A stretch of DNA of 38,743 nucleotides, from positions 1-38,743 of the forward strand of contig CALWAR010000103.1 in assembly GCA_944375765.1 (NCBI GenBank). Reading direction: 5' to 3'. The position numbers and the translations under genes were made by a program. This document shows positions 1-38,743 of this stretch, in pieces. The notes beneath the pieces were generated by a model. It was not told the DNA's origin and ran no database searches. It saw only the letters and a list, made by a program, of their open reading frames with translations. Position 1 is the first letter of the stretch; every line of letters starts with the position of its first letter. The stretch comes from an uncultured Mediterraneibacter sp. (GTDB taxonomy: Bacteria; Bacillota; Clostridia; Lachnospirales; Lachnospiraceae).

Positions 1-38
1 CCTTTTAGGTGGGTGGTTGATGGTTTCTGAGCAATTCT

Positions 39-49
39 ATTGTACCACA
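39..49 (-). promoter_or_regulatory. Possible leftward extended -10 promoter
   Basis: Read on the minus strand this is TGTGGTACAAT, a TGn-TACAAT extended -10 with no convincing -35. The minus-strand sequence then runs to the window edge and ends in AAAAGG, which could be the start of a ribosome binding site for a leftward gene just outside. That would make the fliE operon divergent from its neighbour. This is inference from motifs only. Confidence 0.35.
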
Positions 50-82
50 AACCTTGAGGAGATATTTTAATTTTTAACAAAA

Positions 83-107
83 AGAATCCCGTATTTATGC
101 GGGTTCT
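83..107 (-). terminator. Hairpin with T-run on the minus strand
   Basis: AGAA / TTCT flank CCCGTA / TGCGGG around a four-base loop, giving about 10 pairs with one bulged base and one wobble. On the minus strand the stem is followed by ATTCTTTTTG, the shape of an intrinsic terminator. On the + strand no T-run follows. It could insulate the leftward promoter from antisense transcription. Confidence 0.4.
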
Positions 108-124
108 GGCGTTTCGCAAACGCC
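108..124. repeat. Perfect inverted repeat upstream of fliE
   Basis: GGCGTTT-CGC-AAACGCC is a perfect 7-bp inverted repeat with a 3-base spacer. It sits where the -35 region of the fliE promoter would be and directly abuts the preceding hairpin. It could be an operator for a dimeric regulator or a small RNA hairpin. No regulator is identified. Confidence 0.45.
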
Positions 125-130
125 TAATTC

Positions 131-139
131 TGATATACT
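131..139 (+). promoter_or_regulatory. Probable extended -10 promoter of the fliE operon
   Basis: TGATATACT fits an extended -10 (TGn-TATACT). The base pairs 17 upstream do not match a -35. The start site would fall near 145, giving a very short leader that begins close to the ribosome binding site AAGGAGAG at 146-153. It is the only promoter-like signal between the left edge and fliE, so it is the best candidate for the long flagellar operon. Confidence 0.45.
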
Positions 140-160
140 AATACTAAGGAGAGAGCAGTT

Positions 161-472
161 ATGGAGACGAATTTCATCACACCGATTCAGTTATGGGGAT
201 CAATCGAAGGTATCAATACTACCGGTTCCGCGGCGGCGACGACAGCCTCCGACGGGATGTTCCGCAGCATATTTGAGAATGCGATACAGGATGTAAGAGA
301 CACGGAGAGGAACCTCCAGACACAGCAGTATCTTCTGGCGACAGGGCAGATCGATAATCCTGCGACTGTCCAGATTGCGGCGTCGGAAGCACAGCTTACC
401 ACCAGCATGCTCGTTCAGCTCAGAAATAAAGCGCTGGATTCATACAATGAGCTGATGAGGATAAGCCTGTAA
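161..472 (+). CDS. fliE: Flagellar hook-basal body protein FliE
   Basis: FliE (103 aa) joins the MS ring to the proximal rod and is an early export substrate. The length is normal for the family, and the C-terminal helix ends in NKALDSYNELMRISL, the typical FliE ending (KAxxAYxEIMRM-like). AAGGAGAG lies 7 bases before the ATG. It precedes fliF by 25 bases, the usual neighbour. In most Firmicutes flgB and flgC lie just upstream; here the 160 bases before fliE hold no gene, so fliE appears to lead the operon. Confidence 0.95.
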   Translation: METNFITPIQLWGSIEGINTTGSAAATTASDGMFRSIFENAIQDVRDTERNLQTQQYLLATGQIDNPATVQIAASEAQLTTSMLVQLRNKALDSYNELMRISL

Positions 473-497
473 AAAAAGGCGGAGGGGAAAGCGGACA

Positions 498-2111
498 ATG
501 AAGCTGGATATAAAGAAAAAACTGGAAGAAATCAAAGAATTTATAGGGCGGCTTGACAGAAAGGTTAAGATCATCAGCGCTGTAGTCGCAGCTCTCATAA
601 TCGTGGGAGCTGTGATTCTGGCGCTGGTGCTCAACCACAGAGAATACGTGCCGCTTTTTTCTGAGCTCTCGCAGGACGAGGCAAACGAGATCGTGACGCG
701 TCTGCAGGATGACGGCACGGATTACCGGTACGACGGGAGCGGAACCATCATGGTGGAGGAGTCCCAGGCGGACAGTATCCGTGCCCAGCTTGTTTATGAG
801 GGGTATCCGAGCAGCGGCTTTACATACGACATCTTCACTGAAAATGCCGGCGGTATGGCCACGGATTCCGAGCAGCAGACATACAGGCTCTACGAGCTGC
901 AGAACAGGATCGGGGCTACGATCGGCCTCTTTGACGGCGTGCAGGACGCCAGAGTGACGATCGCCCTCGGAGACGAGCAGAGATACGTGCTTGAGAACAC
1001 AGACGAGACCGGGGCAAGCGACGCGAGTGCGTCCGTTGTCGTAACGATGCAAAGCGGAGCCGAGTTAAGCAGCCGTCAGGCAGAGGCGATCCAGCGCCTG
1101 GTGGCGCGGAGCGTGCCGGGCATGACCATGGAGAACGTATCCGTGTTCGACCAGAACGGGATCGAGCTTTCAACGGCGTCAGACGATACGACAGGCGCGA
1201 ACTCGACAGAGGCGGAGCTCTCCAGGATCGTAGAGCAGAAGATCGAGCAGAAGATCGTAAATCTCCTCGTACCGTTCTACGGAGAGGGCAATGTGCGCGT
1301 CGCAGCGAACGGAAGCATCAACATGGACCGCATCGTCCGCGAGTCAACGACGTACACGACGCCGGAGAAGATCAACGAGAACGATAAGACCGGGATCATC
1401 TCCCACGAGGAGGGATCTACGGACGAGGGAACCGGGACCGACACTGCCGCAGGAGTGGCAGGAACAGAAGAGAACGCTGATATCGCAGAGTACAATCAGC
1501 AGAACGGGACCACTCAGAATACATACAACAGCGAGACATACAACAGAGATTACCTGGTCAACCAGGTAAGGGAGCAGACAGAGATCGATCCCGGAGTTAT
1601 GGACGACCTGACTGTATCCGTATCGATAAACGGAACGGACTTCGGCAATCTGCAGTATGATGAAGTGAGAAATCTTGTCGCGAACGCAGCGGGTATCCCG
1701 CTCAACGAGATCGACCAGAAGATCACGGCCGTAGCCGCACCGTTCTACACAGATCCGACGGCGCAGGATACCGGAGCAATCGCTCAGGGCATCATCGAGC
1801 AGTACGGCTGGCTGCTGGCGATCATCGGCGGAGCGCTTCTGCTGCTCCTGCTGATCGTGTTCCTGATCGTCCGCAGGATCAGGAAGCGCAGGGCGCAGAG
1901 AGAGCTTGAGGCAGAATCAGATACAACAGAGATCCTGGCTGACATGAGAAAAGAGAAAGAGGATCTCGAGCTTCTGAGTATGCAGAACGAGCGGAGCAGA
2001 GAACTCAGGGAGAACATCAGAGACTTCGCGGAGAACAATCCGGAGATTTCTGCTCAGATGCTGAGATCATGGCTGAATGGAGGGGGAGAAGATGCCGCAG
2101 ACGCAAACTAG
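498..2111 (+). CDS. fliF: Flagellar MS-ring protein FliF
   Basis: FliF (537 aa) forms the membrane MS ring on which rod, switch and export gate assemble. A first membrane segment spans about residues 25-46. A periplasm-side YscJ/FliF ring domain and a second ring-forming region with a T/N/E-rich insertion follow. A second, Leu-rich membrane segment spans about 437-460. The cytoplasmic tail ends in the FliG-binding pattern NPEISAQMLRSWL. Length and layout are standard. Its 3' end overlaps fliG by 20 bases, suggesting coupled translation. Confidence 0.97.
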   Translation: MKLDIKKKLEEIKEFIGRLDRKVKIISAVVAALIIVGAVILALVLNHREYVPLFSELSQDEANEIVTRLQDDGTDYRYDGSGTIMVEESQADSIRAQLVYEGYPSSGFTYDIFTENAGGMATDSEQQTYRLYELQNRIGATIGLFDGVQDARVTIALGDEQRYVLENTDETGASDASASVVVTMQSGAELSSRQAEAIQRLVARSVPGMTMENVSVFDQNGIELSTASDDTTGANSTEAELSRIVEQKIEQKIVNLLVPFYGEGNVRVAANGSINMDRIVRESTTYTTPEKINENDKTGIISHEEGSTDEGTGTDTAAGVAGTEENADIAEYNQQNGTTQNTYNSETYNRDYLVNQVREQTEIDPGVMDDLTVSVSINGTDFGNLQYDEVRNLVANAAGIPLNEIDQKITAVAAPFYTDPTAQDTGAIAQGIIEQYGWLLAIIGGALLLLLLIVFLIVRRIRKRRAQRELEAESDTTEILADMRKEKEDLELLSMQNERSRELRENIRDFAENNPEISAQMLRSWLNGGGEDAADAN

Positions 2112-3114
2112 TACCAATACTCTGACTTCTGAACAAAAGGCGGCCACCGTCGTTGTGGCGCTTGGAGCGGACAAAGCGTCCAAGGTATACAAATATCTGA
2201 ATCCGGACGAAGTGGAAAAGCTCACGCTGGAAGTGGCGAAGCTGGGGCACATCGAGGCGGCGCGGACAGAGGAAGTCCTTGACGATTTCTACAAGACCTG
2301 TCTGACGCGGAAAGTCGTCACAGACGGCGGCATGGAGTACGCCAGGACAGTCCTGGAGAAAGCGTACGGAGAGTCCACGGCCCGCGAACTGCTCCAGAAA
2401 GTCGCCAAATACCTCAAGAACAGGTCCTTTGAATTTCTTCAGAAGATGGACAGCAAGAACCTGTTCGCAGTACTCCAGTACGAGCGTCCTCAGACGATCG
2501 CCATGGTTCTGTCCTACTCGGACGCGGAGCAGGCGGCCGAAGTCATCACAGAGCTTCCGGAGGACAGGCGGATCAAGGTGGTCGAGGCGATCGCCAGGAT
2601 GGAGAGCGCTTCGCCCGAGGCGATCAAGATCGTGGAAAAGCAGCTTAGGAACAAGTTCAACAGCATCCTTACGACAGACTTTACCACGATCGGCGGCGTA
2701 GACTACATCGCGGACGTCATGAACAACATGGACCGCTCGAACGAGAAGTACATCTTCGACGAGATGAGCAAGACCGAGCCGGAACTGGCAGATACGATCC
2801 GCAAGAAGATGTTCGTATTCGAGGATATCGCTACGATGGACAACCGCTCGATCCAGAGATTCATAAGAGAATGCGATATGAAAGATATCGTATACGCTCT
2901 CAAGGGAGCGGACGAATCGATCTCTTCTCTCTTCTATGCAAATATGTCCACGCGTATGGCTGATACGATCCGTTCAGACCTCGAGATCACAGTCAACGTC
3001 CGCTTAAGAGACGTGGAAGAAGCACAGCAGCGCATTGTTAATCTGATCCGGCGCCTGGATGAAGAGGGCGAGCTCGTGATCAGCAAAGGCGGAAAGGATG
3101 AGATCATTGTCTAG
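2092..3114 (+). CDS. fliG: Flagellar motor switch protein FliG
   Basis: FliG (340 aa) is the rotor protein that contacts MotA and sets rotation direction. The middle domain carries ERPQTIAMVLS, a variant of the conserved EHPQTIA motif. The C-terminal torque domain ends in VRLRDVEEAQQRIV and GELVIS, as in the family. An in-frame ATG lies 15 bases upstream at 2077, but GGAGGGGGA at 2079-2087 sits correctly only for the ATG at 2092, so that start is chosen. It overlaps the end of fliF and the start of fliH. Confidence 0.96.
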   Translation: MPQTQTSTNTLTSEQKAATVVVALGADKASKVYKYLNPDEVEKLTLEVAKLGHIEAARTEEVLDDFYKTCLTRKVVTDGGMEYARTVLEKAYGESTARELLQKVAKYLKNRSFEFLQKMDSKNLFAVLQYERPQTIAMVLSYSDAEQAAEVITELPEDRRIKVVEAIARMESASPEAIKIVEKQLRNKFNSILTTDFTTIGGVDYIADVMNNMDRSNEKYIFDEMSKTEPELADTIRKKMFVFEDIATMDNRSIQRFIRECDMKDIVYALKGADESISSLFYANMSTRMADTIRSDLEITVNVRLRDVEEAQQRIVNLIRRLDEEGELVISKGGKDEIIV

Positions 3115-3856
3115 GATAGTACGCGGCCGTGAGGACGCCGCCTCATGGCAGGAGGTCCCTTTCCCTGATCTGACGATTAAGACGCCGGAGAAGCCGGAAG
3201 TCAAAATGAAGACAGAGGAAGAGCGGATCAAAGAAAAAAGCGAGAAGATGTTCCGCGAAAATCTCGAAAAAGCCCAGGCCATCCTGAACCAGGCCCGCGT
3301 AGAAGCGCTTAAGATCAAGAAAGCGGCCTACGAAGAGGGGTACGTGGACGGCATGGAAAAGGGCTGCGAGGACGGCAGGAAGAAAGCATACGAGGAACAC
3401 CGGGAAGAACTCAGAGAAGAATGTCTCAAACTTCAGCAGAAGATAGAAAAGTATGTAACCGACATGGAACATGCAAAAGAGAGGGTGACGGAACAGTATC
3501 TCGACGATCTGAAAAACATCGCCCTCGCCATCGGAGAGAAGATCGTAAAGACAAGCCTCAAGTCCAGCGGGGATGTGGTAAAGAACATGATCCTCGCGGC
3601 GACGGACAAGCTGAAAAAGACAGCGTGGGCCAAGATCTACATCTCCGACGATCCGGAAGAAAGAGCCGGAGATATCCGGGGGGATGCAGATCTTCTCCGG
3701 GAATTGTCCAGGATCTCGGACAACGTAAAGATCATCGTGATGGAAGACGCGTCGCCGGGCACGTGCATCGTCGAACTTCCGCAGGAAGTGATGGATATCA
3801 GCGTCGGCACGCAGATGGAGAACATCAAGGAGATTCTGAACAATGCGAAAGTGTAG
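3098..3856 (+). CDS. fliH: Flagellar export ATPase regulator FliH
   Basis: FliH (252 aa) dimerises as a peripheral stalk that holds FliI and docks it to the switch complex. Residues about 35-130 are highly charged and predicted coiled coil, with the Ala/Gly-spaced stretch EEGYVDGMEKGCEDG typical of FliH. The C-terminal part (about 130-250) fits the FliH/V-ATPase subunit E-like domain. The start overlaps the end of fliG by 17 bases. An in-frame TTG at 3107 is an alternative start, because the family often begins close to SRIV. Confidence 0.9.
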   Translation: MRSLSRIVRGREDAASWQEVPFPDLTIKTPEKPEVKMKTEEERIKEKSEKMFRENLEKAQAILNQARVEALKIKKAAYEEGYVDGMEKGCEDGRKKAYEEHREELREECLKLQQKIEKYVTDMEHAKERVTEQYLDDLKNIALAIGEKIVKTSLKSSGDVVKNMILAATDKLKKTAWAKIYISDDPEERAGDIRGDADLLRELSRISDNVKIIVMEDASPGTCIVELPQEVMDISVGTQMENIKEILNNAKV

Positions 3857-3876
3857 CTGTTTAAGGAGGAACGGAC

Positions 3877-5178
3877 ATGTTCAGCGAAATACCGAAACTG
3901 ATCCTTCAGACTGAGACGATCAACCATATCGGGCGGATCGAGAACATCACGGGAATGTCCATGGAAGCCTCCGGCGGCGGCGCCAATATCGGCGACATTG
4001 TGATGATATACGACGAAGAGCAGCACAGGCAGATCCAGGCTGAAGTGGTAGGGTTCCGGGAGGACAAAGTCCAGCTCATGGCCTACGAGAGCATGAGCGG
4101 GATCGGTACGAACAGCTTTGTCAGAAACACAAAAAAAAGACTGAAGATCCCCGTGGGGGAGTTCCTGAGAGGGCGCATCATAGACGCCCTCGGACGCCCA
4201 CTGGATGACAAGGGCAGTTTTACCACCTCCCGGTATTATTACGTGGAAAATCCGAAGATCAACCCGCTGAGACGCCCCAGGATCTCAGAACCTTTAGGCT
4301 TTGGCGTCAAGGCGATCGACGGGCTGAACACGATCGGCAAGGGGCAGCGTATCGGGATCTTCGCAGGCAGCGGCGTCGGCAAGAGTACCCTCATGGGTAT
4401 GATCGCCAGGAACGTCCGCACGGATATCAACGTCATCGCTCTCGTCGGAGAGCGTGGAAGAGAAGTGCTGGAATTCGTAGAGAAAGACCTGGGACCGGAG
4501 GGGATGGCGCGCTCCATCCTTGTGGTAGCCACTTCCGACCAGCCGGCCATGCTCCGCATGAAGTGCCCTCTTGTGGCCACGACCATTGCGGAGTACTTCA
4601 AAGACCGGGGCAAAGACGTGCTCCTGATGATGGACTCCCTGACCAGGTTCGCCATGGCGCAAAGAGAGATCGGGCTTGCCACAGGAGAGCCGCCCGTGGC
4701 AAGAGGATACACACCCTCGATCTATGCGGAATTCCCGAAGCTCCTGGAGAGGAGCGGGAATTTCGAGAAAGGCTCCATCACCGGGGTATATACAGTGCTG
4801 GTGGAGGGAGACGACACGAACGAGCCGGTGGCCGATACGGTCAGAGGTATACTGGACGGACATATCGTCCTCACCAGAAAACTGGCGAACTCGAACCATT
4901 TCCCGGCCATCGATATCAACGCCAGCATATCAAGGCTTATGGCAGAGATCGTCGGTGATGAACACAAGGCGCTCGCGTCCGAGATGAGGGATCTGCTGAG
5001 CCTGTACGCACAGAATGAAGACCTGATCTCGATCGGGGCCTACAAGACGGGGACCAACCCCCGGCTGGATCATGCGATCGCGCGCATACAGAAGATAAAC
5101 GACTTCCTGATGCAGAAGACCGGAGAGTCGTTCAACATGGAACAGACAGTACAGATGATGAAAAAAATACTGAAATGA
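3877..5178 (+). CDS. fliI: Flagellum-specific ATPase FliI
   Basis: FliI (433 aa) is the hexameric ATPase of flagellar type III export, related to the F1 beta subunit. The Walker A motif GSGVGKST lies at residues 164-171. The Walker B region reads DVLLMMDSLTRFAMAQREI, and TGEPPVARGYTPS follows, all diagnostic of FliI. Length is normal. AAGGAGGAA precedes the ATG. It sits between fliH and fliJ, its two partners in the export complex, in the order seen across Firmicutes. Confidence 0.98.
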   Translation: MFSEIPKLILQTETINHIGRIENITGMSMEASGGGANIGDIVMIYDEEQHRQIQAEVVGFREDKVQLMAYESMSGIGTNSFVRNTKKRLKIPVGEFLRGRIIDALGRPLDDKGSFTTSRYYYVENPKINPLRRPRISEPLGFGVKAIDGLNTIGKGQRIGIFAGSGVGKSTLMGMIARNVRTDINVIALVGERGREVLEFVEKDLGPEGMARSILVVATSDQPAMLRMKCPLVATTIAEYFKDRGKDVLLMMDSLTRFAMAQREIGLATGEPPVARGYTPSIYAEFPKLLERSGNFEKGSITGVYTVLVEGDDTNEPVADTVRGILDGHIVLTRKLANSNHFPAIDINASISRLMAEIVGDEHKALASEMRDLLSLYAQNEDLISIGAYKTGTNPRLDHAIARIQKINDFLMQKTGESFNMEQTVQMMKKILK

Positions 5179-5204
5179 TCTGAACAGGACAGGAGGGACA
5201 GTCC

Positions 5205-5666
5205 ATGAAAAAGTTTGCGTTCACGCTGGAACGCGTGCTCGACTATAAAGAGCAGGTGGAGCAGAACCTGAGAAACGAGCATGGACAGGCTGTCAGAAAA
5301 GTAAAAGAACAGGAGCAGAAGATCGGCGAGATGGAGGTCGGCTTCCAGGCATTCAGAGAGCAGATAGAAGATGTCAAGAAAACAGAGATATCTTCCGCCA
5401 GGCTCCTCGGATACTCCGGATACATGAGCGTACTGATCTCCAGGATCGCATCGGAAAAAGAGGAACTCTTAAAACGGCAGATGGAGGAGGAGCGCAGGCG
5501 CGAACTCGTCATCGAGGCCAAAAAAGAGACGTCCTCGATCCAGATGCTCAAAGACAAAAAGAGAAGAGAATACGACGCGCTTGCGGCCAAAGAGCAGGAG
5601 AAAGAAGTAGAAGAATTCGTATCAAACCGCTCGATAGCAGGCAGGCGGGATCACGACAACGGGTAG
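5205..5666 (+). CDS. fliJ: Flagellar export central stalk protein FliJ
   Basis: FliJ (153 aa) is the coiled-coil stalk that inserts into the FliI hexamer and links it to FlhA. The sequence is almost wholly charged alpha-helix, starting with FAFTLERVLDYKEQVE, a recognisable FliJ beginning (F.L..vL.yR...E). Sequence outside that motif is poorly conserved in this family, so the call rests on the motif, the length (usually about 140-150 aa) and its place after fliI. Confidence 0.92.
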   Translation: MKKFAFTLERVLDYKEQVEQNLRNEHGQAVRKVKEQEQKIGEMEVGFQAFREQIEDVKKTEISSARLLGYSGYMSVLISRIASEKEELLKRQMEEERRRELVIEAKKETSSIQMLKDKKRREYDALAAKEQEKEVEEFVSNRSIAGRRDHDNG

Positions 5667-5728
5667 TCCTGTTTTCCATCGAAAGCAGATTACCATAGAT
5701 ATCCTTAAAGAAAAGGAGGTGAATGAAA

Positions 5729-6928
5729 ATGGAGATGATCATGCAGAACATGGTGATGCAGCAGTCGGCAGCCACTACAGTGGGTAAGGACCTGACGTCA
5801 GGACTCAAAGGACAGGCGCAGGAGGGCGACTCCGACGTGTTCGCTCAGATGATGGAAGCTGCCGGGGGGAAGCCCGCAGGCCAGATCGACGGACAGGGAA
5901 AGGACGACGCTCTGATCCAGAGTATGGCGGGCCAGTTCATGCAGGCCATGACTGTGAATCCGCTCACGGCCATGCTGACTGTTGACACAGCCGCAGCAGT
6001 ACAGACCGGCATACCGGCGACTGAGATGCAGGCGCTGACGCAGACACAGGTGCAGATGCCGGGAGTCGTTCCGGCGGCAGACGCAGGGAATACGACGACC
6101 CAGGGTAACATTGCACTTCCAGTAGAGCAGATATCCGCAGGAGTTATGACGTCCGCGGCAGATGCAGGCGCGATCCTGACACAGGGCGCGGCGGCAAACC
6201 GGCCAGACCAGCCTGTTCTTACAGAGAACAGCGCAGAACCGGCGCAGAACACCGTTTCGCTCATGACGGACACAGGCGAGGAGCAGACATCAGCCATTTT
6301 ACCGGAAGCATCCGGGACACAGCCTGAGACGGCGCAGCAGGGCCAGACAAACACAGGCATGCAGGCGGCGGTCGGGGAGAAGACAAAGACTGAAAGCGAC
6401 GCGAAGACAACGGCGCAGCCGGAGACGGTGCAGTTCCAGACAGCGGCAGCCGGGCAGACGGCGTCCAGGGCGGAAGCGCCTGTGCAGCAGACAACTGCGG
6501 CGGCTGAGACGCTCCGGTTCAACATGACAGACCAGGCGGAGAACATACAGAAGCTGTCCGACCTGATCAAAAATGCAGTCGACTCTCAGGTAAAAGAGCT
6601 GGAGATCCAGCTTGAGCCGGCGAACCTGGGCAAGATCACCCTGAAAGCAGTCTATGAAAGCGGCAAGGCGGCAGTCATAATAAGCTGTACGAATCAGGCG
6701 GCTCTTGAGGCTCTCTCGGGGAAAGCAGCGGAGCTTGGAGGGATTTTGCAGGAGCGCATGGGCGGACAGACTGAGATCATAGTCGAGCAGCCGCAGCAGG
6801 AGTACCTGGATCAGGACGGCCGCAGGGGCAACCAGGAGAGCCGCGAGGACCAGCGCCAGCAGCAAAGGCAGAACAGCCGTCCGCAGACAGGAGATTTCCT
6901 GGAGCAGCTTCGGCTTGGATTAATCTAA
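5729..6928 (+). CDS. fliK: Flagellar hook-length control protein FliK
   Basis: FliK (399 aa) measures the hook and triggers the switch from hook to filament export. The first 270 residues are low complexity, rich in Ala, Gln, Thr and Pro, as expected for the extended ruler. The C-terminal Flg_hook domain (about 275-350) contains LEIQLEPANLGKITLKAVYE, the conserved L.L.P..LG motif. A Gln/Arg-rich tail follows. Start choice: AAAGGAGGT at 5712-5720 is too close to the ATG at 5723 and better spaced for the ATG at 5729. Confidence 0.93.
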   Translation: MEMIMQNMVMQQSAATTVGKDLTSGLKGQAQEGDSDVFAQMMEAAGGKPAGQIDGQGKDDALIQSMAGQFMQAMTVNPLTAMLTVDTAAAVQTGIPATEMQALTQTQVQMPGVVPAADAGNTTTQGNIALPVEQISAGVMTSAADAGAILTQGAAANRPDQPVLTENSAEPAQNTVSLMTDTGEEQTSAILPEASGTQPETAQQGQTNTGMQAAVGEKTKTESDAKTTAQPETVQFQTAAAGQTASRAEAPVQQTTAAAETLRFNMTDQAENIQKLSDLIKNAVDSQVKELEIQLEPANLGKITLKAVYESGKAAVIISCTNQAALEALSGKAAELGGILQERMGGQTEIIVEQPQQEYLDQDGRRGNQESREDQRQQQRQNSRPQTGDFLEQLRLGLI

Positions 6929-6952
6929 CAGACAAAGCAGGAGGAAGAAAAT

Positions 6953-7573
6953 ATGCCAGATATATCTGCATTGAGCGGGCTTAGCATGTTTAACACAGTA
7001 GCTGCCCGGAGTACGTCGACGCAGAACACCTCGTCAACGCAGAACAATTCGTCAACGCAGGACAGTACGCCGATACGGGACACTGTGACAGTACCGAATA
7101 CAGAGAATGTAACAAACAAAAGCGCATATGAACTCACCATGGCGGATTTCTACACACTTCTTGCCACGCAGATCCAGTATCAGGACGCAGACAACCCGAT
7201 GGATACGTCGGAGATGATGAACCAGCTCGTACAGAACCAGATGTCGGAGGCGATCACACAGATGTCGACGGCAGTCTCAGATCTTACGACAGTGAACCTT
7301 CTTAACTATTCCGCGTCCATGATGGGCAAAGAGGTCACACTGGCGGAAGTCAATGAAAACGGAAGCTACACCGGAGAAGAGACAAAAGGCGTAGTCACAG
7401 GAGTGACGCTTGGCTCGTCGCCGTCGGTAGTTGTAAACGGTAAAGAGTACAGCATCGTCCAGATCATGGGCGTAGGTCAGGTTCCGGAAGAGACAGATCC
7501 CGAACAGCCGGGCGAAGGCGGTTCTGGCGGGTCTGACGGCTCGGATGCAACAGAGGGAACAGGGACTGTATAG
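6953..7573 (+). CDS. flgD: Flagellar hook capping/scaffold protein FlgD
   Basis: FlgD (206 aa) caps the growing hook and is needed for FlgE polymerisation. The conserved N-terminal block runs from about residue 58 to 105: MADFYTLLATQIQYQDADNP, then the MDTSEMMNQLVQ stretch, the classic FlgD signature (LL..QLQ.QDP.nPmd..e...Ql). A T/S/N-rich leader precedes it and a Gly/Ser/Asp/Glu-rich tail of about 25 residues ends the protein. AGGAGGAAG precedes the ATG. It follows fliK as in other Firmicutes. Confidence 0.95.
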   Translation: MPDISALSGLSMFNTVAARSTSTQNTSSTQNNSSTQDSTPIRDTVTVPNTENVTNKSAYELTMADFYTLLATQIQYQDADNPMDTSEMMNQLVQNQMSEAITQMSTAVSDLTTVNLLNYSASMMGKEVTLAEVNENGSYTGEETKGVVTGVTLGSSPSVVVNGKEYSIVQIMGVGQVPEETDPEQPGEGGSGGSDGSDATEGTGTV

Positions 7574-7594
7574 AAAGGATGAGGTGAACGGCAC

Positions 7595-7972
7595 GTGCAT
7601 CAGACAGGAAAGATCACAAGCGCTCAGTCGCTGCTGGTACAGCATGAGCTCGGGCACAGCGGAAGATCTTACGGTACAGAGTTTGCCGAACGGCTGAAAG
7701 AAGCCGCGGCGCAGGCCGGGAACCTGCAGTTTTCCCGTCATGCCTCACTGCGTATGGAGCAGCGGGGGATAGAACTTACGGGAGAGAACCTGCAGGAGCT
7801 TTCGCAGGCGGTCGAGAGGGCGCGCCAGAAAGGCTCGAGAGAGACCGTGGTGATCGGAAGTCACGGCGCGTTCATCGTCAATGTGGCGAACAACGTAGTT
7901 GTGACGTCCATTACAGAGCAGGAAATGAAACAGAACATATTTACGAACATCGACAGCGCTGTCTTTATGTAG
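7595..7972 (+). CDS. TIGR02530-type flagellar operon protein
   Basis: This 125-aa protein matches the small family found between flgD and flgE in many Firmicutes and described only as a flagellar operon protein (TIGR02530). Recognisable parts are the central FSRHASLRMEQRGI, a helical ELSQAVERARQKGS and the end of the fold GAFIVNVANNVVVTSI. No enzyme motif, signal or membrane segment is visible. Start is GTG at 7595 with AAGGATGAGGTG upstream. Its role is unknown; the conserved position suggests a hook-assembly accessory. Confidence 0.85.
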   Translation: MHQTGKITSAQSLLVQHELGHSGRSYGTEFAERLKEAAAQAGNLQFSRHASLRMEQRGIELTGENLQELSQAVERARQKGSRETVVIGSHGAFIVNVANNVVVTSITEQEMKQNIFTNIDSAVFM

Positions 7973-7994
7973 GCCGGACCTCCAGGAGGGGGCC

Positions 7995-8066
7995 ATGCCC
8001 GGAAGTGTGACTGACAGCCGGGCGGGAAAGCGCTTCGTAAGAGAAGAAAAGGAGAAGAAGCAATGA
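7995..8066 (+). CDS. Possible 23-codon leader ORF of flgE
   Basis: An ATG at 7995 is preceded by the strong AGGAGGGGG (7984-7992) and opens 23 codons rich in Lys, Arg and Glu. Its TGA overlaps the flgE start as ATGA. The flgE gene also has its own AAAGGAG at 8048-8054, inside this frame. It could be a translational coupling leader, or a chance frame over a purine-rich leader. No homolog is recognised. Confidence 0.25.
   Translation: MPGSVTDSRAGKRFVREEKEKKQ
7997..8023 (+). repeat. Hairpin in the flgE leader
   Basis: GCCCGG at 7997-8002 pairs with CCGGGC at 8018-8023 around a 15-base loop, just after a CCTCC-A-GGAGG palindrome near 7981. The hairpin covers the start of the possible leader ORF and could modulate access to it. 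No T-run follows, so it is not a terminator. Confidence 0.4.
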
Positions 8067-8992
8067 TAAGATCAATGCAGTCGGCAATTGCCGGATTGAA
8101 ATCACACCAGACGAAGATGGATGTTATCGGTAACAATATCGCGAACGTCAACACATGGGGGTACAAGTCAAAGGCTGCGAACTTCGCGGACGCCATGTAC
8201 CAGAACTACATCACCGGAGCGGCTGGAAACGCCACCGTAGGAAACCTCGGAGGCATCAACGCTTCCCAGATCGGATACGGGGCGAACGTAAGCTCCATCT
8301 CAGCAAACTATGAGACAGGCACGCAGTCCTACACAGGAAGAGCGTTTGACTGTATGATCGACGGGCCGGCTTTCTTCATCGTAGGACCGATGCAGGTTGC
8401 TGGCGGAGTGGATCCGGATGCTATCGCGAACAGCGGACTGAGCCTCTCCCGCGTGGGAGTCTTCGACATGGACAGCAACGGCTATCTTGTGGACAACCAG
8501 GGGAATTATGTATACGGATACACGACCGGTACTGGTGATGGACAGGGAAATATCACTGTGGACACAACGACAAACCTGGAGCCCATCCGTCTGAATATAG
8601 GAATTGGGGATGATGCAACCGGCACTCCGACACAGCTGACTTACAGTTCCATGACGATCGGAACGGACGGTATCATCACCGTTGTCGACAAGGAGACGAA
8701 CCAGGCATATGTTGTCGGACAGATCGCTCTGGCCACAGTTGAGAACGTCGGCGGCCTGGAGCAGGACAGCGGATACCTCTACGGGATCGGCGATAACGCC
8801 GGGGCAGTTGACATCGGACCTCAGACAAAGGCCACAGGGCGCGTGCTCAGCGGCTACCTGGAGATGTCGAACGTGGACCTTGCCACAGAGATGTCTTACA
8901 TGATCACTACCCAGAGAGGGTACCAGGCGAACACAAGGATGATCACGGTATCCGATCAGATGCTCGAAGAGCTTGTAAATATGAAACGCTGA
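8063..8992 (+). CDS. flgE: Flagellar hook protein FlgE, short form
   Basis: This protein (309 aa) forms the hook, the universal joint between rod and filament. The start MIRSMQSAIAGLKSHQTKMD, followed by VIGNNIANVNTWGYKS, is the rod/hook N-terminal motif in its FlgE form. A second signature is DCMIDGPAFFIVG. The C-terminus has VDLATEMSYMITTQRGYQAN. FlgE usually exceeds 400 aa in Clostridia, so the outer D2-type domains must be small or missing. Position after flgD supports FlgE rather than FlgG. RBS AAAGGAG. Confidence 0.9.
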   Translation: MIRSMQSAIAGLKSHQTKMDVIGNNIANVNTWGYKSKAANFADAMYQNYITGAAGNATVGNLGGINASQIGYGANVSSISANYETGTQSYTGRAFDCMIDGPAFFIVGPMQVAGGVDPDAIANSGLSLSRVGVFDMDSNGYLVDNQGNYVYGYTTGTGDGQGNITVDTTTNLEPIRLNIGIGDDATGTPTQLTYSSMTIGTDGIITVVDKETNQAYVVGQIALATVENVGGLEQDSGYLYGIGDNAGAVDIGPQTKATGRVLSGYLEMSNVDLATEMSYMITTQRGYQANTRMITVSDQMLEELVNMKR

Positions 8993-8995
8993 TAT

Positions 8996-9020
8996 ATGAC
9001 CGCATGATCCGCGCGGTCAT
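8996..9020 (+). repeat. Hairpin 1 between flgE and flbD
   Basis: ATGACCGC (8996-9003) pairs with GCGGTCAT (9013-9020) around a 9-base loop, directly after the flgE stop codon. There is no T-run. It could protect the flgE message 3' end or mark a processing site, consistent with a need for far more FlgE than MotA/B. This functional reading is inference. Confidence 0.45.
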
Positions 9021-9043
9021 GCACAGTCTGTCACAGGGCACAG

Positions 9044-9072
9044 ATCTGCGGGGCAGCTCCCGCCCCGCAGAT
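9044..9072 (+). repeat. Hairpin 2 between flgE and flbD
   Basis: ATCTGCGGGGC (9044-9054) and GCCCCGCAGAT (9062-9072) form a perfect 11-bp GC-rich stem with a 7-base loop, 20 bases before the flbD ATG. The 3' flank is ATCAAAAAGG rather than a T-run. Loop-side GCAGCTC (9053-9059) is also complementary to GAGCTGC (9084-9090), which abuts the flbD ribosome binding site, so two alternative foldings are possible. Confidence 0.55.
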
Positions 9073-9092
9073 ATCAAAAAGGAGAGCTGCAT

Positions 9093-9293
9093 ATGGTAAA
9101 GTTTACGAAGCTGAATGAAGAAACGATACTGATCAACCCTTTTCAGATCGAGTATGTGGAACTGATCCCCGAATCGAAGATCATTATGATGAACGGACAT
9201 TTCCATATTGTAAAAGAAAATGACGATGAGATCATAAGGAAGATCACAGAATATAGAACAGAAATCTGCCGGAAAGCAGATTCGGAGGTATAG
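9093..9293 (+). CDS. flbD: FlbD family (SwrD-like) flagellar protein
   Basis: This 66-aa protein belongs to the small FlbD family, in which Bacillus SwrD supports motor power. The visible pattern is LNEETILINPFQIEYVELIP followed by ESKIIMMNGHFHIVKE, matching the family layout (L.. I..IE..PDT.I.L.NG...V.E). It lies between flgE and motA as in Bacillus and Clostridium relatives, separated from motA by only 2 bases. The motA ribosome binding site lies inside its last codons. It is not the Caulobacter transcription factor of the same name. Confidence 0.9.
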   Translation: MVKFTKLNEETILINPFQIEYVELIPESKIIMMNGHFHIVKENDDEIIRKITEYRTEICRKADSEV

Positions 9294-9295
9294 TT

Positions 9296-10135
9296 ATGGA
9301 CATTACGAGTATTGTTGGTATCATTGCGGGGTTTGCGTTTACCCTGTATGGAATCATTGGAAGCGGAAGTATATGGAACTTCTGGGATATCCCCAGCGTA
9401 CTGATCACAGGAGGGGGGACGATCAGCGCCATTATAGCAAGTTTCCCTTTCAGTACTCTGAAAAATGTAGGAAAACATATGATTATTATATGCAGTTCAA
9501 AAAGGTTTCAGCCGGAACCTGTGATCGAGACCCTCGCGGACTTCGCGCAGGTTGCCAGAAAGGACGGGCTGCTCGCGCTTGAAGGGAGAGTCGCGGAGCT
9601 CGACGATCCGTTCCTGAAAAAGAGCGTTATGTATGTGGTGGACGCGATGGATCCCGACAAGATCCGCAGCACTCTTGAGCTGGATATCGAGAATACGTCC
9701 CAGCGCCACTCGGAGCAGACGGACATGTACGTCAGAGGTTCCGCGTATGCGCCGGCGTTCGGTATGATCGGTACGCTGATCGGTCTGATCAACCTGCTCA
9801 AGGACATGGATCTTTCGTCAGGAGCGTCTGAAAGTCTCGGAGCAAACATGTCGGTCGCGCTTGTAACAACATTCTACGGATGTGTGCTTGCCAATCTTGT
9901 ATTTCATCCCATTGCCTCGAAGCTGATGATCCGGGACAGTGAGGAGGTACTTTACAAAGAGATTATCGTGGAGGGCGTGCTCGCCATCCAGGAGGGAGAC
10001 AACCCGAAAGTCCTCAGAGAAAGACTTGCCGCATCCCTTGCCCAGAAGCGCCAGATCATGCTCTCGGAGAGCGACGGCGGAGACGGCGGCTCCGGCAAAG
10101 GCAGAAGAGCAAGGAGAGGCAGAAAGAGAAAATAG
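9296..10135 (+). CDS. motA: Flagellar motor stator protein MotA
   Basis: MotA (279 aa) forms the five-subunit part of the ion-driven stator. Four hydrophobic segments are visible: near the N-terminus (two), and at about 155-175 and 185-205. The conserved third-segment motif is YAPAFGMIGTLIGLINLL. The cytoplasmic loop carries LEGRVAELDDPFLKK and DIENTSQRHSEQ, charged stretches that contact FliG. A Gly/Arg/Lys-rich tail ends the protein. Placement between flbD and motB in the fli operon, in the usual place of fliL, is a clostridial arrangement. Confidence 0.96.
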   Translation: MDITSIVGIIAGFAFTLYGIIGSGSIWNFWDIPSVLITGGGTISAIIASFPFSTLKNVGKHMIIICSSKRFQPEPVIETLADFAQVARKDGLLALEGRVAELDDPFLKKSVMYVVDAMDPDKIRSTLELDIENTSQRHSEQTDMYVRGSAYAPAFGMIGTLIGLINLLKDMDLSSGASESLGANMSVALVTTFYGCVLANLVFHPIASKLMIRDSEEVLYKEIIVEGVLAIQEGDNPKVLRERLAASLAQKRQIMLSESDGGDGGSGKGRRARRGRKRK

Positions 10136-10156
10136 GAAACATAGAGGAGGAAAGAT

Positions 10157-10966
10157 ATGAAAAAACCGAAAAGCCGTGCTTCGGGCGGTTCATGGATGGA
10201 TACATACGGGGATATGGTCACGCTTCTTCTCTGTTTCTTCGTACTTCTCTATGCGATCTCTTCGCTGGATCAGTCCAAATTTCAGAACTTTGTCGCCAGT
10301 GTGAACCCGGAGATGGCAGAAGAGCTCCAGGAGATGAGGAGCGCAGAGGCCGCCGAGACACAGGCGGAGGAAGACGCGCTCCAACAGATGTATGAAAGTC
10401 TCACCAGCGAGTTTGAGTCCATGGGACTGGACGCGAATGTGGATGTAGTCAGGGGAGACGGCTACAACTTCATTTCTTTCAGCGACGAGATATTCTTTAA
10501 CGGAGACAGTTATGTGCTGACCGACAACGGCCGCGAGGTGCTGGACGGCTTCGCAAGAGCGCTTGCGCCCGCCGCGGGACAGATCCATGAGATCCAGGTG
10601 CTCGGGCACACGACGGAGCTCCCGGAACGTTTCAATACAGTAGAAGACCGCATGCTCTCCGCAGAGCGCGCCGCACAGGTGACGGCCTATATCCAGTCAA
10701 GGGATATCATCGATCCTGCCAGGATGCTGAGCATCGGATACGGCCAGTTCCGTCCGATCGCGGATATCAGTACCGAAGCCGGGCGGAGCAGGAACCGGCG
10801 TGTGGAGATCCTTATCACGAGCGACGACGCTGTAATGAGGAGTCTGACAGAGTACTATTCAGAAGTGTACGGAGCTGACGTAGCTGCGATGCAGCCTGAC
10901 GCGGGCGACACGGCGGAAGCCCCGGCCGAAGCCCCGGCCGATACTGCGGCCACCCCGGCACAGTGA
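10157..10966 (+). CDS. motB: Flagellar motor stator protein MotB
   Basis: MotB (269 aa) carries the ion-binding aspartate and anchors the stator to peptidoglycan. The single membrane segment follows WMDTYGDMVTLLLCFFVLLY, with Asp19 in the place of the essential ion-binding Asp. The OmpA-like peptidoglycan-binding domain occupies about 130-230 and includes VLGHTTELP and ERAAQVTAYI, ending GRSRNRRVEILI. A Pro/Ala-rich tail of about 25 residues is extra. Whether protons or sodium are used cannot be read from the sequence. AGGAGGAAAG precedes the ATG. Confidence 0.96.
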   Translation: MKKPKSRASGGSWMDTYGDMVTLLLCFFVLLYAISSLDQSKFQNFVASVNPEMAEELQEMRSAEAAETQAEEDALQQMYESLTSEFESMGLDANVDVVRGDGYNFISFSDEIFFNGDSYVLTDNGREVLDGFARALAPAAGQIHEIQVLGHTTELPERFNTVEDRMLSAERAAQVTAYIQSRDIIDPARMLSIGYGQFRPIADISTEAGRSRNRRVEILITSDDAVMRSLTEYYSEVYGADVAAMQPDAGDTAEAPAEAPADTAATPAQ

Positions 10967-11047
10967 CGCCGGAGGCGGCACATAGATACAGTCCTGTACG
11001 AGGGATAAGGAATACGGCGCAGCAGTCCGTAAATTAGGAGGAGAGAC

Positions 11048-12097
11048 ATGGCAGAAGTACTGTCGCAGAGTCAGATCGACGCTCTGATGAAAGAAATGCG
11101 CAGCGGCGGGAAAAAGAAAGAAGAAAAAGCGCCCGCCGCTGAAGAAAAGAAATACCGGAAATATGACTTTAACAGCCCGAAAAAGATAACGAAAGACAAG
11201 ATCAAGCTGCTCAAAGGAATTTACGACAACTATTCGAGGATCGCCTCCTCCCGTCTGAACGGGATACTCAGGGTGGGCTGTGAGCTGACGGTGCTCACGG
11301 TAGAGGAACAGAGATTTTACGAATTTAACAACGTGCTGAGCGAGAACGATATCTTTATCACCCAGAAGCTCAAACTTCCGAACAAGAGCAGCCAGCCGCC
11401 GATACTCATGCATATCAACCAGGCTCCGATCCTGAGCATGATCGACAGGCTTCTCGGCGGCGACGGCTCCGATCTGGAGGGCGTGGACAGCAATTACAGC
11501 TACACGGACATAGAGATCGAGCTGTATCGCAAGATTATGGGATACTTTCTTGATTTTAATTTGGATGCATGGGCAAACTATATCCATATTGAAACAGAGG
11601 AGATATACCTGGAGGAGAATCCCAGCCTGTTCCAGGAGATCAGTCTCGATGAGACGATCGCCATCATTATGCTCGACGTAGTCACAGGAAGCACAGAGGG
11701 ACGCGTTACCGTGTGTATCCCCCGGACACTCCTGACAGAACTGTTCAGCATTATTGATTCCAGAAAGCACACGATAGACCCCAACGCCCCGGATCTGACG
11801 GACAGCAAAGCCGTCATCATGTCGAAGATCAGAGACTCCGCGCTTACAGTGCAGGCCGATATGGGCAAAGTACAGGTCTCTGTCAAAGATATCCGGAATC
11901 TGCAGGTGGGCGATATCATAGATCTCGACAAGCCGAAAGACTCGGAAGTATATCTGAGGATCGGCGGGGAGTCGTGGCTCCAGGGAAGGTTCGGCACTTA
12001 CAAGAGGAACAGCGCCGTACTGATAAGCGGGCGGCCCGACGAAGAAAGAGAGAAAGGTACAGAAGAAAAAGTGGAAGAGCCAGCACTGGCAGAGTAA
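11048..12097 (+). CDS. fliM: Flagellar motor switch protein FliM
   Basis: FliM (349 aa) sits between FliG and FliN/FliY in the C ring and binds CheY-P. The N-terminus MAEVLSQSQIDALMKEM contains the CheY-binding LSQ.xIDALL-type motif. The CheC-like middle domain (about 45-230) includes INQAPILSMIDRLLGGDG, the GGxG FliG-contact loop. The C-terminal SpoA domain spans about 245-325, with LQVGDIIDLDKP and a GRFGTYKRNSAVLI ending. AGGAGGAGAG precedes the ATG. No fliL lies between motB and fliM. Confidence 0.97.
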   Translation: MAEVLSQSQIDALMKEMRSGGKKKEEKAPAAEEKKYRKYDFNSPKKITKDKIKLLKGIYDNYSRIASSRLNGILRVGCELTVLTVEEQRFYEFNNVLSENDIFITQKLKLPNKSSQPPILMHINQAPILSMIDRLLGGDGSDLEGVDSNYSYTDIEIELYRKIMGYFLDFNLDAWANYIHIETEEIYLEENPSLFQEISLDETIAIIMLDVVTGSTEGRVTVCIPRTLLTELFSIIDSRKHTIDPNAPDLTDSKAVIMSKIRDSALTVQADMGKVQVSVKDIRNLQVGDIIDLDKPKDSEVYLRIGGESWLQGRFGTYKRNSAVLISGRPDEEREKGTEEKVEEPALAE

Positions 12098-12150
12098 ATC
12101 TGCTGTGTATATAAAAACCAATGAATGAAGAAAGTGAGAGGAACAAAACA

Positions 12151-12510
12151 ATGGCAAAAATATTAATCGTGGATGATGCGGCATTTATGAGGATGATGGT
12201 AAAGGACGCTCTTAAAAAGGGCGGATACGAGGACATTGAGGAAGCGGTTGACGGCGTGGAGGCAGTGGCCAAGTACAAAGAATCCCACCCGGATCTTGTG
12301 ATTATGGATATCACGATGCCGAACATGGACGGACTTGAAGCGCTCAAGGCGATCAAGCAGGAGAATCCGGATTCCCAGGTGATTATGTGTTCCGCCATGG
12401 GACAGGAGAGCATGGTCATCGAGGCGATCAAATCAGGAGCCAAGGACTTTATCGTGAAGCCTTTCAAGCCGGACAGGATCCTGAGCACAGTAACAAATAT
12501 TATCGGATAA
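12151..12510 (+). CDS. cheY: Chemotaxis response regulator CheY
   Basis: This is a single-domain receiver (119 aa) that carries the chemotaxis signal to the switch. The acidic pocket is Asp8/Asp9, the phosphoacceptor is Asp53 in DLVIMDITMPNMDG, Ser81 takes the Thr/Ser position and Lys103 lies in IVKPFKP. An in-frame ATG at 12121 exists but has no ribosome binding site; GAGAGGAA precedes the ATG at 12151, and MAKILIVDDAAFMR is the usual CheY beginning. It lies among switch genes, as in Bacillus. Confidence 0.96.
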   Translation: MAKILIVDDAAFMRMMVKDALKKGGYEDIEEAVDGVEAVAKYKESHPDLVIMDITMPNMDGLEALKAIKQENPDSQVIMCSAMGQESMVIEAIKSGAKDFIVKPFKPDRILSTVTNIIG

Positions 12511-12525
12511 GAGGGGGAGAGGTAT

Positions 12526-12972
12526 ATGTCATTTCTGAGTACACTGAACATAAGCGGCAGCGGAATGACTGCGCAGCGTCTCCGTCTGGACGTCGTCTCT
12601 GACAATATCGCGAACATTGAGACTACCCGGACAGAAGACGGCGGCCCTTACCGCAGGAAGATGGTGGTCCTCGAGGCGCAGGAGCCGTCTTTCAGGGAGA
12701 TCCTCAACGGGGTCAGGACGGGACAGGCGCAGAATACAGAGGGAGACGGGGTGAGAGCTGTAGCCATCATAGAGGATCAGACAGAGCTCAAACCGGTATA
12801 CGATCCGACTCATCCCGATGCGGGCGAAGACGGATATGTGATGATGCCTAACATCGATCTGGTCAAGGAGACGACGGACGCTATGGCGGCTTCGCATGCA
12901 TATCAGGCGAATATCACGGCATTTAACACCACAAGACAAATGGCGCAGAGCGCCCTTGAGGTTGGCCGATAA
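12526..12972 (+). CDS. flgC: Flagellar proximal rod protein FlgC
   Basis: FlgC (148 aa) is a proximal rod subunit. The N-terminal rod signature is SGMTAQRLRLDVVSDNIANI followed by ETTRTEDGGPYRRK. The C-terminal half has the FlgC-specific GYVMMPNIDLVKE and AYQANITAFNT. Length is normal. GAGGGGGAGAGG precedes the ATG. The location is odd: flgC normally follows flgB and precedes fliE, but here it lies between cheY and fliY, and no flgB is present in the window. Confidence 0.95.
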   Translation: MSFLSTLNISGSGMTAQRLRLDVVSDNIANIETTRTEDGGPYRRKMVVLEAQEPSFREILNGVRTGQAQNTEGDGVRAVAIIEDQTELKPVYDPTHPDAGEDGYVMMPNIDLVKETTDAMAASHAYQANITAFNTTRQMAQSALEVGR

Positions 12973-12995
12973 CAAGCAGTTAGGGAGAGATAGTG

Positions 12996-14255
12996 ATGAA
13001 TGAAAAAAAATTAAGCACGATGGAAATCGACGCCATAGGCGAAATACTCAATATCAGCCTTGGGGCATCAGCAACCGCCGTTTCATCAATGCTGGACGCC
13101 AGGGTGGACATCACGACGCCGGTCGTCCGTGTGGTGAAGAAAGAAGAGTTTTCTTTCAGTAACCTCAAGCCGGTTATCGGCGTGGAGATTTCCTATATAG
13201 AGGGCCTCACAGGCAAAAACATCATGCTCCTTAAGCGGAGCGACGTCAAAGTCATAGTGGAAATGCTGATGGGGGTGACATATACCGACGAAGAGTTTGA
13301 ACTCAACGACATGAACATCAGCGCCATCAGCGAGGTCATGAACCAGATGATGGGCGCGTCCGCCACCGCTCTGTCGGAGCTGTTCGGACGCGCGGTCAAT
13401 ATCACGACGCCTCATTCCTTTGAAGTGTCGGGTGAAGAAGACTTTAAAGAAAAATACTTTACGTCAGATGATCCCATGGTGGCGATCGGGTTCTCGCTGA
13501 GCATCGACGACAAGATGGAGAGCGAGTTCTTAAATCTGATGAGCGTCGAACTGGCCAAAGACCTTGTCGCAGGGTTCTTCACAGACGGACTTCCGGACAC
13601 AGCGCCGGCGAAGAAAGAAGAGCAGCCGCAGGCCCAGAGCGCGCCGGTACAGCCCGCGCCTCAGGCTCAGCAGACGGCGGCGGGTATGGCTCCGGCGGCA
13701 CAGACTCCGGTGAGCGCGGGAGCGCCGACGATGCAGGCAGCGGCAGCACAGACAGTTCCGCCCGTTCAGGCGGCAGGCCAGTCGGCAGCCCAGGCTGTTC
13801 CCCCGGTACAGCCGCAGCAGGGAGTTGTTCCGCAGGCAGGTACGCAGATGCCGGCAGGCACGATCGAACAGATGATGCAGACAATGATGCAGATGCAGCA
13901 GCAGATGATGCAGATGCAGAACAGCCGGGAAGAGAGAAGAATACCGGTCAGGAAAGCGCCGACTCCGGCCCTGCGCAGCGAAGACGGGGAACTCGATCCG
14001 GATGCAAACCTGGATCTGCTCATGGGAGTGCCGCTGGAACTTTCCGTCGAGATCGGGCGCACGAAGAAGCTCGTCAGGGACATACTGGAATTAAACAAAG
14101 GCTCCCTCGTTGTGCTTGACACGATAGCGGGAGAGCCGGTCGACCTTTATGTCAACGGGGAATGTATCGCAAAAGGAGACGTTGTCGTCGTGGACGATAA
14201 CTTTGGCATCCGTATCACGGAGATCCTCCAGGACGATATAGCGGCAGAGGAGTAA
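12996..14255 (+). CDS. fliY: Flagellar motor switch phosphatase FliY (FliN type)
   Basis: FliY (419 aa) combines a CheC-like CheY-P phosphatase with a FliN-like SpoA domain. Two phosphatase E..N sites are intact: Glu16/Asn19 in IGEILNIS and Glu113/Asn116 in SEVMNQMMG. Residues about 200-310 are a Pro/Ala/Gln-rich linker ending in a Met/Gln-rich tract. The SpoA domain (about 335-412) has LLMGVPLELSVEIGRT and LDTIAGEPVDLYVNG. The FliM-like CheY-binding peptide seen at the N-terminus of Bacillus FliY is not evident. A GTG at 12993 is a possible alternative start. Confidence 0.95.
   Translation: MNEKKLSTMEIDAIGEILNISLGASATAVSSMLDARVDITTPVVRVVKKEEFSFSNLKPVIGVEISYIEGLTGKNIMLLKRSDVKVIVEMLMGVTYTDEEFELNDMNISAISEVMNQMMGASATALSELFGRAVNITTPHSFEVSGEEDFKEKYFTSDDPMVAIGFSLSIDDKMESEFLNLMSVELAKDLVAGFFTDGLPDTAPAKKEEQPQAQSAPVQPAPQAQQTAAGMAPAAQTPVSAGAPTMQAAAAQTVPPVQAAGQSAAQAVPPVQPQQGVVPQAGTQMPAGTIEQMMQTMMQMQQQMMQMQNSREERRIPVRKAPTPALRSEDGELDPDANLDLLMGVPLELSVEIGRTKKLVRDILELNKGSLVVLDTIAGEPVDLYVNGECIAKGDVVVVDDNFGIRITEILQDDIAAEE
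13869..13920 (+). repeat. Tandem CAGATG-type repeat within fliY
   Basis: The coding sequence is a degenerate tandem of CAGATG, CAGATGATG and CAGCAG units encoding about 17 Met and Gln residues. It lies in the linker just before the SpoA domain of FliY. Such tracts can vary in copy number by slippage in units of three bases without breaking the frame. Confidence 0.6.
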
Positions 14256-14261
14256 TATCAG

Positions 14262-14609
14262 ATGTTGGATGGAATAATCACCGGCCTGGGCACGCTACTG
14301 ATGGTTGCCGCCGTGCTTTTTGCAGCGTGGTGGTTCACACGCAGGCTGGCCGGCAGCAGCCAGTTCGGCAGCCGGTCGCGCTACATGAAAGTGATAGACA
14401 GGATGCCCGTCGCCCAGGACAGATTTCTTGTTCTCGTCCAGGTGGGAGAGAAAGTATACCTTGTAGGAGTCGCGTCCTCTGAGATCACGCTCCTGGCGGA
14501 TATGGACCAAGAACCGGCTCCGCTTCAGGAAGCAGACCAGGCGTCGCCTGCAGCGGTAGATTTCCGGGAACTGATGAAGAAGATAGGGAGGAAGAACAAT
14601 GGACGGTAA
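14262..14609 (+). CDS. fliO: Flagellar biosynthetic protein FliO (FliZ of Bacillus)
   Basis: FliO (115 aa) is a small membrane protein that helps FliP assemble into the export gate. One membrane segment spans about residues 4-24, followed by basic WWFTRRLAG. The soluble part has YMKVIDRMPVAQDRFLVLVQ and VGEKVYLVGVASSEITLL, the recognisable FliO core. The sequence is short but within the family range. Its last 11 bases overlap fliP, and it begins 6 bases after fliY. Confidence 0.92.
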   Translation: MLDGIITGLGTLLMVAAVLFAAWWFTRRLAGSSQFGSRSRYMKVIDRMPVAQDRFLVLVQVGEKVYLVGVASSEITLLADMDQEPAPLQEADQASPAAVDFRELMKKIGRKNNGR

Positions 14610-15261
14610 TTCCCTTATCAACATAAACGGGAACGGGGTGCCTACGCTGGATATCCTGATACTCATGACAGTCGTCATGCTTCTCCCCTCTATCCTGATT
14701 ATGATGACGTCTTTCAGCAGGATCCTGATCATCCTTTCTTTTACGAGAAACGCGATGGGGATCCAGCAGACGCCGCCGAACATGGTACTCGTGGGAATCT
14801 CGCTTTTCCTGACGCTGTTTATCATGAGGCCGGTGATCAGCGATATTAACGATACTGCTTACCAGCCGTATGTAGAGGGGCAGATCACACAGGAGGAAGC
14901 TCTGGACGCGGCCGCCGTTCCCATGAAAGACTTCATGCTCCGCCAGACAGAGGTGGACACCCTTGAAATGTTCATGGATTTTGCCGGGCTTGAGCCGGTG
15001 GAGGACGTGCAGGATATCCCTATGACAGTCGTTATCCCGTCGTTTATGACGAGCGAACTTGAGCGGGGATTCATGGCGGGATTCCTTATATTCATCCCGT
15101 TTCTGCTGATCGACATTATCGTGGCCAGCGTGCTCATGTCCATGGGTATGATCATGCTGCCCCCGGCGACGATATCGCTGCCGTTTAAACTGCTTCTTTT
15201 TGTAACCGTAAACGGATGGGAGCTGCTGTTCTCGTCCATGGTGCAGAGCTTTAACTATTAG
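14599..15261 (+). CDS. fliP: Flagellar export gate protein FliP
   Basis: FliP (220 aa) forms the pentameric core of the export channel with FliQ and FliR. The hallmark is LILMTVVMLLPSILIMMTSF followed by SRILIILSFTRNAMG. QQTPPNMVLVGISLFLTLFI is equally typical. The central PMKDFMLRQTEVDTLEMF and the C-terminal membrane hairpin complete the fold. Unlike the E. coli protein (245 aa) it lacks a cleavable signal peptide and starts close to the first membrane helix. The start overlaps fliO. Confidence 0.96.
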   Translation: MDGNSLININGNGVPTLDILILMTVVMLLPSILIMMTSFSRILIILSFTRNAMGIQQTPPNMVLVGISLFLTLFIMRPVISDINDTAYQPYVEGQITQEEALDAAAVPMKDFMLRQTEVDTLEMFMDFAGLEPVEDVQDIPMTVVIPSFMTSELERGFMAGFLIFIPFLLIDIIVASVLMSMGMIMLPPATISLPFKLLLFVTVNGWELLFSSMVQSFNY

Positions 15262-15299
15262 CGGGCGTGTTCCGCAGACGATGATAGGAGGATGCTGAT

Positions 15300-15563
15300 A
15301 TGTTGACTTCAGGAGAGATCAATGACTTGCTTTATGAGGTGTTCATCCTTGCCGTTCAGCTCGGCGGGCCGGTTCTGATTATCAGTATGGCCGTCGGCGT
15401 GATTATATCGATCCTGCAGGCCGCGACGCAGATCCATGAGCAGACGCTTACATTCGTCCCGAAGCTGGTCGTGATCGGATGTGTCCTTATCATGACGGGC
15501 GGCAGGATGATGCAGAGACTGCAGGATATAACCGAACAGATCTTTCAGATGATCGCGGGTTAG
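15300..15563 (+). CDS. fliQ: Flagellar export gate protein FliQ
   Basis: FliQ (87 aa) surrounds the FliP/FliR core of the export gate. Two membrane helices are visible at about 14-38 and 52-70, joined by QAATQIHEQTLTFVPKLV, the signature FliQ loop. Length matches the family (about 89 aa). ATAGGAGGATG precedes the ATG, and fliR follows after 10 bases. Confidence 0.97.
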   Translation: MLTSGEINDLLYEVFILAVQLGGPVLIISMAVGVIISILQAATQIHEQTLTFVPKLVVIGCVLIMTGGRMMQRLQDITEQIFQMIAG

Positions 15564-15573
15564 GAGGAGAAAA

Positions 15574-16356
15574 ATGCTGATCGCAGGTACTCCTGAATTT
15601 ATGCTTTTCTGCCTGATCCTCATGCGGATGTCAGGTTTCGTCCTGTTCAACCCGGTCCTGGGGCGCAGAAACTTTCCGGGCATGTTCCGGGCGGGCCTTG
15701 CCCTCGTCCTCACGCTGATTATCTATCAGACCGAGAACGCAGCCAGGACCGAGCTTCCGGATGTGTACAGCCCGGTGACTTTCGGCATGATGCTCCTGAT
15801 GGAGTACGGACTCGGGTATCTGCTTGGATTTGTCCTTCAGTTATTTGACTTTGTCATGACGCACGCAGGCTCCGTCATAGATTTTCAGATGGGCTTTTCC
15901 ATGGCGACGGTGTACGATCCCCAGAGCGGGGTACAGATCGCGCTCACAGGACAGGTTCTGGAGATTTACTTCTTTCTGCTTTTTTTTGCGGTCGACGGGC
16001 ATCTGGCGCTGATCCGTATTCTTCTGACGTCGTCCGAACTGGTTCCGTATGGCGCCGTTGTTATCGGACAGCTTCAGGCGAACGCGGCGGTCACTCTTTT
16101 TACCGAGTGCGTGGTGCTTGCCATGAAGCTCGCCTTTCCCTTTATTGCGATAGAATTCCTCGTGGAGATCTCTATCGCGCTCCTGACCAAAGTGATCCCG
16201 CAGATCAACCTTTTCGTTATGAATATCGACCTGAAAGTTGTAGTCGGACTTCTTGCCATGCTTGTTCTCATATCCCCGATCGGGAATTATCTGACCGGCA
16301 TGGTTGAGGAAATGATCAGAGAAGTCCAGGAGATGCTGCGCCTTATGGGAGGATAA
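15574..16356 (+). CDS. fliR: Flagellar export gate protein FliR
   Basis: FliR (260 aa) is the single subunit that closes the FliP5-FliQ4-FliR1 gate. About six membrane segments are visible. Recognisable pieces are LMRMSGFVLFNPVLGRRNFP near the N-terminus, QMGFSMATVYDPQSG in the middle and PQINLFVMNIDLKVVVGLLA late in the protein. Length is typical. It is separate from flhB, not fused as in some clostridia. TAGGAGGAGA precedes the ATG. Confidence 0.96.
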   Translation: MLIAGTPEFMLFCLILMRMSGFVLFNPVLGRRNFPGMFRAGLALVLTLIIYQTENAARTELPDVYSPVTFGMMLLMEYGLGYLLGFVLQLFDFVMTHAGSVIDFQMGFSMATVYDPQSGVQIALTGQVLEIYFFLLFFAVDGHLALIRILLTSSELVPYGAVVIGQLQANAAVTLFTECVVLAMKLAFPFIAIEFLVEISIALLTKVIPQINLFVMNIDLKVVVGLLAMLVLISPIGNYLTGMVEEMIREVQEMLRLMGG

Positions 16357-16425
16357 CCGGAAGAGGAGGACGGCGGGACGCCGCAGGAGACTGCATAGCA
16401 TACGTGCGAAGGAGTGTGATGGATA

Positions 16426-17487
16426 ATGGCCGACAGCTCTAAAACAGAAAAAGCCACCCCGAAAAAGCGGCGTGACGAACGCAAAGAGGGTAACGTCTTC
16501 ATGAGTTCCGACGTCGTTATGATCGTGGGTGTAGCGGGCACATTTTATGCGTTCAGCACCATGTTCCCCGGGATGTATGAAGCCGTGGGGTCGTTTACAA
16601 AAGAGCTGATCGCCATGGCCGGAGGGCTGGAGGACGCTTCCGGGAGTCACCTGGGAGCCGTGGCGCGGGACTTCATCGACGTCTTCATACAGACGGCGTT
16701 ACCGATCATGCTCATCAGCATGGGGCTTGCTATCCTGGCCACAGGCGTACAGACAAGGTTCCTCTTTACGTCGAAGAAGTTCACGCCCAGGCTTCGCAAC
16801 ATCAGCCCGATCCAGGGGATCCGCAAGCTGTTCTCACTAAAGAACGTCGTGGAACTGCTGAAAAACATCATCAAAGTCATCATCCTGACAGTGATCCTCT
16901 ACGTGGTGATCCGAGACGACTTTGTAGACGTTGTACGGACGATGGACATGGGGATCGCCAGATCGTCGGTCTACATGCTCAACCTCTCCATGGATCTTGT
17001 CATGAACGTGGTGATGGTCTTTGCAGTTATCGCCGCGCTGGATTATTTCTACCAGTGGTGGGACTATGAGCGGCAGCTTAAGATGTCCAAGGAAGAAGTA
17101 AAAGAAGAGGTCAAACAGACGGAAGGAAATCCCGAGATCAAGGGCAGGATCCGCAACGTACAGAGACAGAGAGCCAGAGCAAGGATGATGCAGGCCGTCC
17201 CGACTGCGGACGTTATCATCAGGAACCCGACGCATTTCGCCGTGGCGCTTAAATACGACATGGAAAAGAATGCGGCTCCCGTCGTAGTGGCAAAGGGACA
17301 GGACGAACTGGCCCTGCGCATCGTAAAAGTCGGCGAGGACAACGGAGTGACGGTAATCGAGAACAGGCAGCTTGCACGCGGTCTGTACGCTTCGGCAGAA
17401 CTCGACCAGGAGATACCAAGAGAGTATTACAGCGTTGTCGCTGAGATTCTCGTGAAAGTGTACAGACTGAAGAAAAAATTGGAGTAG
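16426..17487 (+). CDS. flhB: Flagellar export substrate-switch protein FlhB
   Basis: FlhB (353 aa) regulates the export switch from rod/hook to filament substrates. The N-terminus SSKTEKATPKKRRDERKEGN is the family signature, four membrane segments lie between about 28 and 210, and the cytoplasmic domain follows. The autocleavage motif NPTH is present with Asn267-Pro268, within ADVIIRNPTHFAVALKY. Length is normal. RBS GAAGGAG. Confidence 0.97.
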   Translation: MADSSKTEKATPKKRRDERKEGNVFMSSDVVMIVGVAGTFYAFSTMFPGMYEAVGSFTKELIAMAGGLEDASGSHLGAVARDFIDVFIQTALPIMLISMGLAILATGVQTRFLFTSKKFTPRLRNISPIQGIRKLFSLKNVVELLKNIIKVIILTVILYVVIRDDFVDVVRTMDMGIARSSVYMLNLSMDLVMNVVMVFAVIAALDYFYQWWDYERQLKMSKEEVKEEVKQTEGNPEIKGRIRNVQRQRARARMMQAVPTADVIIRNPTHFAVALKYDMEKNAAPVVVAKGQDELALRIVKVGEDNGVTVIENRQLARGLYASAELDQEIPREYYSVVAEILVKVYRLKKKLE

Positions 17488-17499
17488 ATTAAACAGATT

Positions 17500-19563
17500 A
17501 TGAAGAGATTACTGAATAACGCAGTGTCGCTTTTCGTGATAACGATCGTGCTGCTGCTTATTATCCCACTGAGTCCGGTGCTTCTGGACGTCATGATCAT
17601 TATAAATATTTCCCTTTCAATGATCATCCTTCTGATCAGCATGAATATCAAGTCGCCGCTGGAATTTTCCATTTTCCCGTCGCTGCTTCTGGTGACAACG
17701 CTGTTCAGGCTCGGGATCAATGTATCTTCCACCAGGAATATCCTGACGAACCAGGGAGAGGCCGGAGCAGTGATCCATGCGTTCGGAGATTTCGTCCTGC
17801 AGGGTAATGCGGTCGTAGGATTCATTATCTTTATCATCATACTCCTCGTGCAGTTCATCGTTATCACCAAGGGCGCCGAGCGTGTGGCAGAGGTTGCCGC
17901 AAGGTTCACGCTCGACGCGATGCCCGGAAAGCAGATGGCTGTTGACGCGGACTTAAGTTCGGGACTGATTACAGAGGATCAGGCGAGGAAGCGCCGCTCC
18001 GATATCCAGAGAGAAGCCGACTTCTACGGAGCTATGGACGGTGCGACCAAGATCGTCAAAGGAGATGCAATCATGTCGCTTCTCATCGCGCTTGTCAACC
18101 TCGTGGGAGGTTCCGCGATCGGTATGCTCCAGGACGGAATGAGCTTCACAGAAGTCCTCTCGGTATACTCCATTGCGACGATCGGTGACGGCCTTGTCTC
18201 ACAGATCCCGGCGCTTCTGATCTCGACTGCCACAGGTATGATCGTTACACGTTCGGTTTCCGAGGGAAGCATGAACGGGGATGTGTCCAAGCAGTTCCTT
18301 GCACAGCCCCGTGCGATCATGATCGCCGGCCTTGTCCTGCTCGTTCTTCTGTTCGTGCCCGGTATGCCGGTGCCCCAGCTCCTTATCCTCGGAGTCGGGC
18401 TTATGATTATCGGCTACCGCCTGTCGCAGAAGATGAAAGCTGCGGCAGAGCACACAGAGACAGTTCAGGCGCAGGAAAATGCGGCCGCAGAGCAGGAGGC
18501 TACTCCGGAAGAATACTACAGAGATATCAACAATGTATATTCTCTGATCGGCGTCGAACCTGTGGAGATGGAATTCGGCTACAGCCTGATCCCTCTGGTG
18601 GATGAGTCAAGCGGCGGCAAAATGATGAACCGCATCGTGATCTTCCGCCGTCAGTACGCGCAGGAGATGGGACTTGTCGTCCCGTCCATCCGCCTCAGAG
18701 ACAGTTCGGCCCTGAACACGAACCAGTACAGGATCAAGATCAGAGGCGAGGAAGTGGCAAGAGGAGAGATCCTCGTAGACTACTATCTGGCGCTTGAGCC
18801 GTCGAACCCGTCCGGCGAGATCGACGGGATCGAGACGATCGAGCCGGCTTACGGCATCCCCAGCAAGTGGATCCTGCCGGAGAACAAAGAGATGGCGGAG
18901 ATCTACGGATATACGGTCATCGACCCGCTCTCCGTTATGGTCACTCATCTCTCTGAGACGGTCCGCAGACATGCCTTTGAGCTGCTGAGCAGGCAGGAGA
19001 CAGTACAGCTTGCGGACAACTTAAAGAAGACGGCTCCGGAGCTTGCAGAGGAGGCTATCCCGCAGGTAGTATCCTACAGTCTTCTCCAGAAGATCCTCGT
19101 CAACCTGCTCCAGGAGGGGATCCCGATCAAGGATCTGGAGACGATCGTGGAGACTGCGTCAGACTGCGTGACGGCGGGAACGGACTTCCACAATACGGTT
19201 GAGAACGTCAGAACCGCGCTGAAGCGTACGATCACGAGAAAGTTCTGCCAGGAGGGGCAGATGAGCGTGATTACTCTGGACGCCGATCTGGAACGGATGA
19301 TGGTGGAGAACCTGGTCAAAGGGGAATCCGGGATACAGATATCCCTGAACCCGGATACCGTACAGAGCATGATTACACAGCTTGGCGAAGAGATGAAGAA
19401 GTTCCAGGAACTTTCCAGAGAGCCGGTGCTTCTGACAAGCCAGGTGCTCCGCTTCTATGTACATCAGCTCCTGGAACCTGTCTATCCTGACTTAAGCGTA
19501 CTGGCATTCCAGGAAGTAACGAACAACATCCAGATACAGGTGATCGGCAATATCACTCCATAA
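17500..19563 (+). CDS. flhA: Flagellar export gate protein FlhA
   Basis: FlhA (687 aa) is the nonameric gate and substrate-docking ring. The N-terminal half holds about eight membrane helices. It includes SPLEFSIFPSLLLVTTLFRL and GINVSSTRNIL, then the FHIPEP-type loop with FTLDAMPGKQMAVDADLSSG and the RKRRSDIQREADFYGAMDG charged segment. The C-terminal cytoplasmic domain (about 345-687) docks chaperones. The ribosome binding site is weak: GGAG lies about 15 bases before the ATG, so translation may be coupled to flhB. No flhF or flhG follows. Confidence 0.97.
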   Translation: MKRLLNNAVSLFVITIVLLLIIPLSPVLLDVMIIINISLSMIILLISMNIKSPLEFSIFPSLLLVTTLFRLGINVSSTRNILTNQGEAGAVIHAFGDFVLQGNAVVGFIIFIIILLVQFIVITKGAERVAEVAARFTLDAMPGKQMAVDADLSSGLITEDQARKRRSDIQREADFYGAMDGATKIVKGDAIMSLLIALVNLVGGSAIGMLQDGMSFTEVLSVYSIATIGDGLVSQIPALLISTATGMIVTRSVSEGSMNGDVSKQFLAQPRAIMIAGLVLLVLLFVPGMPVPQLLILGVGLMIIGYRLSQKMKAAAEHTETVQAQENAAAEQEATPEEYYRDINNVYSLIGVEPVEMEFGYSLIPLVDESSGGKMMNRIVIFRRQYAQEMGLVVPSIRLRDSSALNTNQYRIKIRGEEVARGEILVDYYLALEPSNPSGEIDGIETIEPAYGIPSKWILPENKEMAEIYGYTVIDPLSVMVTHLSETVRRHAFELLSRQETVQLADNLKKTAPELAEEAIPQVVSYSLLQKILVNLLQEGIPIKDLETIVETASDCVTAGTDFHNTVENVRTALKRTITRKFCQEGQMSVITLDADLERMMVENLVKGESGIQISLNPDTVQSMITQLGEEMKKFQELSREPVLLTSQVLRFYVHQLLEPVYPDLSVLAFQEVTNNIQIQVIGNITP

Positions 19564-19596
19564 GCGGGCCGGGACTGAGAAAGCAGAGGAGGAGAG

Positions 19597-20400
19597 ATGA
19601 GTCATAGCACAGCATCATACGAACATATGACAAATGAAGAGCTTCTCGAAGAGTACCGCCGTACAGGAGACCTGGAAGTCAAGCAGGAGCTTGTACTCCG
19701 CTACGTGTATGTAGTCAGGACGATCGCCCTGCAGATGCGGGATATCTATCTCGGGTTCACCCAGGTCGAGGATATCATCCAGGAGGGTGTGATCGCTTTG
19801 ATGAACCTCCTGGACAAATATGACAGTACGAAAAACGCCAAGTTCGAGACTTATCTCTCCCGCAGGATGAGAGGGCTGATAATAGATATCGCCCGCAAGC
19901 AGGAATGGGGCTCCCGGAACGTGCGCAGGAGCATGCGGGAGATCGAGGCCGCCGTGGCGGAGCTGACGGTGAAAAACGGCAAGACGCCCGACTCAAGGAC
20001 CGTGGCCGACCACCTCGGTATCCCCTATGACAAATACCAGGAGATCATAGGGAAGAACAGTCTTCTCTCCATCGCCTCGCTGGATACGATACTGGAGGAA
20101 GCGCAGGAAAAGAAACGGGCCGCCCAGGTTCCGACAGCCGAGGAGGAGCAGCAGCCCGAGGAATCGTATCTGCGCAAAGAACTTTCCGAAATCCTGGAAA
20201 AAGGCATCGACAGCCTGAAAGAAAAGGAGAAGATTATTATTTCTCTCTATTATGTCGAAGAACTAAATATGAGAGAGATCGCCCAGGTACTGGATGTGAG
20301 CGAACCGCGCGTCTCGCAGCTCCACTCAGGCGCGATAAAGAAACTCAGAGAATATATCGAACGGGAATTCCAGATGACTCCCGGATCAAAGAAAGGATGA
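19597..20400 (+). CDS. fliA: RNA polymerase sigma factor FliA (sigma-28)
   Basis: This sigma factor (267 aa) directs transcription of late flagellar and chemotaxis genes. Region 2 contains YLGFTQVEDIIQEGVIALMN and FETYLSRRMRGLIIDIARKQ, region 4 contains YYVEELNMREIAQVLDVSEP and RVSQLHSGAIKKLR. These are the WhiG/FliA-type motifs. The stretch after region 2.3 reads EWGSRNVRR where the family usually has DWxPRSVRR. Its likely targets in the window are the promoters before fliD and flgM; its inhibitor FlgM is encoded at 32092. RBS AGAGGAGGAGAG. Confidence 0.95.
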   Translation: MSHSTASYEHMTNEELLEEYRRTGDLEVKQELVLRYVYVVRTIALQMRDIYLGFTQVEDIIQEGVIALMNLLDKYDSTKNAKFETYLSRRMRGLIIDIARKQEWGSRNVRRSMREIEAAVAELTVKNGKTPDSRTVADHLGIPYDKYQEIIGKNSLLSIASLDTILEEAQEKKRAAQVPTAEEEQQPEESYLRKELSEILEKGIDSLKEKEKIIISLYYVEELNMREIAQVLDVSEPRVSQLHSGAIKKLREYIEREFQMTPGSKKG

Positions 20401-20406
20401 GATAAT

Positions 20407-21156
20407 ATGTTTCAGGGATTTTATACATTAACATCCGGCGTACTTACACAGAACCGGAATCTCAATGTAATCAGCAACAACATGACCAACGCCATTACAC
20501 CGGGGTTCAAGTCGGACAGATTCGTTATATCTGATTTTTACAGCGAGATGATGATCCGGACAGGCAATAAGAACAAAGCCGACACCACGCGCATAGGTAC
20601 GATGTCGATGATCGCGGGCGGGGACGAGACTGTCACCGACTATACGCAGGGCGGGTTGAGCGTAACCAGCAGCACGCTGGACTTCTCGCTTCTGGGAGAC
20701 GGGTTCTTCGCCATCCAGACTGACAACGGCACAGTCTACACGAGAAACGGCAACTTCTCGCTGGATGACGCCGGATATCTCTCCCTGCCGGAGGTGGGCA
20801 GGGTCCTTGGAAACGACGGGCCGATCTATCTGGGGACAGACCGGATCACAGCCGACTCGGAAGGACGTCTCTACAATGAGCAGACCGGTGCTCTGCTCGG
20901 CCAGCTCATGGTCGTGGACTTTGCCGACTATGCGCAGTTGAACAAAGAGGCGGGCAACGTATTTACAACGAATGCCAACGCCGTGGCGTCGGACGCAGAG
21001 ATCGGGTGGCAGACGCTCGAGGATTCCAACGCTGATCCCGTGGATCAGATGACGCGGATGATGGTCAGCCAGAGAGCGCTCCAGAGTTCTGCGCAGATCC
21101 TTTCGATCTATGACGATCTTATCAGCCAGATGAGAACGATGGGACCGACTTCATAA
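20407..21156 (+). CDS. flgF: Flagellar rod protein FlgF (FlhO-like)
   Basis: This 249-aa rod protein belongs to the FlgF/FlgG group. The N-terminal motif is LTSGVLTQNRNLNVISNNMT followed by NAITPGFKSDRF. The middle has LDFSLLGDGFFAIQTDNGTV and YTRNGNFSLDD. The C-terminus has QMTRMMVSQRALQSSAQILS, matching the FlgF-type ending. Being first of a pair with flgG after the sigma factor resembles Bacillus flhO-flhP, so it could equally be called flhO. AAGGATGAG lies just before the ATG. Confidence 0.85.
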   Translation: MFQGFYTLTSGVLTQNRNLNVISNNMTNAITPGFKSDRFVISDFYSEMMIRTGNKNKADTTRIGTMSMIAGGDETVTDYTQGGLSVTSSTLDFSLLGDGFFAIQTDNGTVYTRNGNFSLDDAGYLSLPEVGRVLGNDGPIYLGTDRITADSEGRLYNEQTGALLGQLMVVDFADYAQLNKEAGNVFTTNANAVASDAEIGWQTLEDSNADPVDQMTRMMVSQRALQSSAQILSIYDDLISQMRTMGPTS

Positions 21157-21200
21157 TATGACATGATCTGAACGAAAGAGAAATAAAGGAGGAACACAGG

Positions 21201-21914
21201 GTGGACACTTCATTTTACACGGCAGTGCGGGGGGTTATGACGCAGCAGACACATATGGATATCCTCTCCAACAACATAGCGAACATGAACACGAACGGAT
21301 ACAGGACAAAGAACGCGTCGTTCCTTGACCTGATGTACTACAACATCCGGGGCACGGAGAACGACATGGGCGATCTGCGCGCAGGTACGGGGACGATCGT
21401 GGAGCGGACGGAGTCGGACTTCACGCCCGGAGTCCTGATGCAGACAGGCGGCGCGTACGATTATGCGATCCAGGGAAATGGATTTTTCATGCTTCAGAAT
21501 CCCCAGGATAACACCGTAGAGTATACAAGAGACGGGAGCTTTGCGCTCTCCCAGAGGGCCGACGGCTTCTACCTCGTAGATGCGGAGGGGTGGCTTGTGC
21601 TGGACGCGCAGCAGAACCCGATCCGGTATGTGGGCGGCGAACTGACAGGGACGCCGGGCATCTTTGACTTTGTCACCACCAACGGGATGTTAAGCACAGG
21701 GAGCAACAGATTCGTGCCTGTGGCGAAGAACGGCAATCCGTTCCCGGCCGGAGGCGAGTCCAGGCTGGTTCCCGGAGCGCTCGAGACTTCCAACGCAGAC
21801 CTGGCCCAGGAGATGTCAAAGGTAATCGTATCTCAGAGAGCGTACTCCTATATGCTCAGGATGATACAGACGTCGGATGAAGTGGAGCAGACGATCAACG
21901 GACTAAGAAGATGA
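21201..21914 (+). CDS. flgG: Flagellar distal rod protein FlgG (FlhP-like)
   Basis: FlgG (237 aa) forms the distal rod. It shows THMDILSNNIANMNTNGYRT near the N-terminus, YDYAIQGNGFFMLQ and YTRDGSFALSQ in the middle, and ETSNADLAQEMSKVIVSQRA at the C-terminus, which is the FlgG form (ESSNV.. EM...I..QRAYe). It is somewhat shorter than the usual 260 aa. The start is GTG with AAAGGAGGAA upstream. The FlgF/FlgG split is based on order and C-terminal motif; roles could be FlhP-like. Confidence 0.87.
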   Translation: MDTSFYTAVRGVMTQQTHMDILSNNIANMNTNGYRTKNASFLDLMYYNIRGTENDMGDLRAGTGTIVERTESDFTPGVLMQTGGAYDYAIQGNGFFMLQNPQDNTVEYTRDGSFALSQRADGFYLVDAEGWLVLDAQQNPIRYVGGELTGTPGIFDFVTTNGMLSTGSNRFVPVAKNGNPFPAGGESRLVPGALETSNADLAQEMSKVIVSQRAYSYMLRMIQTSDEVEQTINGLRR

Positions 21915-21933
21915 TACAGGAGAGGACACTGAG

Positions 21934-22563
21934 ATGAATATTCAAAGTTACGAAGATATGGGAGCGGTCGAACTGGATATTATCCGCGAGATCGCGAGCA
22001 TAGGAACCGGCTATGCGGCGACCTCGCTGGCAAACATGCTCGGCAGCGAGGTAAGGATGACGATACCGGAGATCAATATCCTTGGATACGGAGAGACGAT
22101 CGACAAGATGGGGGATCCCGAGGAGTGCATCGCCGCGGTCCTGACACAGATGTCAGGGGATATCGAGGGGATCATGCTCTTCATGCTCCGTCTGGACTTT
22201 ATCAACGAAGTCCTCAATAAGATGCTGGGACGGACCGTAGACAGCTACGAGGAGATGACGGAGCTGGAGATTTCCATGCTCACAGAGCTTGGAAACATCA
22301 TCATCTCATCTTATGCAAACGCGATCTCCCAGCTTGCGGGGATAGAGATCAGGCTGAGCGTGCCGGGCGTATCCGTCAATATGCTCGGCGGCATACTCAC
22401 AGTCCCCATGGCGGAATTCGGATACGTCACAGACAAGCTGTTCCTGATCGACGGACAACTCCTGGTAGACGAGAAGAGACTCAACAGTACACTCCTGATG
22501 CTGCCGGAGATGGCGTCTCTTAACGTGCTGATGCAGAAACTGGGGGCAGTATATGAGGGATGA
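21934..22563 (+). CDS. cheC: CheY-P phosphatase / CheD partner CheC
   Basis: CheC (209 aa) dephosphorylates CheY-P and binds CheD in the Bacillus-type adaptation system. It carries two CheC repeats. The second phosphatase site is intact: Glu118 and Asn121 in LTELGNIIISS. The first repeat has Glu19 but Ser22 in place of the Asn (REIASIGTG), so this site is probably inactive. It overlaps cheD by 11 bases, consistent with complex formation. GGAGAGGA precedes the ATG. Confidence 0.93.
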   Translation: MNIQSYEDMGAVELDIIREIASIGTGYAATSLANMLGSEVRMTIPEINILGYGETIDKMGDPEECIAAVLTQMSGDIEGIMLFMLRLDFINEVLNKMLGRTVDSYEEMTELEISMLTELGNIIISSYANAISQLAGIEIRLSVPGVSVNMLGGILTVPMAEFGYVTDKLFLIDGQLLVDEKRLNSTLLMLPEMASLNVLMQKLGAVYEG

Positions 22564-23029
22564 AGTTAAGATAGGGATCGGAGATATGAAAGTACTCAGG
22601 CAGCAGGGCACTCTCATTACATATGCGTTAGGTTCATGCATAGGGATCACCCTGTACGACCCGGTAATCAAACTGGGCGGGCTTCTCCATATCATGCTCC
22701 CCGTAGCGGGGGATCAGGGCGCGGCCACGCCGTTTAAATTCGCAGACACAGGCATCCGTGAGATGGTCCGCAAGATGGCGGCGTACGGCGGTATGTCGAG
22801 GCGGTATGTGTGCAAGATCGCAGGCGGGGCGCAGATGTTCCAGATGACAGGACCGATCGGAAACATCGGAGAGAGAAATATCGCCAGCGTGCGTAAGGAG
22901 CTGGCGGCACAGCAGATACGCATCAAGGGAGAGGACTTAGGCAAAAATTACGCGAGGACGATGCTGCTGGACGTCGCCACCGGAACCGTGAAAGTACGTA
23001 CAATGGGACGCAACGAGATCATATTATAA
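22553..23029 (+). CDS. cheD: Chemoreceptor glutamine deamidase CheD
   Basis: CheD (158 aa) deamidates receptor glutamines and binds CheC. The catalytic Cys29 lies in YALGSCIGITLYDP and His46 in GGLLHIMLP, both in the family pattern. The later motif reads KIAGGAQMFQM, where most CheD proteins have GGAxMF. The C-terminal GKNYARTMLLDVATGTVKVR is also typical. It is translationally coupled to cheC by overlap. No cheB or cheR is present in the window. Confidence 0.96.
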   Translation: MRDEVKIGIGDMKVLRQQGTLITYALGSCIGITLYDPVIKLGGLLHIMLPVAGDQGAATPFKFADTGIREMVRKMAAYGGMSRRYVCKIAGGAQMFQMTGPIGNIGERNIASVRKELAAQQIRIKGEDLGKNYARTMLLDVATGTVKVRTMGRNEIIL

Positions 23030-23056
23030 GAGCAGATAGAAAAGGGAGGAAAGGAA

Positions 23057-23977
23057 ATGGCAGAAACATCAATTCTACTGGAATCAGGCACAAATGAGAT
23101 TGAGATCATGGAGTTCACGATTTACGGAGAGCTTTACGGCATCAATGTGGCCAAAGTACAGGAAATCCTGATGTCGGCGAAAGTAAAGCCGATACCGCAC
23201 GCAAATCCGGCAGTGGAAGGGATATTCAAGCCGAGAGATATTATGCTGACTGTAGTGGACCTGCCTTATTATCTGAGCGGGGAGCCGACGACTCCTGCCG
23301 AGAAAGACCTGTTCATCATCACAAATTTCAATAAGATGCACATCGCTTTCCGCGTGAACACGGTAGTCGGTATCCAGAGGATCTCGTGGGCGGACATCCG
23401 CAAGCCGGACAAGACGCTCAACAGCGGCCGGGAGGAAGGCATCGCCACAGGGATCGCACAGTGCGGCAAAGACCTGGTCACTATACTGGACTTTGAGAAG
23501 ATCGTGGCTGAGATCGCGCCGGAGACGGGCATCCAGATCGACGAAGTCTCAAAGGTAGCGGAAGATATAAAGAAAGATGAGCCGATCCTGTTTGCAGAGG
23601 ATTCCCTGCTTCTTGCGAAGATGGTAGAAGAGTCCCTGCATAAGGCCGGATACAGAAATATTACAAAATTTAACAACGGCCAGGAGGCATGGGACTATCT
23701 CAGCGGGATTCGGGACGACCCGGATCTGCACAGGAAAGTGTCTCTTATTATAACGGATATCGAGATGCCGGAGATGGATGGACATCACCTGACAAAGCTG
23801 GTCAAGACCGACGGAAAGCTTAAGGAAATACCAGTCATCATCTTCTCATCTCTTATCAACGAACAGATGGAGGTAAAAGGGAGAGAAGTCGGAGCGGACG
23901 AGCAGCTCTCAAAGCCTGAGATCGGTCATCTTGTATCCGTCATAGACGGTCTGCTTGAAAGGAGGAAAAAAGCATGA
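23057..23977 (+). CDS. cheV: Chemotaxis coupling protein CheV (CheW-REC)
   Basis: CheV (306 aa) couples receptors to CheA through its CheW-like domain and adapts through its receiver. The CheW domain spans about 15-155, with YGINVAKVQEILMSAKVKPI as the recognisable segment. The receiver spans about 175-303: Glu181/Asp182 acidic pocket, phosphoacceptor Asp234 in LIITDIEMPEMDG and Lys286 in LSKPE. AAAGGGAGGAAAGG precedes the ATG. Its stop overlaps the next gene as ATGA, tying that gene to chemotaxis. Confidence 0.96.
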   Translation: MAETSILLESGTNEIEIMEFTIYGELYGINVAKVQEILMSAKVKPIPHANPAVEGIFKPRDIMLTVVDLPYYLSGEPTTPAEKDLFIITNFNKMHIAFRVNTVVGIQRISWADIRKPDKTLNSGREEGIATGIAQCGKDLVTILDFEKIVAEIAPETGIQIDEVSKVAEDIKKDEPILFAEDSLLLAKMVEESLHKAGYRNITKFNNGQEAWDYLSGIRDDPDLHRKVSLIITDIEMPEMDGHHLTKLVKTDGKLKEIPVIIFSSLINEQMEVKGREVGADEQLSKPEIGHLVSVIDGLLERRKKA

Positions 23978-25284
23978 AACATTTTGTAGTCAGACAGGCT
24001 ATAAAAGCCGCAGATGCGGACACAATACTGGGGTACGAACTTTTATTTGAGCGGGGAGGAGAAAGCCTGTACGGGGAGAAAGAAAACGCGGCGGCGGACA
24101 CGATCGCCAGCTTTCTCATGAACAACAGCGGGAAGATATTCAAGGATAAACAGATCTTCCTGACATTCACGCCGGCGCTTCTTCTGAGGAACACGCCGAA
24201 GATATTCCGGAAAGACAAGATCATCATCCAGATATCAGACAATCTGATCATCCATCCGCTTGCGATGCCGATCATCGAGAAGTTCCATAAAGCGGGATAC
24301 CGGTTTGCGATCAATGATTTCCAGTTCTCGCCGAGATATTTCAGCATGCTCGACTATGCGGACTATGTGCGCCTCAGTATGAAAGAGACGCTCTCGGCAA
24401 AAGACATGACGTCTATCGAGAACATCATCAATATGGCGCACGGTTTCGGGAAAAAGTGCATCATGACCGAGGTAAACACAAAAGAACGATACGAGAAAGC
24501 GCTCTCTGTGAAAGCAGATTATATCGAGGGAAATTATGTCGCGGAGACACTGTACGTCAAGGAGGAGAAGACCTCCTATATGCAGGGCAACCTCTTCCAG
24601 CTTATCGTAGCGCTCTCAAAAGAGGAGCCGGATGTGGCTGAGATCGAGGAGATCATAAGCCGCGACGCGGGTCTTAGTTACTCCATCCTCAAGCTGGTCA
24701 ACTCCGCATATTACGCGCTCCGCCACAGGACGGCATCCATACAGCAGGCTGTCATGACGATGGGGATCAGCCAGCTCCGCCAGTGGGTATACATGCTGAG
24801 CCTGCGCGGGGATGAGAGCGAGGGATCAGGCGAGATGCTGAGGATCTCGTTCCTCAGGGCGAAGTTCGCAGAAGAGCTTATCGCAAACACTGAGATGAAG
24901 TTCCTCACTCCGGCAGAGGCGTACATGATGGGCATGTTCTCTACGCTGGAGTATATGATAGACGCTCCGATCGAAGAGATCCTCGCAGAGATCCCGGTCA
25001 GCGACGACATCAAAGCGGCGATCATCCGCGGAGAGGGCGACGCAGGAAAACTTCTGGAACTGGTGATCTGCTACGAGAAAGCCGACTGGAAACGCTGCCA
25101 GGTTCTCTCAGAAGAGCTCGGCTTACAGGCGTCCCGGTTGTCCCAGATATACATCAACTGTGTGGAGGAAGTCAGCACAGTATGGGACAGCCTGACCGAA
25201 GACTACGCAAGACCGGGAGAGGGCGGCCTCTTTGCCCCGCAAACAGGAACGGACGGCGAAAAGCTCGAGGACGTCCTGCAATAA
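23974..25284 (+). CDS. Degenerate EAL plus HDOD domain protein (YuxH type)
   Basis: This 436-aa protein has an N-terminal EAL-like domain (about 1-195) and a C-terminal HDOD domain (about 205-395). EAL appears as GYELLFER; the DDFG metal motif reads NDFQF, the catalytic Asn and the KxD motif are not seen, and Gln replaces the first metal Glu in IIIQISDN. Phosphodiesterase activity is therefore unlikely and ligand or partner binding more likely. HDOD shows ISRDAGLSYSILKLVNSAYY and MGISQLRQWVYMLSL, without the HD metal site. The ATGA overlap with cheV and short gap to the ParA gene suggest joint action. Confidence 0.88.
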   Translation: MKHFVVRQAIKAADADTILGYELLFERGGESLYGEKENAAADTIASFLMNNSGKIFKDKQIFLTFTPALLLRNTPKIFRKDKIIIQISDNLIIHPLAMPIIEKFHKAGYRFAINDFQFSPRYFSMLDYADYVRLSMKETLSAKDMTSIENIINMAHGFGKKCIMTEVNTKERYEKALSVKADYIEGNYVAETLYVKEEKTSYMQGNLFQLIVALSKEEPDVAEIEEIISRDAGLSYSILKLVNSAYYALRHRTASIQQAVMTMGISQLRQWVYMLSLRGDESEGSGEMLRISFLRAKFAEELIANTEMKFLTPAEAYMMGMFSTLEYMIDAPIEEILAEIPVSDDIKAAIIRGEGDAGKLLELVICYEKADWKRCQVLSEELGLQASRLSQIYINCVEEVSTVWDSLTEDYARPGEGGLFAPQTGTDGEKLEDVLQ

Positions 25285-25296
25285 AGGAGGAAAAAA

Positions 25297-26067
25297 GTGG
25301 CAGTTACATTTGTATTAACCAACCAGAAAGGCGGGGTCGGCAAGACGACCACCACCGCAGCCCTGGCGGCAGGGCTTGCAGCGGCGGGTAAGCGGGTGCT
25401 TGCCATCGACCTGGACCCTCAGGGAAATCTGGGCTTTAGTCTCGGACTGGATATCGACACCGACCAGTCTTCTACGATCTATGAAGTGCTCAGGAACAGA
25501 GTGTCGATACGCGAAGCTCTGCACAGGACGGAGGTGTGCGACGTCATACCGTCCAACATCCTGCTGAGCCAGGCGGAGATAGAGCTTCAGACAGACAACA
25601 GGGTGACTCTTTTAAAAGAAAGCCTGAAAGAAGTCGCGGCGGACTATGATTTTATCGTCATAGACACGCCGCCGTCGCTCAACATACTGACGATGAACGC
25701 CTACGCCGCTTCGGACTACCTGATCATACCGATGGCGGCCGAGATCCTGAGTCTGGTAGGGCTGATACAGCTCCAGGAGACAGTGGAGGGAGTAAAAAGC
25801 TCTGTGAATCCCCGGCTTCGGGTGCTTGGGATCCTGCTGACGAAATACAACAGGAGGACCCGCCTTGCGGCAGACGTCCTTGAGATGGCGTCGACAGTGG
25901 CGGAACAGACGAATACAGCTCTCTTTGACGCGAAGATCCGTGCGGGAGTAGCTGCGGCTGAGGCCCCTGCACACGGAGAAAACATCTTTGCATATGCCCC
26001 GGCGTCCAATCCGGCAAAGGACTACGAGTGCTTTGTCGGGGAAGTTCTGGAGCGGATCAAAGATTAG
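25297..26067 (+). CDS. ParA/Soj-type P-loop ATPase
   Basis: This 256-aa protein has the deviant Walker A of ParA/MinD ATPases, KGGVGKTT at residues 11-18, then IDLDPQGN (Asp40) and Walker B FIVIDTPPS (Asp123). It lacks the C-terminal membrane-targeting helix of MinD and FlhG, so it looks Soj-like rather than FlhG-like. Such ATPases move on nucleoid DNA and position plasmids, chromosomes or chemoreceptor arrays (ParC, PpfA). Start is GTG with AAAGGAGG. No parB or parS is near; the next gene may encode its partner. Confidence 0.88.
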   Translation: MAVTFVLTNQKGGVGKTTTTAALAAGLAAAGKRVLAIDLDPQGNLGFSLGLDIDTDQSSTIYEVLRNRVSIREALHRTEVCDVIPSNILLSQAEIELQTDNRVTLLKESLKEVAADYDFIVIDTPPSLNILTMNAYAASDYLIIPMAAEILSLVGLIQLQETVEGVKSSVNPRLRVLGILLTKYNRRTRLAADVLEMASTVAEQTNTALFDAKIRAGVAAAEAPAHGENIFAYAPASNPAKDYECFVGEVLERIKD

Positions 26068-26080
26068 AAGAGAGGAACTT

Positions 26081-26779
26081 ATGAGCAGGAAGACAAATAA
26101 AACAACGCATGTGCTCAATCTGCTCTCGAACGGAGTGAAGAAGCAGGAAGAGAGCGATGCAAAAGAGAACAAAGAAAAGGTAATACAGGAAACAGAAAGC
26201 GCCGCGGCATCGCAGCAAAAACAGGAGACGGAAGAAAAAGGAGAAACTCCCGGCGTATCCGTGGTGCACAGAGGAAAGGACGCCGTGGCAGACCTCATAA
26301 AGGAAAGCCTCGAGGAAGAACTGCAGACGGCGGACAGACAGGAAGCAAAAGAGGAGCCGGAGGATGAAGCCGGCGCTGCAGAGGACCGAAAGGGCATAGG
26401 AGAGGCCGGCAAAGACCAGACAGCCGGTCAGGAGAGCGGGACTGACAAGCCTGCAGAGGCCCCGGCAGAAGAAGAGCCGGAGGATGAGTTCGTGACCGTC
26501 AACGTGATGGAGAAGCTGGTAAAGGAACGCGCCCCGAGCTATATCAGGCAGTTCCATATATGCGGCTGCAGGAGATGCCTCGCGGACGTGACAGCGCTCG
26601 CCCTGACCGGACTCCCCGCAAAATATGTCGTGATCAATAAAAATGCAGTGTCGCCCCTGATGAACTTCTATACAGTGAAATATGCCGGGCTGATCACCGT
26701 GGAGGTCACAAAAGCCTGCCTGACGGTCCAGGCAAAGCCTCACCACAACACAGAAAAGGCAGATAAAAAAGACGAATGA
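26081..26779 (+). CDS. ComFB-domain protein with basic N-terminus and acidic linker
   Basis: This 232-aa protein has three parts. Residues 1-22 are basic and partly hydrophobic (MSRKTNKTTHVLNLLSNG then VKKQ). Residues 23-135 are acidic, Glu/Lys/Ala-rich and likely disordered, with one helical stretch at about 65-90. Residues 138-221 form a ComFB domain: NVMEKLVKE, the CGCRRC cysteines (Cys161, 163, 166), ALALTGLPAKYVV and the end KPHHN. ComFB domains in cyanobacteria are reported to bind cyclic dinucleotides. An upstream in-frame ATG at 25988 lies inside the ParA gene; AGAGGAACT supports 26081. Confidence 0.85.
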   Translation: MSRKTNKTTHVLNLLSNGVKKQEESDAKENKEKVIQETESAAASQQKQETEEKGETPGVSVVHRGKDAVADLIKESLEEELQTADRQEAKEEPEDEAGAAEDRKGIGEAGKDQTAGQESGTDKPAEAPAEEEPEDEFVTVNVMEKLVKERAPSYIRQFHICGCRRCLADVTALALTGLPAKYVVINKNAVSPLMNFYTVKYAGLITVEVTKACLTVQAKPHHNTEKADKKDE

Positions 26780-26780
26780 A

Positions 26781-26799
26781 AGAGGCTGAATTTGCCTCT
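26781..26799 (+). repeat. Short hairpin after the ComFB gene
   Basis: AGAGGC and GCCTCT pair around a 7-base loop two bases after the stop codon. No T-run follows (GAAAACTT), so it is a weak candidate for the end of the long operon or an RNA-stabilising stem rather than a canonical terminator. Confidence 0.35.
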
Positions 26800-26805
26800 G
26801 AAAAC

Positions 26806-26832
26806 TTAATGTAATAAAATTTTTGTCGATAA
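26806..26832 (+). promoter_or_regulatory. Sigma-28 promoter of fliD
   Basis: TTAA (26806-26809), a spacer of 15 bases and GTCGATAA (26825-26832) fit the sigma-28/sigma-D consensus TAAA-N15-GCCGATAA with two mismatches. The transcript would start near 26838, at AACAGA. It drives fliD and probably fliS onwards. Same -35 and spacing as the promoter before flgM. Confidence 0.72.
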
Positions 26833-26836
26833 TCAT

Positions 26837-26858
26837 AACAGATAACAGAATCAACAGG
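26837..26858 (+). repeat. AACAG repeats at the fliD transcript start
   Basis: AACAGA (26837), AACAGAATC (26844) and AACAGG (26853) lie at the predicted start of the fliD message. The 9-base AACAGAATC also occurs twice at the same place in the flgM leader. The last unit forms ACAGGA, which resembles the core of a CsrA binding site. Confidence 0.5.
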
Positions 26859-26891
26859 ACAGACTATGATTCAGGCAAAGGAGATGTAATT

Positions 26892-29240
26892 ATGGCAACA
26901 ATAGACGCACTTACCTCAACAGGCGGCAATTCGATCAGAGGATACGGCGGACTTGCCAGCGGTCTCGACAGAGACACGCTGATCGAGCAGCTTACCGCAG
27001 GGACGCAGGCGAAGATCGACGCGGCGAACCAGCAGAAGACGAAACTGGAGTGGGAGCAGGAAGCGATCCGTACGATCACGGATATGATGTATGACTTTAC
27101 GAACAAGTATACTTCATACTCCTCCTCGACAAACCTGCTCAGTTCCTCATTTTACGGCCGTACAGACATAACGGTCAACGGGGAGAACGGGAAATACCTC
27201 ACGGTATCCGGCTCTACCCAGACGTCGGAGCTCATGAAAGTACTGGGCGTTAAGCAGCTCGCACAGAAAGCCACGCTCAACATGATAACAAACGCATCCG
27301 ACAGAACGCTTTCACTTGGAGCGATATCCACAAATTTGAAAGACAATACGAATGTGAACGTAGTAGGCGGCGAGAAGCTCTACGTTAAGGTGGGAAACAC
27401 GAGATACACTGTCACACTCGGCAGAGGGGACGGCTACTCCTACAACACGGCGGCCAATACAGCGGATGCGATCAATGAGTCGCTCAAACAGGTGTCTCTC
27501 TCGAACGGCAGGACGCTGGCAGACGTGCTGCACGTCTCAGAAAGCGGAGGAAAACTTGTCTTTCAGAATACTGATAGTGCAGGAAATACAGTTACTATCA
27601 CAGGAGGCACTGGAGAGGCTCTTGACGCTCTCGGACTTACAAATAAACCTGACGACGGATTTGTGATCAACCACAATAATTCGCTGACCGCTACTGGCAA
27701 TGTGAATGCGATCCAGCAGAAAAGCATCGCTTCCCAGCTTGCAGGCAAGTCGCTGAGTTTCCAGTACAACGGCACGACGAAATGGATCAAACTCCCCGCA
27801 GAGAGCGAACTGAATACGCTGGATGATCTGAAAACCCATCTCCAGAAAGAGTTAAACAGCGCTTTTGGAAACGGCAGGATCACGGTAGATATCACATCAT
27901 CGGGCAGCAACACAGGTTCTCTTACATTTAAGACGACACTGCCTGACGGCAGCGATGACGACACTTCCACACTTTCGATCACAGCGTCCACCGGGAACCT
28001 GACAGGAGAGGATTCGCTCTTTGGGATACAGGACGGAGAGTCCAACAGACTGAACCTCAACGCGAAGCTCTCAGAGGCAGGGCTTGCGAATAGCACTGCT
28101 AATCTCACAACCCCGCAGCTTGTGATTAACGGAAAGACAATCCAGGGGATCACGGCGGACAGCACGATCCAGGAGATCATGGACGCCGTCAACAGCGATC
28201 CGGACGCGGGCGTGACCATAACCTATCAGCAGAATACAGACCGCTTTATCATCACCTCCACGCAGGACGGCGCGAGCGGCCAGGTAAGCGTATCGGGCAA
28301 CGTGGCGGACGCGCTGTTTGGATCGAATGGGACAGACTATAGTGTGACGGCCGGACAGGACGCCATCATCGCCGTGCAGTATGCTGGCAGCAACCAGGTG
28401 ACAGAGATTACCAGGGGAAGCAACACGATCAGCATAGACGGCCTGAACATCACGGCAAACGGCACGTTCGGATATAACTCGACCGGACAACTGGATCAAA
28501 CCGCAGAGGCGGTCACGTTCACGGCAAAAGTAAACACTGACACAATAGTCGACGCCGTCAAGACGATGGTCGAAGAGTTTAACGAGATCGTAGAGCATAT
28601 CAACACCCAGGTGTCGACCAAGCCGGACAGAGACTATCAGCCGCTGACGTCCAGCCAGAAAGCCGAGATGAGCGAGGACCAGATCAAACTCTGGGAGGAT
28701 AAGGCAAAAAAAGGCCTCCTCTTCATGGACAGCGATATCAGAGGACTGGCGGACTCCCTGCGGTTCGTTATACCGGAGAACTTCCGGACCGCTCTTGAGG
28801 GGATCGGAATCACCGTATCTTCGGACTATTCGGACAACGGTAAGCTGACGCTCGACGAGAGCAAGCTGAGAGCTGCCCTTGAGTCTGACCCGGAATCTGT
28901 CAGAAATGCTCTGGCCTCCAGCGTTCAGACAAATGCGGACGGAACTACGACGCAGGGCGGCCTGCTGACAAATATCAAGACTATCATGGACAGATATGCC
29001 TCAACGACAGGGGCTACAAAGGGTATCCTCATAGAGAGGGCAGGATCGTCCCACTCTGTTACAAGTATGCTCGACAACGCGCTGCTTGATCAGATCAACG
29101 AGGTCGACGACAGGATCGCAAGCCTGACGGAGCGGCTCTCGACCGAGCAGGACAGGTATATCTCACAGTTCACCCAGCTTGAGCTTCTGGTTTCTCAGAT
29201 GAACAGCCAGAGCAGCTATCTGTCATCGCTTATGGCGTAA
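26892..29240 (+). CDS. fliD: Flagellar filament cap protein FliD
   Basis: FliD (782 aa) caps the filament and folds flagellin at the tip. The N-terminal IRGYGGLASGLDRDTLIEQL fits the FliD_N pattern. The central region is Thr/Asn/Gly-rich and includes a flagellin_IN-like stretch (LVINGKTIQGITADSTIQEI). FliD_C (about 555-770) has DTIVDAVKTMVEEFNEIV and ends QFTQLELLVSQMNSQSSYLS followed by SLMA. It is longer than Bacillus FliD (about 500 aa), with a large variable exposed region. AAAGGAG precedes the ATG at 26892; an in-frame ATG at 26868-range upstream frame is not supported. Confidence 0.95.
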   Translation: MATIDALTSTGGNSIRGYGGLASGLDRDTLIEQLTAGTQAKIDAANQQKTKLEWEQEAIRTITDMMYDFTNKYTSYSSSTNLLSSSFYGRTDITVNGENGKYLTVSGSTQTSELMKVLGVKQLAQKATLNMITNASDRTLSLGAISTNLKDNTNVNVVGGEKLYVKVGNTRYTVTLGRGDGYSYNTAANTADAINESLKQVSLSNGRTLADVLHVSESGGKLVFQNTDSAGNTVTITGGTGEALDALGLTNKPDDGFVINHNNSLTATGNVNAIQQKSIASQLAGKSLSFQYNGTTKWIKLPAESELNTLDDLKTHLQKELNSAFGNGRITVDITSSGSNTGSLTFKTTLPDGSDDDTSTLSITASTGNLTGEDSLFGIQDGESNRLNLNAKLSEAGLANSTANLTTPQLVINGKTIQGITADSTIQEIMDAVNSDPDAGVTITYQQNTDRFIITSTQDGASGQVSVSGNVADALFGSNGTDYSVTAGQDAIIAVQYAGSNQVTEITRGSNTISIDGLNITANGTFGYNSTGQLDQTAEAVTFTAKVNTDTIVDAVKTMVEEFNEIVEHINTQVSTKPDRDYQPLTSSQKAEMSEDQIKLWEDKAKKGLLFMDSDIRGLADSLRFVIPENFRTALEGIGITVSSDYSDNGKLTLDESKLRAALESDPESVRNALASSVQTNADGTTTQGGLLTNIKTIMDRYASTTGATKGILIERAGSSHSVTSMLDNALLDQINEVDDRIASLTERLSTEQDRYISQFTQLELLVSQMNSQSSYLSSLMA

Positions 29241-29264
29241 TACCGGGGAGGATACACAGGGGAA

Positions 29265-29636
29265 ATGGCAGTGAATCCATACCAGAGATATAAAGAAGAA
29301 GCAGTCATGACCATGACGCAGGGAGAGATGCTGCTGCTTCTGTATGATGAAATGCTCAAGCGTCTGCGGGCGTGCGAGCTCCTGCTTGAGCAGAAAGACT
29401 TTAAGAACTTCGAGGCGCAGGCTGACCGCGTGGCGGCGATCATCCGGTATCTCAGAGATGTGCTGAACCACGATTACCCGATCAGCGGCCAGCTCTACTC
29501 GATGTACGACTTCTTTCTCGTGGAGATCGGCCGGATCAAAGCGGCCAGGAAGCCGGAGCGCATAGAGGAACTCAAGCAGTTCGTAGAGGAACTCAGAGAC
29601 GCATTCAGGGAAGCGGAAAAGAAGGTGGACGAATGA
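29265..29636 (+). CDS. fliS: Flagellin export chaperone FliS
   Basis: FliS (123 aa) binds the flagellin C-terminus and prevents early polymerisation. NPYQRYKEEAVMTMTQGEML followed by LLLYDEMLKRL is the diagnostic N-terminal pattern, and ADRVAAIIRYLRDVLNHDYP completes the helical bundle. Length is typical. In several Firmicutes FliS also bears on FliW-CsrA control by competing for flagellin. It follows fliD by 24 bases and its stop overlaps the next gene as ATGA. Confidence 0.95.
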   Translation: MAVNPYQRYKEEAVMTMTQGEMLLLLYDEMLKRLRACELLLEQKDFKNFEAQADRVAAIIRYLRDVLNHDYPISGQLYSMYDFFLVEIGRIKAARKPERIEELKQFVEELRDAFREAEKKVDE

Positions 29637-30052
29637 TAACGCCGGAACAGGAAAATACAGGCCGGGCAGAGTTAGAAGAGATGATGCTCAGACTCGCGCA
29701 GCGTGAATACAGAAAGTGCTGTGAAGTCGGAGAACTGACCGGCCAGATGGCCGAGGCCCTTGACCGCAACGATCAGACGTCGTTTGGCATGCTCCTTAAG
29801 ATGAGGGGAGAAGCCATGACCGAGATCGAGAAAGCAAGGCGGGATCAGGGCACTCTTCTGAAAGCGTACAGCGACTTTAAGAGCCGCTTCGAGGAGCTGG
29901 GCAATGGCCGTGAGGTCCCGGATATGTCCGGGATGGAGAAGCGAATCCTCGCCCTGGCCTTGAGCAGGAAAGAGGCCCTCAGCCGGGCGAAAGAGTTTGA
30001 CAGGCGCGTGAGCAGGCGGCTGGCAGGCGACAGATCTTATTATTCCAGTTAA
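29633..30052 (+). CDS. Small helical FliT-like protein
   Basis: This 139-aa protein is almost entirely charged alpha-helix with heptad-like spacing (LAQREYRKCCEVGELTGQMA, then DRNDQTSFGMLLKMRGEAMT). No domain is recognised from sequence. Its position straight after fliS, the ATGA overlap, the size and the helical character make a FliT-type export chaperone (partner of FliD) the best guess. FliT proteins are too divergent to confirm by eye. Confidence 0.6.
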   Translation: MITPEQENTGRAELEEMMLRLAQREYRKCCEVGELTGQMAEALDRNDQTSFGMLLKMRGEAMTEIEKARRDQGTLLKAYSDFKSRFEELGNGREVPDMSGMEKRILALALSRKEALSRAKEFDRRVSRRLAGDRSYYSS

Positions 30053-30055
30053 GGA

Positions 30056-30112
30056 TGACCGGAAACGTAACGATTACTTTTCACAGAAAAAGAGGCGGTA
30101 CGCTTCCGGTCA
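30056..30112 (+). repeat. Long inverted repeat before the ABC ATPase gene
   Basis: TGACCGGAA (30056-30064) and TTCCGGTCA (30104-30112) pair perfectly, and CGTA / TACG extend the stem inward past one mismatch, giving 13 pairs and a 29-base loop. GTTTTGGTT follows, a poor T-run. It may partly terminate the fliD-fliS transcript, with readthrough into the ABC gene. Confidence 0.5.
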
Positions 30113-30133
30113 GTTTTGGTTGAGAGGAAATAT

Positions 30134-30928
30134 ATGGAAGCAGTCGTTTTTGAAAATGTAAATAAAGTATTCGCGCGGGGCGAGGTGGCGGCGGAAGACG
30201 TGTCTTTCAGCATCAAAAAAGGAGAGTTCGTCTTTGTCATCGGGCGCAGCGGAGCGGGAAAGAGCACGCTGCTCAGGCTGATGAGCGCGCAGGAACGCAC
30301 GACCTCGGGCCGGATATGGGTAAACGGCCAGGAACTGGACAGGATACCGGAGAAGAAGATGCCTTATTTCCGCAGACAGATCGGGGTGATGCAGTCGGAT
30401 CTGGGACTGCTGGACGACAGGACGCTGTTTGACAACGTATATCTCTCTGTCATCGCCACAGAACAGCAGGGGCGGAAAGGAAAACGGCGGGTGGAAAGCC
30501 TCCTCCGGGCCATGGGGATCATCGACCGGGCAAGGTTCTATCCGCGGGAAGTCTCCATGGGGGAGGCGGCGCGGGCGCTCCTGGCGCGGGCCATGGTGAT
30601 CGGCCCGTCGATCCTGATCGCAGACGAACCGACTGCGAACCTTGATCCCGACGCATCGTGGGACTTGATGTGTCTTCTGACGGAACTCAACCGCCAGGGA
30701 ATCACCGTAGTGGTGGCAAGCCACAATCAGGAGCTGGTGTCCATTATGCGCAGGCGTGTGATCACACTCTCTGCGGGACGGCTCGTGGCAGATGAAAAGA
30801 ATGCCGTCTACAATGTGCGTGCGGCAGATGCCATGGAAGAAAGAAGGATATTACATGAGCGTGAATATAGAAAGCAGAATGGAACGCTATCTGATCACTC
30901 TGATCGCGGAGGCGGTCAACCAGAGTGA
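30134..30928 (+). CDS. FtsE-like ABC ATPase with altered signature motif
   Basis: This 264-aa ATPase is closest in layout to FtsE. Walker A is GRSGAGKST (37-45), the Q-loop is Gln87 in MQSDLGLLDD, Walker B is LIADEP (161-166) and the switch His is His197. The signature, LSGGEQQR in FtsE, reads VSMGEAAR at 140-147, with Met for the first Gly. No FtsX-like membrane partner lies in the window. About 35 residues after residue 228 exceed the FtsE length and overlap the next gene by 74 bases. GAGAGGAAA precedes the ATG. Its role in a flagellar locus is unknown. Confidence 0.8.
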   Translation: MEAVVFENVNKVFARGEVAAEDVSFSIKKGEFVFVIGRSGAGKSTLLRLMSAQERTTSGRIWVNGQELDRIPEKKMPYFRRQIGVMQSDLGLLDDRTLFDNVYLSVIATEQQGRKGKRRVESLLRAMGIIDRARFYPREVSMGEAARALLARAMVIGPSILIADEPTANLDPDASWDLMCLLTELNRQGITVVVASHNQELVSIMRRRVITLSAGRLVADEKNAVYNVRAADAMEERRILHEREYRKQNGTLSDHSDRGGGQPE

Positions 30929-32003
30929 ATCAGTAGAGAGCAAATGGAAGCCCTCGTGGGAGTGGATCTACAAGACGTCAGATTATCATCACGTGTCTAA
31001 TCTTGTCTACTATAAAGTTATGTGGTCAGACGACGTCCGTGTCCTGAAGTGGAAAGAGCGGTTTGAGACGCGTTACAGAAACGCGATGCGGCTGCAGGAG
31101 AGGAACCTTATCCTGAGAAAGCAGCTTGAGGCTGAGCTTGAAAAGAGAGAGATGCACTCTCTTTTCCTCGGAGAGTCAATGATACTGGAATACTATCCGA
31201 GGCCGGAGATGAGGATGCCGGAGCCGATAGAGCTGCTCGTACAGAAGAAGAGATACGACGACGCCCGCAGACTCCTCAGGTCCATGGGATTCGACGAAGT
31301 CCGGGACGGCCGCGGGCAGGGGACGGGGCTGTTCGCCCGCATACCGGACCAGAAGATCAGGCTCTACGATGCGCTCCCGTTTACCGGCCGTAAAGTCAGG
31401 GCATGGTTCCGGGAGATGCCCGGAGAACTCCCGAAAGAGGACGAGCGTTCTTATATACACTGTATGAACGAAGAGACGACGTATATCTACTTTATCTGCA
31501 GGCTGGCGGACAAGTTCGCCAGAGGACAGCTTGAGATACGGGATATCGTGGACTTCTGGCTGCTGCTCTCAAAAGAAGGCCCGCAGTTGAAATGGAAAGA
31601 AGTCAGAGAAGAGATCGAGAGTATGGATCTCGACACGTTCGGAGAATATATCGTCAAGCTGACGGGCAAATGGTTCGGCAATATGCACTTTCATGAGGAC
31701 AACTATATCCTCAACGACATGCAGACATACATCATCTCAAAAGGCACGCTGGGCCGCCGCGAGAGCGAAGACGTCCTCCCGCTGGTCACGAGCGTGGTAG
31801 ACAGCTACTACAGAGACCTGAGAAAAGAGGAAAGGAGAAGAATGCGCGAATGGCGATTCCCTCCCATCGACTACATGGTGTCTTCTTTTCCCCGGCTGAA
31901 GAAGTGGCCCATCCTCCTTCCGGTATACTGGCTCATAAGACTGATGAAAAACAGGAGATTCAGAAAAAAAAGAAGAGCCAGGACAGAGGAAAGCCGAGAA
32001 TAG
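30855..32003 (+). CDS. NTP_transf_5-like protein lacking catalytic residues
   Basis: This 382-aa protein follows the layout of the uncharacterised nucleotidyltransferase family NTP_transf_5: HHVSNLVYYKVM near residue 45-56, then SLFLGESMILEYYPRPEMR where the family has LLKGxxLxxxxYPxPxxR, and EPIELLV where it has DIDLLV. Both metal-binding Asp and the KG lysine are thus replaced (Leu104, Pro124, Glu126), so it is probably not an active transferase. The end FPRLKKWPILLPVYWLIR is also family-like, with a basic tail. AGAAGGATA precedes the ATG. The first 74 bases lie inside the ABC gene. Confidence 0.65.
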   Translation: MSVNIESRMERYLITLIAEAVNQSESVESKWKPSWEWIYKTSDYHHVSNLVYYKVMWSDDVRVLKWKERFETRYRNAMRLQERNLILRKQLEAELEKREMHSLFLGESMILEYYPRPEMRMPEPIELLVQKKRYDDARRLLRSMGFDEVRDGRGQGTGLFARIPDQKIRLYDALPFTGRKVRAWFREMPGELPKEDERSYIHCMNEETTYIYFICRLADKFARGQLEIRDIVDFWLLLSKEGPQLKWKEVREEIESMDLDTFGEYIVKLTGKWFGNMHFHEDNYILNDMQTYIISKGTLGRRESEDVLPLVTSVVDSYYRDLRKEERRRMREWRFPPIDYMVSSFPRLKKWPILLPVYWLIRLMKNRRFRKKRRARTEESRE

Positions 32004-32006
32004 GGC

Positions 32007-32033
32007 TTAATATTTTCTGAAAAGTGCCGATAA
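32007..32033 (+). promoter_or_regulatory. Sigma-28 promoter of flgM
   Basis: TTAA (32007-32010), 15 bases and a perfect GCCGATAA (32026-32033) match the sigma-28 consensus apart from the second base of the -35. It begins 3 bases after the previous stop codon. The transcript would start near 32039 and cover flgM-flgN-flgK-flgL and on. Confidence 0.88.
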
Positions 32034-32035
32034 AA

Positions 32036-32058
32036 TTAACAGAATCGTTAACAGAATC
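32036..32058 (+). repeat. Tandem TTAACAGAATC in the flgM leader
   Basis: TTAACAGAATC occurs twice (32036-32046 and 32048-32058) separated by a single base, with a 12-base period. It lies at and just after the predicted sigma-28 start site. The core AACAGAATC also occurs at the same place before fliD. Confidence 0.7.
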
Positions 32059-32091
32059 TATAGTTTGGAAACAGCAGGGAGGTGCACATCA

Positions 32092-32409
32092 ATGAAGATA
32101 GGAACAGAGAACCTCTTGAGCACATACAGCGTAATGTCTGCAGGAGATACGGCCGCATCAGCGAGGGACAGTGTGGTGAGAGAGCGCGGGAAAAACTATG
32201 ACGAAGTCGTATTCTCATCGACTTCCCGGCAGATGGAGGAGAAGCTTTTTATCGGCAGAGTCACAGAGATGGTCAAGTCCGCAGTGCGCGACGTGAGCGG
32301 ACAGGAGGAGAAGATCAGCCGTCTCAGGGAAGCTGTGGAAAGCGGGGCCTACATCCCGGATTCCCGTGAGACAGCCTCAAGGATGCTGCTCCTGGGAGGT
32401 GACAGATAA
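32092..32409 (+). CDS. flgM: Anti-sigma-28 factor FlgM
   Basis: FlgM (105 aa) holds FliA inactive until the hook is finished and FlgM is exported. The N-terminal part is polar and probably disordered, and the C-terminal half holds the sigma-binding helices, with EEKISRLREAVESGAYIPDS as the typical FlgM motif (I..lk..v..G.Y.vd). GGGAGGTG at 32078-32085 fixes the ATG. It is preceded by a sigma-28 promoter, so FliA activates its own inhibitor, the usual feedback. Its stop overlaps the flgN start by one base. Confidence 0.93.
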   Translation: MKIGTENLLSTYSVMSAGDTAASARDSVVRERGKNYDEVVFSSTSRQMEEKLFIGRVTEMVKSAVRDVSGQEEKISRLREAVESGAYIPDSRETASRMLLLGGDR

Positions 32410-32852
32410 TGGACGAACTGATAAAGATCCTCACAGAGATGACAGAGGCGCTGACAGAGATCCTGCCGCTGGAGCAGGAGAAGTTCAGGGCAGTACAGGA
32501 GGATAAGGTCGGTATCCTGGATGGATGTATGGGAAGAGAGCAGGCGTTCGCCCTCAGGATCAAAGGACTGGAACAGAAGCGCATGAAGTTCATGGAAGAG
32601 CACGGATACGGGGGCATGACGCTTAAGGAACTGGCCGACAGGCTGGAGGGGGAGGAGCAGGGAAAGATGAGGAAGCTCCTGGAGGATCTCGTTCTGGCAG
32701 TCCAGAACTTCAATTCCTACAACGACGAATCTATGAAACTGATAAACCTTAAGCTGCACAATCTCGAGAGAGCCGCCGCTCCGGACGGCGGACTGATCTA
32801 TGGCAGAGATAAGGCGGCTGACGAAGAGCACATGATAAGCAGACGGATGTAA
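32409..32852 (+). CDS. flgN: FlgK/FlgL export chaperone FlgN
   Basis: FlgN (147 aa) escorts the hook-filament junction proteins FlgK and FlgL to the export gate. The sequence is a helical bundle with MDELIKILTEMTEALTEILP and EQEKFRAVQEDKVGILDGCM, the FlgN pattern (L...l..e...l..L...l..E...L...d). The position between flgM and flgK matches Bacillus yvyG. It is translated from ATG overlapping the flgM stop. Confidence 0.9.
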   Translation: MDELIKILTEMTEALTEILPLEQEKFRAVQEDKVGILDGCMGREQAFALRIKGLEQKRMKFMEEHGYGGMTLKELADRLEGEEQGKMRKLLEDLVLAVQNFNSYNDESMKLINLKLHNLERAAAPDGGLIYGRDKAADEEHMISRRM

Positions 32853-32857
32853 CAGGC

Positions 32858-32886
32858 GTCCGCGCGGGAACGATACGCGGCCGGAC
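32858..32886 (+). repeat. Hairpin between flgN and flgK
   Basis: GTCCG-CGCG (32858-32866) pairs with CGCG-GC-CGGAC (32876-32886), with a 2-base bulge and 9-base loop. It lies between the flgN stop and the flgK ribosome binding site. No T-run follows, so it is an intercistronic stem, perhaps for message processing or stability. Confidence 0.4.
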
Positions 32887-32913
32887 AGATGATGATTAAG
32901 GAGGAAACAGACA

Positions 32914-34440
32914 ATGGTACGATCTACATTCGCAGGATTTTCTGTCGCACAGCTTGCGATGGCGGTAAGCCAGAACGCGCTGGACGTAGTGGGACAGAAT
33001 GTATCTAATATTAACACGGCAGGATACACAAGACAGAGGCTGGACCAGCAGAGCGTGAAGCCCACGGGCCACAGCGTGATGAACACGAAGTTTGCCATTA
33101 AAGTAGGCCAGGGCGTTATGGCTACAGGGGTATCTCAGATCAGGGATCCTTTTCTCGATATCCAGTACCGCTCTCAGCTCGCAGAAGTAGGGACGGTCGA
33201 CGCAATGGACTCCATCCTGGCACGGCTCGGCGATATCTTCGACGAGACGGCGTCCTCCAAGATCGGGACGGCGCTCAACGAAGTCATCAGCCAGCTCCAG
33301 AATATGGCCAGGCCGGATACAGCGGGCCAGGACACATATGAAACTCTCGTGCGCTCAGCCATGGAGACATTTATCAACCTCATCCATGACAACGCAAAAG
33401 AGCTGACGTCCCTCAGACAGGAATATGTCACCAAGCTGACAGGGACAGACGAGCAGGAGATCGACTCCATACTGTCCAAGATCGTAGAGCTCAACGAATC
33501 GATCAAGAACAGCCACGTGCTGGGCAACCCGGCGCTCGAGCTGATGGATCAGAGGAACGAGCTGATCGATTCCCTTGCGACGTATCTCCCGATCGACGTG
33601 ACCTATGAAGAGCAGACCATGGGCGCCAACATCACGATCGAGACGCTGAAAGTCACGTTTACAGATGCGAACGGCAACCAGCATACGCTCATCGACGATC
33701 AGGACAAAGGCACGGTCGATGTCCAGGCGACGGCAGATATGGGTGTGACGGTTTCCATCACGGATGCAGCCGGCGGCGCTGCCGTAGATGTAACCGACGC
33801 GCTTGGCGACGGAGTGCTCAAAGGCTATGCCGATATGCTCAACGAGCGGGGCGTCTATGCTGGAGACGATACAAAGGGCATCGGCTTCTACGAGGACTAC
33901 TTCGATGAATATATCAATATGTTCGCAACCACGATGAACGACCTGAATCAGCCGGGCGGAGCGCTCTTTACTACCGCAGACGGCCAGACTACCGGTTTTA
34001 CGGCTGAGAACATCCGGGTATCGGAAGGCTGGATGAACGGCAATGTGAGCCTCACGACGTCGACAGATCCGAATGCCGGAGACGGAACATATGAAAATAT
34101 CCAGAGGATGATCAATGCGCTGAGCAAGGATGACCACGACTTTAATGTCCCGGGAACCGCCACGAACGTGTTTACGGGGACATTCCTCGAGGCTTATGAT
34201 TTTCTTCAGAACACACAGGCGTCGGAGCGGTCTTCGGTTTCCACGATCCTTACGAACCGGACGACCATGCTGATACAGATCGCGAACTCAAAGGACTCTG
34301 TATCCGGCGTATCCCTGGATGAAGAAGTGATGAACATGATGAGATACCAGCAGTCGTACAATGCGGCGGCCAGGCTGATGACGACGCTGGACGAGGCGCT
34401 TGACACGCTGATTAACAACACCGGCATTGTCGGCAGATAA
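32914..34440 (+). CDS. flgK: Hook-filament junction protein FlgK (HAP1)
   Basis: FlgK (508 aa) is the first junction protein between hook and filament. The N-terminal VRSTFAGFSVAQLAMAVSQN and LDVVGQNVSNINTAGYTRQR are the rod/hook motif in its FlgK form. The C-terminus has GVSLDEEVMNMMRYQQSYNA followed by AARLMTTLDEALDTLIN, the FlgK ending. The variable middle is acidic and Thr-rich. Length is typical. AAGGAGGAAA precedes the ATG; flgL follows after 14 bases. Confidence 0.97.
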   Translation: MVRSTFAGFSVAQLAMAVSQNALDVVGQNVSNINTAGYTRQRLDQQSVKPTGHSVMNTKFAIKVGQGVMATGVSQIRDPFLDIQYRSQLAEVGTVDAMDSILARLGDIFDETASSKIGTALNEVISQLQNMARPDTAGQDTYETLVRSAMETFINLIHDNAKELTSLRQEYVTKLTGTDEQEIDSILSKIVELNESIKNSHVLGNPALELMDQRNELIDSLATYLPIDVTYEEQTMGANITIETLKVTFTDANGNQHTLIDDQDKGTVDVQATADMGVTVSITDAAGGAAVDVTDALGDGVLKGYADMLNERGVYAGDDTKGIGFYEDYFDEYINMFATTMNDLNQPGGALFTTADGQTTGFTAENIRVSEGWMNGNVSLTTSTDPNAGDGTYENIQRMINALSKDDHDFNVPGTATNVFTGTFLEAYDFLQNTQASERSSVSTILTNRTTMLIQIANSKDSVSGVSLDEEVMNMMRYQQSYNAAARLMTTLDEALDTLINNTGIVGR

Positions 34441-34454
34441 GGAGGCAGAGTAAA

Positions 34455-35459
34455 ATGAGGATTACGACAAACATGATCATGAGAAACTACCAGAGCAGCC
34501 TGTATGATAATCTGAGAGGGCTGGAACTGGCGCGTAAACAGGTTGAGACAGGGATGCGTATCCAGTCTGCCTATGAAGATCCGGGCGCGGCGGCGAACGC
34601 GGCCGTACTGAAAAGCCGTTACACGCGCACAGAGGACTATCTGAACAACTTAGGCAGCGTGGACAAATGGCTGAATGAGCAGGAGAGCGCTCTCTATGAG
34701 GTGAGCAATATAGCGACAGATATCGCCAACAAATATTCAGTAGAGGCCATCACGGACACGATGGACGACGTTGGACGCGATACGTACGCGGAGCTTCTGC
34801 GCAACCTCCAGAACACGATGGTGCAGTTCATGAACTCCAAGTTCGGCGATACTTTTGTCCTGGGGGGCAACGCCGGCACAGAGCAGGCGCCTTTTGAACT
34901 GTCTGCGGACGGAACAACGCTTCTCTACCGGGGAGTGGACGTCAACGATCCGGCCAACCAGGCAGAGCTGGAGCGTCTCGCAGCAGAGACGTCCTATGTG
35001 GACATCGGATACGGCCTTTCATTCGACGCGGCCAACACCAACATCGTCCCGTCCACTGCTATGAACGCTGCTCTTCCGGGCATCAGCGCCATCGGATACG
35101 GGCAGACAAACGGCACGAGCAACAACATGATCCTGCTGGTGGGACAGATGGCAGAAGTTCTTGAGGCGGACACATTTGACCGCGACGCTTATGAAACGCT
35201 CTGGACGAGGTTCCAGGAAGGGGCGAGCACGCTCCGGGATTCGATAACGCAGATCGGAACAAAGACGGATATGATCGAGAATACGACGTCGAAACTGGAG
35301 GCGGAGAAGATCGCCATCCAGGAGCAGTTCAACGATGCGGTCGGCATAGAGCCGGCTCTCGCGATCACGAACTATTCGTACGCTATGTATACATATAACA
35401 GTGCACTGAGGGTGGGGACGGGTATTCTCGGTCCATCTCTTCTGGATTTCCTCTCCTGA
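34455..35459 (+). CDS. flgL: Hook-filament junction protein FlgL (HAP3)
   Basis: FlgL (334 aa) is the second junction protein and resembles flagellin. The N-terminus MRITTNMIMRNYQSSLYDNL followed by RGLELARKQVETGMRIQ and the LGSVDKWLNEQESALYEVSN helix are typical. The C-terminal coiled coil includes SKLEAEKIAIQEQFNDAVGI. Length is normal for the family. AAGGAGGCAG precedes the ATG. Confidence 0.95.
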   Translation: MRITTNMIMRNYQSSLYDNLRGLELARKQVETGMRIQSAYEDPGAAANAAVLKSRYTRTEDYLNNLGSVDKWLNEQESALYEVSNIATDIANKYSVEAITDTMDDVGRDTYAELLRNLQNTMVQFMNSKFGDTFVLGGNAGTEQAPFELSADGTTLLYRGVDVNDPANQAELERLAAETSYVDIGYGLSFDAANTNIVPSTAMNAALPGISAIGYGQTNGTSNNMILLVGQMAEVLEADTFDRDAYETLWTRFQEGASTLRDSITQIGTKTDMIENTTSKLEAEKIAIQEQFNDAVGIEPALAITNYSYAMYTYNSALRVGTGILGPSLLDFLS

Positions 35460-35504
35460 TCTGCACTCGTTATAATATAAACATAAGGAAAGGAGGAAGA
35501 AATT

Positions 35505-36125
35505 ATGGAACCCCTGCTGAAGATTACAACAATACCAATGGAATACGAAATCACGATCCAGCACGCGCGGCTTGAGCGCGGACAGAGCAGGCCTCCGGTC
35601 GTAGAGATATCGAGGCAACGAGGCGGACTCAATATGCGCAGTCAGCCGGCAAGACTGCTTCTTGACAGTTTTGAAGCGCGCAACAGCATAATTCCTTCAA
35701 CACGGACCGCGATCTATCAGAACGCACAGAAGGGGCTGCGTGCTGCGGGTGAAGCGGCTCAGAGTTACTCGAATGAAGCGGCTCAGATGAGATGGTCCAG
35801 GCCGGGACAGGGCGGGGAGATGCTCTCACAGATATTTGAGCAGAGAGCTCAGATGCCTACGGGACAGTTTCAGTTAGGATTCCTGCCGACGACGGGAGTC
35901 AATATCAACTACCAGGCGGGAAACCTTACGACGTCCTACCAGATGGATCGGCTGGCTTTCAACCTCAAGCTGAACAACAGCGAGGTAGAGTATATCCCGG
36001 GCAACATAGATATCGTTGTGACACAGTATCCTGACGTAGTCATCGAGTATATGGGAAGCCCGGTCTTTGTACCGCCAAGTGCGGCTGAGTTCTTTACCGG
36101 CGAATCAGTAGACCTGGTCGCGTAA
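35505..36125 (+). CDS. YviE family (DUF6470) flagellar operon protein
   Basis: This 206-aa protein matches the YviE/DUF6470 family found between flgL and fliW in Bacillus and Clostridia. Recognisable parts are LKITTIPMEYEITIQHARLE at the N-terminus, RLLLDSFEARNSI, and YIPGNIDIVVTQYPDVVIEY near the C-terminus. No enzyme motif, signal or membrane segment is visible. Function is unknown. AAAGGAGGAAG precedes the ATG. A TATAAT at 35471 lies in the gap to flgL but lacks a -35. Confidence 0.85.
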   Translation: MEPLLKITTIPMEYEITIQHARLERGQSRPPVVEISRQRGGLNMRSQPARLLLDSFEARNSIIPSTRTAIYQNAQKGLRAAGEAAQSYSNEAAQMRWSRPGQGGEMLSQIFEQRAQMPTGQFQLGFLPTTGVNINYQAGNLTTSYQMDRLAFNLKLNNSEVEYIPGNIDIVVTQYPDVVIEYMGSPVFVPPSAAEFFTGESVDLVA

Positions 36126-36145
36126 CGCGGCTGTGCGGCGCTGCT

Positions 36146-36184
36146 CCGCCGCCGTTTCCCGACGATATGTCTAAACGGCGGCGG
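36146..36184 (+). repeat. GC-rich 12-bp hairpin before fliW
   Basis: CCGCCGCCGTTT (36146-36157) and AAACGGCGGCGG (36173-36184) are perfect inverted repeats with a 15-base loop; one wobble and one further pair can extend the stem. It is the strongest stem in the window. No T-run follows (GGAAAGAAAAG), so it is not a standard terminator. It ends about 10 bases before the first possible fliW start. Confidence 0.65.
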
Positions 36185-36216
36185 GGAAAGAAAAGATGTT
36201 AGGAACAGGAGAAATT

Positions 36217-36672
36217 ATGGAGGACAGAGAGAAAAAGTCTGCAGAGATATTATCCGATGAGGAAGAAGGTACTGTCTGCTTCGAGGAAGGGCTTTTTGGA
36301 TTTGAACAATGCAAAAAGTTCCTTCCTGTTGCCGTTGAGAAAGACAGTGATGCAGTACTGACGCTTTTAAGTATAGATAATGAAGATCTCGCATTTATCA
36401 TTATGAATCCCTTTCTGCTGAAAGAGGATTATCATCCGCAGGTCAGTAAAGAGGAACTGAGATCTCTTGGAGAGGCCGGGGAACAGGACTATTCATGGTA
36501 TGTGATCTGTACCGCCCATCAGCCGCCGGAGGAGAGCACAGTGAACCTCCGGTGCCCGATCGTAGTCAACACGCGGTACAGGCGGGGAAAACAACTGATA
36601 CTTGATAATCAGGAATATACTTTCCGGCACAGACTGGGAGACCTGGCGCAGGAGGAGACTCACACATGCTGA
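36217..36672 (+). CDS. fliW: Flagellar assembly factor FliW
   Basis: FliW (151 aa from this start) binds either flagellin or CsrA and so links flagellin level to CsrA control. Typical parts are VCFEEGLFGFEQCKKFLPVA, AFIIMNPFLLKEDY and CPIVVNTRYRRGKQLILDNQ. AGGAG at 36207-36211 is well placed for the ATG at 36217. An in-frame ATG at 36196 (158 aa) is possible but its GGGGAAAG lies at the foot of the strong hairpin. The gene overlaps csrA by 7 bases. Confidence 0.93.
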   Translation: MEDREKKSAEILSDEEEGTVCFEEGLFGFEQCKKFLPVAVEKDSDAVLTLLSIDNEDLAFIIMNPFLLKEDYHPQVSKEELRSLGEAGEQDYSWYVICTAHQPPEESTVNLRCPIVVNTRYRRGKQLILDNQEYTFRHRLGDLAQEETHTC

Positions 36673-36941
36673 CACTGACCAGAAAAAAGGGAGAAGAGAT
36701 CGTCATAGGAGACAATATCGTGATTGCCGTCAGGGAGATCGGCTCTGACAGCGTGAAGATATCCGTGTCGGCCCCGCGGAATGTGCCTGTATTCCGGCGC
36801 GAGCTTAAGATGGCCGCGCAGGAGAACAGAGAAGCCGCGGCGGCCGGCGCTGATGCGGCCGGGATCGCAGCCCTGCTGGCGCAGGGAAGCGGGAGGCCTA
36901 AGCAAAGAAGGGAGGAGAAAGAAAAATGCGATACGAAGTAA
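36666..36941 (+). CDS. csrA: Translational regulator CsrA with long C-terminal tail
   Basis: CsrA (91 aa) binds GGA motifs in RNA and in Bacillus represses flagellin translation. The core MLTLTRKKGEEIVIGDNIVI and SVKISVSAPRNVPVFRRELK is complete, with RNA-binding Arg44 in the VHREE-type position (VFRRE). The usual length is 60-75 aa; here about 40 residues rich in Ala, then Arg, Lys and Glu follow the core. AGGAGGAGA precedes the ATG. The last 16 bases overlap the hemerythrin gene. Confidence 0.93.
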   Translation: MLTLTRKKGEEIVIGDNIVIAVREIGSDSVKISVSAPRNVPVFRRELKMAAQENREAAAAGADAAGIAALLAQGSGRPKQRREEKEKCDTK

Positions 36942-37342
36942 CCCAGGATCTGATGACCGGGAATTCTATGATAGACAGTGAACACAGAGTGCTGTTTGAC
37001 GCAGCGAACAAGCTGCTGGATGCGTTTGCAGACGGCAGGAACGACGGAGGGATGAATATCGTCCAGACGGGTATCTTTCTGAAAAACTATGTGGACAAGC
37101 ACTTTGAACATGAACAGGAATTACAGAAGAAACATGAGTGGCGGGAATATGATACACATGTGCGTTTTCATGAACAGTATAAGCAGACGCTGAGCGATAT
37201 CCTGGACGGGCTGCCAAAAGACGGCCCGCCGTCGGTAGAACTTGTGAGCGAGCTGAATCTGCATATCGTAAGACTGATCACACACATCCGGACAATGGAC
37301 AAGCGCCTGGGAAGTTATCTGCAGTCCCGGGGCGAAGTGTGA
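36926..37342 (+). CDS. Bacteriohemerythrin (hemerythrin-like oxygen-binding protein)
   Basis: This single-domain protein (138 aa) has a complete di-iron ligand set: His20, His59, Glu63, His78, His82, His120 and Asp125, in the motifs MIDSEHRVLF, HFEHE, HVRFHE and THIRTMDK. Such proteins bind oxygen reversibly, for storage, sensing or protection; in an anaerobe a sensing or scavenging role is likely. AAGGGAGGAG lies inside csrA, and the gene overlaps csrA by 16 bases. A chemoreceptor gene follows after 37 bases, hinting at oxygen taxis. Confidence 0.92.
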   Translation: MRYEVTQDLMTGNSMIDSEHRVLFDAANKLLDAFADGRNDGGMNIVQTGIFLKNYVDKHFEHEQELQKKHEWREYDTHVRFHEQYKQTLSDILDGLPKDGPPSVELVSELNLHIVRLITHIRTMDKRLGSYLQSRGEV

Positions 37343-37379
37343 TCTTCAACATACAGTAAGAAAAAGGAGAAAACAGCAA

Positions 37380-38743
37380 ATGAAAAGTATACGCACAAGG
37401 ATTATGACAGGATCCTGTCTGGTCACGACCGTGTTCGTGCTCCTGCTGGGGGTAGTGAGCGCAGTATTGAACTACACAAGTACGTTCGGTCAGGTGCAGG
37501 ATGACATGCAGGCGATAGTCGGCATCACAGCACAGAGAGTAGAATGGGAACTCACGACCTATGCAAGCATAGCAGAGGCGTTCGGCGGGCGCACTAAGAT
37601 CGCTGATCCTGATGTTTCTGCAGAGGAGAAAAAATCGCTTCTGGATTTATGGGTGGAGGATTACGGACTCGTTAGTGCGGATCTTCTGGATTCCAACGGC
37701 CTTGGCGTTTTTGACGGAGTGAATTATTCCGGCGCAGAGTATTTTAGACAGTGCATGAACGGCAATACATATGTGTCCTCGCCGATGGAAAACGGGGAGA
37801 ATGGATTTACAATCATTGTCGCGGCTCCTGTATGGGCTAACGGCGTGCCGAATACCCAGGTGGTAGGCGTGGTCTGCCTGGTTCCCTCGGAGACATTTCT
37901 GAATGATATCATGCAGAGTATCCATGTAAGCGATAACAGCGGAGCTTACATGATCGACAAAGACGGCACCACGATCGCCGATATAACGATGGATACGGTC
38001 ATGACCCAGCACATCGAGAACGAAGCTGCGGAGAACAGAGAACTTCAGGCGCTGGCAGATATTCATGCGAGGATGCGTGAAGGAGCTACCGGAGTTGGCC
38101 AATATACATTAAACGGCGAGAAGATGATCGCATATACCCCGGTGCTGGGTACGGACGGATGGAGCATCGCCATATATGCGCCGTCCAGCGACTTTATGGG
38201 ATCGACGTATACTTCTATCGTCGTGATCACCGTACTGGTCGTCCTTGCGCTTGTTATCAGCGGTATCGTGATCAGCGCGATCTCAAGGCGGATCACAAAG
38301 CCGATACGTGCATGTGCAGACAGGCTCAAGACACTTTCCGAAGGAGATCTCTACTCGGAGACTCCGGCTATCAATACTAAGGATGAAACGGGAATGCTGG
38401 CAGCCGCTACAAAGTCTATCGCGGAATGTCTTCAGGGACTTATCCGGGACGAAGAGTATGTGCTCGGCGAGATGGCTCACGGCAACTTCGACGTCACGGC
38501 GGATCCATCTGTATACAGAGGAGATCTGCACAATATCCTCAAGAGCCTAAGAGGTATCAACCGCACATTGTCGCTGACGCTGTCCGATATCAACGAGACG
38601 GCGAACCAGGTGGCGGCAGGAGCCGAGCAGGTGGCTTCCGGCGCTCAGGCGCTCAGCCAGGGCGCGACAGAGCAGGCGTCAAGCGTGGAGGAGCTCGCGG
38701 CTACGATCAACGATATCAACGCCAACATCCAGGCAAACACAAA
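37380..38743 (+). CDS. Methyl-accepting chemotaxis protein, 3' end outside window
   Basis: A receptor open from ATG 37380 to the window edge (454 full codons). A first membrane segment spans about 8-31. An extracellular dCache-like sensor (about 35-275) has GVFDGVNYSGAEYFRQCMNG and AYMIDKDGTTIADITM. A second membrane segment spans about 279-302, then HAMP (SRRITKPIRACADRLKTLSE) and probably a second HAMP-like unit. The signalling helix begins about residue 400 and is cut. AAAAAGGAGAAA precedes the ATG. Ligand unknown; dCache receptors often bind amino acids or other small molecules. Confidence 0.93.
   Translation, partial: MKSIRTRIMTGSCLVTTVFVLLLGVVSAVLNYTSTFGQVQDDMQAIVGITAQRVEWELTTYASIAEAFGGRTKIADPDVSAEEKKSLLDLWVEDYGLVSADLLDSNGLGVFDGVNYSGAEYFRQCMNGNTYVSSPMENGENGFTIIVAAPVWANGVPNTQVVGVVCLVPSETFLNDIMQSIHVSDNSGAYMIDKDGTTIADITMDTVMTQHIENEAAENRELQALADIHARMREGATGVGQYTLNGEKMIAYTPVLGTDGWSIAIYAPSSDFMGSTYTSIVVITVLVVLALVISGIVISAISRRITKPIRACADRLKTLSEGDLYSETPAINTKDETGMLAAATKSIAECLQGLIRDEEYVLGEMAHGNFDVTADPSVYRGDLHNILKSLRGINRTLSLTLSDINETANQVAAGAEQVASGAQALSQGATEQASSVEELAATINDINANIQANT

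Follow-up and report, generated by a model that had tools for sequence, protein, structure and literature searches.

The window, a stretch of 38,743 nucleotides from an uncultured Mediterraneibacter sp. (assembly GCA_944375765.1, contig CALWAR010000103.1), carries a run of four closely spaced genes within a flagellar operon. The genes and their features are as follows:

17500..20400, + strand, flhA-fliA junction of 33 nt, without flhF or flhG.
23057..23977, + strand, cheV, encoding CheW and receiver (Response_reg) domains; optional neighbour of the ParA-ComFB pair.
23974..25284, + strand, EAL-HDOD gene (PF00563, 45.7 bits; PF08668, 68.9 bits) with a degenerate EAL domain; optional neighbour of the pair.
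25297..26067, + strand, parA, encoding a Soj-like ParA ATPase of 256 aa with a GTG start (PF13614, 186.6 bits); core of the module.
25321..25350, + strand, deviant Walker A motif NQKGGVGKTT of ParA, invariant in 18 aligned sequences.
26081..26779, + strand, comFB, encoding 232 aa (PF10719, 57.6 bits against a cut-off of 25); candidate ParA partner.
26081..26128, + strand, N-terminal basic tag MSRKTNKTTHVLNLLS of ComFB, predicted to be a ParA-binding/activating peptide.
26279..26350, + strand, ComFB middle helix, residues 67-90, from the structure model.
26498..26740, + strand, ComFB domain with the CxCxxC cysteines and a C-terminal His; its fold matches 4wai and 8hja.
26892..29240, + strand, fliD, with its ATG at 26892 (PF07195/PF02465); constant neighbour of the ParA-ComFB pair.

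As stated in a preliminary description of this DNA, cheV and the EAL-HDOD gene overlap in an ATGA, and gaps of 12 and 13 nt separate the EAL-HDOD gene from parA and parA from comFB, respectively. The same description placed the four genes at the end of the flagellar operon, which is wrong, because fliD begins 112 nt past comFB and is followed by fliS and then by flgM, flgN, flgK, flgL and fliW (flgK and flgL were named by eye).

The distribution of the genes was analyzed in 200 genomes of the same family, one per genus, and in 80 loci that were fetched via a ComFB-domain sequence pattern and ranked using the tag-bearing window protein, a ranking that favours tagged ComFBs. A window-type ParA was present in 18 of the 200 genomes, and in 18/18 a ComFB domain started 222 to 871 nt past the ParA match on the same strand; among the ComFB-selected loci, ParA lay directly upstream of ComFB in 75/80. 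As a control, 17 loci whose ComFBs are short or fused to a receiver (L051-L065, L041 and L044) were examined, and none had a ParA above 90 bits among frames of at least 150 aa. The ParA-ComFB pairing therefore recurs more than chance would allow; the module is recurrent, and many Clostridia have the pair within a flagellar gene cluster. A neighbourhood unique to this genome had been named as what would refute the proposal, and this refutation fails, because the neighbourhood is widespread. The unit that is conserved is the ParA-ComFB pair. In the 59 loci having 5 kb on both sides, fliD was found within 5 kb of the pair in 59/59, in two arrangements, and fliS near it in 58/59, whereas CheV was near the pair in 35/59 (none within 5 kb in the other 24/59) and EAL-HDOD in 23/59. 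EAL-HDOD was present in 30 of the 80 fetched loci: the exact same-strand order of the four genes occurred in 18, and EAL-HDOD stood on the opposite strand in 12 further loci, two of them without a visible ParA. With only 18/80 loci showing the exact order, the foursome was rejected as a conserved unit, and CheV and EAL-HDOD appear to be accessories that the ParA-ComFB pair may have or lack.

Active EAL domains carry catalytic EAL, NLS, ELTE and DDFG residues. In the EAL-HDOD proteins Glu22 was kept in 30/30 sequences and the other motifs of an active phosphodiesterase were altered, with, for instance, NDFQ in place of DDFG in most of the 30 when inspected by eye.

CheV had been proposed as the link by which the module positions chemoreceptor arrays, in the manner of ParC/ParP or of PpfA-TlpT, a chemoreceptor-positioning pair. 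The CheW domain of CheV, its adjacency to the pair in this DNA and its presence at 35/59 loci would suit this role, and ParC/ParP localise arrays in Vibrio (PMC5706961). As in both systems, a ParA-type ATPase lies near a chemotaxis gene here. In contrast to ParC/ParP, where a CheW-like array-binding partner is constantly linked to ParA, the linkage of CheV is far from that of fliD (59/59), and a CheV of the window type is missing from 4/18 pair genomes (E 1e-30). Moreover, the window CheV begins MAETSILLESG and lacks a basic tag, which ComFB has, and one locus (L083) retains EAL-HDOD and CheV although its ParA is gone. Array positioning through CheV is thus the less supported proposal, and we consider it unlikely.

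The window ParA combines a KGGxGKT/S-type deviant Walker A motif with its match to the ParA family, and the solved sequences nearest to it are those of ParA/Soj. This relationship, together with the presence in the incomplete window genome of only one other ParA-like protein at E 1e-25, which was 35% identical and unlike Soj, would be expected if the protein were the chromosome-partition Soj, located in the flagellar operon by chance. However, a separate Soj beside a ParB-like protein, the latter recognised by a script pattern, was found in 8/8 of the pair genomes examined (8 of the 18), and these chromosomal Soj proteins form their own group in the tree, apart from the flagellar ParA (99/100). 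In addition, the gene adjacent to the window parA is comFB and not a parB gene, as it would be in a Soj-Spo0J locus. The tree and the separate loci led us to reject a chromosomal Soj identity, which we regard as highly improbable. The window ParA also differs from FlhG, which has a DQAxxLR N-terminal helix and a place after flhF: neither DQAxxLR nor any further MinD-like motif was found in window frames of at least 100 aa.

According to PMC10241942, partners of ParA/MinD ATPases bind via charged, disordered N-termini, and they vary so much that many ParA-type ATPases are called orphans. The same source describes ParA-ParB, McdA-McdB and ParC. As in those systems, the deviant Walker A ATPase of the window stands next to a protein whose N-terminus forms a charged peptide and whose linker is poorly conserved; the differences are that the partner here is a ComFB-domain protein and that the pair is linked to fliD. 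A charged N-terminal peptide was present on the ParA neighbour in 75/75 paired loci, where all ComFBs start with the tag consensus MARKTNKTxHVLNLL (72 strict matches and three one-residue variants, L097, L112 and L142), and in the 74 anchored sequences the core of the tag showed Lys/Arg in 74/74, Thr in 74/74 and His in 73/74. In three more distant pairs, those of G015, G046 and G148, the ComFB has a different conserved N-terminus and the pair neighbours flgN-flgK instead of fliD. At L149, ParA and a tag-like ComFB start are retained although the ComFB domain has no Pfam match. In the structure model, residues 7-17 of the tag form a helix with moderate confidence (pLDDT about 68-70). Because ParA partners bind through charged N-termini and ComFB bears such a tag, ComFB is the predicted partner of the flagellar ParA.

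ParA was missing from 5 of the 80 loci. Two of these, L120 and L135, are truncated at contig ends; the other three, L083, L085 and L090, are intact and belong to two lineages. The tag was absent in 3/3 of the intact loci, at which tblastn found no significant ParA; a search of the whole genome of L090 (G162) gave only Soj-like and partial ParAs. When L083 was compared by eye with its relative L115 (CheV 89% identical), the tag showed R3T, K4T, K7E and H10D, with LHLL kept. The absence of the tag in three intact ParA-less loci suggests that ParA and ComFB work together, and this natural experiment, in which intact loci without ParA also lack the tag, names a candidate ParA partner. It counts against the argument that it comprises three loci from two lineages and that the L083 N-terminus is changed at other residues too (S5N, S9P and V11I). 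ComFB would be a likelier link from ParA to the cargo, via its N-terminal tag, than CheV. The middle helix (I73 in 89% and L77 in 98% of 53 sequences) was by eye also kept in L083, L085 and L090, and its persistence in ParA-less ComFBs makes it perhaps a cargo-binding element.

The window ComFB contains CxCxxC and a distant Cys/His besides its PF10719 match, and C161, C163, C166 and H222 are invariant in 56 ComFB sequences, with H222 as the probable fourth ligand. Its predicted domain fold resembles B. subtilis ComFB (4wai) and the c-di-GMP receptor CdgR (8hja, in complex with c-di-GMP; E 1.6e-3, prob 1.00). Compared with these receptors (PMC4381287 and PMC12313861), it shares the fold and, with B. 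subtilis ComFB, the CxCxxC, but it adds the N-terminal tag, the middle helix and an acidic linker, and its context is flagellar rather than comF or hfq. The second of these papers reports binding of both c-di-AMP and c-di-GMP by ComFB. GGDEF was found in 20/20 genomes searched, which gave no support to a reading without c-di-GMP, and a motif scan placed complete GGDEF-EAL or GGDEF-HD proteins close to ComFB in 4/80 loci (L084, L117, L120 and L127). The cyclic-dinucleotide link proposed in the preliminary description is plausible in view of the ComFB/CdgR fold, the degenerate EAL neighbour and these four loci, and from the modelled fold the ComFB domain may sense c-di-GMP or c-di-AMP.

In the mechanism that we propose, the flagellar operon supplies a ParA ATPase together with the ComFB-domain protein encoded 13 bases downstream, and the conserved basic N-terminus of the latter is predicted to bind this ParA and may stimulate it. 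ParA would bind the nucleoid, and the pair would likely position on it a flagellum-associated cargo, which might be held by the middle helix or by the ComFB domain and whose positioning is perhaps tuned by a cyclic dinucleotide bound at that domain; where flhF and flhG are missing, the pair may have taken over the control of number or position. That ParA and the tagged ComFB position such a cargo, perhaps under cyclic-dinucleotide control, we hold to be slightly more probable than the contrary; it is likely that the two together place flagella or flagellar parts, and the flagellum is a likelier cargo than the arrays. The location of the pair among late filament genes counts against this proposal, being an odd place for a factor choosing the basal-body site. 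The linkage to fliD (59/59) speaks for a flagellar cargo, but the constant linkage to fliD and fliS (58/59), or to flgN-flgK in G015, G046 and G148, would also be expected if ParA and ComFB, responding to c-di-GMP or c-di-AMP, controlled not position but flagellar gene expression or the export of late substrates (FliD, flagellin). CdgR works via the transcription factor DevH, according to PMC13075795. By itself, however, such control leaves unexplained a dedicated ParA and a tag absent from intact loci without ParA, and we judge it doubtful.

If the positioning of a flagellum-associated cargo by ParA and ComFB is correct, ComFB gains a role in Clostridia, a cyclic dinucleotide becomes linked to subcellular positioning, and the arrangement of flagella in common bacteria without FlhF and FlhG finds an explanation. 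Among the open-access journal articles searched, neither the ParA-ComFB pair nor ComFB as a ParA partner was found described.

FlhF was analyzed in two samples, one of the family and one of the class, both of which contain G000. In the family sample it was found in 0/18 pair genomes versus 88/92 other FlhA-positive genomes, and in the class sample in 0/5 versus 92/104; no FlhF over the cut-off was found in the window genome. In the FlhA tree the pair-bearing systems fall into a single group. One event could therefore account for the exclusion of FlhF, and since the tree allows this, replacement of FlhF/FlhG by the pair stays hypothetical. FlhF loss does not require the pair, because the same group holds three systems with neither the pair nor FlhF (G149, G288 and G382) and the class sample has 12 genomes with FlhA and neither of them. 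We therefore offer only tentatively, as a possibility that falls short of being probable, that in a whole clostridial lineage (Lachnospiraceae, Anaerotignaceae, Oscillospiraceae and kin) FlhF/FlhG gave way, as spatial and numerical flagellar controller, to a cyclic-dinucleotide-gated ParA positioning machine in which ComFB is the N-terminally tagged partner. Compared with the FlhF-FlhG number and placement switch, as described in PMC12826062, an ATPase of the same ParA/MinD superfamily lies in the flagellar cluster and the two systems share no genome in our samples, but here the ParA is Soj-like and without the DQAxxLR helix, its partner would be ComFB and not an SRP-type GTPase, and the genes lie near fliD and not after flhA. 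The order flhA-flhF-flhG is present at L150-L152, where the ORFs after FlhF carry the DQA helix.

The preliminary description had placed cheV, an EAL-HDOD gene, parA and comFB in a tight cassette, and both the position and the spacing of the four genes were borne out in the window.

161-472, fliE, start of the flagellar operon
23057-23977, cheV
23974-25284, EAL-HDOD gene
25297-26067, + strand, parA, third of the four genes, encoding a 256-aa ParA
26081-26779, + strand, comFB, fourth of the four genes, with PF10719 at residues 140-220 (Pfam)

According to Pfam, the CheV protein carries CheW and receiver domains and the product of the next gene carries EAL and HDOD domains, the EAL domain being degenerate in appearance. 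The cassette had been assigned to the end of the flagellar operon and turned out to lie inside it, as the order from fliE onward is flhB, flhA, fliA, flgF, flgG, cheC, cheD, cheV, EAL-HDOD, parA, comFB, fliD and fliS, and then flgM, flgN, flgK, flgL and fliW (names without a Pfam assignment were read from translations). The operon also contains an ABC-transporter ATPase (FtsE-like by eye) with an NTP_transf_5 protein (30116-32003), relatives of which occur in many flagellar loci with the ParA-ComFB pair, and a DUF6470 protein between flgL and fliW (35505-36125) with relatives in many of these loci.

Of 200 genomes from the same family, 34 contain PF10719, among them the window genome. When the window ParA was used as a query against these 34 genomes and against all 200, 18 genomes matched at 226 bits or more, and the next matches, at 196 bits, were those at which Soj-like proteins start. 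A ComFB domain lay downstream of ParA on the same strand in 18/18, with 222 to 871 nt between the end of the ParA match and the start of the domain. A window-type EAL-HDOD protein (>300 bits) was found in 10 of the 34 PF10719 genomes, always adjoining the pair (five times upstream in the same orientation and five times encoded on the opposite strand), and CheV, searched in 21 genomes, occurred in 14 of the 18 pair genomes and adjoined the pair in 12.

A wider search for ComFB genes used a pattern drawn from the ComFB domain alone, and ParA stood directly 5' of ComFB in 75 of 80 loci, these being the best 80 of 89 relatives as ranked by the window protein, a ranking that somewhat favours tagged ComFBs; at least nine loci repeat the genome samples (L075, L082, L084, L090, L101, L113, L115, L128 and L139). 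The loci came from taxa including Mediterraneibacter, Dorea, Muricomes, Enterocloster, [Clostridium] symbiosum, Lacrimispora, Hungatella, Anaerotignum, Oribacterium, Flavonifractor and Acutalibacter. As a control, 17 loci whose ComFBs are short or fused to a receiver were examined, and none has a ParA above 90 bits. No description of the pair was found in the literature searched. By eye, a receiver-like domain precedes the ComFB domain in L041:9464-10132 and L044:9898-10560, and flagellar genes were absent from the listed surrounding ORFs.

Flanks of 5 kb or more on both sides were available for 59 pair loci; fliD lay within 5 kb of the pair in all 59 of these, fliS in 58, CheV in 35 and EAL-HDOD in 23. 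The fliD gene was upstream on the other strand in 31 loci and downstream on the same strand in 22; in the remaining six its frame overlaps ParA, and these were taken as upstream divergent too. Because fliD is the sole constant neighbour in the main group, the flagellum is the likeliest putative cargo of the pair. Late filament genes are an odd location for a site-selecting factor, and control of late flagellar assembly instead of site selection therefore remains a rival. In loci L035 (11474-13572) and L036 (7371-8426), a repeat-containing, secreted-looking protein occupies the place of the EAL-HDOD gene between cheV and parA, and the L035 interval also holds a hemerythrin with a chemoreceptor-like tail.

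The solved proteins nearest to the window ParA are ParA/Soj. In the eight pair genomes examined, of 18, the Soj-like match adjoins a ParB-like protein (identified by sequence pattern) in every case, and these eight Soj-like proteins form their own tree group (support 99/100); in the same tree the flagellar ParAs form no single supported group. In the incomplete window genome, a search at E 1e-25 gave no Soj of the common 40% type. Its second ParA-like ATPase (L181, contig C85) carries NNKGGSGKS and is 35% identical.

Our strongest result is that a candidate partner of the ParB-less flagellar ParA can be named from sequence, the predicted one being the N-terminally tagged ComFB. The strict tag pattern, [NSH][KR]T.HV[LMI].L[LIVMF], was matched by 72 of the 75 ParA-paired ComFBs, and L097, L112 and L142 deviate at one position each; across 19 ComFBs the consensus N-terminus reads MARKxNKTxHVLNLL. 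In the 74 anchorable paired ComFBs the core K/R and T were present in 74/74 and H in 73/74, and the mean net charge was +2.9 over the first 14 residues and -22.6 over the linker. With segment limits of our choice, the most common residue had a mean frequency, across 53 ComFBs, of 0.75 for residues 1-16, 0.24 for the first linker, 0.44 for the middle-helix region, 0.26 for the second linker and 0.58 for the domain. The AlphaFold2 model of the window ComFB (mean pLDDT 74.8) has one helix over residues 7-17 (pLDDT about 68-70), another over 67-90, and a domain modelled with confidence over 137-218. In other systems, partners of ParA/MinD ATPases are reported to bind via charged, disordered N-termini (PMC10241942). 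Genomes G015, G046 and G148 have a more distant ParA (46-47%) and a common N-terminus unlike the tag, adjoining flgN-flgK. In loci L046, L047 and L049, distant ParA-ComFB pairs stand beside flgN-flgK-flgL and have a conserved N-terminus unlike the tag.

ParA was absent beside ComFB in five of the 80 loci, of which L120 and L135 are uninformative on ParA loss, since the contig ends right beside ComFB. The other three, L083, L085 and L090, are intact at the ParA position and encode a ComFB without the tag; tblastn at E 10 found no ParA in L083 or L090, and just two chance-level matches in L085. Both L085 and L090 come from Scybalomonas. Locus L090 belongs to genome G162 (97% complete), in which a whole-genome search found no ParA besides Soj-like and partial ones, and its ComFB start is preceded by a ribosome-site-like stretch. 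Since the G162 FlhA falls within the pair group of the FlhA tree, ParA was probably lost here. The nearest relative of L083 is L115 by CheV (89%) and FliD, and its EAL-HDOD is closest to L115 and L093. Compared by eye with MARKSNKTSHVLHLL, the L083 ComFB start MATTNNETPDILHLL has lost R3, K4, K7 and H10, and S5, S9 and V11 are altered too. The middle helix is kept in all three tagless ComFBs, which suggests that it may serve a partner other than ParA. In the reverse case, L149 (class-sample genome G462), ParA is followed by a tagged protein with a degenerate domain, starting MARSTKTKHVMDLV, that had no ComFB match in Pfam and a weak profile match (probability 41). This candidate ParA partner (L149:8757-9317) resembles the tag at its start, and its domain lacks the CxCxxC cysteines.

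A PDB profile search with ComFB returned B. subtilis ComFB (4wai, 3.1e-9) and CdgR (8hja, 8e-5), and chains of both took the top Foldseek ranks (E 2.2e-4 to 3.0e-3), followed by a match at E 3.5. B. subtilis ComFB is reported as an obligate, zinc-binding dimer (PMC4381287), Synechocystis ComFB as binding both c-di-AMP and c-di-GMP (PMC12313861), and CdgR as binding two c-di-GMP per dimer (PMC13075795). GGDEF genes occurred in 20/20 genomes searched, the window genome having four such genes. Scanning the 80 loci by motif and then by Pfam placed proteins of the GGDEF-EAL or GGDEF-HD type close to ComFB in L084, L117, L120 and L127.

In the family sample, FlhA was found in 110 of 200 genomes and FlhF above the cut-off in 88, none of them among the 18 pair genomes; four FlhA-positive genomes had neither pair nor FlhF (G103, with an FlhF match slightly below the cut-off, G149, G162 and G199). 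In the class sample of 291 genomes, which also counts the window genome, window-type ParA (E 1e-60) occurred in five, none with FlhF, and ComFB followed ParA in the window genome, G440, G358 and G316; FlhF was found in 92 of 109 FlhA-positive genomes, 12 had neither FlhF nor window-type ParA, and four genomes had FlhF and no FlhA match. Downstream of flhA, loci L150, L151 and L152 carry flhF and an flhG-like ORF with DQA...LR and GKGGVGKS. Replacement of FlhF/FlhG by the pair is a plausible hypothesis. In an FlhA tree of 48 rows, for which 28 of 31 chosen pair rows were available, one group (100/100) comprised every pair row together with G162 and three rows lacking both pair and FlhF (G149, G288 and G382). 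No FlhF-bearing row fell in this group, and the mutual exclusion of pair and FlhF may therefore reflect a single event; the pair label requires a minimum of three changes on this tree. In the flagellar clusters of L153, L154 and L155, which lack both FlhF and the pair, a gene that by eye resembles DUF342/FapA lies near flgG.
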